Source of the DNA: a bacterium
GTDB lineage: Bacteria > Patescibacteriota > Saccharimonadia > Saccharimonadales > SZUA-47
Assembly (NCBI GenBank): GCA_030427445.1
Contig: JAUIBQ010000008.1
Span: 1-46,884 of the forward strand
Length of the DNA: 46,884 nucleotides
Reading direction: 5' to 3'
In this document: piece after piece, positions 1 to 46,884 of the stretch
Layout: every line of letters begins with the position of its first letter
How positions within the stretch are numbered: the stretch's first letter is position 1
Notes under the pieces: model-generated
The model's input: only the letters and a program-made list of their open reading frames with translations
What the model was told of the DNA's origin: nothing
Databases searched by the model: none
Position numbers and translations under genes: made by a program

Positions 1-753
1 AGCATCGTATTCAGTAAGTGAGGGCAGTAAAGTCTGCTCATTAAACACTACCTCTGGCACTTCAGGTTCTTCGAAAGACGTGGCGGTGTGATCGGGTTGG
101 TTAAATAGGTCGACTCCTATTTCTACAGGCAATGGCGCTATAAAGGGGGTATCTCGCCCTCCGTAGACATTCTGTGGAACATACATTAATGCAAAAAAAC
201 CACCAAAGCCTAGAACTCGCTTTAGTCTTTTATCCCTGTCATGCTTATGTTGAACTTTAGCTGCTTCATATTTTTTATATATATCTACGAGAACGTCGTG
301 TGCTAGTTGCACATCTACAGGATGATTAATGTCATCGTGGTTTAGCGTGCCATCAACATCTGCCTGCAGAATAGCGGGTGATTGACTATTCTTAGACCCT
401 CTAGAAATAATAAAAGTATCTGATCTCGCTGCATATTCGGGCTTTTCACCAATCGGCAATCTCAAGAGCTTCACTCTTTCGTCATCCTCACCGTCATGGT
501 GCTTCAAACCACTCGCGAAATAGAAGTCATACTCTTTTCCATCTAGTTGTTGCCGTGACCCTCGTGTCGTGACTCGAGAATCAACTCCAGTAATCCTCGC
601 CTTACGAGAACCTAATTTGTCTCCTAATATTTCATGAGCGTTAAGGTAGATAGAATCAACCACATCACGTGACATCTGTCCACCTTCAAATGCTCTAGCA
701 AGCTCTCTCTCGCGCTCAGCACGAGCATCGTCAAAAGTTTCTATTTGGTGCAT
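1..753 (-). CDS. hypothetical protein, truncated by window start
   Basis: Reverse-strand frame open from ATG at 753 to the window edge (MHQIETFDDARAERERELARAFEGGQMSRDVVDSIYLNAHEILGDK...); absent from ORF track because it has no stop in the window. Confidence 0.75.
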   Translation of the reverse strand, partial: MHQIETFDDARAERERELARAFEGGQMSRDVVDSIYLNAHEILGDKLGSRKARITGVDSRVTTRGSRQQLDGKEYDFYFASGLKHHDGEDDERVKLLRLPIGEKPEYAARSDTFIISRGSKNSQSPAILQADVDGTLNHDDINHPVDVQLAHDVLVDIYKKYEAAKVQHKHDRDKRLKRVLGFGGFFALMYVPQNVYGGRDTPFIAPLPVEIGVDLFNQPDHTATSFEEPEVPEVVFNEQTLLPSLTEYDA

Positions 754-971
754 GAATATATTATAAACATTTAAGATACGGCTTGCAATTTCATATTATT
801 TGTTACATAAAAGTTATGCTTAGTAGTTGGTGGCTAAATGCCACAGTGAGCAATATCTACACAAATACGCTTTTAGTTTTGTGCCGTGTTGATGACGAGC
901 AACAGTTGCAGTCTTTTCTGCCTCTGCTTTCGTGTCGAAGCTCATTTTCTCAGAACATCGTTCAGAACTCA

Positions 972-1487
972 TTATGCTGATTTTACAGTAGCAGTCAAAA
1001 TAGGCCTATGTGCAGTTGGTGCAACTAGTAGTGGTCCACCGAACAATTCCAATGGCATACCATCTTTTATCGCGTGTTCGTCAACAGGCTTTGAACCCGC
1101 CTGTAATGCTATGCCGCGACCGCTTAGGTACGGCACCTCACGACCTCCCACCATCTCGATGCTTACAACAGGAAGCGACCATCCACGGATACTTCTTGAC
1201 GCTCTTTTCTCAAATGTTAATTGTCCGTGTTCACCTCTGGAATAATAACTTATCTCCTCAATCTCATCTGCTGAAGTCTTTTGCCTCCAGCCAGGTACAA
1301 CAACTTCTGGAAACGTTGCTGTCAAGTCGAAAGCATAATGGGGGTCAGACAACTCTCTGATTGTTTCTAGTGCAGAACCAACTCTCGCGTTAAATACACC
1401 AATGCTTATGCTGTCGCTTAACTCTAAACACTCAATTATCGTGGCAGATTGTGCTCTAAAGATATCTTTCGGATTGCTTTTTTTCAT
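972..1487 (-). CDS. hypothetical protein
   Basis: 171 aa ORF (MKKSNPKDIFRAQSATIIECLEL...), no family recognised. Confidence 0.6.
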   Translation of the reverse strand: MKKSNPKDIFRAQSATIIECLELSDSISIGVFNARVGSALETIRELSDPHYAFDLTATFPEVVVPGWRQKTSADEIEEISYYSRGEHGQLTFEKRASRSIRGWSLPVVSIEMVGGREVPYLSGRGIALQAGSKPVDEHAIKDGMPLELFGGPLLVAPTAHRPILTATVKSA

Positions 1488-1519
1488 TAACTACAGATTA
1501 TACTGTATGCCAAAAGGTA

Positions 1520-1548
1520 TTGAAATTGCTTGTGTTTTGTGATATAAT
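1520..1548 (+). promoter_or_regulatory. sigma70-like promoter of tmRNA transcript
   Basis: TTGAAA (1520-1525), 17-nt spacer, TATAAT (1543-1548). Confidence 0.7.
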
Positions 1549-1620
1549 GTATTGTAACTGGGATAGTATGCCCAGAGGTGCTAGAAAAAGCACCATTTAA
1601 AGAAGTTAACTACTTTAAAT

Positions 1621-1739
1621 AAAAATCACGAGGGGATTCGTGATTTTTGAAGGAGGCAACTTGGCGAAAGTGCCTGAAGTGTCCGAGGAAACTTGTTTTC
1701 GTCGGCAGTTCTGGCACAAGCGCCATTACGTGCCGACGC
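1621..1739 (+). ncRNA. structured leader RNA copy B, immediately upstream of tmRNA
   Basis: Perfect hairpin AAAAATCACG-AGGGGATT-CGTGATTTTT, followed by core GGAGGCAACTTGGCGAAAGTGCCTGAAG, a CUUG-capped hairpin, and stem CGTCGGCA/TGCCGACG. Second covarying copy at 21107-21222. Confidence 0.75.
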
Positions 1740-2302
1740 GGGGCTGAATTTCAAGCTCGACATTGGACTTTGACAAGTTAGAGTAATTCCTGCAACTCAA
1801 TATGTAAGATTTTGGGTACTACTCGGTGACAAGAATCTGCTTATTATTTTCGTGATGCATATCCAAAGATATGATGAGCGAAAAAATAATCAGAGAATTG
1901 TTGCTGATAGTAGTCACAAATTGCATATTGGGTTGCGGGGGTTACGTTGTGGCAAGCCGGATCCTGCACGTTAGCCGGGAAGAATTTTAGATGCAGAATC
2001 TAAACTAGCGACAATGATTGACAACGCTTTTAGCGCTCGTCAGTCAGAGTTCGCGCTAGCAGCCTAATTAGTTAGACTGCGATCCGCTCTTTGACTCAGA
2101 TAGAAGTCAGCGGGTCTTATATTATCTGATGCACTATCTACCGACATCTTAAGAAGATAGTCAAGTTTGCAAGGTTGCAGAGTAGCAGTATTTTGTCTGT
2201 TTAGACCTGTTGCTCTAAAGAAATTTCTAAATAGACTAAGCTTGTAGTCACCTAACAACTCAACCGATGGACACGGGGGGCAGTACCCCGTCAGCTCCAC
2301 CA
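1740..2302 (+). ncRNA. ssrA: tmRNA
   Basis: 5' GGGGCUGA...UCGAC pairs with 3' UCAGCUCC-ACCA; conserved AGACUAAGC-UUGUAGU motif near the 3' end; H2-like CAUUGG/CCGAUG; PK1-like CCGG..CCGG with CUGCA/UGCAG just upstream of the tag; tag frame ends ALAA-stop. Confidence 0.9.
2008..2067 (+). other. tmRNA tag reading frame (ATMIDNAFSARQSEFALAA-stop)
   Basis: GCG resume codon 11 nt after PK1 (CTA GCG ACA...), ending GCG CTA GCA GCC TAA (ALAA stop), as in other tmRNA tags. Confidence 0.75.
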
Positions 2303-2309
2303 CGATTAT

Positions 2310-2792
2310 TTATAATTTTTTCTCATCAACTTCATAAAGCTGTATTGTTCTTCTTGCCCATAACAATGCATCTTTAGCTCTGATACCCACAGGTTGGGGA
2401 TTTGTCCATAGTTCCAAATTTTCAATCCTATTGTCATCTCTTACACCATTTTTATGATGTACATTCTCCCCTTTTTTAAGATTGCGATTGAGATACTCTT
2501 CCATAACTAAAATATGCTCGAAAACATAGTTGCCACGACTTCCTTGAGCACGAGGGTGATCTTTACTAAAAACCATGACATATCCGTTTTTCATGTATCT
2601 ACCCGTAGCGTAATCATGTCTTCTTTTATTCACACATGACTTACAGCTACCGTATCTATCTGAGTGCAAATTAATCTTGCAGTATTGGCACAAGGTCTTC
2701 TTAGACTTTTGATATCTACACTTTGGACAATCCAAATGATTACTACTTGGCATAAAGTCTACTTTACAAGAGATGCAAGCACGAGCCGTCAT
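2310..2792 (-). CDS. HNH (homing-type) endonuclease with N-terminal CxxC zinc motifs
   Basis: YVFEHILVMEEYLNRNLKKGENVHHKNGVRDDNRIENLELW is a typical HNH_3 motif; three CxxC motifs upstream. The GTG-initiated ORF would extend to 2837; ATG at 2792 preferred. Confidence 0.85.
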   Translation of the reverse strand: MTARACISCKVDFMPSSNHLDCPKCRYQKSKKTLCQYCKINLHSDRYGSCKSCVNKRRHDYATGRYMKNGYVMVFSKDHPRAQGSRGNYVFEHILVMEEYLNRNLKKGENVHHKNGVRDDNRIENLELWTNPQPVGIRAKDALLWARRTIQLYEVDEKKL

Positions 2793-2841
2793 GTTATAAA
2801 TATACCACATCCACAAAGTACCCACCAGCTCCACCACAAAC

Positions 2842-2866
2842 GCCTGAGATTTTCTCGGGCTTTTTT
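2842..2866 (+). terminator. rho-independent terminator (probable original tmRNA terminator)
   Basis: GCCTGAGA-TTT-TCTCGGGC followed by TTTTTT, just after the distal CAGCTCCACCA copy. Confidence 0.75.
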
Positions 2867-2917
2867 ATTTTGCTATTGCTTGCATATCTTGTACTTTACG
2901 ATAAAATTTTCTTAACT

Positions 2918-3379
2918 ATGGACGAAAAGAAATTTGAAACACTTTTAAAAGTCGCTACAGGCAATGAAATTAACCACACAATTTCATACCGACATAATCG
3001 AAAGCCTTTCTACCAATTCCCAGGTAATGGCTATGGGCATGGTCCGACAAGTGGATTCGTTACTGGGCACACAGTTGATATCCGTCGATTCGATAATAAC
3101 CGAAACTACATAAGTATAAGTCATGATGGTGTAAGAAGCTGTGGGTCTGTAGGCATAGGACTCGGAGTGGATCGAAATCAGTTAGATGTCTGTATGTGGG
3201 GAGTACCTTTGGACGCAGAGATCGAGAGTGCTGTTTTCGGTGCTGGCGAAATAAAGTTAGATGAAGGCATAATTGAACACACTAGGCTAGGCATGTTTGA
3301 CAGAAGGGTCGTAGTCCCAATTCTTGAAGGTACACTTTCGCTTCACTTATCTCAAGATGAATTTAGTCCAACCAGATAA
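2918..3379 (+). CDS. hypothetical protein
   Basis: ORF MDEKKFETLLKVATGNEINHTISYRHNRKPF...; ATG at 2918. Confidence 0.6.
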   Translation: MDEKKFETLLKVATGNEINHTISYRHNRKPFYQFPGNGYGHGPTSGFVTGHTVDIRRFDNNRNYISISHDGVRSCGSVGIGLGVDRNQLDVCMWGVPLDAEIESAVFGAGEIKLDEGIIEHTRLGMFDRRVVVPILEGTLSLHLSQDEFSPTR

Positions 3380-3542
3380 TTAGTCTAGATAGTGTGAAGT
3401 GACTCTCAGGGATATATTCGTAACTGTTGGCTTTTTTGTTTCTAAGAATAGTGAGAACTGTTATTTTTACGTTTTGTTAGTAATACTACAGCGGACGATA
3501 CCGTGTTCAATTATTATGTTTTTCTAACTAAGGAAGTGAACT

Positions 3543-3767
3543 ATGAATGATGAAGACATAAACAACGATTTAGACCACTTGGACCAAAAGTACCAAGATA
3601 ACCAGATCAATAACCCGAGTGATACTGACCATCCGTTTTCTCAGCCAGATGATATTCCACAAAAGGTAGACGACACACATCAGTCGCTAGATACTAATAT
3701 CGACCCTGACGAGGCGTATCACGAAGGACTAGGTGAAGCGGCAGAGACCGATGATCCTCAAAAATGA
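3543..3767 (+). CDS. small acidic Asp-rich hypothetical protein
   Basis: 74 aa ORF with AAGGAAGTG upstream; D/E/Q/N rich. Confidence 0.5.
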   Translation: MNDEDINNDLDHLDQKYQDNQINNPSDTDHPFSQPDDIPQKVDDTHQSLDTNIDPDEAYHEGLGEAAETDDPQK

Positions 3768-3784
3768 GTAAGTAAACTTTGCTG

Positions 3785-4921
3785 TTAAATATAGCGGTTA
3801 TCGATGCCGACTGCTTCTGAAATATGACTATAGCCTTCTGAATTAAGCAGCTCTGAAAGCTCTTTGTTTATACGACCAATTACTGCAGGGCCTTCAAAAA
3901 TTAGTCCAGTGACAAGCTGAACAAATGTCGCTCCAAGTTTAATCTTCGTATAGGCATCCTCAGCTGAAAACACTCCTCCTACACCGCTAAAGACAAATCG
4001 ATCATGATACTCTGCATATGCTCGTTCTAGGAGGTCATTAGATATTTCCCAGCAAGGTTTTCCACTAAAGTTACCTTTAACGGAAGAGTCATAGTCTTCG
4101 TCAAGCTTCACCGTAGAGCGATCCTTGTAGAGATTGCCAAGTGTAATACCCTGAACATTATGTTTATCGCAAACGGCAAGTAGACGTTTAAACTCGTTCC
4201 ATGGTTTGTCGATTGGCATTTTTATAAATACAGGCTTCTTGATTTTGAGCTTATCGATAGCACCTAAAAGTTTTTCTAGTGACTCTACAGTTGTATATGG
4301 CTCGCCACCATAAGTGTTAGGACATGAGATGTTTATTGTGTACATCTGTGCATTGCCCTTCTCTTCCCAGAGCTTTAAAGTCGATATGTAGTCCTCTATC
4401 CCAGATTCACATGTTGAAGCTTGTTTACTATTTGTTTTAGCCACGGAGATATTCAACGGAAAGTCTGTAAACAGTTCTTTTTTGTATGTGTTCGCTCTTG
4501 CTATAACCGACTGAACTCCTTCACTCCGAAGACCTGAGTTCACAATGATTGACTTAGACTTGGGTAGTCTTGTATACCATGGCTGAGGATTTCCGTCGTA
4601 CTGTGCAAATGTCACAGAACCACACTCTACAAAACCAAAACCTATTGCTTTCATTGTTGGAGGTAGCTTTGCATCCTTATCTAAGCCAGCACTTAGCCCT
4701 ACTGGGTTTGCAAATACTAGGCCAAATTTCTTGATTTCTAAACAATCGTTTTTATAAGCAAAAAACTTTGAGACAATCCACATAAATCCAGGAAATCTCT
4801 GGATCAGACTACCAGAACTCACCATGTACTCGTGAACAGTGTCTGGTTTCACCCTAAAAAGTATCGGTTTTACAACATGCTTATACAATGTATTTGATAC
4901 TGAAGAGATACTACTAATCAT
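3785..4921 (-). CDS. pyrD: dihydroorotate dehydrogenase (class 2-like)
   Basis: FANPVGLSAGLDKDAKL, GFGFVECGSVT, NISCPNTYGG, FIKMPIDKPW, FSGVGGVFSAEDAYTKIKLGATFVQLVTGLIFEGP. Confidence 0.9.
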   Translation of the reverse strand: MISSISSVSNTLYKHVVKPILFRVKPDTVHEYMVSSGSLIQRFPGFMWIVSKFFAYKNDCLEIKKFGLVFANPVGLSAGLDKDAKLPPTMKAIGFGFVECGSVTFAQYDGNPQPWYTRLPKSKSIIVNSGLRSEGVQSVIARANTYKKELFTDFPLNISVAKTNSKQASTCESGIEDYISTLKLWEEKGNAQMYTINISCPNTYGGEPYTTVESLEKLLGAIDKLKIKKPVFIKMPIDKPWNEFKRLLAVCDKHNVQGITLGNLYKDRSTVKLDEDYDSSVKGNFSGKPCWEISNDLLERAYAEYHDRFVFSGVGGVFSAEDAYTKIKLGATFVQLVTGLIFEGPAVIGRINKELSELLNSEGYSHISEAVGIDNRYI

Positions 4922-5006
4922 GTCACCATATAGTATATACCCTTTACTCCAGTGATTCCGGAATAGGTTTTTGAATATGTAGTACTGTTTACGTTAGACT
5001 GGGTAC

Positions 5007-6362
5007 ATGCATTCTAAAGTTAAAAATATATCATCTTTAATCTATATAACCACTAGATCTGCGGCACGTAAAACGAAGTCTGCGAGTAAGCGAGTTATCC
5101 CAAAGCGGGCATACAAAGTACATTCAGCCAAAGATATCACTCGTGACGATGTACAGCCGGCGCTTAACTATATCCAAGATTATTGGAGTCAACTGACTCG
5201 TTCTACGAAACGACAAAAAGATTCATACATCAACCATACATCAACGCTCATCCCACTTAAAAACCCATATATCGTTCCAAGTAATGAAAGTGGTGGCTTC
5301 GTGTTCGAAGAGCAGTATTATTGGGACAGCTTCTTCACAGCTATCGGTATGGATGATAAAAAGATGATTGTCGGCATGCTTGAGAATCTTATCCAGTTAT
5401 ACAGCGAGTTTGGGTTGATTCCGAATGCAAATCGTTACTACTTCACTTCTCGCTCGCAACCACCGATCCTTACGACATTTATATTCTATGTGTATGAGCG
5501 ATTTGAAATGTCTGACAAATGGCTACAGAAAAACATAGCTGTCGCAAAAGACGAATACCAGCATGTCTGGATGAGCACAAAACACCCACACCATCGCCAA
5601 GTCCACAAAGGACTCAGTCGGTACTACGATATCAACTCACTCCACGACCTCGCGGAGGCAGAGAGCGGTTGGGACATGACCCCTCGATTTCAGCGACAGT
5701 GCTTAGACTATGTGCCAATCGATCTAAACTGTTTACTTCATGTCTACGAGCAAGATTTTGCCCGAGCTGCGCGTTTAGCAGGAGATGACGATGAAGCAAC
5801 ACGCTGGGACACATGCGCAGCGACAAGAAGAGAGCAAATCAACTCTACACTCTGGAATCAACGACAAGGTTTTTACTTCGACTACAACTACCATGAAGAT
5901 AAAAAATCACCTGTCTGGTCACTAGCTGCATATTACGCTTTATGGTCAGGTGTAGCTACCGATAAACAAGCAGAAAAACTTGTTGAGACACTACCAAGGT
6001 TCAAAAAACCAGGTGGACTAACAACAACTATCGGAAATATGATGCTCACAAAACTGTTTGGCTCGACTAAGACTCAATGGGCGTATCCAAATGGCTGGGC
6101 ACCTCTGCACTACATCACGATAAAAGGTCTCCAGCGCTATGGCTACGAGAAAGAAGCGAAAGAGCTCGCCCGAACATGGATCGCCAACTGTAACTCATGG
6201 TTTGTGAGACACGGTGAATTCTTAGAAAAATATAACGTCGTTGAACCACAAAAAAAACCAGTAGCAGGTGTGTACCCTTCTCAGTCAGGATTCGGCTGGA
6301 CGAATGGTGTCTTTACAGCTCTATCACGCGAATTTCTCGAAGACAACTCAGGAGAAACCTAA
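5007..6362 (+). CDS. GH37-like trehalase
   Basis: GGFVFEEQYYWDSFFTAIGM, ESGWDMTPRF and QWAYPNGWAP match GH37 trehalase signatures. Confidence 0.8.
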   Translation: MHSKVKNISSLIYITTRSAARKTKSASKRVIPKRAYKVHSAKDITRDDVQPALNYIQDYWSQLTRSTKRQKDSYINHTSTLIPLKNPYIVPSNESGGFVFEEQYYWDSFFTAIGMDDKKMIVGMLENLIQLYSEFGLIPNANRYYFTSRSQPPILTTFIFYVYERFEMSDKWLQKNIAVAKDEYQHVWMSTKHPHHRQVHKGLSRYYDINSLHDLAEAESGWDMTPRFQRQCLDYVPIDLNCLLHVYEQDFARAARLAGDDDEATRWDTCAATRREQINSTLWNQRQGFYFDYNYHEDKKSPVWSLAAYYALWSGVATDKQAEKLVETLPRFKKPGGLTTTIGNMMLTKLFGSTKTQWAYPNGWAPLHYITIKGLQRYGYEKEAKELARTWIANCNSWFVRHGEFLEKYNVVEPQKKPVAGVYPSQSGFGWTNGVFTALSREFLEDNSGET

Positions 6363-6793
6363 GACTCTTCTTCCTCTTGTTTGTAAGCCACTTCTGTCAT
6401 CTTCTCTAAACTTTCTTGCATTCCCAGGAGTTGACCAGGGCTTATGACTGACTCTATAACTGCAGTATACCCATCAACAACCTGATACGCTAGCCGGACG
6501 ACTTCTTCTCCAATCCGCGTCAATGAAACATCACTCCCTCCGCTGCGTGATTCATTTGTGTACACGAGCAAACCTTTTTTATAAAGAAGCTTAACCTGCC
6601 TGCTTATACCTGCTTCTGTTTGGCGAAGCATTGAGGCGAGTTCGTTTTGTTTTGCAATACCTTTGTAAGAAACCGCCTCGAGTACTTTGTACTGAGCAAG
6701 GCCGATACCAACACGTTCTTTAATAGCTTCATCGACACTTTTGTGCAGTGAAGTGCTTAAATTATGTAATAACCAAAAACTTTTAGTACTCAT
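6359..6793 (-). CDS. MarR-family transcriptional regulator
   Basis: winged-helix pattern LAQYKVLEAVSYKGIAKQNELASMLRQTEAGISRQVKLLYKKGLL. Confidence 0.75.
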   Translation of the reverse strand: MSTKSFWLLHNLSTSLHKSVDEAIKERVGIGLAQYKVLEAVSYKGIAKQNELASMLRQTEAGISRQVKLLYKKGLLVYTNESRSGGSDVSLTRIGEEVVRLAYQVVDGYTAVIESVISPGQLLGMQESLEKMTEVAYKQEEEES

Positions 6794-6848
6794 CTAAGTA
6801 GCTCATACCTTTACATGTTAATCATAGCACTAAACGGTATGGCGTAAT

Positions 6849-7364
6849 TTATAAAACGATCATTGCAATGGCCATCAATGCCATACCAACGTCTTCAACA
6901 AAGCTAATGCGAGAGAGCGGGAGTTTGATGATGTTACCTAAACACACGCAATGAACGTCCTCTTTGCTCATTATTGACTTCGCTACACCGATGGAGCTAA
7001 CGAGAGATACAACGAGCACCACACCATTGAGGACTAGAGAATTACCACTACCCGCTAAATATAAGACGCCGAACAACAACTGCAAAAACGGGTATGAGAA
7101 TGCGTACGCAAGACTTTTCTTTGCGATAATGTCATAACTCTGAAATCCATATGCGAACTCGCGAATGTTAATTAATTTAAACGCTGCGAAAACGACAAAG
7201 AACACACCCATAAAGCTTTCCATAAATGCAAACACCGTGATGCTGTCACTTGGTGTCCAGATGTACGCGAGAGCAGTAATGACGAGCATCACACCGACAA
7301 ACTTGAGGTACTCTAGCTTAGTATCCGGCTGATTATGATGCATCATGTGGTTATGGTCGTCCAT
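6849..7364 (-). CDS. DoxX/MauE-like membrane protein
   Basis: 171 aa with four hydrophobic segments and terminal VHCVCLGNIIKLPLSRISFVEDVGMALMA (MauE-like). Confidence 0.6.
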   Translation of the reverse strand: MDDHNHMMHHNQPDTKLEYLKFVGVMLVITALAYIWTPSDSITVFAFMESFMGVFFVVFAAFKLINIREFAYGFQSYDIIAKKSLAYAFSYPFLQLLFGVLYLAGSGNSLVLNGVVLVVSLVSSIGVAKSIMSKEDVHCVCLGNIIKLPLSRISFVEDVGMALMAIAMIVL

Positions 7365-7395
7365 GTGTTACCAGTATAATACATAGTTCGCGACA

Positions 7396-8178
7396 CTAAG
7401 CATTCATGTTCGCGTACGCATCGCCTAATCGCTGCCACTGCTCAAAATCAAGTTGCTGCGCTCGAAGGTTTCCATCGACAGTAGCTTGTGTTAATAGTTG
7501 TGCTACTTGCTCTTTTGATAGGTGCGATGAATTCTGTAATGAGTTAGCAAGTTTTTTACGCTTCTGTGAAAAGCAGAAGGAAACGAGAGAAGTAAAAACG
7601 TCAAATGGCGTGGAAATCACTGGTTTATGTCGCCGATTCATAACCACTACTTGCGAATCAACTTTAGGTGGTGGTGTAAACAATTCTGCTGGCACCTCTA
7701 CGCCTAAACTACACTCAAACCAATATTGAGCGACACATGAAAGTGTACTCATTTTCCCCGGGTCAGCAGCTATTCTTTCCGCTACTTCTTTTTGTACAAG
7801 CAACACAGCACATGATGGTATATTTTCAGTTTCAGTGATTTGTCTGATGAGATGACTCGTTAAGTAATAAGGAATATTAGCTACTATCTTGAAATCCGTT
7901 GGTAGTTCAGTAAAATCAAAGGTTCTGATATCGCCTTCGATAACTGATACATTATCGTATGGGGTAAATTTACTAGTAAGACCGGCGATTAAATCTTGAT
8001 CAAACTCGAGAGCAATTACAGTAGCGCCAGTTTCAGCAAGCTTTGAAGTCAGTGGACCTTTTCCTGGTCCGACTTCTAAGACTGTGTCGGTGTCTTTAAT
8101 ATCGGCATCACTCACAATACTATCTAGAGTAGCTTCATCGTGTAGCCAATGTTGTCCAAGCTCCTTTTTCGTCATCAC
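7396..8178 (-). CDS. rsmA: 16S rRNA dimethyladenosine transferase
   Basis: KKELGQHWLHDEATLDSIV, VLEVGPGKGPLTSKLA, IVANIPYYLTSHLI. Confidence 0.93.
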   Translation of the reverse strand: MMTKKELGQHWLHDEATLDSIVSDADIKDTDTVLEVGPGKGPLTSKLAETGATVIALEFDQDLIAGLTSKFTPYDNVSVIEGDIRTFDFTELPTDFKIVANIPYYLTSHLIRQITETENIPSCAVLLVQKEVAERIAADPGKMSTLSCVAQYWFECSLGVEVPAELFTPPPKVDSQVVVMNRRHKPVISTPFDVFTSLVSFCFSQKRKKLANSLQNSSHLSKEQVAQLLTQATVDGNLRAQQLDFEQWQRLGDAYANMNA

Positions 8179-8195
8179 CTGTATTGTAACAGGAT

Positions 8196-9077
8196 TTATA
8201 AAGTTTTGACTGAACTGAAAAGATTTTTAAACTGAGACTTTAAATTCTCGGAAATGTAAAATCCTGGATTTTCTTTATAGTTATCAATCATTTCCGGCAT
8301 TAGGCCTTCAGAATAGTTTAACGGCGTGTTTAGATGGAAACGAAGTCCTGCGATACCCTCAAGGCTAGGGTCAATAATCACAGCCGAAGAATAATACCCC
8401 GTGCAGTAGCCAATACCATTCGGGATTCCTGCTTCAAATTTCTCGAATGCGTACATTGTGTCAGTGTCGAGCAAGGTTTTAGTGAGCGTGACGTAATCTT
8501 GTGGCTTATCTACTGTTTCATCTCTATCTACACTCTCGCCTTCTTCAAGTTTGTAGTCATCTAATGAAGATCCATCGAACACAGCACCTATCCGTGGGTC
8601 TAAGCATGTTCCGTCGGATCCGAAAGGTTGATAGTCAGAAGTCGAAGCACTAAACCGAACAGCACTCATGTTTGTAAAAGTGCCTGTTATTAAGCTGCCA
8701 GATTCGCCTTCGCTTTCTTCGGTTGCAACTTCCCCCCAATCAGCAGGGTATTCGAAACCAAAAGCTAGAGAAGTGTTTTCATATCCTGTAAATTCATTTT
8801 CTTCTACTGCTTCAGTTGCTTGATTACTATCGTCTATAATCGAGCTTTGGGCTGTATTGATGTTGTTGGCTTCGTCTTCATTTAGTTCTTCGAGATACAA
8901 ATACCCTACTACACCAAGTGCTGACACTAGAACAAGGACTAGCAGTCCTACAAGTAAACTCTTATGCGATTTTGGTTTATCCTGTGTTGAAGTCACTGAA
9001 ACCGGATCAGTTAGGTTTGTATTTTTTGTATCTATCGAACTATGTGTATTCTGGTTACTGCCTTTGTTGTCTTCCAT
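8196..9077 (-). CDS. single-TM membrane-anchored protein, hypothetical
   Basis: Low-complexity N-terminus, TM LLVGLLVLVLVSALGVVGYLY, extracytoplasmic domain with FGFEYPADWGE. Confidence 0.65.
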   Translation of the reverse strand: MEDNKGSNQNTHSSIDTKNTNLTDPVSVTSTQDKPKSHKSLLVGLLVLVLVSALGVVGYLYLEELNEDEANNINTAQSSIIDDSNQATEAVEENEFTGYENTSLAFGFEYPADWGEVATEESEGESGSLITGTFTNMSAVRFSASTSDYQPFGSDGTCLDPRIGAVFDGSSLDDYKLEEGESVDRDETVDKPQDYVTLTKTLLDTDTMYAFEKFEAGIPNGIGYCTGYYSSAVIIDPSLEGIAGLRFHLNTPLNYSEGLMPEMIDNYKENPGFYISENLKSQFKNLFSSVKTL

Positions 9078-9137
9078 ATATCACTTCCTCTTTATTGAAG
9101 ATATGATATCACTAATGCTTATATTAAGGAAAACTTA

Positions 9138-10397
9138 CTACCACCAATGTTGGACCAACCATGCGTTGTACGCGCCTTGCCAGCCACCGTACCGGCCAGC
9201 AGCGTAACCACTACACCACCGAAGCTGAGTTACAGGGTTAGTTAGATAATCTCCACCAACACTAGCCATCTTGCTTGCAGGTAATGATTGGCACAATCCA
9301 TACGCACCTGACGAGCTATTTCTAGCGCCTGGCCTCCAACCTGACTCTCGTGAAATAATATAGTCTACATACGCATAATCCGACTCAGCTATACCCGCAG
9401 CCGCCATAAGAGATGCCTTATCCCCGGAGACATTAATAGTTGCGCTAAGAGTAGCAGGTTTAGTCCCGCGTCGTACACGAGCTGTAACAGGCTTTTTAAC
9501 CGTAACTGTTTGCAATTCTCTTCTTTGTGTTTCATTTCCCTCGTCATCTAGCGTCACTTCATAAATCACCGCTTCTACACCATCTACACCTGGTATTTCA
9601 ACTTCTGTGGTGCCAACCTCCATGTTGTCATCCTCAACATACTCTGTGTCGAAAGGTATAGATCTATTTTGTGATACGGTTGTGATGCCCGCTTTGTTTA
9701 CTGCGACTAGCTCTGTGTCACTTAGTAGGGTTTCTGGGCTTGAAGGTTGTATCGTTTCATCGAGCCCCAATACAATGCCCTTTTCTTCTAACAACTCACC
9801 GACTGTGCTTGCTGTTGTCCGAACGGATGTCAAGCTTCCGTAGATATTCATCTGAATTTCTTTTGAGCGTTTTATCTCTATTTTCTGTGCAGGCTCGATA
9901 GCTAATGAAGGAGTTTCTTCGACGGGCAGCACTAGGATTTCATCCTCTGCTTCAAGTTCTAGACCGGCTTCTTGCGCAATCAAACGTGGTGACTTCTGTG
10001 CACTTAGAGTCGTAACCGTCCTATCCCCGTCTATTAACGCTATCGGCCTAGCACGGTAGACGGTTATCTGCATATCATCAAACTCGACAGGCTCTTCAAG
10101 ACCAGGCTCTACGATATCTTCTTCGATAATGTCTATGCCTTGTTTCTCTAACACTTCAGCAACGGTAGTTGCGCGAGTGGTGATTGTCAGCTTCTGGTCG
10201 TCTACGTAAATCTCCGCATACCTGATATCATTCGCACCTTGAGTTGAACCTCCAAACGAAATAAAAGCCGCCATGCCAAAAAACAATGTGATAAAGAAAA
10301 TACTCACGGGTATAAAAAATGGATGACGCATCCAAAATGGCGATTTTTTATGTAATTTCTTCTTAAGTTTGTGAATCTTTTTCTGCATAGGGATCAT
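9138..10397 (-). CDS. Rpf-like protein: DUF348 repeats, G5 domain, transglycosylase-like domain
   Basis: N-terminal TM, ubiquitin-like DUF348 repeats (TTVAEVLEKQGI..., STVGELLEEKGI...), G5-like region, C-terminal ISRESGWRPGARNSSSGAYGLCQSLPASKM. Confidence 0.85.
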   Translation of the reverse strand: MIPMQKKIHKLKKKLHKKSPFWMRHPFFIPVSIFFITLFFGMAAFISFGGSTQGANDIRYAEIYVDDQKLTITTRATTVAEVLEKQGIDIIEEDIVEPGLEEPVEFDDMQITVYRARPIALIDGDRTVTTLSAQKSPRLIAQEAGLELEAEDEILVLPVEETPSLAIEPAQKIEIKRSKEIQMNIYGSLTSVRTTASTVGELLEEKGIVLGLDETIQPSSPETLLSDTELVAVNKAGITTVSQNRSIPFDTEYVEDDNMEVGTTEVEIPGVDGVEAVIYEVTLDDEGNETQRRELQTVTVKKPVTARVRRGTKPATLSATINVSGDKASLMAAAGIAESDYAYVDYIISRESGWRPGARNSSSGAYGLCQSLPASKMASVGGDYLTNPVTQLRWCSGYAAGRYGGWQGAYNAWLVQHWW

Positions 10398-10468
10398 GCT
10401 GAAAGCGCGTATAGTAAAATGTCTATATCAGTTATGCACGCTTTAAAGCATAGGTAATTATACCAGAT

Positions 10469-10930
10469 TTAGAGAGATATATCACTTGGCAAGGCCCTGC
10501 CAACTTCTCTTGCAGTGGGCTTAAACCATCGAATCTCTCGTATCTCGTATGATGGTTTTATGGAACTGATATCGGTATCGGTTACTAATGACTTGAACAA
10601 AATCACTCGAAAAAGCAGCCCTGATACGTTCATAATCCTCGTCCCTTCATGCAGAGGTTCCACAACCTGTACATCCAAGCTAAGCTCTTCGTAAACTTCA
10701 CGCATTGCCGCTTCTTTAGGTGATTCACCAAACTTAACACCCCCACCTGGCAGCATCCAAGTATCAGCACCAAAAGAATGCTTAACTAACAAAACTCTGC
10801 CATCAGGCCGATATATCGCAACTCGAGCACGCAGAAATAACGGTGCAAAGAACCACATCAGAGGCCACAAAAGGATATAAAGCGTTTTGCTGAGTAGTCT
10901 ATATTTGCTCAATCGGTGCAAAATCAGCAT
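10469..10930 (-). CDS. NUDIX hydrolase
   Basis: Nudix box GGGVKFGESPKEAAMREVYEELSL. Confidence 0.85.
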   Translation of the reverse strand: MLILHRLSKYRLLSKTLYILLWPLMWFFAPLFLRARVAIYRPDGRVLLVKHSFGADTWMLPGGGVKFGESPKEAAMREVYEELSLDVQVVEPLHEGTRIMNVSGLLFRVILFKSLVTDTDISSIKPSYEIREIRWFKPTAREVGRALPSDISL

Positions 10931-13109
10931 CTAACTTCTTCATTCCTTTACGTCCAAAATCAATCGCGAGCATACTTCCGTTCGTATCTCGCACGACGCC
11001 TACTCCAAATAGTGGATGCTTAACTTTCATGCCGACAGAAAAGTCAGGCACAAAACGCTCACCACTCGGCTGTTTTTGAGAGCTAATTTTCTCTGCCCAA
11101 TTGCTCAAGTTTTCACTACTTGAATAATCCTGCTTTCGCAGAGCACCACTGTCACCACTAGAAAATCCGCCGTATCCTTCACGTACTTCCTCTCCGTCAA
11201 TTTCACTTAAAAATCGTGCTGGAGGGTTGTGCTGTGTGCCACCGAAAAGCATTCGCGACGACGCATGATACAAGTAGAGCTCTTCTTTTGCACGAGTCAT
11301 GCCAACGTAACAAAGCCGACGTTCTTCTTCGAGTTCTGACTGGTCATACATCGCTCTTGAATGCGGGAAAACCGTTTCTTCCATACCTGCGATAAACACG
11401 ACTGGAAACTCCAGTCCTTTTGCTGCATGAATCGTCATAAGTGTAACGGAATTGTTCTGTTGATCTAACTTATCAACATCCGCAACAAGTGAAACTTCTT
11501 CCAAAAATGCGCTGAGACCAATATCCGAAAAACTCGAAGCAACACTTGAAAGTTCGCGTACGTTTTCTTCTCTGGCTTCTCCAGCTGGAGTACCGTCGCG
11601 TAAATGCTCGTAATAATTTATCCGTCGGACAAGAGTATCAATGATTGTTGATGCAGAGCTATCTTCAGAAATTAACTGTACCCCTACCACTATGTCAGCA
11701 AGGTCTAACAAACCAGTTTTTGCCTTTGCCGGTAATGAGGGGATGTCCGCAGCATGTTGTAGCGACTCGAGTAAGCTTGCATCATTTTCTTGTTGCCATT
11801 CGTAAAATCGCTGCAAACTTTTTGCACCAATCCCTCGCGCTGGCACATTAACGATTCGCTCAAAACTAACTCGATCTGATGGCTGATAGATAAATCTAAG
11901 ATACGCTAAGATATCCTTAATTTCTTTACGGTCGTAAAATCGCTGCCCGCCGATAATTTTATACGGCACCCCGTAGTGCAAAAATGCTTCTTCGATAGCA
12001 CGGCTCTGTGCGTTAGTCCTGTACAGAACACAGAAATCTTTCAGCTGTCTTACGCCCGCATCTGTTGCAGTTTTAATCTTACGCACGATAGACTCTGCTT
12101 CATTTCGCTGTGTTCCTACTGCAATAATCTGCACCGCTTTACCACTCGTGCTATCGGTCCAAAGCTTTTTATCACTACGTTGTTGGTTTTTTGTAATCAC
12201 TGCATGAGCGGCATCCAATATTGGTTTAGTTGAACGGTAGTTTTGTTCTAGTTTTATGACAGTTGTATCTTTAAAATCTCGCTCAAAGTTTAGGATATTG
12301 CGAAAATCAGCTCCACGAAACGCATAGATTGACTGCCAATCATCACCTACTACAGCGATGTTTTTGTTTTCATTCACAAGCATCTTGATAAGCTTGTATT
12401 GCGCTCCGTTGGTGTCTTGGTACTCATCGATCATGATGTACTTGAACTTACTACGGTATCTTTCACGTACTTCAGGAACTCCTGATAACAACTGCAATGT
12501 TTTCATTATCAAATCGTCAAAATCAAGTGCTCCTGATTCTTTCAGTAGTTTCTGATACAGCGGGTAGACATCTGCGGCATTATTCTGTATCGGTGAACGA
12601 GCTGTACTGCGATATTCATCAGGTGAAATCGCTTCGTTTTTCGCGCTCGAAATAGCGTTTGCAATACTGCGCGGTGGGAACGTTTTTTCGTCTATGCCAA
12701 GTTCTTTGCTGACTTGTTTTATCGCCGCTAGCTTGTCTGATTCATCATAAATTACAAAACTCGATGGCACGCCAATGTGCTCACCATCCCGCCTGAGAAA
12801 ACGTACGCATACGCTATGGAATGTACCCATGAATGGCAGGAAGCTTCTGTTATCAGGATTTTTACCTAACAACTGAGCGACTCGCTCACGCATTTCACGC
12901 GCTGCCTTATTTGTGAAAGTAACAGCCAAAATCTCATCAGGAAACGCTAAATTCTCAAGCAATATATAAGCAAGCCGATGAGTGAGCGTCTTTGTCTTCC
13001 CAGAGCCTGCACCTGCCTGAATAAGCAATGGGCCATCTGTCGTTACTACCGCACGTTCCTGCTCAGGGTTAAGACCCTGAAGTATTGTTTGTTTGTCTAA
13101 CATTACCAC
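10899..13109 (-). CDS. pcrA: UvrD/PcrA-type superfamily I DNA helicase
   Basis: LNPEQERAVVTTDGPLLIQAGAGSGKTKTLTHR, IMIDEYQDTNGAQY, VGDDWQSIYAFRGAD, LMTIHAAKGLEFPVVFIAGMEE, C-terminal Tudor-like segment. Confidence 0.95.
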   Translation of the reverse strand: MVMLDKQTILQGLNPEQERAVVTTDGPLLIQAGAGSGKTKTLTHRLAYILLENLAFPDEILAVTFTNKAAREMRERVAQLLGKNPDNRSFLPFMGTFHSVCVRFLRRDGEHIGVPSSFVIYDESDKLAAIKQVSKELGIDEKTFPPRSIANAISSAKNEAISPDEYRSTARSPIQNNAADVYPLYQKLLKESGALDFDDLIMKTLQLLSGVPEVRERYRSKFKYIMIDEYQDTNGAQYKLIKMLVNENKNIAVVGDDWQSIYAFRGADFRNILNFERDFKDTTVIKLEQNYRSTKPILDAAHAVITKNQQRSDKKLWTDSTSGKAVQIIAVGTQRNEAESIVRKIKTATDAGVRQLKDFCVLYRTNAQSRAIEEAFLHYGVPYKIIGGQRFYDRKEIKDILAYLRFIYQPSDRVSFERIVNVPARGIGAKSLQRFYEWQQENDASLLESLQHAADIPSLPAKAKTGLLDLADIVVGVQLISEDSSASTIIDTLVRRINYYEHLRDGTPAGEAREENVRELSSVASSFSDIGLSAFLEEVSLVADVDKLDQQNNSVTLMTIHAAKGLEFPVVFIAGMEETVFPHSRAMYDQSELEEERRLCYVGMTRAKEELYLYHASSRMLFGGTQHNPPARFLSEIDGEEVREGYGGFSSGDSGALRKQDYSSSENLSNWAEKISSQKQPSGERFVPDFSVGMKVKHPLFGVGVVRDTNGSMLAIDFGRKGMKKLDADFAPIEQI

Positions 13110-13148
13110 TATATTGTAACAAGCTAGCGGTCGTTATTCAGATAGTTA

Positions 13149-14375
13149 TTACTCTTGATATGAAAGTGTATCTAAAATTGCTTTAAGCTCGAGTACTTCC
13201 GTATCTTCAGCAGTAAAAGCATCTTCTTCGCTTCCGAGTCCATAGTCGAATACGACAGATTCGTATGTAGCATCATTCGGTATCATCGAGATTCCTGCAA
13301 AGACATATGCGATACCTGCCGTTTCAAAGATAGCATAATTCTCTCCTGTCAAAAGTACGCTTGCTCCTTCTATCGCAGATTTAGTAGTAGATTCTAGATC
13401 TAGATATAAGATGCTCACCTCATCATTACTTACAGTATATGCCTGGAGGTTTAAAGTAGGGCTGTCGTGACCAGTAGGACCAACCCTGTCTTTAGTATTG
13501 AGAGTAAAGAAATAGTCACTATTTTCTTCAAAATAGAAATACTCTTTCCCGGGAACACCTGCGTCTCCTCGTGTGATAGTTCCATAGCTCTCTGGGTACT
13601 CAAAGCTCATATTTGGGTTAGTGAACGTTACTAAGTTGGTATCGTCATCGGCTTGCGTAACAGTGAACGTAAGCTCTGATAACCCATCATCACCCTCTTC
13701 GCTTCCATCTTCTTCGGTTGATTCGGCTTGTTTATTTTCCACGCCGTTTGACTGATTAACTTCTTTGGATTCAACTTCATTTTGGCTTTCACTATTTCCA
13801 ATGATCCTAAATGGCAGCAACTCACCACCAGGGATTACACCTGCATCAGCGAGAGCGTATACACCGATAAAACTTACTACTATAGCGAATACTATCGCTG
13901 CAACTTTACCAAATGCGCTCTCATGTTTTTCATGGATTGTAACGAAATACTTACGAGATTTTTTAAGTTCTTCTATCTTCTCTTCGCGTTCACTCTCTGC
14001 GTCTTGGACTGACTTTTCTTCATTTTCTGCTTGAGCGACAACATCACGCTCTTGCTCATCGTTTAGCGATGTATCTGTTTCTGTTTTCTCAGATTCTTCA
14101 GGTACTGATTCTGTTTTCGACTCCGCAAGCTCTGCTACGTTCTTAGAAGTTTCTTCTTCTAGTGGTTCAATCCTAATTTTTTTACTTGGTGCACTTTCTT
14201 TTTCTGGAGCTACTTCTTCGTCTGCTGATTGAGTCTGCTGATCTTTCTTAGACGCCAAAGTGGTATCGGACGCAGATTTATGACCAATAACCATTGGCTT
14301 AGATCCTATGTTTAACTTACTTTCTGATGGATCTACAACATCAAATGCTTTCGATTCGTCTTTTTTAGCTGCCAT
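13149..14375 (-). CDS. single-TM membrane-anchored protein with long acidic linker, hypothetical
   Basis: Charged low-complexity N-terminus, TM VAAIVFAIVVSFIGVYALADAGVI, C-terminal domain with MSFEYPESYGTITRG. Confidence 0.65.
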   Translation of the reverse strand: MAAKKDESKAFDVVDPSESKLNIGSKPMVIGHKSASDTTLASKKDQQTQSADEEVAPEKESAPSKKIRIEPLEEETSKNVAELAESKTESVPEESEKTETDTSLNDEQERDVVAQAENEEKSVQDAESEREEKIEELKKSRKYFVTIHEKHESAFGKVAAIVFAIVVSFIGVYALADAGVIPGGELLPFRIIGNSESQNEVESKEVNQSNGVENKQAESTEEDGSEEGDDGLSELTFTVTQADDDTNLVTFTNPNMSFEYPESYGTITRGDAGVPGKEYFYFEENSDYFFTLNTKDRVGPTGHDSPTLNLQAYTVSNDEVSILYLDLESTTKSAIEGASVLLTGENYAIFETAGIAYVFAGISMIPNDATYESVVFDYGLGSEEDAFTAEDTEVLELKAILDTLSYQE

Positions 14376-14378
14376 TTT

Positions 14379-15164
14379 TTATAGGTCCTTCATCTGGGCT
14401 ATTTTATACGCCGTATTGTGTATCGACGCGAACTGATCAGAGTCAAGACTCGCTCCGCCCACAAGAACACCATCACAATCTTTTAGCTCCATGAATGTTC
14501 GTGCATTATCTGGCTTTACGCTCCCACCATACAGGATTCGTGCATATTTTGCCGCTCGATCACCGTGTAGATCTTTAATTTGTTTACGTATAAAAGCCAT
14601 TGCTTCTTGAGCTTCTTCTGGTGTCGGTGTTTTTCCGGTGCCGATTGCCCAGACAGGTTCATATGCAATAACCATCACACTCATTTCACGACTAGTGATA
14701 TTAAGTGTGTCTGAACTAAGTTGTCTATGAAGTACGTGATGTGTTTCATTTGCGAGTCGTTCTTGCAGTGTCTCGCCAACACATAAAATAGGGATAATGT
14801 CATTTCTGATCGCGGCTTGGACTTTCTTAGCTAACACATCATCTGATTCATTAAATTTGTGACGTCTATCAGAATGCCCGATAATACTATAGTGAACTAT
14901 GTCATGCAGCATGGCCATTGAAACTTCACCAGTATATGCTCCAAAGTCATTATAAAATCCATCTTGTGATGCAAGGCGAAACTTTCGCCTATCTAAGTTG
15001 ACGCTGATCGGCTGCAACGCCAAAAAATTAGGCGCCAACACGCATTCAACGTTTTGACGGATTGCTATCTTCTCTTCCAGTCGATGCATAAAACGAGACG
15101 CTTCACCGACTTTAAGGTTCATCTTCCAGTTAGCAGCCACCATGACGGTTCTATTGTGTCTCAT
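14379..15164 (-). CDS. tpiA: triosephosphate isomerase
   Basis: VAANWKMN, IIGHSDRR, VIAYEPVWAIGTGKTPTPEEAQ, ILYGGSVKPDN, GVLVGGASL. Confidence 0.95.
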   Translation of the reverse strand: MRHNRTVMVAANWKMNLKVGEASRFMHRLEEKIAIRQNVECVLAPNFLALQPISVNLDRRKFRLASQDGFYNDFGAYTGEVSMAMLHDIVHYSIIGHSDRRHKFNESDDVLAKKVQAAIRNDIIPILCVGETLQERLANETHHVLHRQLSSDTLNITSREMSVMVIAYEPVWAIGTGKTPTPEEAQEAMAFIRKQIKDLHGDRAAKYARILYGGSVKPDNARTFMELKDCDGVLVGGASLDSDQFASIHNTAYKIAQMKDL

Positions 15165-16466
15165 CTAGTTTTCTCCCTCTTTGTCTTGCAATGCCTCGAC
15201 TCCTGGTAACTTCTCTCCGCTCATCAGGTCTAAGCTTGCTCCACCACCCGTAGAAACATGGTTAAACATATCAACAAGGTCACGCGATTCGACAAACCCA
15301 GCAGTGTCGCCACCTCCTATTACAGAAAATGGCTTCGTACCGTATCGTCCAGCCATAGCATGCAGAATCGCTTCACTACCATGCCCAAATGGACCAACTG
15401 GGCCATGTAGTGCTGGTACTTCTGCAACTCCCACTGTGCCATTCCATATCACTGTTTTTGCTGACTGCATGAGACCGACAATAAACGCGGAACTAAACGG
15501 TCCAATATCGAGAATTTTTTCATGAGCGTGGACGCTATACGATGTCTTCTTTGGTGTCGCTGGATAACTTTCGATGTCTGCGACTGAGTGCGTGTCCCAG
15601 TCAACGATACGCAGTGTCGTGTCGCTTGTAATATCTTCTGATACAACTGCGTCCTGAGGTAGATAAAAAATTAACCCTCGCTTTTTATTCTCTTCTCTTG
15701 CGAGTTCTATGATGTCTCGTGCTGTATCAAGCTCTTCTTTGTCGTACAAGCTTTCACCGACTTCAATCCCTTGTGATTTTAGGAAGGTGTTCGCCATTGC
15801 ACCACCAACCACAACATAGTCAGCAGTAGAAATAAATCGTTTTAGTATCTGAAGCTTGTCTGCAATCTTTGCTCCACCAATAATTGCCATGAGAGGTTTG
15901 TCAGGACTTTCAATAGCGTCGGTAATCGTATCGACTTCATCTGAGAGTAACATCCCAGCAACGGACGGCAAGTGCTTAGTCACAGCGTCGGTACTAGCGT
16001 GCGCACGGTGCACGACGCCAAAACCATCTTGCACAAACACTTCTGCGTGAGTATCAATCGCCAAATCTTCTGCAAAATCGACATCGTTTGATTCTTCTTC
16101 AGCATGAAAACGTAAGTTCTCAAGCAACACAATATCTCCTGGTTTCATTGAGCTCGTTGTTTCTTTAACGGCATCACCGACGCAGTCAGAAACGAATGTT
16201 ACATCTTTTTTCACGAGCTTCGACAGCTCTTTCGCAACTGGTTTAAGTGAATACTTAGAAACAGTTTCGCCTTTTGGTCGCCCTAAATGTGAGCAAATGA
16301 CAATTTTACAGTTTTTTTCGAGTAAATATTGAATCGTTGGGAGGCTTTTTGTAATACGGTAATCGCTTGCTACCTCTCCGTCTTTAATCGGCACATTATA
16401 ATCAGCGCGAAGAAGCACTGTTTTACCTGAGATATCGATATCTTTTATTGTTTTTTTCGTGAACAT
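15165..16466 (-). CDS. pgk: phosphoglycerate kinase
   Basis: VLLRADYNVPI, CSHLGRPKG, LLENLRFHAEEE, IIGGAKIADKL, VIGGGDTAGF, STGGGASLDLMSG; start chosen at MFTKKTIKDID. Confidence 0.95.
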   Translation of the reverse strand: MFTKKTIKDIDISGKTVLLRADYNVPIKDGEVASDYRITKSLPTIQYLLEKNCKIVICSHLGRPKGETVSKYSLKPVAKELSKLVKKDVTFVSDCVGDAVKETTSSMKPGDIVLLENLRFHAEEESNDVDFAEDLAIDTHAEVFVQDGFGVVHRAHASTDAVTKHLPSVAGMLLSDEVDTITDAIESPDKPLMAIIGGAKIADKLQILKRFISTADYVVVGGAMANTFLKSQGIEVGESLYDKEELDTARDIIELAREENKKRGLIFYLPQDAVVSEDITSDTTLRIVDWDTHSVADIESYPATPKKTSYSVHAHEKILDIGPFSSAFIVGLMQSAKTVIWNGTVGVAEVPALHGPVGPFGHGSEAILHAMAGRYGTKPFSVIGGGDTAGFVESRDLVDMFNHVSTGGGASLDLMSGEKLPGVEALQDKEGEN

Positions 16467-16535
16467 TCCACCCTCAATGGTTCTATAACTCAATTCTAAA
16501 GCATAACCACTAAATATCAAAGTTATGAGTACAAC

Positions 16536-17963
16536 TTAGAGAACGCGGACTTTAATGGTATCTGTACTGCCGACGACGCCCGGGTATTTACCAGAGGCTG
16601 AGACAACTGTATCGCCTTTGCTTAAGACATTTGATTTTACGAGGAAGTTCGTAATCTTAGTTGCAGCTGTTTTACTGTCTCGTCGTACGTAGCTCTTAAC
16701 ACTATAAGTGAGTGCTAACTGATTTGCGACACGCTGGTCACTTGTCACAGCAATTACCGGACGACTTGGTCGACGAGCGGCGATGTTTAGTGCAGTCGCG
16801 CCAGATTTCGTTTCTGCAACGATAGCAGTAGCATCAATTTCATTAGCTAGCGTAAGTACAGCGCTTGTAATTGCTGTTTTAACGTCATGAACTACATCAT
16901 CACCCAGTTTAAACACAGCTTCGACAGGACTGTTTTTCTCTGTATAGAGCACAACTCGCTTCATGAACTGCACTGCCTCTACTGGATAGTCTCCTGATGC
17001 AGTCTCGTCACTTAACATCACACAATCAGCGCCAACAACTACAGCTGTTGCAATATCTGATACTTCAGCTCGAGTAGGTTCTGGCGCACTTGTCATACTT
17101 GCAAGCATTTGTGTTGCTACGATAGAAACTTTTGATTTCGCTCGGCATAAACCAATAATGTTTCTCTGAACAATCGGCACTGCTTCTGCTAATGTTTCGA
17201 TAGCGAGGTCACCGCGTGCCACCATGATCGCATCGGCTTCATCGATAATTGATTCTATATTTTCTATCGCTGCATTTGTCTCAATCTTGGCGATAATTTT
17301 CGCTTTAGAGTTATGGTTGTTGAGCATCCTGCGGAGTGACTTGATATCGTCAGCGTGTTGCACGAAACTTAGGGCGACGTAGTCAATGTCTTGTGTTGCA
17401 CCAAATGCGACGTCAGCTTTATCTTTTGCTGTAATGATATCTCCGCCAAAATCAGTATCTGGGAGATTTAATCCTTTTCGTTTTACGATATACCCACTGT
17501 TTTCAACTGTCGCATACACTTTGCCGTCACGAACACTCGAAACAGTTGCACGGACTTTACCGTCAAACATGTAGAGTCGCTCGCCGCGCTTTATCTTTTT
17601 GCTGATATCGTACTGCACTGGGATATGACCTGATGCTTCGTAATCTGCTTTGTATTCAAGGACAATGTTCTGCCCTTTTGAAAGTGTGATCTCACCCTCA
17701 AAGTCACCGAGTCGGATCTTTGGTCCTTGTAAATCTTGAATGATAGCTACAGGCTTACCAAGTTCTTTAGAAGCCTTTCGTACCCAAGGGATTCGCTCAC
17801 CATGCTCTTCGTGGTCGCCGTGACTGAAGTTTAGTCGGATACCATTTGCTCCAGAGTTAATTAACTTCTTAACCGCTTCTGCACTATGCGTTGACGGCCC
17901 TACAGTAGCGATGATTTTAGTTCGTTTGTAATCTTGGATTGGTGTTGTGTTTTCTTTGCTCAT
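16536..17963 (-). CDS. pyk: pyruvate kinase
   Basis: TKIIATVGPSTHS, GIRLNFSHGDHEEH, DLQGPKIRLG, IMVARGDLAIE, ATQMLASM, ADCVMLSDETASGDYPVEAV. Confidence 0.95.
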   Translation of the reverse strand: MSKENTTPIQDYKRTKIIATVGPSTHSAEAVKKLINSGANGIRLNFSHGDHEEHGERIPWVRKASKELGKPVAIIQDLQGPKIRLGDFEGEITLSKGQNIVLEYKADYEASGHIPVQYDISKKIKRGERLYMFDGKVRATVSSVRDGKVYATVENSGYIVKRKGLNLPDTDFGGDIITAKDKADVAFGATQDIDYVALSFVQHADDIKSLRRMLNNHNSKAKIIAKIETNAAIENIESIIDEADAIMVARGDLAIETLAEAVPIVQRNIIGLCRAKSKVSIVATQMLASMTSAPEPTRAEVSDIATAVVVGADCVMLSDETASGDYPVEAVQFMKRVVLYTEKNSPVEAVFKLGDDVVHDVKTAITSAVLTLANEIDATAIVAETKSGATALNIAARRPSRPVIAVTSDQRVANQLALTYSVKSYVRRDSKTAATKITNFLVKSNVLSKGDTVVSASGKYPGVVGSTDTIKVRVL

Positions 17964-18081
17964 GTATAAAAAGTAACGATAAATTCGTCCAATTAAATTA
18001 ATAAATTGTCATCCCACCTGCAACTAAAGAGTGTGAAAAATGATTTAATGCTAGTATACCACCCCTGTTTATGGTTGTAAA

Positions 18082-19353
18082 CTAGCGTTTATTGAACGGT
18101 CGAGCGAGTTGCAACGTATCATCGATTGCTTCAATGCGCAGTAACTCGTTATGCTTCGCGGTGCGCTCACTCCGGGACAAACTCCCCGTCTTTATCTGTC
18201 CTGCACCTGTACCGATAGCTAAATGTGCAATCGTAACATCTTCTGTTTCACCACTACGATGAGAGATAATGGTATTCCAGCCATGCTTCTGTGCTTTTTT
18301 AATAGCATGAATTGTTTCCGTGAGAGTGCCGATCTGGTTAGGTTTTATCAATATACTGTTACATGCACGTAGGTTAATCGCTCGCTCTAAACGCTCGATA
18401 TTTGTTACTAAAAGATCATCTCCAACTAATTGCAGATTACCGATATTTTTTGTGAGCTCCTGCCATCCAGCCCAATCATCTTCGGCTAATCCGTCTTCTA
18501 TTGATATCAGCGGATATTTCTCAGTGAGCTCACGGATATATGAAATCATCTCAACTGAAGTCAAAACTTTGTTATCACGACCCAATGCATACTTTCCTTC
18601 TTCGTAAAATTCACTTGCGGCAATATCAGTTGCAAAATCAACGTCTCTACCTGGTTCGTACCCAGCTTGTCTACACGCGTCTATGAGCAAGTCCAGCATT
18701 TGGGCATTTGACGTGACAGGATAGGTAAACCCTCCCTCGTCGCCTACAGCAGTAGTATGCCCAGAGTGCAATATGATAATTTTAAGTGATTGGAAAATCT
18801 CTGCACCAATCTGTAGCGCATCTGCGTAAGATTGAGCGTTTGTAGGTATTACCATGAATTCCTGAAAGTCTGATGAGTTGGCAGCATGTTTCCCGCCGTT
18901 CAAAAAATTCATCATCGGCAATGGCAAGCTTTTAGCAGGATTTCCGGCAATATCATTAATGTGAGCGTAGAGCAGAATATCACGATACCTCGCCGCTGCA
19001 TGTGCTACGGCCAGCGATACAGCAAGTATTGCATTTGCACCTAAGTTTGATTTATTTGGTGTATCATCTAAGTCGATCATTAGTTGATCAATCAAAAATT
19101 GATCATCAGCGAGCTTGCCTGTCAGTGCTGGACTAATGATTTCATGAATATTCCTGATAGCTTTTTGGACGCCCTTACCGTTGAATGTATCTCCTCCATC
19201 GCGCAGTTCTAAGGCCTCGTGAACGCCCGTTGAAGCACCAGACGGCACAGCTGCTCTACCAAATATTCCACCCTCAAGCCAGACATCAGCTTCGACGGTC
19301 GGGAGACCACGTGAATCAAGAATTTGACGTGCTTCAATGTGATGAATTTTCAT
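18082..19353 (-). CDS. eno: enolase
   Basis: ARQILDSRGLPTVEADV, PSGASTGVHEALELRDG, VGDEGGF, SIEDGLAEDDW, LVGDDLLVTN, IKPNQIGTLTET, SHRSGETED. Confidence 0.95.
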   Translation of the reverse strand: MKIHHIEARQILDSRGLPTVEADVWLEGGIFGRAAVPSGASTGVHEALELRDGGDTFNGKGVQKAIRNIHEIISPALTGKLADDQFLIDQLMIDLDDTPNKSNLGANAILAVSLAVAHAAARYRDILLYAHINDIAGNPAKSLPLPMMNFLNGGKHAANSSDFQEFMVIPTNAQSYADALQIGAEIFQSLKIIILHSGHTTAVGDEGGFTYPVTSNAQMLDLLIDACRQAGYEPGRDVDFATDIAASEFYEEGKYALGRDNKVLTSVEMISYIRELTEKYPLISIEDGLAEDDWAGWQELTKNIGNLQLVGDDLLVTNIERLERAINLRACNSILIKPNQIGTLTETIHAIKKAQKHGWNTIISHRSGETEDVTIAHLAIGTGAGQIKTGSLSRSERTAKHNELLRIEAIDDTLQLARPFNKR

Positions 19354-19396
19354 ACTTCCTATATCTTCTCATACTGCTTATGTATAATAAAGTCGC

Positions 19397-21049
19397 ATGG
19401 CATTACTTTATTTCTATGACACAACCGAAGCTGATGAGAATCAACTTTCAGATGCGCTCAAACAGACTGACCATTCTTGGAAGTTTGTATCTGAGAATAT
19501 CTCATTAGAAAATAGTGACCCTGAGGCTGAAGTTATATCTGTGTTTGTTGGCAGCAATGTGACTCGAGAAATAATTGAGCGCATGCCTAAGCTACGCCTC
19601 ATCGCATGTCGATCAACTGGCTTTAATAATATAGACATCGAGGCAGCCGAGGAACGAAATATCACAATTGTGAATGTTCCAACGTACGGTGAACACACGG
19701 TTGCTGAATATGCGTTCACACTACTGCTATCACTCGTAAAAAAGCTGCCTGATAGTTTGCACAAAACACAGAAAGACCAGCCAGACATCATGGGGTTTGA
19801 CCTTAAGGGGAAGACATTTGGTGTCATCGGCACTGGACATATCGGGCAACACGCGCTGAAAATCGCGCATGGCTTTGGCATGAAAACAATCGCGTATGAT
19901 GCATTTCCTAAACAAGAACTTGAAGGCTCTCTTCACTTTTCATATGTATCTCTCGAAGATTTATTAAAAAACGCAGATATCATCAGTCTACATGCACCCT
20001 ACCTACCAACGACACATCACATCATAAACGAAGAGCGAATCAACATGATGAAAAATGGATCTGTGTTAATAAATACTGCACGCGGGAGCTTAATTGATAC
20101 AAAAGCACTTGTTGAAGCTATCAGCTCAGGTAAACTTGGCGGAGCGGCTCTAGATGTTGTCGAAGGAGAAGAATTTCTTGATATCAATAATCAGCAAGAA
20201 TTATCACGCAACCCTAGAGTGAAAGAAGCTCAGCTTGAACAAAATTTACATATATCGATCTTGAGCAAACTACCAAATGTCATCATCACACCACATAATG
20301 CTTTTAATACGTTTGAAGCCGTGCAGCGAATTAACTCGACCACTGCTAAAAATATTATTGATTTCTGGTATGGGAGCGTCCCGAACAAGGTGCAAAAACC
20401 TGAAAAAACACTCGGGAAATTACTCATAGCTCGACATACCGAAAGTGAATGGAATGCTACAGGACAGTGGACGGGACGAACCGACACTCACTTAAGTGAA
20501 AAAGGCTTCAGAGATGCCGTAACATTAGGTCAGAAACTTAAAGAGCTCGATATCGCAATTGATATCGCTTACTGCTCTGAGCAAATACGGACTCGCGAAA
20601 CACTGGAAGGGATTTTAGGCGCCTCACAACAGTTCAGTGTGGACATAGTAAGGAACGGGGCTGTTAATGAGCGCGACTATGGTGACTATACAGGAAAAAA
20701 CAAATGGGAGATGAAAGAAATTCTTGGCGAAGAGCACTTTAACGCTGTACGTCGTGGCTGGGACGTTGGTGTTCCTGGAGGTGAAACGCTTAAAACAGTC
20801 TATGAACGGGTGATTCCTTTTTATAAGGAAGTGTTGTTTCCGATTATCCAAAGTGGCAAGAATGTGCTGTTAGTAGCTCACGGCAACAGTATCCGTTCAC
20901 TCATGAAATACCTTGAAAATATTTCAGATGAAGATGTTGAACAGCTTGAAATGCTTTTTGGCGAGATAGTCATCTACAGTCTTAATAACGAAGGCCGTAT
21001 GAAAGAAAAATCAAGCGTCCATATCGAGTCTGAAGCACCCAACGCATAA
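19397..21049 (+). CDS. fusion: D-lactate dehydrogenase-like (N) + 2,3-BPG-dependent phosphoglycerate mutase-like (C)
   Basis: N-terminal D-2-hydroxyacid dehydrogenase (FGVIGTGHIGQHALKIAHGFGM, SVLINTARGSLIDTKALVEAI, ITPHNAFNT); C-terminal PGM (LLIARHTESEWNATGQWTGRTDTHLSEKG, RDYGDYTGKNK, LLVAHGNSIRSLMKYLENISDED) in one uninterrupted frame. Confidence 0.93.
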   Translation: MALLYFYDTTEADENQLSDALKQTDHSWKFVSENISLENSDPEAEVISVFVGSNVTREIIERMPKLRLIACRSTGFNNIDIEAAEERNITIVNVPTYGEHTVAEYAFTLLLSLVKKLPDSLHKTQKDQPDIMGFDLKGKTFGVIGTGHIGQHALKIAHGFGMKTIAYDAFPKQELEGSLHFSYVSLEDLLKNADIISLHAPYLPTTHHIINEERINMMKNGSVLINTARGSLIDTKALVEAISSGKLGGAALDVVEGEEFLDINNQQELSRNPRVKEAQLEQNLHISILSKLPNVIITPHNAFNTFEAVQRINSTTAKNIIDFWYGSVPNKVQKPEKTLGKLLIARHTESEWNATGQWTGRTDTHLSEKGFRDAVTLGQKLKELDIAIDIAYCSEQIRTRETLEGILGASQQFSVDIVRNGAVNERDYGDYTGKNKWEMKEILGEEHFNAVRRGWDVGVPGGETLKTVYERVIPFYKEVLFPIIQSGKNVLLVAHGNSIRSLMKYLENISDEDVEQLEMLFGEIVIYSLNNEGRMKEKSSVHIESEAPNA

Positions 21050-21061
21050 GCAGTAAAGTGC

Positions 21062-21090
21062 TTGAAGTTTTTCTTCACCTCTGTTAAAAT
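21062..21090 (+). promoter_or_regulatory. promoter of leader RNA/tRNA-Glu
   Basis: TTGAAG (21062-21067), 17-nt spacer, TAAAAT (21085-21090). Confidence 0.65.
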
Positions 21091-21106
21091 AACACTCTGA
21101 GAAACA

Positions 21107-21222
21107 CATTTTCGCGAGAGGATTCGTGAAAATGAGAGGAGGCGACCTGGTGAAAGTGCCTGAAGCGACGAGGAACTTGTTTCGTCGGCGGTTCTGGCGC
21201 AAGCACCATTACGCGCCGACGA
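21107..21222 (+). ncRNA. structured leader RNA copy A, immediately upstream of tRNA-Glu
   Basis: Hairpin CATTTTCGCG-AGAGGATT-CGTGAAAATG, core GGAGGCGACCTGGTGAAAGTGCCTGAAG, CUUG-capped hairpin, stem CGTCGGCG/CGCCGACG; covaries with copy at 1621-1739. Confidence 0.75.
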
Positions 21223-21297
21223 GGTCCCATCGTCTAACGGCTAGGACACCAGGTTTTCATCCTGGCAATAGGGGTTCGATTCCCCTTGGGATCACCA
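21223..21297 (+). tRNA. tRNA-Glu (UUC)
   Basis: GGTCCCA...CCAGG-TTTTCAT-CCTGG...GGGGTTCGATTCCCC...TGGGATC-A-CCA. Confidence 0.95.
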
Positions 21298-21303
21298 ACT
21301 AAA

Positions 21304-21332
21304 CAACGTCACCATCTGGTGGCGTTTTTTAG
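21304..21332 (+). terminator. tRNA-Glu terminator
   Basis: AACGTCACC-ATCT-GGTGGCGTT followed by TTTT. Confidence 0.7.
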
Positions 21333-21515
21333 TGATAATCCTTTGATGTATCTAGCCAACTTATTGCTAGATTACTGCAATAGTGAGGGCATCTATATAA
21401 ATGATACTGTAGCTTGACAGCTAAAACTTTTGCATTGAATTAGCTACTGCTCAATTAATAAGTTTATTGATAGAATACTTATTAAAGAATATTTTAAATA
21501 AAAGGAGTTAGAAAA

Positions 21516-22280
21516 ATGCAAGGTTTATTAATTGGTACTATTATCTATATTTTATTTGGTGTGATACTTTTTAAAATTTTAAAGAACCGTAAAACTCAAA
21601 AATACGATGGGATAACAAATAAAACGTACACAATAATTGGTATCGTATTGCGCGAAGACAACAATGCTTTAGATGAGGCAGTAGTTACGTTTAGTATAGA
21701 AGGAGATGTGAAAATTAGCACAATCAATTCTGATGTACACATCGAATCTTCAGAAATAAGCAAATTTAATATTCCAATTACTGCGTCTCTAGCTACATCT
21801 CATATTTTTATTCGCACCACTAACAATCATATCTATAGAATGTTTAACGATGTCACGAAAAAAATGCTTATGAGAAAAACAAATGCTGTATATTCCCAAA
21901 ATCTTGCTTCAGCCCCTGTGAGTGACGTTGATGCACTGCTTCAATATTCAACGAAAGGGACAAATCCGTACTATACATCTGACAACCATACAAAGTTCCA
22001 TCAATGGTTGGAGTATAATAAATTTCCAAATTACTCGTCACAAATAATGGCTAGTGACCTTGTAGGTTTTGTAATTATCATGCTATTACCTACGATGTTA
22101 CTAGCTGGAATCTGGATAGAAAAAATCAGTAGCGCAATCACAGGTAGTCCTAGTTTGGGTACTGCGATAATGGGCTGGTTAGTGATTGTTTCACTATTCT
22201 CAGTAGGATTTGTGAAAATTTATATGTCGTATTCATTGAGAAAGAAGTTAAAAAACGCTTACAAAAATACATCAAATTAA
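21516..22280 (+). CDS. membrane protein, hypothetical
   Basis: 254 aa, AAGGAG RBS, N-terminal TM and two C-terminal hydrophobic segments. Confidence 0.65.
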   Translation: MQGLLIGTIIYILFGVILFKILKNRKTQKYDGITNKTYTIIGIVLREDNNALDEAVVTFSIEGDVKISTINSDVHIESSEISKFNIPITASLATSHIFIRTTNNHIYRMFNDVTKKMLMRKTNAVYSQNLASAPVSDVDALLQYSTKGTNPYYTSDNHTKFHQWLEYNKFPNYSSQIMASDLVGFVIIMLLPTMLLAGIWIEKISSAITGSPSLGTAIMGWLVIVSLFSVGFVKIYMSYSLRKKLKNAYKNTSN

Positions 22281-22462
22281 GACAGACTTCTGATTTTAGG
22301 GCTACTTGTTACTAGGACTCAGTTATGAGTAAAACAACGCTCTCCACACTCTTAATTTTATTACCTATCGAATGTTTTCTAACCAGTAATACTTGTGGTT
22401 AAAGTGATGTATGTCTACAAGCTATTTAAGTAAAAGATACATTGTCATTCGTGTTATTAATT

Positions 22463-22864
22463 TCAGCATCTATCTCTTGATTGTTCTACCACAATTTGGG
22501 AGTTTAAACCAAGACTAGTTTTCTGTATATTAATCGAGTACGCACATGCCACTTCACCTTTAGGTAGATTCGTTTCGTATCCTAAATAACTAGTAAATTC
22601 TACTCCTCGGCTGTCCTTAATAATGTAATTCACTTGCCTAGCTTTAAGTTCACTAGCGTCAATGTCTTCAAGATCTGTTAGTAAACGTGGAAAGGTGGAA
22701 TGCTTGTCATAGTAATTATCTAGTTTCTGAGCATACGAGTCGACCAAATCCTGGTCACTAACTTTAAAATAACTGTTATATACAAAGTATAAAAAAACTG
22801 CAAGGAATATAAATCCCACTACTGATAAGATCCGCTTAGATCTAGTGCTAAGTTTCAAGAACAT
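22463..22864 (-). CDS. single-TM hypothetical protein
   Basis: N-terminal TM ILSVVGFIFLAVFLYFVYNSYF, soluble C-terminus with two Cys. Confidence 0.55.
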   Translation of the reverse strand: MFLKLSTRSKRILSVVGFIFLAVFLYFVYNSYFKVSDQDLVDSYAQKLDNYYDKHSTFPRLLTDLEDIDASELKARQVNYIIKDSRGVEFTSYLGYETNLPKGEVACAYSINIQKTSLGLNSQIVVEQSRDRC

Positions 22865-23100
22865 ACCTTCATAAATTTAATAGTCAATAGTTCAGATTTT
22901 AAAATGTTTGCTTTATTTGAACATATCATTCACTGTACTGCGTTTACTACTGGCGTTGAGGGATGTGAGTGGCTGTATACGCGTTGATTCAGGTTAGTGT
23001 TTTCATCAATCATTACTAGAGCTTATCATTATTTTACCCGATAACCTAGCTATCCAAAATTTTTACTTCTCCTTAAGATCATTTTTCTAACCTTAGATAT

Positions 23101-23140
23101 AAAAATCCGCTGATTCTCGCTCGAATTCCAGCGGATTTTT
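23101..23140. terminator. bidirectional terminator-like hairpin
   Basis: AAAAATCCGCTG ... CAGCGGATTTTT. Confidence 0.65.
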
Positions 23141-23405
23141 GGTAATGCTATCGCCAGCCCTTCTCTTTTTTTAAGCCGCGTCCCCTCGGCCTTATCCAAA
23201 ATTGGTCACAACTGCGCCCGACCTTTTTTGGTGAAAAGGGTTTTTTGTTTCTTTGAAGTGTTTGTATTGGTTTTTACTATTAACCAGAGCGGTCAGTCTT
23301 TGCTCTTTTTTTTGTTTTTGGCTAATTCACTAAAACCATTTTTATTGTGGCATAGATCAAATGATAATTCTAGTGCTTTTCGTGTGCACACAATCTCTCT
23401 AAATA

Positions 23406-23440
23406 CAAAAGACGAACCTCGTGATAAGGTTCGTCTTTTG
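23406..23440 (-). terminator. terminator of the downstream minus-strand surface-protein gene
   Basis: CAAAAGACGAACC-TCGTGATAA-GGTTCGTCTTTTG. Confidence 0.65.
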
Positions 23441-23492
23441 TTATGCTCTCTTGAATCGAGAGTCGTAGGTTATGCGGTCAGTCGTTAACGCG

Positions 23493-25433
23493 TTACTTAC
23501 GTAGAAGTGCGAATCGGTGAGCAAATGCGCCGAACATTGTCGTTGCAAACGCTAGTCCGATGAATGAACCTGCACCAGTGTTAGGAAGGACTGTAGGAGT
23601 TTCCTTATCCTTACATCGAGCGTCATCTTTTGGAAGATGTGTAAATCCTTCAATTGGGCAGTTTTCGTAACAGTCGTCACTGTCAGCCGGTAGGTGACCC
23701 TTGCCAGGTACTGGACAGTTCTCAACTTCTTCGTCGATAGTAACTTTAACACCACACTCTACGCTTCGTAGTTCATCGTTTACGTTAAATACTACTGTTA
23801 CTTCGACGTTGTATTCACCAGCTTCGGTGTATTCGTGTTCGATAACGCTTTCTGAAACTGTTGCTTCGCTACCGTCACCGAAGTTGTAAACATAGTGTTT
23901 TACTGAAGCTCCACCGTCAACTCGAGTGATCGTGTTGAATCGGAACGTATTTTCAGAGATCAAAGATGCTTTCACTGCGATACATTCGTAAACCGGTTCT
24001 TCTGGCTCATCGACTTCAAGTTCACCTTCACAGTCATCGCTTGTTACCGTGCCACCTTTAGTTTGATCTTCGTTAACTGCAACTATAACGCTTGCCTTTA
24101 TGTCGTACTCACCAGCTTCTGCATATGTGTACTCAAGAGTATTGTCATCGCTTGAGATTGTTTCTACGCCTGTGTTTACTGCATAGCTGACAATGCTTGC
24201 GCCATTTTCTGCTGTAGCGTTGATTGTGAAACGGAATGTATCACGGTCAACCTTGAAGATGTTCAGGCTATCACATGAGTAGATAGGCTCTTCAGGCTCT
24301 TCACAGTCTTCTTTAACAATTTTTAGATCCGCGTGATCTTGCTTCTCTGCTTTCGTCTCATCTGATTTAACGAATGCAAGGTTTCGGAGTGTTACTTCAC
24401 AAGCTTCAAAGTCATCTAAAGCCTTTGTCTTGAGCATGACGTACATATCTGCACCAGCAGCGTATGAACCAAAGTTTATTCCACCATCAAATAGTGCTGT
24501 GTCATTTTGCTGAGTATTTTGTCGTGTGTCAATCCATCGGATTGATCCAGGTACTAGCTCTACGTGTGGAGGAAGCACATCACGGACAACAACATTGTTG
24601 ATAGTAGCATCGCCAGAGTTCTTTACTTGGATAGCCCAATCAACTTCATCGCCAGGCTTAGCCGTAGCAGTTTCACCGTAGCTGTTTCCTGTTGCAAGCT
24701 TAACTTTCTTCTCGATGTCGATATCAGCTTTGTTGATCTTAACTTGGATTTCTACAGTACTTGCATACTCGAAACAACCAAGGTAGTCACCGTTTAGCTG
24801 ATCACTTCCGATTGTTGCACCAGTTGTGACGATTGAGTCACTAAGTGCTAAACCGTTTTTGTGATTCCCATTAAAGATCTTTGCAGATCCAGGAACATAC
24901 TCAATGCTGAATGATTTAGTGTCTACTAATTCAGTTGTATCAGATACTTCAACTGGTGAAGCATTTGATGCGCTGATGTAACTTCGCATTCGAAGCATAG
25001 TGTCTGTACCAGTTGGGAGGTCGATACGAACCTTAGTATTCTTCGCTACGCCGACACCATCATTGGTAGTCTGGTTAGCGTTGTTATGTACATATGTACG
25101 TAATGTGATGATTCCGTCTTCGTCTTGTGTTACGTAAGGAAGTACATCTTTATATGTACCATCCTCTGCTGTACCACTTGCGTCGAAGAACGCTCGCTCA
25201 TCACCATAGTCAGGAGTGTTTACAAAACTGTTAAACACTGGTCCTGCTATTGATCCCTTACGGTCGCTAGGGTTGTTCCAGTCGAAAACTGGTCGGTCTG
25301 CTGGAGAGAAACCTGCATATGCTGCACCTGTAATAGTTGCTACAAAGATTCCTGCTAGAGCAAAAACTTTTACTTTGTTACTGATTTTATTCATTAGGTT
25401 GTGTGCTAGTGATTTCATAGTATTTCCTTTCAA
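23493..25433 (-). CDS. secreted surface protein with DUF11-like and two PKD-like domains and LPNTG sorting-type C-terminus
   Basis: N-terminal signal/TM; NSGDATINNVVVRDVLPPHVELVPGS (DUF11-like); PKD-like YNFGDGSEATVSESVIEHEYTEAGEYNVEVTV; C-terminal LPNTG + hydrophobic segment + RK. Confidence 0.8.
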   Translation of the reverse strand: MKGNTMKSLAHNLMNKISNKVKVFALAGIFVATITGAAYAGFSPADRPVFDWNNPSDRKGSIAGPVFNSFVNTPDYGDERAFFDASGTAEDGTYKDVLPYVTQDEDGIITLRTYVHNNANQTTNDGVGVAKNTKVRIDLPTGTDTMLRMRSYISASNASPVEVSDTTELVDTKSFSIEYVPGSAKIFNGNHKNGLALSDSIVTTGATIGSDQLNGDYLGCFEYASTVEIQVKINKADIDIEKKVKLATGNSYGETATAKPGDEVDWAIQVKNSGDATINNVVVRDVLPPHVELVPGSIRWIDTRQNTQQNDTALFDGGINFGSYAAGADMYVMLKTKALDDFEACEVTLRNLAFVKSDETKAEKQDHADLKIVKEDCEEPEEPIYSCDSLNIFKVDRDTFRFTINATAENGASIVSYAVNTGVETISSDDNTLEYTYAEAGEYDIKASVIVAVNEDQTKGGTVTSDDCEGELEVDEPEEPVYECIAVKASLISENTFRFNTITRVDGGASVKHYVYNFGDGSEATVSESVIEHEYTEAGEYNVEVTVVFNVNDELRSVECGVKVTIDEEVENCPVPGKGHLPADSDDCYENCPIEGFTHLPKDDARCKDKETPTVLPNTGAGSFIGLAFATTMFGAFAHRFALLRK

Positions 25434-25441
25434 ACCTTACT

Positions 25442-26833
25442 CTAATTACCAAATCCTGGAAGTGGTGCCACTGTGCCAGTTGTTGGATCTTCTGATGTAC
25501 CCGCTGGAACACTTGTTGAAGCTGGAACAGGCGGGTTAGTTGATGTAGGTGCAGCACCTGTTGTAGGTGTAGGTTGCTGCCCAACTGTTGTTGGTGTGGC
25601 AGGTACTACATCTGGACATCCATCGTCATCCTGATATCCATTCCAAGTTTCAGCTTGGTTAGGACACCGATCAATCTCGTTATGGATTCCATCGTTATCT
25701 GTGTCCACTAATTCACGATCGCCAGGACCGTAGCCATCATCATCGGAGTCATTTCCTGGATCATCACCGTTTTCACCATTACCACCAGATCCACCACCGC
25801 CTTGAGGTGTTGTACCTGTAGGTGGTTTGTCAGGAATGGTTGAATCAACTGGAGGTACTGTTGGTGGAGTAGTTTCTACAGGCGGTTCGGTGACTACTGG
25901 TGGAACTGTTGGTGGAGTAGTTTCTACAGGCGGCTCAATGACAATAGGCGGCATTTCAGGTGGTTCAGCAACATACACTGGGTTACCACAACTGTCATCC
26001 TCAATCATAATGTCAACGACTTCTACTTCTCTAGATTCACCTTCTTTGTCAACAACGGTAATTGTGCGATATTGGTGAATCACTTCTTCTGTAAGGTCTT
26101 TACCGTTTTCTTTTGCAATCTCGACTGCCTTGTTCCATGCATCTACAGTAACTGAGGTACCAAGCAATGTCACATTCATACCTTCTGAAACGTTTGATCG
26201 ATAATCACGTAACTCAACTTCATCACCAATTCCTGAACCATCAATGTCGTTACACATGTAGTTCTCTCGACTTCCAAACTGCTGTACAGCTTCGTCAGTC
26301 ATTTGGACAGGACGGCCTGCAGCTACGAATCGAACATATGAATTTTCGTGATTCTGGTATTTCTCTTCAGCGTCTTCGTTAGTAGCGTAACCACTTAGTA
26401 GAGCTTCAAGAACTTCCTCTGAACCGGTTTTTCGTACGAACAAGTTGTACTTAGCCTCGAGTAGATCTTCATTTTCTTCTTCAGTGATTTGATTAAGCAT
26501 GAAGTTAACATCCCATTCTCCTGGGTTTTTCTCAGCACCACAGTTGAATACTCCCATAGCTGCTTCGTTAGAAATTTGCTCATCGCTACCATCAAAATAA
26601 CCAATGCTTTGCTCAGCTATAGTAGTAGTTGTAGACGACTCAACTGAAGTAGTTGAAGGATTTGCTTCTGTAGTTACAGGAGCTGTGCCATCTGAGCCAG
26701 TAGCTCCAAATCGATATTCTCCATCAGCTTCGCTACCACAAGCAGCTAGTGCTACTGCACCAAATGCTAGTACACCGACTCGTGCACGTAGTGAAAACTC
26801 TCGTGTGTGTCGTAAGGCGTTATTGTGTCTCAT
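25442..26833 (-). CDS. putative lipoprotein with Pro/Thr-rich repeats and thrombospondin type-3-like motif
   Basis: Lipobox-like ALAACGS; VETTPPTVPPV repeats; DTDNDGIHNEIDRCPNQAETWNGYQDDDGCPD. Confidence 0.75.
   Translation of the reverse strand: MRHNNALRHTREFSLRARVGVLAFGAVALAACGSEADGEYRFGATGSDGTAPVTTEANPSTTSVESSTTTTIAEQSIGYFDGSDEQISNEAAMGVFNCGAEKNPGEWDVNFMLNQITEEENEDLLEAKYNLFVRKTGSEEVLEALLSGYATNEDAEEKYQNHENSYVRFVAAGRPVQMTDEAVQQFGSRENYMCNDIDGSGIGDEVELRDYRSNVSEGMNVTLLGTSVTVDAWNKAVEIAKENGKDLTEEVIHQYRTITVVDKEGESREVEVVDIMIEDDSCGNPVYVAEPPEMPPIVIEPPVETTPPTVPPVVTEPPVETTPPTVPPVDSTIPDKPPTGTTPQGGGGSGGNGENGDDPGNDSDDDGYGPGDRELVDTDNDGIHNEIDRCPNQAETWNGYQDDDGCPDVVPATPTTVGQQPTPTTGAAPTSTNPPVPASTSVPAGTSEDPTTGTVAPLPGFGN
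25857..25952. repeat. 48-bp tandem repeat inside the lipoprotein gene
   Basis: ACTGTTGGTGGAGTAGTTTCTACAGGCGGYTC repeated with 48-bp period (16 aa unit). Confidence 0.8.
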
Positions 26834-26854
26834 TATAATGTCTCTCCGATTCTA

Positions 26855-27382
26855 TTAGTTATTACTCTGATACTCAGGAACAGGGATCCCAGGTACAGCA
26901 GTTTGTAAATCATTAGTTTGTACAGCTACACAGTCATTGAAAACAAGTTCTCGTGCTGTTTCTACAGCACTCTGATCTAAGTCAGAAGTTGTTATGTTTC
27001 CTTGAGCATCGATTGCAATTGACTGAGAGGTTGTCTCGTCAGCAGCCTCAAGGCAAAGTTGTCCAATACCTTCATACACTGAAACAATGTCAGACTCTAA
27101 GTCTTCGATTCGTCCAGGTAGTGGATTGTCAAACAGATCCCACTCAGCATCACCGTAAGGAGCTTTAATTTGCCAGCCGTCGTTACCAGCAACATTTCCT
27201 GGCACAACTTCTATATCTGTATGATCATTAATCTTATCTGTTACTACTAAGCCACCTACAACTATTGCAGGAATGGCCAACAGCTTTTTGCTAACTGGTA
27301 TATTCCAGCTTCCGCTCAGACGCTCTTTCGTTCTTGCAATAAAACCTTTATTAGGACTTACTGCAGTTGTTGGTTGTGTCAT
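26855..27382 (-). CDS. membrane-anchored hypothetical protein
   Basis: 175 aa, TM LLAIPAIVVGGLVVTD, start preceded by AAGGAGTG. Confidence 0.6.
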   Translation of the reverse strand: MTQPTTAVSPNKGFIARTKERLSGSWNIPVSKKLLAIPAIVVGGLVVTDKINDHTDIEVVPGNVAGNDGWQIKAPYGDAEWDLFDNPLPGRIEDLESDIVSVYEGIGQLCLEAADETTSQSIAIDAQGNITTSDLDQSAVETARELVFNDCVAVQTNDLQTAVPGIPVPEYQSNN

Positions 27383-27659
27383 TTGTAAAACACTCCTTAA
27401 TTCTTATTAGTAGAATTTGTCCTGCCCACCTCAATATGAACAGTTTCATGCTCAATATTACCACAAGCTGTAATAATTGTCAATACTATTTTATAACAAT
27501 GCCTCTTATGCTTAACACTACTACAACACCTTAGAAACTGGTCATTTGTAACAATTCTTACAAAACATGAACATTTTACGAACTTAAACTGTAGTTATCA
27601 CCATATTCAGCAAAAACGATGTGAAATCGTAAGGGGTAAAACATTCAAACGGCGTTGTG

Positions 27660-29870
27660 TCACACTTCTTTTTGTGTAACTTCTAGATTAGCTTTCGGGA
27701 AAGAGAAGCCGAATGTTGACCCCTTCCCCTCTTTACTCTTAAAAATTATCGATCCACCCTGAGACACAATGACTTTTTTCGCCATAAACAACCCTAAGCC
27801 TGTGCCGTCAGGTCGTGCTTTGCGAGCATTATCTGCACGGAAAAACTTCGTAAACAGCTTATGTTGCTGTTCTTTAGGTACGCCAATACCACTGTCAGTA
27901 ACGCTGAATTCAACTACTTTCTCTCTGTTATGCACCTGCAGTTTAATCGTGCCGCCATCTGGTGTGTAGTAGATAGCGTTATCGGTAAAGTTCATGATTA
28001 CCTGGCGCGTTTTCATATCATCAAGCATCAACTCTGGGAAATTCTTAGGTGTTTTATATGAAAGCGTGATGTTTTTCGCTTTAGCGCCCTCTTGGAGCTG
28101 GGAAACCTCTTCCTCAACAACTTTTGCGAGGTTTACTGGTGACTGTTCAATGTTAAACTTCCCTGTTTTGAGTCGAGATACGTTTAAGAGATCAGCTATT
28201 AAGTACACCATGCGCTGTGAGCTAAAGAACGCTTGCCCAAGCATTTCTTTCTGCGTATCGGTAATTTCACCCGCATCACCCTCTAACACCATGCTAAGGT
28301 ACCCCTTAATGCTCGTAAGAGGCGTTCGTAACTGATGAGATGCCATTGAAACGAACTCATCTTTCGCCTCATCAAGTGCGAGCAACTTCTCATTAGAATC
28401 TTTAAGCTCTTTAGTGGCTGAATCAATCTTGTTTTGAAGTGTTACGTTAAATTGCTCAATCTCCTCAGTACGGAGCACATTCTCGATTGCTATCACCAAT
28501 TCGTTCGCTATGATTTCGAGCACCTTTAGATCTTGCTTTGTGTACTCACCGCCACTACTTTTAGCGCCCAGTAAGAACATACCGATACCTTTAACCTGGA
28601 ATTCAAGTGTGCTCACAAGCCTACCAAGCACTTCTATGTTGTTTTTCTTTAGAAGAGTGTCTATTGATTTAGCTGACACATCTGATGATTCATACCCATA
28701 CAAATGTATTTTTGTAGAAAGTTTCGGCGCTAACTCCAAAATCTCTTCCATTGATTGAGCGTTAAGATTAGATTCGGTATGACTATCCCCGATTATACGA
28801 CTTGGGAAGTACGATGTTTCACGGATATAAAAAGTGGCTGATTCAACCTTGAGCCTCGTGCGTATTATTATCGAGGTTTTAGTTAATAAAGACTCAATAT
28901 CGGCTGCTGTCACGAGTGCATTGTTGAGTTCATCGATTAATTCTTGGGGTTCATACGCATCCCTATAGAAAAGCTTATTTGTAATCTTATTAAAGAAGTT
29001 CTGGAATGGCCTAAACAGCAGCCCAGACAGTACAGCTATCGTGGCAAAAACAATTCGCTGAAATGTCGTAAGGTTAGCACCTACGATACTTGTGCTGCTT
29101 AATACTGTTACAACCGTGATATACAGTGCAACGAGGCTCACGATACTGCCTGTATACCCCAATAAGCGTGCTACAGCCGCACGAATATCAAATAGTTGGT
29201 GTCTAACGATGGATGAAAACACGATCACAATGTAGAAAAGGGTAAATATAGGACCCAACCAGATATAGTTACTCTTTCCGAGCAACGGCAGAGAAAGGTT
29301 TGAGACTAGTGCTAAAAAGCTACTAGATATCGCTGCGTAGAGAATATACCGTATCTGCTCTCTCTCAACCCCTTGCTTTTGCTTAGAGTTAAGGAAAAGC
29401 AGCACATATGATAAGCCAAAATACAGACTAAAATATGCTGCGTAGAGGAGAAAGTGCACATAATGCACAGTAAATAGATTTCCACTGCTTTGTAAATCCA
29501 CTGTATCGACTAAAAAGCCAACGTCTTTAAAGATAAAGAACGTAAGAGCCAACAGTGGTATTGCTAACCCTATCGAGACAGTTTTACTTAATGTTTTTTT
29601 GCTATGGAATCTATCAGCAAAAAGCAATAAAAAGTAGGCGGTGAACATCGGTGCGATGAAAAACAGTTGTAAACCTAGCTCAGCAGTATTTTGCGCGTGA
29701 GCCGAGATAAATAACCCGTCGCCTATTGCCCATAAAACATTACAAAAAATCGCTGCAATAAACAGTTTTGTAGATGTTAACTTTTCACCTCGGAAAAACA
29801 CAGTGAAGACAAAACCAAGGTTCACCAGCGCGACCAAAAACAAAACCCAAGACTGTAGTGGAATATCCAT
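27660..29870 (-). CDS. membrane-bound sensor histidine kinase
   Basis: Multiple N-terminal TM segments, GAF-like region, MASHQLRTPLTSIKGYLSMVLEG (H-box), NAIYYTPDGGTIKL (N-box), GTGLGLFMAKKVIVSQGGSI (G-box). Confidence 0.93.
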   Translation of the reverse strand: MDIPLQSWVLFLVALVNLGFVFTVFFRGEKLTSTKLFIAAIFCNVLWAIGDGLFISAHAQNTAELGLQLFFIAPMFTAYFLLLFADRFHSKKTLSKTVSIGLAIPLLALTFFIFKDVGFLVDTVDLQSSGNLFTVHYVHFLLYAAYFSLYFGLSYVLLFLNSKQKQGVEREQIRYILYAAISSSFLALVSNLSLPLLGKSNYIWLGPIFTLFYIVIVFSSIVRHQLFDIRAAVARLLGYTGSIVSLVALYITVVTVLSSTSIVGANLTTFQRIVFATIAVLSGLLFRPFQNFFNKITNKLFYRDAYEPQELIDELNNALVTAADIESLLTKTSIIIRTRLKVESATFYIRETSYFPSRIIGDSHTESNLNAQSMEEILELAPKLSTKIHLYGYESSDVSAKSIDTLLKKNNIEVLGRLVSTLEFQVKGIGMFLLGAKSSGGEYTKQDLKVLEIIANELVIAIENVLRTEEIEQFNVTLQNKIDSATKELKDSNEKLLALDEAKDEFVSMASHQLRTPLTSIKGYLSMVLEGDAGEITDTQKEMLGQAFFSSQRMVYLIADLLNVSRLKTGKFNIEQSPVNLAKVVEEEVSQLQEGAKAKNITLSYKTPKNFPELMLDDMKTRQVIMNFTDNAIYYTPDGGTIKLQVHNREKVVEFSVTDSGIGVPKEQQHKLFTKFFRADNARKARPDGTGLGLFMAKKVIVSQGGSIIFKSKEGKGSTFGFSFPKANLEVTQKEV

Positions 29871-29912
29871 AATTCTTATGCTAACCAGTATGACATAAGT
29901 TGCAAAAATAGG

Positions 29913-31142
29913 TTAGCTGTTTAACTGACCGTGACTTTGTTTTTCTGCTAAACCCAGACCAAGTTCCCTGAATGCTTTACCTATAGTTTCTACGTCTTGA
30001 GGTGTGACTGCGTTTTTTACCGCCATAGCTGGGTTGTCAAATCGTGCAATCGCGGCAACTTCTGCTTCACAGCCCCAAATATCTGCATTAGAGTGAAGCC
30101 CGTGTGGTCCATACGAATAGCCTTGTCGTCGTGTGACGAACGACTCTTTTGAGCTGTCATGACCTACGACCCAGATTAGTTCACCACCGCTATTGAATAC
30201 CTGATCTCGATTAAAGCTACCAGGTTGGCTATCGTCTACAATGGTTTTCCCGCTGATATCAAGTCCGGATATATCAATTGTGCTTGTGATAGCGCTGACG
30301 ATGATGTCACTTTGCTCCAGTAACTCTCTATTAGAGGAAGCAATTTCTGAGTTTGACGCATACGCACGTAATTTCTTCTTGTTGATTTTATTAACGTTGG
30401 GTCGTTTGTCGTATATCAGATACTGTAAATCGGGGTACAGTGCCGCGATTTGCAGCATAGATGCTAAACCAATTGCCCCTCCACCTATAAAACCGATTCT
30501 AGGTGGCTGAGCTCCTGACAGGATTCTCTCATTAATCAAAGCTCTCACTTGTTCAATAATCAAGTACACAGTACCTGCGTGCCCAGTCGTAGTTACGACA
30601 TCAGCTTTGATTGTCTTACCGTATTTTGTAAGTTTCGGAAGTGTTGCCCCTAATCCTACATACTCCACATCGAAGCGTCTGTGTGCGAAGTCTATCGTGT
30701 CATTTATTCGCTTAGTAACCATGCGCTTTAGTGCGAGCTTGCTTTTTATATCTTTAACCATGTCATTGAAAAGAGGACAAAATACCAAGACACCGCTAGA
30801 ATGACTTCCTTTTTCACCGTACATTTCAATCCTGAATGGCGGCAAGCTTGATAACACCTTAAACGCATCTCCTTTTGACAAGTACTTAAGAGCAGGCAGA
30901 AAATCATACACTTCCTCCCAATACTCTTCAACTCCTCTGCTGGCACGGGTCGGTATCACGAATGCGAATCGCACTTTTTCAAGTTGTTCTCCGCTCTCGA
31001 ATTCGCTGAACACTGATGCGACAAACGAACGAGTGCGAACAATATCCTCAGAAGGTGCGTTTTTGCTGCCATCAAGCTGTTCTAAGACCGCCATTGCAGC
31101 TGAATAATCATATCTGTAGTTGTATTTTTTTGTTTTGAACAT
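29913..31142 (-). CDS. Rossmann-fold dehydrogenase, possibly long-chain acyl-ACP reductase (AAR)-like
   Basis: RFDVEYVGLGATLPKLTKYG...VVTTTGHAGTVYLIIEQV and PPRIGFIGGGAIGLASMLQI, resembling AAR layout (GLGGFSSI...TTGNTHTA, then nucleotide-binding loop). Remembered family pattern only. Confidence 0.5.
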   Translation of the reverse strand: MFKTKKYNYRYDYSAAMAVLEQLDGSKNAPSEDIVRTRSFVASVFSEFESGEQLEKVRFAFVIPTRASRGVEEYWEEVYDFLPALKYLSKGDAFKVLSSLPPFRIEMYGEKGSHSSGVLVFCPLFNDMVKDIKSKLALKRMVTKRINDTIDFAHRRFDVEYVGLGATLPKLTKYGKTIKADVVTTTGHAGTVYLIIEQVRALINERILSGAQPPRIGFIGGGAIGLASMLQIAALYPDLQYLIYDKRPNVNKINKKKLRAYASNSEIASSNRELLEQSDIIVSAITSTIDISGLDISGKTIVDDSQPGSFNRDQVFNSGGELIWVVGHDSSKESFVTRRQGYSYGPHGLHSNADIWGCEAEVAAIARFDNPAMAVKNAVTPQDVETIGKAFRELGLGLAEKQSHGQLNS

Positions 31143-31206
31143 TTCCGTTATAGTATAGATTGAAACAGATTAATATACAAAATTCTAAAAAACATAGGAA
31201 AAGCTA

Positions 31207-31815
31207 GTGAAGTTACTCTCGAAGTACGTCATACGTGTTGGCCAGACTCTGCTCTGGCTATACTCTAAATTTCTAACTACAGTCATTTTGCGGGTAACTA
31301 TCGATAAGCCTCCTTTGGAGTTCACTAAGCACACTGGTGTTCTCATTATCAGCTCTCACGTGTCGTTGTTTGACCCATCGATACTTGTCGGTTCGCTAAG
31401 CTGGAAAGAGTTCAGGCTCGTCTACCCTATCCGTGCGATGCTCGCAAAATGGTATTTCCACTCCTTGATACTGCCGATAGCGTATGCTATTGGGTGCTTT
31501 CCTGCGCGTCCACTTTTTCCGCAATTAAAAAAATACTCAGGAACATCTGCTGCGGCTTCTATTTTAAAAAATGATGAGTCGCTTGGCATCTATCCTGAAG
31601 GTCAACGAACCCCGAAAAAGAGAATCCCTGCGAAATATGGCGTGGTCAAGATACTGCAAAATGCCCCAGAAAATCAGCCAATATACTTATGTAAAATGAC
31701 GAAACATACATGGAGAAAGTACTCATTAGTACTTAAAAGAATGGATACTATTCGTAACTATACAGACCCAGATAAAATAATGGATGAAGTTTATAAATTG
31801 ACTGATACAATATAA
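31207..31815 (+). CDS. PlsC-type 1-acyl-glycerol-3-phosphate acyltransferase
   Basis: HX4D motif SHVSLFDPS and IYPEGQRTPKKRIPAKYGVVKI. Confidence 0.8.
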   Translation: MKLLSKYVIRVGQTLLWLYSKFLTTVILRVTIDKPPLEFTKHTGVLIISSHVSLFDPSILVGSLSWKEFRLVYPIRAMLAKWYFHSLILPIAYAIGCFPARPLFPQLKKYSGTSAAASILKNDESLGIYPEGQRTPKKRIPAKYGVVKILQNAPENQPIYLCKMTKHTWRKYSLVLKRMDTIRNYTDPDKIMDEVYKLTDTI

Positions 31816-31817
31816 CC

Positions 31818-32183
31818 ATGAGTAAGATAGCAATCATCGAAGACGACACAGCAATAAGCCAGATGTACCGAATTAAGTTCGAGGCTGAAGGATACACCGT
31901 TGAAACTGCCGAAAATGGAGAAGTTGGCCTGAAACTTATCGAAGATATGAGCCCTGATATAGTGCTGCTAGACCTAATGATGCCAATTATGGATGGTGAA
32001 GAGATGCTCACAAAACTTCGAGCAAAAGACTGGGGCAAAGACGTAAAGGTAATCATCTTAACGAATATGGGTGAATCTGAAGCCCCTGCAACGATAAAAG
32101 AGCTTGGTGTAACTGCGTTTATCTTGAAGGCCAACATGACACCAAGACAAGTGGCTGAACTTGTAAAAGAAAAATTAGGGTAA
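31818..32183 (+). CDS. response regulator receiver protein
   Basis: IAIIEDDTAISQMY, IVLLDLMMPIMDGEEML, VIILTNM, FILKANM. Confidence 0.9.
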   Translation: MSKIAIIEDDTAISQMYRIKFEAEGYTVETAENGEVGLKLIEDMSPDIVLLDLMMPIMDGEEMLTKLRAKDWGKDVKVIILTNMGESEAPATIKELGVTAFILKANMTPRQVAELVKEKLG

Positions 32184-32190
32184 GTGATTC

Positions 32191-33555
32191 ATGCGTATAG
32201 GACTAGTTGGGTGGGGTGTTGAAACAAAAAGCGCCTACCGTTACTACGGGGATGAGCACCAGTATCTAATTGTTTCTGAGGAGCCACGTGACGATTTCCC
32301 AACAGATGACAATGTCTCAGTACAATCACTTTCTGAAGATCGCAAACCTGGACTTACTAGCACTGTTACTAACCTTTCATACCTTGAGGGGCTGGAGGAT
32401 CTAGACCTAGTAATTTACAGTCCGACTGCACGAAAAAATCTCGAGAAAGTGTACTCTTCGGATTCACATTTTTGGCAAGTAGCAAAATCTTCGCTGGAGA
32501 TATTTTTCGAAGCATGCCCAAGTAAAAATACTATCGGTGTCACAGGAACTAAAGGTAAAGGCACGACAACGACGCTAATCAGCGAGCTACTGAAAAGTGA
32601 CGGCAAGACCGTCTACATTGGTGGCAACATCGGTATACCAGTACTCAACTTGCTTCCAAATATCGCTGAGGATGATTGGGTCGTACTAGAACTATCGAGC
32701 TTCCAGCTGTATAAATTCCCCTACTCTCCACACATCGCAGTGCACTTGATGATGATACCTGAACACATTGAGGAATGGCACAAAACGATGGATGACTATG
32801 TTTCATCAAAACGTAACATCTTCGCTAACCAGCATCCAGATGACGTCGCTGTTTACTTCCCTGAGAACGAGTTTTCTAAAGAGAATGCTAGCGCTTCTGT
32901 TGGTAGAAAAATACCGTATTTTGAAGCACCTGGAGCATTTGTGGACAATGGATATATAACTATCGATAACCAGCAAATAATAGCTAGTGACGAAGTTGGT
33001 TTGCTTGGCAACCACAATCTACAAAATATCTGTGCTGCACTAACAGCAGTTTGGCAGGTGTCGCAAAATACCGAAGCTTTTGCTGAAGTTATACGAAACT
33101 TTAGTGGCCTAGAGCATCGCTTACAGCTTGTTCGAGACATTAACGGCGTGAAATATTATGATGACTCATTCGGTACGACACCTGATACAGCAATCGTCGC
33201 ACTCGATTCATTTGAGGAACCGAAAGTTCTAATCGTTGGTGGTCACGACAAAGGGAATGATTACTCAAACCTCGCAAAACGACTTTGTGAGCCTGATGTG
33301 TCTCACGTTATTTTCATCGGTACGACTGGGCAGAAAATACTGTCTATGGCGGTGGAGAATGGCTTTGATGAGTCGAAAGCCACTATCAAAGATGATGGAA
33401 ATTCCTGGACGATGAATGAAATGGTGTTGAAGGCAACAGAGGTAGTTGAGCCAAATGGCGTGATTTTACTCTCAACAGGGTCTGCAAGCTTTGGCTTATT
33501 CAAAGACTATAAAGACAGAGGGAATCAGTTTATTAAAGCTGTAAATCAACTCTAA
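32191..33555 (+). CDS. murD: UDP-N-acetylmuramoylalanine--D-glutamate ligase
   Basis: IGVTGTKGKGTTTTLI, VVLELSSFQLYKF, LLGNHNLQNICAALTAV, YYDDSFGTTPDTAIVALDSF. Confidence 0.9.
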   Translation: MRIGLVGWGVETKSAYRYYGDEHQYLIVSEEPRDDFPTDDNVSVQSLSEDRKPGLTSTVTNLSYLEGLEDLDLVIYSPTARKNLEKVYSSDSHFWQVAKSSLEIFFEACPSKNTIGVTGTKGKGTTTTLISELLKSDGKTVYIGGNIGIPVLNLLPNIAEDDWVVLELSSFQLYKFPYSPHIAVHLMMIPEHIEEWHKTMDDYVSSKRNIFANQHPDDVAVYFPENEFSKENASASVGRKIPYFEAPGAFVDNGYITIDNQQIIASDEVGLLGNHNLQNICAALTAVWQVSQNTEAFAEVIRNFSGLEHRLQLVRDINGVKYYDDSFGTTPDTAIVALDSFEEPKVLIVGGHDKGNDYSNLAKRLCEPDVSHVIFIGTTGQKILSMAVENGFDESKATIKDDGNSWTMNEMVLKATEVVEPNGVILLSTGSASFGLFKDYKDRGNQFIKAVNQL

Positions 33556-34195
33556 GTTGACGCTTTAATTCAGCAATAACTGCATTAGTCGGTTGGATAA
33601 CCGCTATATCAGGTCCACTAAGCTCGTCAAGTAGTTCGTAAATCCAATGATAGTGCGTACATCCAAGTACAACGACATCAGCATATTCACTACGTGCAAG
33701 TTCTATAACATCATCTACCTTATCTTTGTTGAGGTTGTTCGACTCAATCAAACTCGCCCAGTCGCTACAATCCGGCTCGAGAACTTCTATATCCTGAGCG
33801 TACTCTTCTTTCAGTTCAGCATAGCGCTTACTTTTTAGTGTTCCGGGGGTTGCACAAACAACTATTTTTCCAGTTTTAGTCATTGTACTTGCTGGCTTTA
33901 TCATAGGTACAAATCCAACTACTGGTACATCACTCATGTGCTTAAGTTGCTTGAGTACATTTGTGGATGCTGTGTTGCAGGCGATTACGATAGCATCGAC
34001 GCCGTCTTCTTCAAAACTATCCATTATTGGTGTCATAAATTCCAAGATTTGCTCTGGAGTTTTATCACCATATGGTAGATTTTTTCTATCATCTCTAAAA
34101 ATCACCTCAGCTTGTGGCAGCTCTTTCTTGATAGCTGCTACGACATTTTCCCCACCGACACCAGAATCAAATACTCCAATTTTCATGAGTTTCAT
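33533..34195 (-). CDS. murI: glutamate racemase
   Basis: IGVFDSGVGGENVVAAI, IVIACNTAST, VVLGCTHYHWI. Confidence 0.9.
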   Translation of the reverse strand: MKLMKIGVFDSGVGGENVVAAIKKELPQAEVIFRDDRKNLPYGDKTPEQILEFMTPIMDSFEEDGVDAIVIACNTASTNVLKQLKHMSDVPVVGFVPMIKPASTMTKTGKIVVCATPGTLKSKRYAELKEEYAQDIEVLEPDCSDWASLIESNNLNKDKVDDVIELARSEYADVVVLGCTHYHWIYELLDELSGPDIAVIQPTNAVIAELKRQLRVDLQL

Positions 34196-34255
34196 TGTAC
34201 ACGCTTAATTAATATTACTTGTGATAAACCTCAAGATAACTGCTAGAATACTCTT

Positions 34256-35488
34256 ATGGTAAATTTACAAAGTTTCGTGGGTAAACGTGTGATCTACGTG
34301 GGCCACGACTCTATCGCCCAAGGGTTACAAGCCTTTCTTACTCAATATGCTTCGATAGAAAACTTCATCATTATAGGCCAGGTCAGCGTAGATGAGACTG
34401 TACGCGACGAAGATATCATCATTAAATCACCTTCTATTCCTGGCCACAGCATGAACCATGTATACACTACCCCAGCGCGTATATTTTTTGACTGCGCACA
34501 GCAAACACAGGCTACAGTAGTGGGTGTCACGGGTACAAAAGGTAAAACATGTGTTACAAGCTTGATTCACGAAATACTCATGAGTAACAGCACTGCTCAT
34601 ATTTTGATTAATGATGTAAGCGAACCGATGTTCATGCATGCCCATGAACTCAGTGAGACATCTATCGTTATTATGGAGCTATCCAGCATGGACTTGGCAG
34701 AACTAGAAATTAGTCCAAATATTGCAGTTATCACAAATCTTGGGAGAAATCATATCGATTACCATGGCTCGATTGATGCGTATTGGGAAGCAAAGCACAA
34801 CATTGTACGTTTTTCAGACGAAAATACAAAAGTAGTGTTTAACCCAAATACCGAGATGGTGTATCACTGGCTTGCAGATAAGAAAGCACAGCAAGTCCCA
34901 ATCGATACGAACGAAATGGTGGACTTAAGCAAATCACAACTTTTCGGAGATAATGCGCGGCATAACTTCCTCATGGCACGTGCAGTAACAAGCCTCTTAG
35001 GTGTAGAGAAATTTGTTGCTAACGGCGCACTCGCTACATTCACTCCGGCACGCCATCGCCAACAAATCGTCAGAGAGCACAATGGTGTTACATATGTAGA
35101 TAATTCGATTGTCGCTGAGCCAGAAGACACCGTTGCAGATATAGAAGCGTGCATACGACAGCTTAAGCCGGTTGGTTCGATATTGTTAGGAGGAGGTGAA
35201 TCGGAGTCAAGTGATTTTTCTAGCCTCGCGAAAATAATCTCCACACTCCGCATCCCAACACTTGTGTTATTTCCAGGCATAGCTGATAAGATTAAGACTT
35301 TATTCCCTGAAACTTACACGCCTGAAATCTTAGAGACCGAGAGTATGGACGAAGCAGTAAAATGGGCGTCTCAACACACCCCAAGTGGCAGCACGTGCCT
35401 ACTTTCATCTGCTACACCTAGTGAGCCAACCTGGGAAAACTACGAAGAAAAAGGTAATCAATTCCAGGCAGCGGTTCAAAAGCTTTAG
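34256..35488 (+). CDS. Mur ligase family protein (MurD-like paralog)
   Basis: VVGVTGTKGKTCVTSLIHEIL, IVIMELSSMDLAELEISPNIAVITNLGRNHIDYHGSIDAYWEAKHNI, GDNARHNFLMARAV, YVDNSIVAEPEDTVADIEA. Confidence 0.85.
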   Translation: MVNLQSFVGKRVIYVGHDSIAQGLQAFLTQYASIENFIIIGQVSVDETVRDEDIIIKSPSIPGHSMNHVYTTPARIFFDCAQQTQATVVGVTGTKGKTCVTSLIHEILMSNSTAHILINDVSEPMFMHAHELSETSIVIMELSSMDLAELEISPNIAVITNLGRNHIDYHGSIDAYWEAKHNIVRFSDENTKVVFNPNTEMVYHWLADKKAQQVPIDTNEMVDLSKSQLFGDNARHNFLMARAVTSLLGVEKFVANGALATFTPARHRQQIVREHNGVTYVDNSIVAEPEDTVADIEACIRQLKPVGSILLGGGESESSDFSSLAKIISTLRIPTLVLFPGIADKIKTLFPETYTPEILETESMDEAVKWASQHTPSGSTCLLSSATPSEPTWENYEEKGNQFQAAVQKL

Positions 35489-36297
35489 ATATTTTTTTGA
35501 TTTTGAGCAGCTAGGATGACATTCTCAAACAGTGCGCAAACCGTTAATGGACCAACGCCACCTTTTGTGGGCGTAATAATCAAATCATCTCTCTCATAAA
35601 CATCACTACTCAAATCACCAACTGTTTTACCCTCTTCACTTGCCACTCCGGCATCGACAACCACAGCACCCTGCTTAATGTCATTTGAAGTAATTACACC
35701 GTGCTTTCCGGTAGCAGTAATGATAATGTCAGAGTCAATCAAAATATCGTGCATATTTTCAGTGTGCTCATCGATAACTGCAACATCATGGCCATCAATC
35801 ATTAATTGACGTGTCAATGGAGCACCGACGAGCTTACCCTGCCCAACTATAGCAATTTTCTTGCCCTTGAGATCAACTCCGTACCCGCCTAGTAGCCATA
35901 AAATTGCTTGAGGCGTAGCAGGAAATAATGTTGTCTTACCGCCTAGTGCATCTACGTCTTTTTCTGGTTTAACGAGTTGCAACAATTCATCAGTTTCTGA
36001 AATATCGGTAAGAGGAAGTTGGACAATAATACCGTGCACTGATTTATCATTGTTCAGAGTTTCGATAACCTGTCCTGCTCCAGACTGGTCGATTTCGTGA
36101 ACACGTACATCAATTTTTATATCTGAACCATAAGATTTCTTAAGTCGGACGTATGTATTAATAACTGGATCATCTTTTACTTGCACTATGGCGAGCTTTG
36201 GATATATTTTCTCAGCTTGAATCATCCGTCGTACGACGTGCGCCTGACGCTCCTTAATATAACCTGCGAGTTCTCTACCGTTTAATTCTTTTTTCAC
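35485..36297 (-). CDS. folD: bifunctional methylenetetrahydrofolate dehydrogenase/cyclohydrolase
   Basis: TYVRLKKSYGSDI, VHGIIVQLPLTD, DVDALGG, VGQGKLVGAPLTRQLMIDGHDVAVID, TPTKGGVGPLTVCALFEN. Confidence 0.93.
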   Translation of the reverse strand: MKKELNGRELAGYIKERQAHVVRRMIQAEKIYPKLAIVQVKDDPVINTYVRLKKSYGSDIKIDVRVHEIDQSGAGQVIETLNNDKSVHGIIVQLPLTDISETDELLQLVKPEKDVDALGGKTTLFPATPQAILWLLGGYGVDLKGKKIAIVGQGKLVGAPLTRQLMIDGHDVAVIDEHTENMHDILIDSDIIITATGKHGVITSNDIKQGAVVVDAGVASEEGKTVGDLSSDVYERDDLIITPTKGGVGPLTVCALFENVILAAQNQKNI

Positions 36298-36349
36298 AGG
36301 TGTTATTTTACCATCTTTTGTGGTAAAATACTTCAGCCAGATTAATCAT

Positions 36350-36426
36350 GCACCCGTAGCTCAGTGGATTAGAGCACTGGTCTTCGGAACCAGGTGTCGT
36401 AGGTTCGAATCCTACCGGGTGTACCA
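36350..36426 (+). tRNA. tRNA-Arg (UCG)
   Basis: GCACCCG...CTGGT-CTTCGGA-ACCAG...TAGGTTCGAATCCTA-CGGGTGT-A-CCA. Confidence 0.95.
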
Positions 36427-36432
36427 AGTTAA

Positions 36433-36458
36433 CAGTCCGTGCCTGTCACGGACTTTTT
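36433..36458 (+). terminator. tRNA-Arg proximal terminator
   Basis: AGTCCGTG-CCTGT-CACGGACT followed by TTTT. Confidence 0.75.
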
Positions 36459-36553
36459 ACTTGGATGCTTGCGATAGCATGCGAGAGCCGTCAAAGGTTC
36501 GCTCCCAAGTTTGTTGCCCGAGTTCACTCGGCGCACAGATTTGAGAGATGTTC

Positions 36554-36572
36554 ATCCTACCGTGTGTACCAA
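36554..36572 (+). repeat. distal copy of tRNA-Arg 3' end
   Basis: ATCCTACCGTGTGTACCAA versus tRNA ATCCTACCGGGTGTACCAA (1 mismatch in 19). Confidence 0.85.
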
Positions 36573-36578
36573 ATAAAG

Positions 36579-36604
36579 AGCCAGTCTAACTAGACTGGTT
36601 TTTT
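36579..36604 (+). terminator. second terminator after distal tRNA-Arg 3'-end copy
   Basis: CCAGTC-TAACTA-GACTGG followed by TTTTTT. Confidence 0.75.
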
Positions 36605-36736
36605 ATTTGGAAGATTTGCTTTAGCGAATCCGAACCGTCAAGGTTCGAAATCCCCGCGCCAGCTTGTTAGTAGTCGGGCGGAATTTACCAACGTAATCCT
36701 ATCAAGTGCCACACTACCATTTGCTATACTCAAATT

Positions 36737-37318
36737 ATGAAGCTCATATGCGCAACAGGAAACGACGGAAAATTTGCTACAGGCCATGAGACACTTTCCC
36801 ATTACGGTATTGAACTTTTGCAATGTCCAGTAAAAATTGACGAAATTCAAGGTCCGGATATGGAAAGAACACTTACGAAAAAGGCTCATGCTGCATACGA
36901 GAAAATTAAATCACCTTTAGTTGTTAGTGATGATTGGTGGAAAGTTATTGCCTTGCGTGGGTTCCCGGGTGCTTATATGAAGGACATGTCACATCACTAC
37001 TTCGAAACGGAAGATTTTCTTAACCTAATGACAAATAAACCTGACCGCTCAGTACTACAGATAAAAAATCTTGCATATTTTGATGGAAATGAGATTCAAC
37101 ATTTTACTCACACGTCTTCGGGCTTAATAGTCACAGAGCCTCGTGGTCCTGTTGACGCAGACCCATGGACACAAGTTTGCGCGATGGATGGATATGATGG
37201 GAAGACAATCGCTGAAGTTCACGAAGCAAGAAAAAATGGTGTGCTTGGCTACGAGGACAACAGGCCTTCTACAATCGTATGGAAGAAACTCGCTGAGTGG
37301 CTTCTTTCACAGGATTAA
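36737..37318 (+). CDS. Ham1/RdgB-like non-canonical purine NTP pyrophosphatase, divergent
   Basis: MKLICATGNDGKF, VDEIQGPDMERTLTKKAHAAY, VVSDDWWKVIALRGFPGAYMK, LGYEDNRPSTI. Confidence 0.7.
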   Translation: MKLICATGNDGKFATGHETLSHYGIELLQCPVKIDEIQGPDMERTLTKKAHAAYEKIKSPLVVSDDWWKVIALRGFPGAYMKDMSHHYFETEDFLNLMTNKPDRSVLQIKNLAYFDGNEIQHFTHTSSGLIVTEPRGPVDADPWTQVCAMDGYDGKTIAEVHEARKNGVLGYEDNRPSTIVWKKLAEWLLSQD

Positions 37319-37803
37319 TAAATATCCTCAAAACGTAAGTAGTGACACGTATACCCACCCGGGTTTTTCTGTAAGTAATCTTGATGGTAGTCTTCTGCCG
37401 GCCAAAATGTATCAAATTTCTCGAGTGAAGTCACAACGTCTTTCGCCCATTTGCCAGATTGATTGACTTTAGATATGAATGCTTCAGCTTGCTGTTTTTC
37501 CTGCTCATCCTGATAAAAAATCGCTGAGCGGTAACTGTTTCCGATATCATTTCCCTGCTGGTTCAATGTCGTCGGGTCATGCACCCGAAAGAAATAATCC
37601 CACAGCTCTTCCCTACTTGTCTTATCGTCATCATAGGTTATTTCTAGTGCCTCTGCATGACCCGGATGATTTTCGTATGTCGGATTTTCATTTTCGCCGC
37701 CACAGTAACCTACTTCAGTATCTACTACCCCAGGTCGCTCTCGCATCAACTCTTCAAGTCCCCAGAAACAACCACCTGCTACATAGATTTTTTTATTACT
37801 CAT
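37315..37803 (-). CDS. msrA: peptide methionine sulfoxide reductase A
   Basis: VAGGCFWGLEELMRERPGVVDTEVGYCGG; HAEALEITYDDDKTS; FDTFWPAEDYHQDYL; start at MSNKK. Confidence 0.93.
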   Translation of the reverse strand: MSNKKIYVAGGCFWGLEELMRERPGVVDTEVGYCGGENENPTYENHPGHAEALEITYDDDKTSREELWDYFFRVHDPTTLNQQGNDIGNSYRSAIFYQDEQEKQQAEAFISKVNQSGKWAKDVVTSLEKFDTFWPAEDYHQDYLQKNPGGYTCHYLRFEDIY

Positions 37804-37817
37804 GCTCTCAGTATACA

Positions 37818-38219
37818 ATGGTTGATATGAGCAGCTCCTACAACTCATTATCTGACGAACAAAAACGAGTCTTGCTCGATGCAGGTACGGAAGCCCCGTT
37901 TACCGGAGCGCTCTTGAATGAGAAAACAGATGGAAGCTACACCTGCGCTCAGTGCGATAACACACTTTTTAGTAGTGACACAAAATTTGATTCTCATTGT
38001 GGATGGCCGAGTTTTGACCAGGCTATCGAAGGGTCGGTCATCGAGAGAGAAGATAGTTCGCATGGCATGAATCGCGTCGAAGTGCTCTGTGCGAATTGTG
38101 GCGGACACCTTGGTCACGTATTCCCTGACGGTCCTCAGGATACTACAGGGATGCGCTATTGCATAAACTCACTGTCTCTTAATTTCACAGACAAAGACGG
38201 CAATAAAAAGTCAGGCTGA
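37818..38219 (+). CDS. msrB: peptide methionine sulfoxide reductase B
   Basis: GTEAPFTGALLNEKTDGSYTCAQCDNTLF, GWPSFDQAI, CANCGGHLGHVFPDGP, RYCINSLSLNF; track ORF starts too early. Confidence 0.93.
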   Translation: MVDMSSSYNSLSDEQKRVLLDAGTEAPFTGALLNEKTDGSYTCAQCDNTLFSSDTKFDSHCGWPSFDQAIEGSVIEREDSSHGMNRVEVLCANCGGHLGHVFPDGPQDTTGMRYCINSLSLNFTDKDGNKKSG

Positions 38220-38221
38220 GC

Positions 38222-39004
38222 CTACGACTTAGGAAACCATGGGAAGAAAGCGTTCGTCTCTTCTTTATACTGCTCGTAGTCTTTATTACCTTTATATCTT
38301 TTCTCCAACATCGGTATCCCAGACACTCCTAGAATAAGATACGTGATTGTAAGTGGGCCTATAATCCCTACGTACCAATACGGTGTAAACAACGTGAAGA
38401 TAAAGAATCCCCACCACGACATAATCTCCCCAAAATAGTTCGGGTGACGAGTGTATTTCCACAGCCCCTGTTTCATAATCTCGCCTTTTTCTTTAGTCTT
38501 GATAAATTGCTTGAGTTGGTAATCACCGACCGCCTCAAACGTAAACGCGAAGACCCAAAGGGCTAATCCTATACAGTTAAACCACGCGAGTTCTGTCGGC
38601 GTCTCAAAGAAAAACAGCATAATCGGGGTCGCAACTAGCAACATGAAGAAACCTTGGCTCAAAAAAACATTTGTAAACGACTGGATTTTCTCGTACTTCC
38701 ATTTTTTACGCATATCGACATACCTGCCATCCTCCTCATCATGTGAAAAGTGACGAGAACCAATGTGGAGTGCTAGCCGTATGCCCCATACCGTCACTAA
38801 AGCTAGTGTTAGCCATGTACGGAAATCATCGTGCATATCTGAGCGGATAAAGTTAGCCCACGCGATAGTAACAAATCCTAGTCCCCACGCGACATCTGCG
38901 ATGTCGTTTCGCTTTCGTACGAGCGCAGTGATATACCAAAAAATCATAAACACTAATACAACTAGTGCTGAAAAAATTATAGTATCCACTGGGCAATATA
39001 CCAT
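38222..39004 (-). CDS. DUF1295-family (steroid 5-alpha-reductase-like) membrane protein
   Basis: ADVAWGLGFVTIAWANF, KQGLWKYTRHPNYFGEIMSWWGFFIFTL. Confidence 0.8.
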   Translation of the reverse strand: MVYCPVDTIIFSALVVLVFMIFWYITALVRKRNDIADVAWGLGFVTIAWANFIRSDMHDDFRTWLTLALVTVWGIRLALHIGSRHFSHDEEDGRYVDMRKKWKYEKIQSFTNVFLSQGFFMLLVATPIMLFFFETPTELAWFNCIGLALWVFAFTFEAVGDYQLKQFIKTKEKGEIMKQGLWKYTRHPNYFGEIMSWWGFFIFTLFTPYWYVGIIGPLTITYLILGVSGIPMLEKRYKGNKDYEQYKEETNAFFPWFPKS

Positions 39005-39387
39005 CCTGCTGTCGCAACAGCTAAGCTTAGGACAGTCCCCCAGGCCATATCGATAAATACCAGCTTAGTCGGCCAGCCTTCTGTGGTTGCGAGGTTCGTC
39101 AGATCATAAGTCATGTACGTCATGAACCCAAAAAGCGCACCATTTATCATCGTTTTTTGCAGTGAACCTGCTTCCACGCCCGGGAGTACTGCGAAGTACA
39201 GCAGCCCAGCTATAGAAAGTAGATAAAACGCCATCGCAGCTGTCCAATTAATATTTTTAGCCATTAAGTCACCCATTTGCTGTGCGTAAACGTTCTTAGC
39301 GACCACGCCGAGCCAAACTAAGTCTATGGCAAAAAATACCGGGATCATTAATAAATATGTGTAGATTGATTGTAATAATGTAAGCAT
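38977..39387 (-). CDS. DUF2177-family membrane protein
   Basis: IPVFFAIDLVWLGVVAKNVY, NGALFGFMTYMTYDLTNLATTEGWPTKLVFIDMAWGTVLS. Confidence 0.8.
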   Translation of the reverse strand: MLTLLQSIYTYLLMIPVFFAIDLVWLGVVAKNVYAQQMGDLMAKNINWTAAMAFYLLSIAGLLYFAVLPGVEAGSLQKTMINGALFGFMTYMTYDLTNLATTEGWPTKLVFIDMAWGTVLSLAVATAGWYIAQWIL

Positions 39388-39449
39388 ATTTCGATTATAT
39401 CTTTTACTGATTACTAGCCTGTAAGAAATATTACTGATTCAACAATGAC

Positions 39450-39478
39450 TTGATTTTTTTCCCTAACAGGGGTAGAAT
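39450..39478 (+). promoter_or_regulatory. promoter of tRNA-Lys
   Basis: TTGATT (39450-39455), 17-nt spacer, TAGAAT (39473-39478). Confidence 0.6.
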
Positions 39479-39506
39479 ATGCTCTTGCAGCCACAACGAC
39501 AGTTAC

Positions 39507-39583
39507 GGGCCAGTAGCTCAGCTGGTTAGAGCACCTGCCTCTTAAGCAGGGTGTCGAGGGTTCGAGCCCCTCCTGGCCCTCCA
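39507..39583 (+). tRNA. tRNA-Lys (CUU)
   Basis: GGGCCAG...CCTGC-CTCTTAA-GCAGG...GAGGGTTCGAGCCCCTC-CTGGCCC-T-CCA. Confidence 0.95.
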
Positions 39584-39590
39584 TGAAAGA

Positions 39591-39616
39591 AGTCGAGTTT
39601 TATACTCGGCTTTTTT
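39591..39616 (+). terminator. tRNA-Lys proximal terminator
   Basis: GTCGAG-TTTTATA-CTCGGC followed by TTTTTT; stem extends outward to include the tRNA CCA (CCATGAAA/TTTCATGG). Confidence 0.75.
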
Positions 39617-39741
39617 CATGGCTTGGTTCTGGTGGGCTCGAGACAGAGACACCCATGAAGTGTCGACGGGGGAGAAAGTCCAGTGGACTTTCGAGGAGCA
39701 CTTTCTCTTGGCGACTTGTCGACCAAAGACGAAAGTGTGCA

Positions 39742-39763
39742 TCGAGCCCCTCCTGACCCTCCA
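39742..39763 (+). repeat. distal copy of tRNA-Lys 3' end
   Basis: TCGAGCCCCTCCTGACCCTCCA versus tRNA TCGAGCCCCTCCTGGCCCTCCA (1 mismatch in 22). Confidence 0.9.
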
Positions 39764-39770
39764 AATTAGA

Positions 39771-39795
39771 AGCCCATCCTCATGATGGGTTTTTA
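39771..39795 (+). terminator. second terminator after distal tRNA-Lys 3'-end copy
   Basis: AGCCCATC-CTCAT-GATGGGTTTTT. Confidence 0.7.
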
Positions 39796-39818
39796 ATTAT
39801 AAGATCACTTTCGAAATC

Positions 39819-40976
39819 TTAAGAGTTTTTCAAAATCAGCTTAGAAATATACAGCGAGCCAGTCACAATTACTAGCTCACCATTTGCACGTTTGACCGCA
39901 GATACGAGATTCGGCTCGATTGTACACTCAATTCCCTGTTGATGACACACTTCTGCCAAATCGTTAGCAGAAACAGATTCAACGAATGACGGTGTTTTCG
40001 CAGATGACAATTCTGAGCATATAATCATAGAGGCAATTGGCTTCAGTTCAATGACTGTTTTTCGGTAATCTTTTGCTGCCCTCATAGCTAGTACAACAAC
40101 AAACTTTTGGCCGGGATAAAGTGCCTGAACACTACCCACGAATGCGTTCATTTTCTGAGGATTATGTGCTCCATCAACTATAATTTTTTTATTGTTAATT
40201 CTTAACTTTTGCATTCTACCTGGCACAACTACATGACTAGGATTAGACTGAGTTATCTTAAATCCATCGCGTTTAGCTACATATTCTGTAGCTGCTCTTG
40301 CTAACGTGTAATTACGATTTTGAAACTCAGGTAATCCTTCATATTTCACACCATTTTTTTGCGTTACAGATTGAAAAGTAGCATTTTTCAACACCATTTG
40401 GTTTTTAATCACTGTCATTATCGGCTTTGACTGCTCATAACTAAGCACGTGATTACCCTCGTGTATTATCCCCGCCTTCTGTGCTGCAATCTCCTCAATT
40501 GAGTTCCCTAAAATATGCTGATGATCATACCCGATATCGGTGAGTACACACACTTTGTCAGACCTAGTCACAACATTTGTGCTGTCAAGCAACCCGCCTA
40601 AGCCTGTTTCAAGTACAACATAGTCAACTTTTTCTTGTACAAACACCCATAGCGCAAAAATAATCATGTATTCGAAGTAGCTTTGGCTCTTAGCATACTC
40701 TCCCAGTAGATTGTCGAACTTTTCTAAATAACGACAAAACTGAGCGTCGTCAAGCGGGACGGTATTTATCTGCGCGCGTTCATTCACTGTAAGAATGTGT
40801 GGCGACACGCTCATGCCTACTTTCTTGCCTGATGTGTGCAATAAGGATGACAGGTAGTAGCACGTGCTTGTCTTACCACTTGTACCTGCTACGTGAATAA
40901 CGCGTAGTTTTTGGTGAGGATTTCCTGCAAGCTCAAGCAATGGCCACATCCGCTCCAAAGACAAATTGTCTTTCAT
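39819..40976 (-). CDS. folC: folylpolyglutamate synthase/dihydrofolate synthase
   Basis: LRVIHVAGTSGKTSTCYYLSSLL, VSPHILTVNERAQI, YVVLETGLGGLLDSTNVV, LTDIGYDHQHILGNSIEEIAAQKAGII; homology appears to extend upstream of the first ATG. Confidence 0.85.
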   Translation of the reverse strand: MKDNLSLERMWPLLELAGNPHQKLRVIHVAGTSGKTSTCYYLSSLLHTSGKKVGMSVSPHILTVNERAQINTVPLDDAQFCRYLEKFDNLLGEYAKSQSYFEYMIIFALWVFVQEKVDYVVLETGLGGLLDSTNVVTRSDKVCVLTDIGYDHQHILGNSIEEIAAQKAGIIHEGNHVLSYEQSKPIMTVIKNQMVLKNATFQSVTQKNGVKYEGLPEFQNRNYTLARAATEYVAKRDGFKITQSNPSHVVVPGRMQKLRINNKKIIVDGAHNPQKMNAFVGSVQALYPGQKFVVVLAMRAAKDYRKTVIELKPIASMIICSELSSAKTPSFVESVSANDLAEVCHQQGIECTIEPNLVSAVKRANGELVIVTGSLYISKLILKNS

Positions 40977-41041
40977 GTAAGCATTCGCATTTGCAACGAG
41001 TCGCTGCAGGTATGCTTCGGCTTGGGAGATGTTAGCAAACC

Positions 41042-41695
41042 TTACTGGTTTTTCTTCTGAGATTTTTGCGATGAGCTCTTTTCGTCGATAGCCTTTGGTT
41101 GAGCATACGTTTTACCCTTTGTGGAGGCGCTTTCACGTTGTTTATCGTACTGTTTCAACGTGTTTTGGAGTAGAGAAATCACTTTTTCAGCATGGGCTCG
41201 ACTCATGCCAACTTTAGCTACTGCAAGTGGTTTTGCATCTGGAGCTCCACCGAGCTGATGAAAGTTCATAACGACACCAAAATCATTAATCTCAACTTTC
41301 GCGAGGTCAGTGTACACAATGCGCGGATCGCTCACAGAAATACCCATGGAAATCACATTTGGCAGTTGAGCGAGACCAGGCGGCAAGTCGTGTTCAGCAT
41401 GGGTGGCGTTTTCTTCTTCAGAACCGTTGGACAGAAATTCGTCCATGTCAGGTTCACCTGCATACCCAGCTAGTTGCCAAAGCCGCTCTGCATGCTCATC
41501 GCTCGCATTAAAGTGCTGTATTAACATCAATAACACCTCTTCGCTAGGTCGATTACTCCCCTGCTCAAGCGATTTTAGGTGTTCAATCTCGATCTCGATC
41601 GCTGCAGATACGTCTTCCTGCGTCTTTTCGAGAGAAGTGCGAAGCTTACGTAAAAGATCTCCAAGTGCAAAAAATGGTTGGTCTTGTCTACTCAT
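41042..41695 (-). CDS. XRE-type helix-turn-helix protein
   Basis: LGDLLRKLRTSLEKTQEDVSAAIEIEIEHLKSLEQGSNRPSEEVLLMLIQHF. Confidence 0.75.
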   Translation of the reverse strand: MSRQDQPFFALGDLLRKLRTSLEKTQEDVSAAIEIEIEHLKSLEQGSNRPSEEVLLMLIQHFNASDEHAERLWQLAGYAGEPDMDEFLSNGSEEENATHAEHDLPPGLAQLPNVISMGISVSDPRIVYTDLAKVEINDFGVVMNFHQLGGAPDAKPLAVAKVGMSRAHAEKVISLLQNTLKQYDKQRESASTKGKTYAQPKAIDEKSSSQKSQKKNQ

Positions 41696-41778
41696 AGTAG
41701 GTATATTTTACGTCACTGACCATCTATTAGACAACCATTTCTCAGATATACAGGCTGTTTCTTGCTACAATCAATACT

Positions 41779-42840
41779 ATGTTTGAAATACAAAACCAAG
41801 TGCTGCTTGCGCCGTATACGTCATTTAATGTGGGTGGCCCTGCTGAGCACTTTGCTCTCGTTGATAACGCTGACGATTTAGTGGAAGCATTAAAATGTAC
41901 TCTCCCCACCACACCACTCTGGACATTAGGATATGGCAGCAACTGTCTCATCTCTGATAAGGGTCTTAATGGCATGACTGTTGTGATAAAAGGTGGAGAA
42001 GTCAAAGTTGAAGACTCCGTAGTCATCGCTGATGCAGGAGCATGGTGGGATGACGTCGTAAAGAGCTCAATCCAGCATGGACTTTGGGGCCTAGAACTTA
42101 TGAGCGAGATACCTGGTAGCGTCGGTGCTTCAGTATTCATAAACATCACAGCCTATGGGCAGTCAGTCGGAAAACGAGTTCTCTGGATTGATGTATGGAA
42201 CAGAGAGTCCTCACGCGTTGAAAGACTCAAGCAAGAAGACTTACAGTGGGGGTATAAAGATTCACTCTTTCAGCATGATGATGGCAAGAAATATGTCATC
42301 CTAAAAGCAGCTTTGCAATTATCTGACAGAAAGACGGAGGATCTTACCTACCAAAAAGCGCTCGACGTCGCAGAGGAACTAGATTTAGACGTAGAGTCGC
42401 TTGTCGAAAGAAGAGACATTATCATCGAGGCAAGGCAACGTGCCGGATCGCTTTGGCACCCAGGAGATACTGGCTCTAAAACAGTTGGCTCTTTTTTCAG
42501 AAATCCATTTGTTTCTGCTGAGCAAGTAGATAAAATCATCGCACACGACGAAACTGGCAAAACGGCTGAACAAATCCGCAACATGAACCTCGTTCACGGT
42601 GGAGATTCACATAGGGTATCTGCTGCACATGTGATGCTTGCCGCTGGGTTTAAAAGAGGTCAGACGTTTGCTGATGGAAAAGTAAAGCTTAACGATCAAA
42701 ACTTACTCAAAATTGAGGCTCTCGATAGTGCAACTGCAAACGATATTTACGAAACGATGAAACATATCCAAGCAGTAGTTAAAGAAACACTAGGCATCGA
42801 CCTAGAACCCGAAGCCCGCATCCTCGGCGACTTTTCTTAA
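41779..42840 (+). CDS. murB: UDP-N-acetylenolpyruvoylglucosamine reductase
   Basis: APYTSFNVGGPAEHFALV, LGYGSNCLISDKGLNGMTV, LELMSEIPGSVGASVFINITAYGQ, TVGSFFRNPFVS. Confidence 0.93.
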   Translation: MFEIQNQVLLAPYTSFNVGGPAEHFALVDNADDLVEALKCTLPTTPLWTLGYGSNCLISDKGLNGMTVVIKGGEVKVEDSVVIADAGAWWDDVVKSSIQHGLWGLELMSEIPGSVGASVFINITAYGQSVGKRVLWIDVWNRESSRVERLKQEDLQWGYKDSLFQHDDGKKYVILKAALQLSDRKTEDLTYQKALDVAEELDLDVESLVERRDIIIEARQRAGSLWHPGDTGSKTVGSFFRNPFVSAEQVDKIIAHDETGKTAEQIRNMNLVHGGDSHRVSAAHVMLAAGFKRGQTFADGKVKLNDQNLLKIEALDSATANDIYETMKHIQAVVKETLGIDLEPEARILGDFS

Positions 42841-44159
42841 GACTTAAACAATGGAAATGTTGATGCGAGTGCTGTCACTTCTTTACGGATTGCTAATAAG
42901 TCTTTATTCGCATCGGCTTGAGCGCGGAATTCTTTGATGAATTTCGCTCGCTCTTTTTTGTCTTCTGGAAGCGTTTTATCCTTTACGATATCTACTACAC
43001 GTGCAATCCATTCTCCAATTTGCTTCATTTCCTCCACGCCCATTCCTCGAGTAGTAACTAGTGGCGTACCTAGTCGCACTCCAGATGGGTAAAAAGGCGA
43101 ACCTGGTTCGTGCGGCACCGTGTTGCGGTTTGCATAGATACCTGCAACGTCCATTGCATAGGCCACTTGTACACCAAGTCCGGGACTTATCTCAGAAAGA
43201 TCTATGACCATTAAGTGTGTCTCCGTTCCGTCGCCGACAAGCTTCAGCCCGTTCGCTTTTAGTGAGTCTGCAAGTGCATCAGCATTTTCACGAACACGCT
43301 TCGCGTAGTCTTGGAATTCAGGCTGAGCTGCTTCTTTTGCTGCGATAGCTATCCCTGCAGTCGTCGCGTTGTGTGGTCCACCTTGAAGGCCTGGGATAAT
43401 TGCAGAGTCAATCTTTTTACCTAAGTCAGGATCTTTCTCTAGGCCTCGCTCTGTTACTAAAATCATCGCGCCACGAGGGCCGCGGAATGTCTTGTGGGTG
43501 GTGGTCATGATGACATCTGCGTATGGCACTGGTGACTGGTGCTGTCCTCCCACGACAAGTCCCGTGACATGTGAAATATCTGCGACTAGCCATGCACCAA
43601 CCTCGTCTGCAATCTCTCGAAATTTATCGAACTCAAGCTCAAATGGATAGGCAGTATTACCAGCCACAATTACTCTAGGCTTGTGCTTGAGCGCAAGCTG
43701 CCGTACTTCATCAAAGTTTATTCGAGCGTTATCACTTACCCCATATTGAACTGAATTATAAAATCTTCCAGATGCAGTAACATTCGGATGCCCGTGAGTG
43801 AGATGTCCTCCATTAGCAAGTTTTAGCCCCATAAGTGTCTCACCTGGCTGCATCAGTGCAAAATAAATAGCACTATTTGCTGGTGAACCCGAGTATGGCT
43901 GAACATTGACGTACGGTACGCCAAATAATTCCTTCACCCTGTCTCGTGCCACATTCTCTATCTCATCAATATTCTGGTTGCCTTCGTAGTATCGACGACC
44001 TGGATACCCTTCTGAATATTTATTATTTAAACTACTTGAAAGTACAGCGTGTACGGCTGGTGAACCGTTGTTTTCTGAAGGTATTAAACCTATCATCTCA
44101 ATCTGGCGCTGTTCTTCGCGCTCAACTAATTTATGTATCTCTGTATCTTGTTTTGACAT
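42837..44159 (-). CDS. glyA: serine hydroxymethyltransferase
   Basis: IGLIPSENNGSPAV, YSEGYPGRRYYEGNQNID, NVQPYSGSPANSAIY, TTTHKTFRGPRGAMIL; start at MSKQDTE. Confidence 0.93.
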   Translation of the reverse strand: MSKQDTEIHKLVEREEQRQIEMIGLIPSENNGSPAVHAVLSSSLNNKYSEGYPGRRYYEGNQNIDEIENVARDRVKELFGVPYVNVQPYSGSPANSAIYFALMQPGETLMGLKLANGGHLTHGHPNVTASGRFYNSVQYGVSDNARINFDEVRQLALKHKPRVIVAGNTAYPFELEFDKFREIADEVGAWLVADISHVTGLVVGGQHQSPVPYADVIMTTTHKTFRGPRGAMILVTERGLEKDPDLGKKIDSAIIPGLQGGPHNATTAGIAIAAKEAAQPEFQDYAKRVRENADALADSLKANGLKLVGDGTETHLMVIDLSEISPGLGVQVAYAMDVAGIYANRNTVPHEPGSPFYPSGVRLGTPLVTTRGMGVEEMKQIGEWIARVVDIVKDKTLPEDKKERAKFIKEFRAQADANKDLLAIRKEVTALASTFPLFKS

Positions 44160-44297
44160 ATCAAACCCCTCTTTATGTGTTATTACTTGCTCCACCGATA
44201 TGTCTGTAAGCTAAATCATAGAAGTATTGTACATTGATAGTGCTTGTAAAAAGAAATGTAGAATTTACAAAAATCGTATATCACGGATGATATAATA

Positions 44298-45830
44298 ATG
44301 TTTATGGAAAAAACGAACAACCGCATCGGTAAGATGATATCTGAAGTTCGCCAACTGCGCGGACTCACACAGCAAGATTTAGCAAAAAAACTCAATACAA
44401 GCCAATCTGCAGTCAACCGCATAGAAAAAGGCGGACAAAACGTCTCCCTAGAAATGCTTGGACGCATCAGTGAAGCACTCGAGAAACCATTGCTCAAAGT
44501 GGGCAATCAAGGGGTGAATCTACGGATTGAAGGCGGTCAAAAACTTAATGGAGAAATCACGCTCAAAACAAGCAAGAATGCAGCAGTAGGATTACTCTGC
44601 GCAAGCCTGCTCAACCATGGTACGACGACTTTTAAAAAGTTTCCACGAATCGAAGAAGTGTTTCGTATCATCGAAGTCCTTGAAAGCATCGGCGTAAAAG
44701 TCCGCTGGCTTGAAGGTAACGACCTCGAGATAAAGCGCCCTGCGACGCTAAAAATGGAAAACATCAATTCTGCATCTGCGCGAAAAACACGTTCTGTGCT
44801 CATGATGATTGGTCCACTACTCCATGAACTCGATGAGTTTAAGATCCCATACGCTGGTGGCTGTAAACTAGGTAAACGATCTATTCGCTCACATGAGTAT
44901 ATCCTTGAAGATTTTGGAGCAAAAATCGAGTCAAAAGATCGCTACTACGATATTAAAGTTGAAAAAAAATCACCTGAGCAAGTCATGCTCTACGAAGCTG
45001 GAGATACAGTCAGTGAAAACGCTCTTATGGCGGCAGCTCGAAACAAAAAGTCAGTTAAAATCCAGTTTGCAAGTGGTAATTACATGGTGCAAGATGTCGC
45101 AGGCTACCTCCAAGCACTCGGAGTACAGATTGATGGTGTCGGCACATCAGTCATGACTGTCCACCCTCACGCTGCGAAAATTAAAAAAGACGTTACGTAC
45201 GCTCCAGTGGAAGATCCAATTGAAGCTATGTTCTTTGTAAGTGCCGCTGTCACAACCAACTCTAAACTCACAGTCAAACGAGTACCGATTGATTTCATGG
45301 CACTTGAACTTATGAGGCTTCGTAAAATGGGGCTTATCGTTGATGAGTCACCTCGCTACAAGTCTACTAATGGCCTCATGGATCTTGTTGATTTAGTCGT
45401 CCACCCGCACGACGGCAAACTAAAAGCATTAACTGAAAAAATCCATGCAAACATCTACCCTGTCGGGATTAACCAAGACAATCTCCCGTACTTTGTACCA
45501 ATCTGTGCAGTAGCGAAGGGCCGCTCGCTCATACACGACTGGACGTATGAAAACCGAGCAATCTACTACACCGAAATGACAAAAATTGGCGCTCAAGTTG
45601 AACTCGCAGATCCACACAGAGTGTATATTAATGGTCCATCGACATTCGAACCTGCAGACGTATCAAGTCCTCCCGCATTACGACCAGCAAGTCTTTTGCT
45701 CATTGGGATGCTCGCAGCAAAAGGAGCATCGATGCTCAGAAATGTGTACACGATCAATCGTGGATATGAAGAGCTCGCTGAAAGGCTTAACTCACTCGGA
45801 GCAAAAATAGAGGTATTGCATGACATTTAA
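44298..45830 (+). CDS. murA: XRE-type HTH domain fused to UDP-N-acetylglucosamine 1-carboxyvinyltransferase
   Basis: N-terminus IGKMISEVRQLRGLTQQDLAKKLNTSQSAVNRIEKGGQNVSLEMLGRISEAL (HTH); C-terminus LRIEGGQKLNGEITLKTSKNAAVGLL ... IPYAGGCKLGKRSIRSHEYILEDFGAKI ... (MurA, catalytic Cys loop present). Confidence 0.92.
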   Translation: MFMEKTNNRIGKMISEVRQLRGLTQQDLAKKLNTSQSAVNRIEKGGQNVSLEMLGRISEALEKPLLKVGNQGVNLRIEGGQKLNGEITLKTSKNAAVGLLCASLLNHGTTTFKKFPRIEEVFRIIEVLESIGVKVRWLEGNDLEIKRPATLKMENINSASARKTRSVLMMIGPLLHELDEFKIPYAGGCKLGKRSIRSHEYILEDFGAKIESKDRYYDIKVEKKSPEQVMLYEAGDTVSENALMAAARNKKSVKIQFASGNYMVQDVAGYLQALGVQIDGVGTSVMTVHPHAAKIKKDVTYAPVEDPIEAMFFVSAAVTTNSKLTVKRVPIDFMALELMRLRKMGLIVDESPRYKSTNGLMDLVDLVVHPHDGKLKALTEKIHANIYPVGINQDNLPYFVPICAVAKGRSLIHDWTYENRAIYYTEMTKIGAQVELADPHRVYINGPSTFEPADVSSPPALRPASLLLIGMLAAKGASMLRNVYTINRGYEELAERLNSLGAKIEVLHDI

Positions 45831-46593
45831 AGAGCTTGAACCGATAGAGCAAGCTTTTAGATCAGTCGCTCCTTACATACTTGATAACGCCGGACATGAA
45901 GCATTAAAACTTAAAACCGATGGCACGCCAGTAACAGAGATAGACATTGAAACAGAGCGACGCATAAAGGCTGCGTTGAAGGGCTTCTATGCTGGAGTAG
46001 AGATACTTGGTGAAGAGACCGGCTACGACCCAAACAACCTACCAAATGCATGCTGGTTGATAGACCCTATAGACGGCACAAAATCGTACATAGAAAACTT
46101 TCCATCTTTCACGACCATGGGGTTGTACGTAAAAGACAACGAAGCAGTAGCGTGTGTGGTCTACAACCCTACAACAGATGAAATGTTCACTGCTGTAAAG
46201 GGCCAAGGTGCGTACCTAAACGGAGACAAGCTAGACCTTACAATGACTAAACTACCGAAAAATGCCGTTGTGAAAGCTCGTTTCGTAAAATCTATTACTG
46301 ATTTACGCCCTCCTGTAAAAGTCGAAGCTCCACCTTCAGGCGCTGGATATCCTTTTATCCAAATAGCAAAAGGAGCATTAGCCGCACGATTTAACTTTAA
46401 TGCTCATGGTCATATCCATGATTACGCTACAGGCATATTGCTCGTTCAAGAAGCTGGTGGTGTTGTCATCCCGATCAATGATGAGGAAGTGACACTTTAC
46501 TCAAAGAGCTTTGTAGCGTGTCACCCGTTACTCTCAGAGTTTATACACGATAATAAAGCAGCTCTCGCCACTATTGAAAAAGATCTATCGTAG
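45820..46593 (+). CDS. inositol monophosphatase superfamily protein
   Basis: TDGTPVTEIDIETERRI, ILGEETGY, WLIDPIDGTKSYIENFPSFTTMGL, HDYATGILLVQEAGGVV. Confidence 0.88.
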   Translation: MTFKELEPIEQAFRSVAPYILDNAGHEALKLKTDGTPVTEIDIETERRIKAALKGFYAGVEILGEETGYDPNNLPNACWLIDPIDGTKSYIENFPSFTTMGLYVKDNEAVACVVYNPTTDEMFTAVKGQGAYLNGDKLDLTMTKLPKNAVVKARFVKSITDLRPPVKVEAPPSGAGYPFIQIAKGALAARFNFNAHGHIHDYATGILLVQEAGGVVIPINDEEVTLYSKSFVACHPLLSEFIHDNKAALATIEKDLS

Positions 46594-46884
46594 TGATCTT
46601 ACGGTTTTTTCAAGCAAGGACGCATTTAATTCTATGTCTTCTTCGCCGTTTAGTTTTAATACACTAAACCCTTCATCCTCAAAACTTCTATAGTCTTCTA
46701 TAAAGCGGTTAAATCGTTCTTCAGCAACATCGTGTCCACCCATTGAAGCTCTCTGGGCTACTCTGTTTTTTGCGACTGTCGGCTGGACAAAAACTTCTAC
46801 AACAAGCACAGTGAGGTTAACATCGGCATTTTCTGCAATTTTTTTATGTTTATTCACTACTTTATTGAAAGATTCAAGATTCGT
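46585..46884 (-). CDS. zeta-toxin/P-loop-kinase-like protein, C-terminal part, truncated by window end
   Basis: Frame stays open to the window end (TNLESFNKVVNKHKK...); VAKNRVAQRASMGGHDVAEERFNRFIEDY resembles the R..GGHDV segment of zeta-like kinases. Confidence 0.55.
   Translation of the reverse strand, partial: TNLESFNKVVNKHKKIAENADVNLTVLVVEVFVQPTVAKNRVAQRASMGGHDVAEERFNRFIEDYRSFEDEGFSVLKLNGEEDIELNASLLEKTVRSLR

Follow-up and report, generated by a model that had tools for sequence, protein, structure and literature searches.

The tmRNA gene of this genome is preceded, base to base, by a folded leader RNA of about 117 nucleotides, an RNA of the Saccharibacteria that is previously undescribed. 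A search of the published literature did not find a description of the element, and a search of Rfam 15 with both leaders of the window (the whole stretch of DNA analysed here, 46,884 nucleotides) gave no family at gathering score and nothing credible at E<=5, bearing out the preliminary description, which had recognised no Rfam family. The reading we favour, with about even confidence, is that the leader is a mobile RNA element specific for tRNA boundaries, co-transcribed, removed by RNase P and probably near-neutral for the host. The computational support covers its structure, its boundary, selection on the transcribed strand, a distribution that is independent of the tRNA and a restriction to tRNA ends. 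The two leaders and their surroundings are as follows.

1533..1548, + strand: probable promoter -10 region (TATAAT), 5' of the tmRNA leader (sequence)
1621..1739, + strand: leader element under study, 5' of the tmRNA (model score 118.4 bits; sequence; folding)
1621..1648, + strand: P1 hairpin, stem 1621-1630/1639-1648, loop AGGGGATT (sequence; covarying pairs)
1649..1654, + strand: junction GAAGGA, family consensus GAGAGGAG (alignment)
1655..1734, + strand: P2, a single long irregular hairpin (MFE; covariation)
1735..1739, + strand: single-stranded linker GACGC, -5 to -1 of the tmRNA, consensus GACGN (junction base counts)
1740..2302, + strand: tmRNA, with an extension of ~150 nt at about 1785-1925 (end pairing, tag)
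21107..21222, + strand: second leader element, adjoining tRNA-Glu(TTC) (model score 129.5 bits)
21223..21297, + strand: tRNA-Glu(TTC)

The last base of the tmRNA leader is 1739 and nucleotide 1 of the tmRNA is 1740; in the sister copy, the last base is 21222 and tRNA-Glu starts at 21223. Each leader thus stops one base before a tmRNA or tRNA-Glu, at the mature 5' end where the preliminary description had placed it, and the sequence, coordinates, 10-bp P1 and near-constant loop that it gave were all found as reported. The tmRNA goes undetected by ARAGORN, and Rfam sets its 5' end wrongly at 1930. The call is nonetheless sound because the ends pair, GGGGCTG at 1740 being complementary to the CAGCTCC that precedes the CCA ending at 2302, and because the tag is readable (ATMIDNAFSARQSEFALAA*). 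The 5' domain of this tmRNA contains an extra hairpin domain of about 150 nt (window ~1785-1925), which is missing in relatives and is probably the reason why ARAGORN overlooks the gene.

From 5' to 3', the family fold consists of P1 (about 10 bp, loop AGRGGATT), the GAGAGGAG junction, P2, which is one long hairpin with the cap AAACTTGTTT, and the single-stranded GACGN. In the tmRNA copy, P2 comprises an outer helix (GGCA(A)C 1655-1660/GTGCC 1730-1734), a second helix (TGGCG 1662-1666/CGCCA 1721-1725) and a third (GTGCC 1670-1674/GGCAC 1713-1717), with the apical part AAACTTGTTTT. Folding of both leaders beats 200 shuffles (z -6.7 and -4.8), and the P1 pairs covary, with 97% of P1 alignment cells paired. 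Under a hand structure, the genome's own six aligned copies have 93% of cells paired and 16 pairs that vary on both sides, while among 104 distinct sequences 31 of 32 pairs do so. In this larger alignment, which was fitted to the model and is thus biased towards it, as the six-copy alignment is not, 90.3% of cells are paired and the covariation score is 0.63; shuffling lowers these values to 64.5% and 0.20, and sliding to no more than 47% and 0.09. With covariation exceeding these controls, the leader is a structured RNA family, and the covariation first claimed from two copies is real in both alignments. The pseudoknot or kissing interaction proposed with it is rejected: the helix then called P4 is whole in only three of the six own copies (2/6 pairs in Lys, 4/6 in Ser and 4/7 in Tyr), and TGGCG does pair with CGCCA, but in the MFE structure as an ordinary nested helix within the one long hairpin. 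Variant forms exist, in which P1 has a AAACCAAG..CTGTTT motif instead or P2 is very short or missing; the leader of tRNA-Ser(CGA) in genome G053 is made of P1 and GACGA alone. Two other pairings were considered and rejected, one between the P1 loop and the tRNA T-loop (GGAUUC/GAAUCC), because the loop is constant whatever the tRNA, and one between the alternative P1 motif AACCAAG and CUUGGUU in P2, for which the AAACCAGGC variants are partnerless.

The two copies originally reported turn out to be too few, since DNA, motif and model searches find eight in the 966-kb assembly and about 100 exist in relatives. The own copies precede the tmRNA, tRNA-Glu(TTC), Met, Lys(TTT), Tyr, Glu(CTC), His and Ser(GGA); that of His is separated from its tRNA by ~95 additional nt, that of Ser(GGA) stands 5' of a degenerate tRNA-Ser 5' copy, and that of Tyr occupies the entire gap from the CCA of tRNA-Thr to the first base of tRNA-Tyr. 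Most other tRNAs of the genome have ordinary promoter-proximal leaders. A covariance model built without any tRNA sequence supplied the homologues beyond the original pair, matching 30 of the 61 genomes sampled from the order, with up to 11 copies per genome. Of 294 genomes drawn from across the phylum and searched with reduced sensitivity, only members of the same order matched. When 85,488 species were scanned for the exact pattern, 60 matches came up; 11 of them reach a clear model score (>=35 bits), and those of the 11 that bear a taxon name are Saccharibacteria. At least 20 tRNA isotypes are preceded by leaders. The association with tRNA and tmRNA 5' ends extends to the family, as 75 of 104 copies end within 3 nt of such an end, the chance of a boundary match being estimated at ~1e-4 per hit if 40 tRNAs per Mb are assumed. 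For the tRNA-His of two genomes (G012 and G019), the boundary lies before G-1, which is thereby counted with the tRNA.

Hairpins with the AGRGGATT loop and a stem of 8 bp or more, of which the collected loci hold 55 distinct examples (scrambled loops give none), occur in only two arrangements, in sense before a tRNA, a tmRNA or a truncated tRNA 5' copy, and inverted after a 3' CCA; as these loci had been selected through their tRNA or with the model, the evidence for absence elsewhere comes chiefly from a whole-genome motif search. Inverted copies follow the genome's own tRNA-Leu(TAA), a tRNA-Cys, a tRNA-Pro and the tmRNA of G003 and G006, and others with variant loops follow the tmRNA of G001 and G009. 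Whatever the orientation, the GACGN end, which is the element's 3' end, always faces the tRNA. Against the favoured reading, inverted copies are not removable by RNase P as 5' leaders, and those at the tmRNA of G003 and G006 have their more stable fold on the tmRNA strand and are terminator-like. With the model, a few further inverted copies were detected directly after a promoter-like box (loci L128, L159 and L164), and at L128 and L159 a sense leader and a tRNA come next.

Upstream of the leaders, -10-like sites are found within 90 nt in 54 of 76 cases, versus a background of 21%. A promoter-proximal box, CCYCTGTT, which is boxA-like and conserved upstream of many tRNA genes, accompanies 40 of 104 leaders (background 1.8%), for example at window 21076-21084. 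Among sense leaders, the transcribed strand is more stable than its complement in 70 of 78 (p 1e-12) and selection therefore acts on the leader RNA, or on the transcribed DNA strand.

Bacterial RNase P touches leader bases from -1 to about -4/-5 and favours single-stranded leaders (PMC9433436), with leader sequence preferences that vary among species (PMC4919922). The linker of the element resembles such leaders in being single-stranded from -5 to -1 and in its sequence preferences, namely G at -5 (72%), A at -4 (78%), C at -3 (78%), G at -2 (75%) and A, C or T at -1, where G makes up just 3%. Leaderless tRNAs of the same genomes also have Y at -3 and R at -2 and avoid G at -1. Unlike ordinary tRNA 5' leaders, which are variable and lack a conserved folded module, the element is such a module. 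The genome encodes both RNase P RNA (RF00010, 217.6 bits) and the RNase P protein RnpA (PF00825, 1.2e-15), which rejects the idea that the organism lacks RNase P and uses the leader as a substitute. Judged from the boundary, we infer that removal of the leader is ordinary RNase P processing. A copy lies between the promoter and the mature tRNA or tmRNA 5' end, with its own 3' end at nucleotide 1, and would form the 5' portion of the precursor transcript, in which it would fold on its own into P1 and P2. Only the GACGN beside the tRNA would stay single-stranded, so that the leader need not disturb tRNA folding. Cleavage by RNase P at the boundary would then leave a normal tRNA or tmRNA and release the leader as a separate RNA of ~120 nt, whose 3' end is fixed by the cut. 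This enzyme would be to the leader what splicing is to an intron, making the insertion nearly harmless.

That the element moves by insertion, in a largely selfish or host-neutral role, is suggested by its distribution. The nearest leader in another genome belongs to the same tRNA in 6 of 89 labelled copies, versus a permutation mean of 4.4, and the nearest leader overall is in the same genome in 18 of 89, versus 3.9 expected. On these sequence relationships, leader distribution does not follow the descent of the host tRNA genes. Within the family, the tmRNA orthologues have leaders from different lineages, that of G003 being leaderless, and among congeners the promoter is kept while the leader is gained, lost or replaced. 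No clean pair of empty and filled sites with identical flanks was found at the orthologous loci compared; at these loci the promoter is conserved and the whole leader differs, and replacement by recombination is therefore also possible. Also against the favoured reading, there are no very recent copies, the closest leader pairs being ~10% diverged, and neither a transposase nor a reverse transcriptase tracks the element. Among the options listed in the preliminary description, a mobile RNA element targeting tRNA-like 5' ends gains support, because leader kinship ignores tRNA identity and because inverted copies occur at tRNA 3' ends.

A cis-acting regulatory or processing leader, which would control the transcription or maturation of chosen tRNAs and of the tmRNA (for instance through a ligand or protein bound by P1/P2, with recombination swapping leaders since any one works), is an unlikely alternative, although it would account for several of these observations: sense leaders stand between promoter and tRNA, constraint at the RNA level is strong, as strand folding and covariation show, the loop AGRGGATT and the junction GAGAGGAG are conserved, and leaders are found disproportionately often at the tRNAs for Met, Glu, Lys, Gln and Arg. 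However, close relatives differ in which tRNAs carry leaders, no alternative terminator/anti-terminator fold was seen, well-conserved leaders also stand before truncated, non-functional tRNA 5' copies, and inverted copies occur.

Those same leaders retained before broken tRNA copies would be expected of a trans-acting small RNA, for which the RNA released by RNase P would be the product and the tRNA would merely give a promoter and 3'-end processing. RNase P would create a defined 3' end, there are up to 11 paralogues in one genome and the single-stranded motifs are conserved. Still, we find this decidedly unlikely, given that no variable guide-like segment exists outside the co-varying helices, that two congeners (G025 and G053) carry as few as 1 and as many as 10 copies and that no copy was detected in about half of the sampled genomes. 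A precedent is provided by Nanoarchaeum equitans, with its dicistronic tRNA-sRNA precursors and C/D sRNAs described as mobile (PMC3491384). In those precursors, as in plant tRNA-snoRNA genes, a structured small RNA with many paralogues is joined to a mature tRNA end, which the leader also adjoins directly in the 75 copies mentioned above, and the RNAs are freed by tRNA processing, as proposed here for the leader. The Nanoarchaeum RNA, however, follows its tRNA and owes its 5' end to RNase Z, whereas the leader lies 5' and a cut by RNase P is proposed; the former are C/D guides, whereas C/D boxes or guides were not seen in the leader.

Highly unlikely, in our view, is a small palindromic DNA element (REP/BIME or MITE-like) aimed at tRNA gene ends, with an incidental RNA fold. 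P1 is palindromic, inverted copies exist, and in 43 of 104 copies (7% background) P1 is preceded within 30 nt, mostly at 8-10 nt, by a GTAGCT-like box. Like Rickettsia palindromic elements and REP/BIME, the leader is short, non-coding, hairpin-forming and dispersed; those elements, in contrast, are not confined to mature tRNA ends and lack a conserved two-hairpin RNA fold ending at an RNase P site. The folding bias of the transcribed strand, the covariation of P2 and a boundary that tracks mature RNA ends (G-1 of tRNA-His, the CCA end) also argue against it, as does the Y1 transposase, which does not track the element and is absent from two carriers (G000 and G053). With the exact P1-loop motif confined to tRNA/tmRNA loci as well, both in the whole-genome motif search and in the collected loci, a REP/RAYT element is rejected. 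So is a retroelement, since reverse transcriptase does not track the element either and is absent from most carriers, including G000, G006 and G030. Finally, a self-cleaving ribozyme setting the tRNA 5' end, to which the position of all conserved sequence immediately 5' of the junction might point, is scarcely credible: self-cleavage, suggested in the preliminary description, is unneeded because RNase P RNA and RnpA are present and the junction has an RNase P-type single-stranded leader, known self-cleaving ribozymes would leave a 5'-OH at the 5' ends, P2 is dispensable (the P1 and GACGA leader of G053), and no Rfam ribozyme matches.

A second covarying RNA, which we call type II, is found in the same genomes; it is 88 nt long, 23 of its 33 pairs covary, and it too has no Rfam family at gathering score. 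Its layout is GTGAG-H1-CGCAAGG-H2-CGGGGTC-H3-GTGAC, and it sits within partial tRNA copies beside intact tRNAs, mostly of the same isotype; copies upstream of the intact tRNA are 5' pieces and hold it in the D-arm, whereas those downstream are 3' pieces and hold it in the T-loop. Type II occurs at about 33 places in the collected loci (for example L096 1641-1729 and L044 1353-1440). Two related features lie in the window.

36558..36571, + strand: displaced 3' end of tRNA-Arg(TCG), whose gene is at 36350-36426, with 1 mismatch
39670..39742, + strand: diverged type II copy 3' of tRNA-Lys(CTT); a displaced 3' end of tRNA-Lys comes next, at 39750-39763

Among 241 distinct tRNAs in the collected loci, 59 have their own displaced 3' end downstream and 26 have their own 5' end copied upstream, against ~0.4 expected by chance (an estimate), a few of these cases being neighbouring tRNAs with similar ends. 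The displaced 3' ends lie mostly 100-190 nt downstream, often with an expanded T-loop. Two arrays (L106 at the tRNA-Gln and L155 at the tRNA-Ser of G043) have tandem tRNA 5' pieces before the intact tRNA, with promoter-like sequence after each piece, and at the tRNA-Phe of G003 (L150, about 2560-2800) a direct duplication of ~50 bp, spanning the promoter and tRNA nt 1-25, flanks a type II insertion. The displaced ends look like a pervasive invasion of tRNA genes, which points to tRNA genes here being a general niche for structured insertions; together with type II, they support reading the leader as one such insertion. In the model drawn from Caldiarchaeum, plasmids and viruses integrate at tRNA genes and leave tRNA fragments (PMC3293823). 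Type II insertions share with it the tRNA targets and a restored tRNA beside a displaced piece, whereas the leader itself comes without tRNA duplication and without integrase. As a tentative proposal, possible rather than probable, Saccharibacteria may host a class of RNA-encoded mobile elements at tRNA/tmRNA boundaries and loops, removed via RNase P, with the leader, type II and other loop insertions as members; in a genome of ~1 Mb, they would together have reshaped a large share of the tRNA genes, perhaps half.

Even on a conservative reading, the leader represents a new covarying RNA family fused to the tmRNA and to at least 20 tRNA isotypes. If the favoured reading is true, a selfish or hitch-hiking RNA would rely on RNase P in these reduced-genome bacteria as introns rely on splicing, and mobile RNA could use tRNA 5' leaders as a niche. 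This would help to account for the trouble that a tRNA/tmRNA finder has here, and would provide a big natural set of leader-tRNA fusions for tests of RNase P specificity.

Follow-up and report, generated by a model that had tools for sequence, protein, structure and literature searches.

A structured RNA family at tRNA and tmRNA gene boundaries in Saccharibacteria and its possible nature as a protein-less mobile element

The element at the tRNA-Glu and tmRNA loci

The window analyzed here, a contiguous stretch of 46,884 nucleotides, belongs to a genome of 966 kb in 43 contigs (G000) that is 97% complete and has its closest relatives among the Saccharibacteria. It contains an intact tRNA-Glu(ttc) gene with its own sigma70-type promoter and intrinsic terminator (Table 1), and directly after the promoter and a short remainder of the native leader lies a structured element, copy A, whose last base adjoins G1 of the tRNA. 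The upstream neighbor of copy A is the gene for a 550-aa protein (19397-21049) in which a D-2-hydroxyacid dehydrogenase and a histidine phosphatase domain are fused, and which was found at full length in several Saccharibacteria relatives. The original prediction had placed the promoter, the structured element and the start of the tRNA at exactly these positions, and all three proved right to the base. The predicted fold of copy A has a free energy of -51.3 kcal/mol (z = -4.7), which none of 200 shuffled sequences equaled, and its helices covary among copies, as described below.

A second copy, copy B, precedes the tmRNA gene, as had also been proposed, and the tRNA-Arg (36350) and tRNA-Lys (39507) genes of the window were likewise confirmed to lack the element. 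Alignment with the tmRNA of a related genome, G007, corrected the 5′ end of this gene to the base following copy B; the Rfam match starts at 1930. The gene harbors a hairpin insertion of ~170 nt (about 1779-1950) that the G007 tmRNA does not have, and a 191-nt stretch of this region is predicted to fold into a very stable long hairpin (-80.6 kcal/mol). This insertion explains why the Rfam start lies 190 nt too late and why ARAGORN missed the gene.

Table 1. Positions of the element copies and associated features in the window
Feature	Position	Strand	Remarks
Element copy B, adjoining tmRNA	1618-1739	+	118.6 bits
tmRNA	1740-2302	+	5′ end corrected
Motif ACC[C/T]CTGTT	18061-18069; 21077-21085; 39465-39473 (-)		
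Sigma70-type promoter of tRNA-Glu, TTGAAG-17-TAAAAT	21062-21090	+	-35 at 21062-21067, 17-nt spacer, -10 at 21085-21090
ACCTCTGTT beside the -10 of tRNA-Glu	21077-21085	+	
Remainder of native 5′ leader, between -10 and element	21091-21106	+	Empty sites: ~20 nt from -10 to tRNA
Element copy A, adjoining tRNA G1	21107-21222	+	Covariance model match 21104-21222, 131 bits
HP1, 11-bp hairpin	21107-21134	+	Loop GAGGAU at 21118-21123; doubly compensated pairs 8/11 (16 copies), 11/11 (114 copies)
Linker AGAGGA	21135-21140	+	G21138 pairs with C21220; G21139-A21140 opposite G21218-A21219 (tandem G-A)
Long irregular hairpin P1-P4	21141-21217	+	Covariation in the 16- and 114-copy alignments
P1	21141-21144/21214-21217	+	
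P2	21148-21152/21204-21208	+	Internal loop ACC(U)/AUYAC
Apical AA-CUUG-UU of long hairpin	about 21174-21182	+	
Conserved element end GACGA, tRNA directly next	21218-21222	+	GACGN end in 76 of the 100 best copies
tRNA-Glu(ttc), intact	21223-21297	+	
Intrinsic terminator of tRNA-Glu	21305-21330	+	

Structure and covariation of the RNA family

Copies of the element share a layout of ~117 nt that consists of HP1 with its loop GAGGAU, a linker GAGAGGA, one long irregular hairpin and a terminal GACGN. The long hairpin carries the motifs ACUUGG, CAUYAC and AAA-CUUG-UUU, the last of which forms the apex; a conserved internal loop (RACUU/AUYAC) lies within P1-P4, and a tandem G-A step is closed by a G-C pair. 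In four loci (L018, L020, L021 and L031) the loop of HP1 has been replaced and its stem retained, and copies with a standard HP1 vary little in their length up to the tRNA (118-122 nt).

The first alignment (A1) was built from 16 copies with a tRNA or tmRNA at their end. Of its cells at predicted pairs, 94.3% can pair, compared with at most 45% in sliding controls, and 30 of the 38 pairs show changes on both sides. In an alignment of 114 copies, which was fitted to the model, 91.1% of the cells pair and all 38 pairs are doubly changed. When folds were predicted with Watson-Crick pairs only, so as to be strand-neutral, 64 of the 1x1 mismatches were G-U and 24 were A-C; this excess, as expected for RNA, indicates that the strand as drawn is the selected one. 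All diverged copies keep the fold, beyond the expectation for unselected relics of a transposon, with the limit that the model detects only copies of this kind. None of the 4227 Rfam families matches the element, and at the curated threshold the window and the collected loci gave tRNA and tmRNA matches only; within the open-licence literature, no published description was found. The element is an uncatalogued structured RNA family.

Several other identities were considered and rejected. A coding leader (AGGAGG followed by TTG, in a frame running into the tRNA) was ruled out by indels of 1-2 nt between copies, which break any shared reading frame, together with the compensation of pairs. An RNA that sequesters CsrA through the GGA of its hairpin loop was dismissed, as PF02599 has no match in G000, and so was loss of RNase P as the reason for the element, since the RNase P RNA is present (217.6 bits).

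Placement and variable presence at tRNA and tmRNA genes

The covariance model (R1) matched 43 of the 295 genomes of the order, with 1-11 copies each, and in a sample across the phylum the 4 matching genomes among 380 all came from this order. Of the 114 copies, 82 have their end 0-3 nt ahead of a tRNA or tmRNA detected by ARAGORN, covering ~18 isoacceptor types; the adjoining tRNAs are those for Met/iMet, Glu, Lys, Gln, Arg, Ser, Trp, Tyr, His, Leu, Val, Pro, Asp, Phe and Cys. The genome of the window itself holds 8-9 copies; BLASTN located those before tRNA-Met(cat), tRNA-Lys(ttt), tRNA-His and tmRNA, and the covariance model added those before tRNA-Tyr, tRNA-Ser(gga) and tRNA-Glu(ctc). The selectivity that had been suggested holds to the extent that only some tRNAs carry the element, but it is not specific to tRNA-Glu and tmRNA and follows no functional grouping.

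The remaining hits are mainly of a few kinds. Some precede tmRNAs or tRNAs that the caller had missed or misread, and others are followed by a 5′ fragment of a tRNA, other sequence and then an intact tRNA. At ~11 loci with such a displaced intact tRNA, the element continues into 16-27 nt of near-perfect tRNA 5′ sequence before unrelated structured sequence begins. Others are antisense and comprise a subfamily that adjoins the complement of the CCA end and three copies beside [AT]ACAGGGGT. Apart from L145, a weak hit with no tRNA nearby, copies always lie at the edges of tRNA or tmRNA genes or at a motif beside their promoters. The antisense copies directly behind CCA, on the opposite strand, were found at tRNA-Leu(taa), Cys(gca), Pro(ggg), Met(cat), Gly(tcc) and tmRNA, mostly with the junction CCA/CGTC as read on the tRNA strand. 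The conserved GGA...GAC of the linker and end region is also present in this subfamily, several members of which share the HP1 loop and the GGA-helix-GAC closing step. Both groups obey one rule: the element meets the tRNA gene boundary with its 3′ end, whatever the direction of the tRNA. A leader function alone hardly accounts for this rule, which agrees with targeted insertion.

Several further arrangements were observed around these genes. Loci L029 and L031 contain inverted pairs of elements upstream of a single tRNA, with the outer, antisense copy abutting a ACCCCTGTT-type motif after the promoter, and at L123 a single antisense copy lies at a ACCCCTGTT-type motif upstream of tRNA-Arg(gcg). 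The motif ACC[C/T]CTGTT occurs in either orientation close to the -10 in many tRNA promoters of Saccharibacteria; exact matches were found in 51 of 252 upstream stretches of 250 nt, compared with 0.6 in shuffles, and in 6 downstream stretches, and the motif may act as an operator of tRNA genes. Another structured element (GTGAGAAATGCCNGNGGCATTTCGCAAGG...AACTTGTT...GGGGTCGC..GTGACC) sits in the D-loop, anticodon or T-loop of duplicated tRNA fragments beside intact tRNAs (L066, L105, L072, L074, L110, L120, L006:1200-1320, L134, L166 and L084). At L139, L071 and L110, stretches antisense to the D-arm region of the same tRNA (e.g., GCGCTCTAACCAACTG) lie between the element and the intact tRNA. 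At L334 (1299-2053), a RAYT-like Y1 gene (1339-2016) is enclosed by perfect 30-nt palindromes in inverted arrangement that are unrelated to the element.

Presence of the element at a given tRNA gene varies between close relatives, with promoter and tRNA intact. The tRNA-Glu(ttc) genes of G004 and G010 have the same promoter as the window (TCTGTTAAAATAA) and a leader of ~20 nt without the element, at the site that is occupied in G000; relatives lacking it at tRNA-Glu thus exist as the original prediction had envisaged among its possible refutations, and the random placement named alongside them was not observed. Within one genus, G052 carries 10 copies and G024 a single one, the copy common to both being at tRNA-Arg(gcg) (90% identity). 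The two genomes align at the syntenic tRNA-Leu(gag) in upstream gene, promoter and tRNA, and an insertion of ~117 nt at G1 is present in G052 only; at tRNA-Met, the promoter is conserved and is followed by the element only in G052. For the four remaining pairs, the alignment around the junction was too poor for a judgment. No terminal inverted repeats or target-site duplications were evident at the aligned junctions.

The relatedness of the copies agrees with this pattern. Of 74 copies, 57 have their nearest relative at a different tRNA in a different genome, as illustrated by the iMet copy of G007 and the Glu copy of G009 (88%), which is not what would be expected of an inherited part of given tRNA genes. 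On the tree, tRNA labels required 52 changes compared with 56.1 in shuffles, only slightly non-random, and genome labels 51 compared with 59.4, more clearly so; these counts argue for copying within genomes onto other tRNAs. A physiological signal shared by tRNA-Glu and tmRNA, the function first suggested for the element, was not borne out: the survey of related genomes yielded many tRNA types, occupancy differs within a genus, copies do not follow tRNA identity, and antisense relatives adjoin 3′ ends.

Possible origin and function of the element

We favor, with moderate confidence, the interpretation that the element is a protein-less mobile element of Saccharibacteria, which encodes a structured RNA of ~117 nt and is directed at tRNA and tmRNA gene ends. 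It would insert at the tRNA boundary without harm to the tRNA, whose promoter would then drive transcription of the element as a 5′ leader. Formation of the tRNA requires RNase P to cut at G1, and the same cleavage would free the element RNA, with GACGN at its 3′ end; we propose that the structure is kept because it is recognized by whatever copies or inserts the element. Dispersed similar non-coding copies and the coexistence of occupied and empty orthologous sites are features of MITE-like repeats. Searches for an autonomous relative with a transposase found none in the loci read or in viral, plasmid and phage collections, and no plasmid, phage or viral contig in these collections carried the element: the one viral match to HP1 lay inside a phage gene, with no further part of the element, and the model hit none of the 78 contigs that have the apical motif. 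These negative searches count against mobility, as do the poor match of TnpB/Cas12f, reverse transcriptase and Y1 transposase to the carriers described below, the lack of evident inverted termini or target duplications, and the fold kept by all diverged copies.

The alternative that the element is a cis-acting leader, controlling how the tRNA or tmRNA that follows is transcribed, folded or matured by RNase P, and is spread by recombination between tRNA loci, appears rather unlikely. Its exact position between promoter and G1, the orientation of most copies in the direction of the tRNA, the compensated fold, the closeness of the P1 helix end to the RNase P site (2-3 nt upstream) and the non-random genome label on the tree are all as such a leader would have them. 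T-box and riboswitch leaders likewise are covarying 5′ structures between promoter and gene, but the element precedes the tRNA and tmRNA genes themselves, matches nothing in Rfam, is patchily distributed and has antisense relatives. Against a leader stand its lack of conservation at orthologous tRNAs even within a genus, the absence of functional grouping among its tRNAs, the antisense copies behind CCA or at the promoter motif, which cannot act as tRNA leaders, and the ~11 loci in which only a tRNA fragment comes next.

These same loci are the reason for retaining a guide-like reading, in which the element would be a scaffold and the first 16-27 nt of the tRNA a guide for a putative nucleoprotein serving homing or control of tRNA genes. 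The tRNA sequence stays attached where the intact tRNA is displaced, the antisense copies share the order of scaffold and then tRNA, and the scaffolds of TnpB omega RNAs and CRISPR guides similarly end directly at the possible guide flank. However, the retained length is equally explicable by other elements inserted into the D-loop, no array accompanies the element, no linked nuclease gene was seen, and none of the 61 genomes searched encodes TnpB or Cas12f, which makes this explanation improbable. A composite scenario is doubtful but somewhat less so: a scaffold RNA at mature tRNA ends, expressed from tRNA promoters and released by RNase P with or without a tail of 16-27 nt of tRNA, may move between tRNA genes and species by an RNA-based route, as a selfish RNA or as a guide RNA.

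Reverse transcription of the element RNA, primed at a nick in the tRNA gene or by the CCA end of the tRNA, would account for the 3′ end always abutting the tRNA boundary and for the order tRNA-CCA-cDNA in the antisense subfamily, but it is very improbable, since reverse transcriptase is absent from most carriers, with PF00078 unmatched in G000, G001, G004, G005, G007, G009 and G029, which hold 3 to 11 copies each. Slightly less probable still is a REP-like element moved by a Y1/RAYT transposase, for although RAYT-like Y1 genes occur in the order and hairpin DNA with a strand preference would fit, Y1 was found in only 22 of 61 genomes (14 of 30 carriers and 8 of 31 non-carriers), not in the copy-rich G000 and G052, and the RAYT genes inspected are flanked by unrelated repeats of their own.

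As a protein-less mobile element, it would find its closest parallels among non-autonomous bacterial repeats such as MITEs, REP/BIME, PATE and Correia-type repeats, which are also short and gene-less, with several divergent foldable copies per genome and both empty and occupied sites. It differs from them in targeting exact tRNA and tmRNA ends, in its RNA-like internal loops and double compensation, and in having no partner transposase found and no evident termini or target duplication. tRNA genes are also safe and recurrent targets, with tRNA function kept, for integrases that enter them and for yeast Ty1/Ty3 and Dictyostelium TRE5, which insert upstream of them; whereas these land within the tRNA or upstream of it at varying distances, the element is protein-less and lies at the base before G1 or after CCA. 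In CPR bacteria, insertion sequences inside rRNA genes, some encoding a homing endonuclease, have been reported (PMC11270868); these likewise affect stable RNA genes of the same radiation, whereas the element lies at tRNA ends and encodes nothing.

The family, so far found in Saccharibacteria (TM7, including human oral members) only, marks the ends of tRNA and tmRNA genes with single-base precision and in both orientations. If it is mobile, it would be a gene-less element that lives on essential genes without harming them, and which enzyme recognizes tRNA gene ends in a genome of ~0.97 Mb becomes a direct question. Should it prove functional, tRNAs themselves would be seen to carry a structured leader, which is a rare situation.
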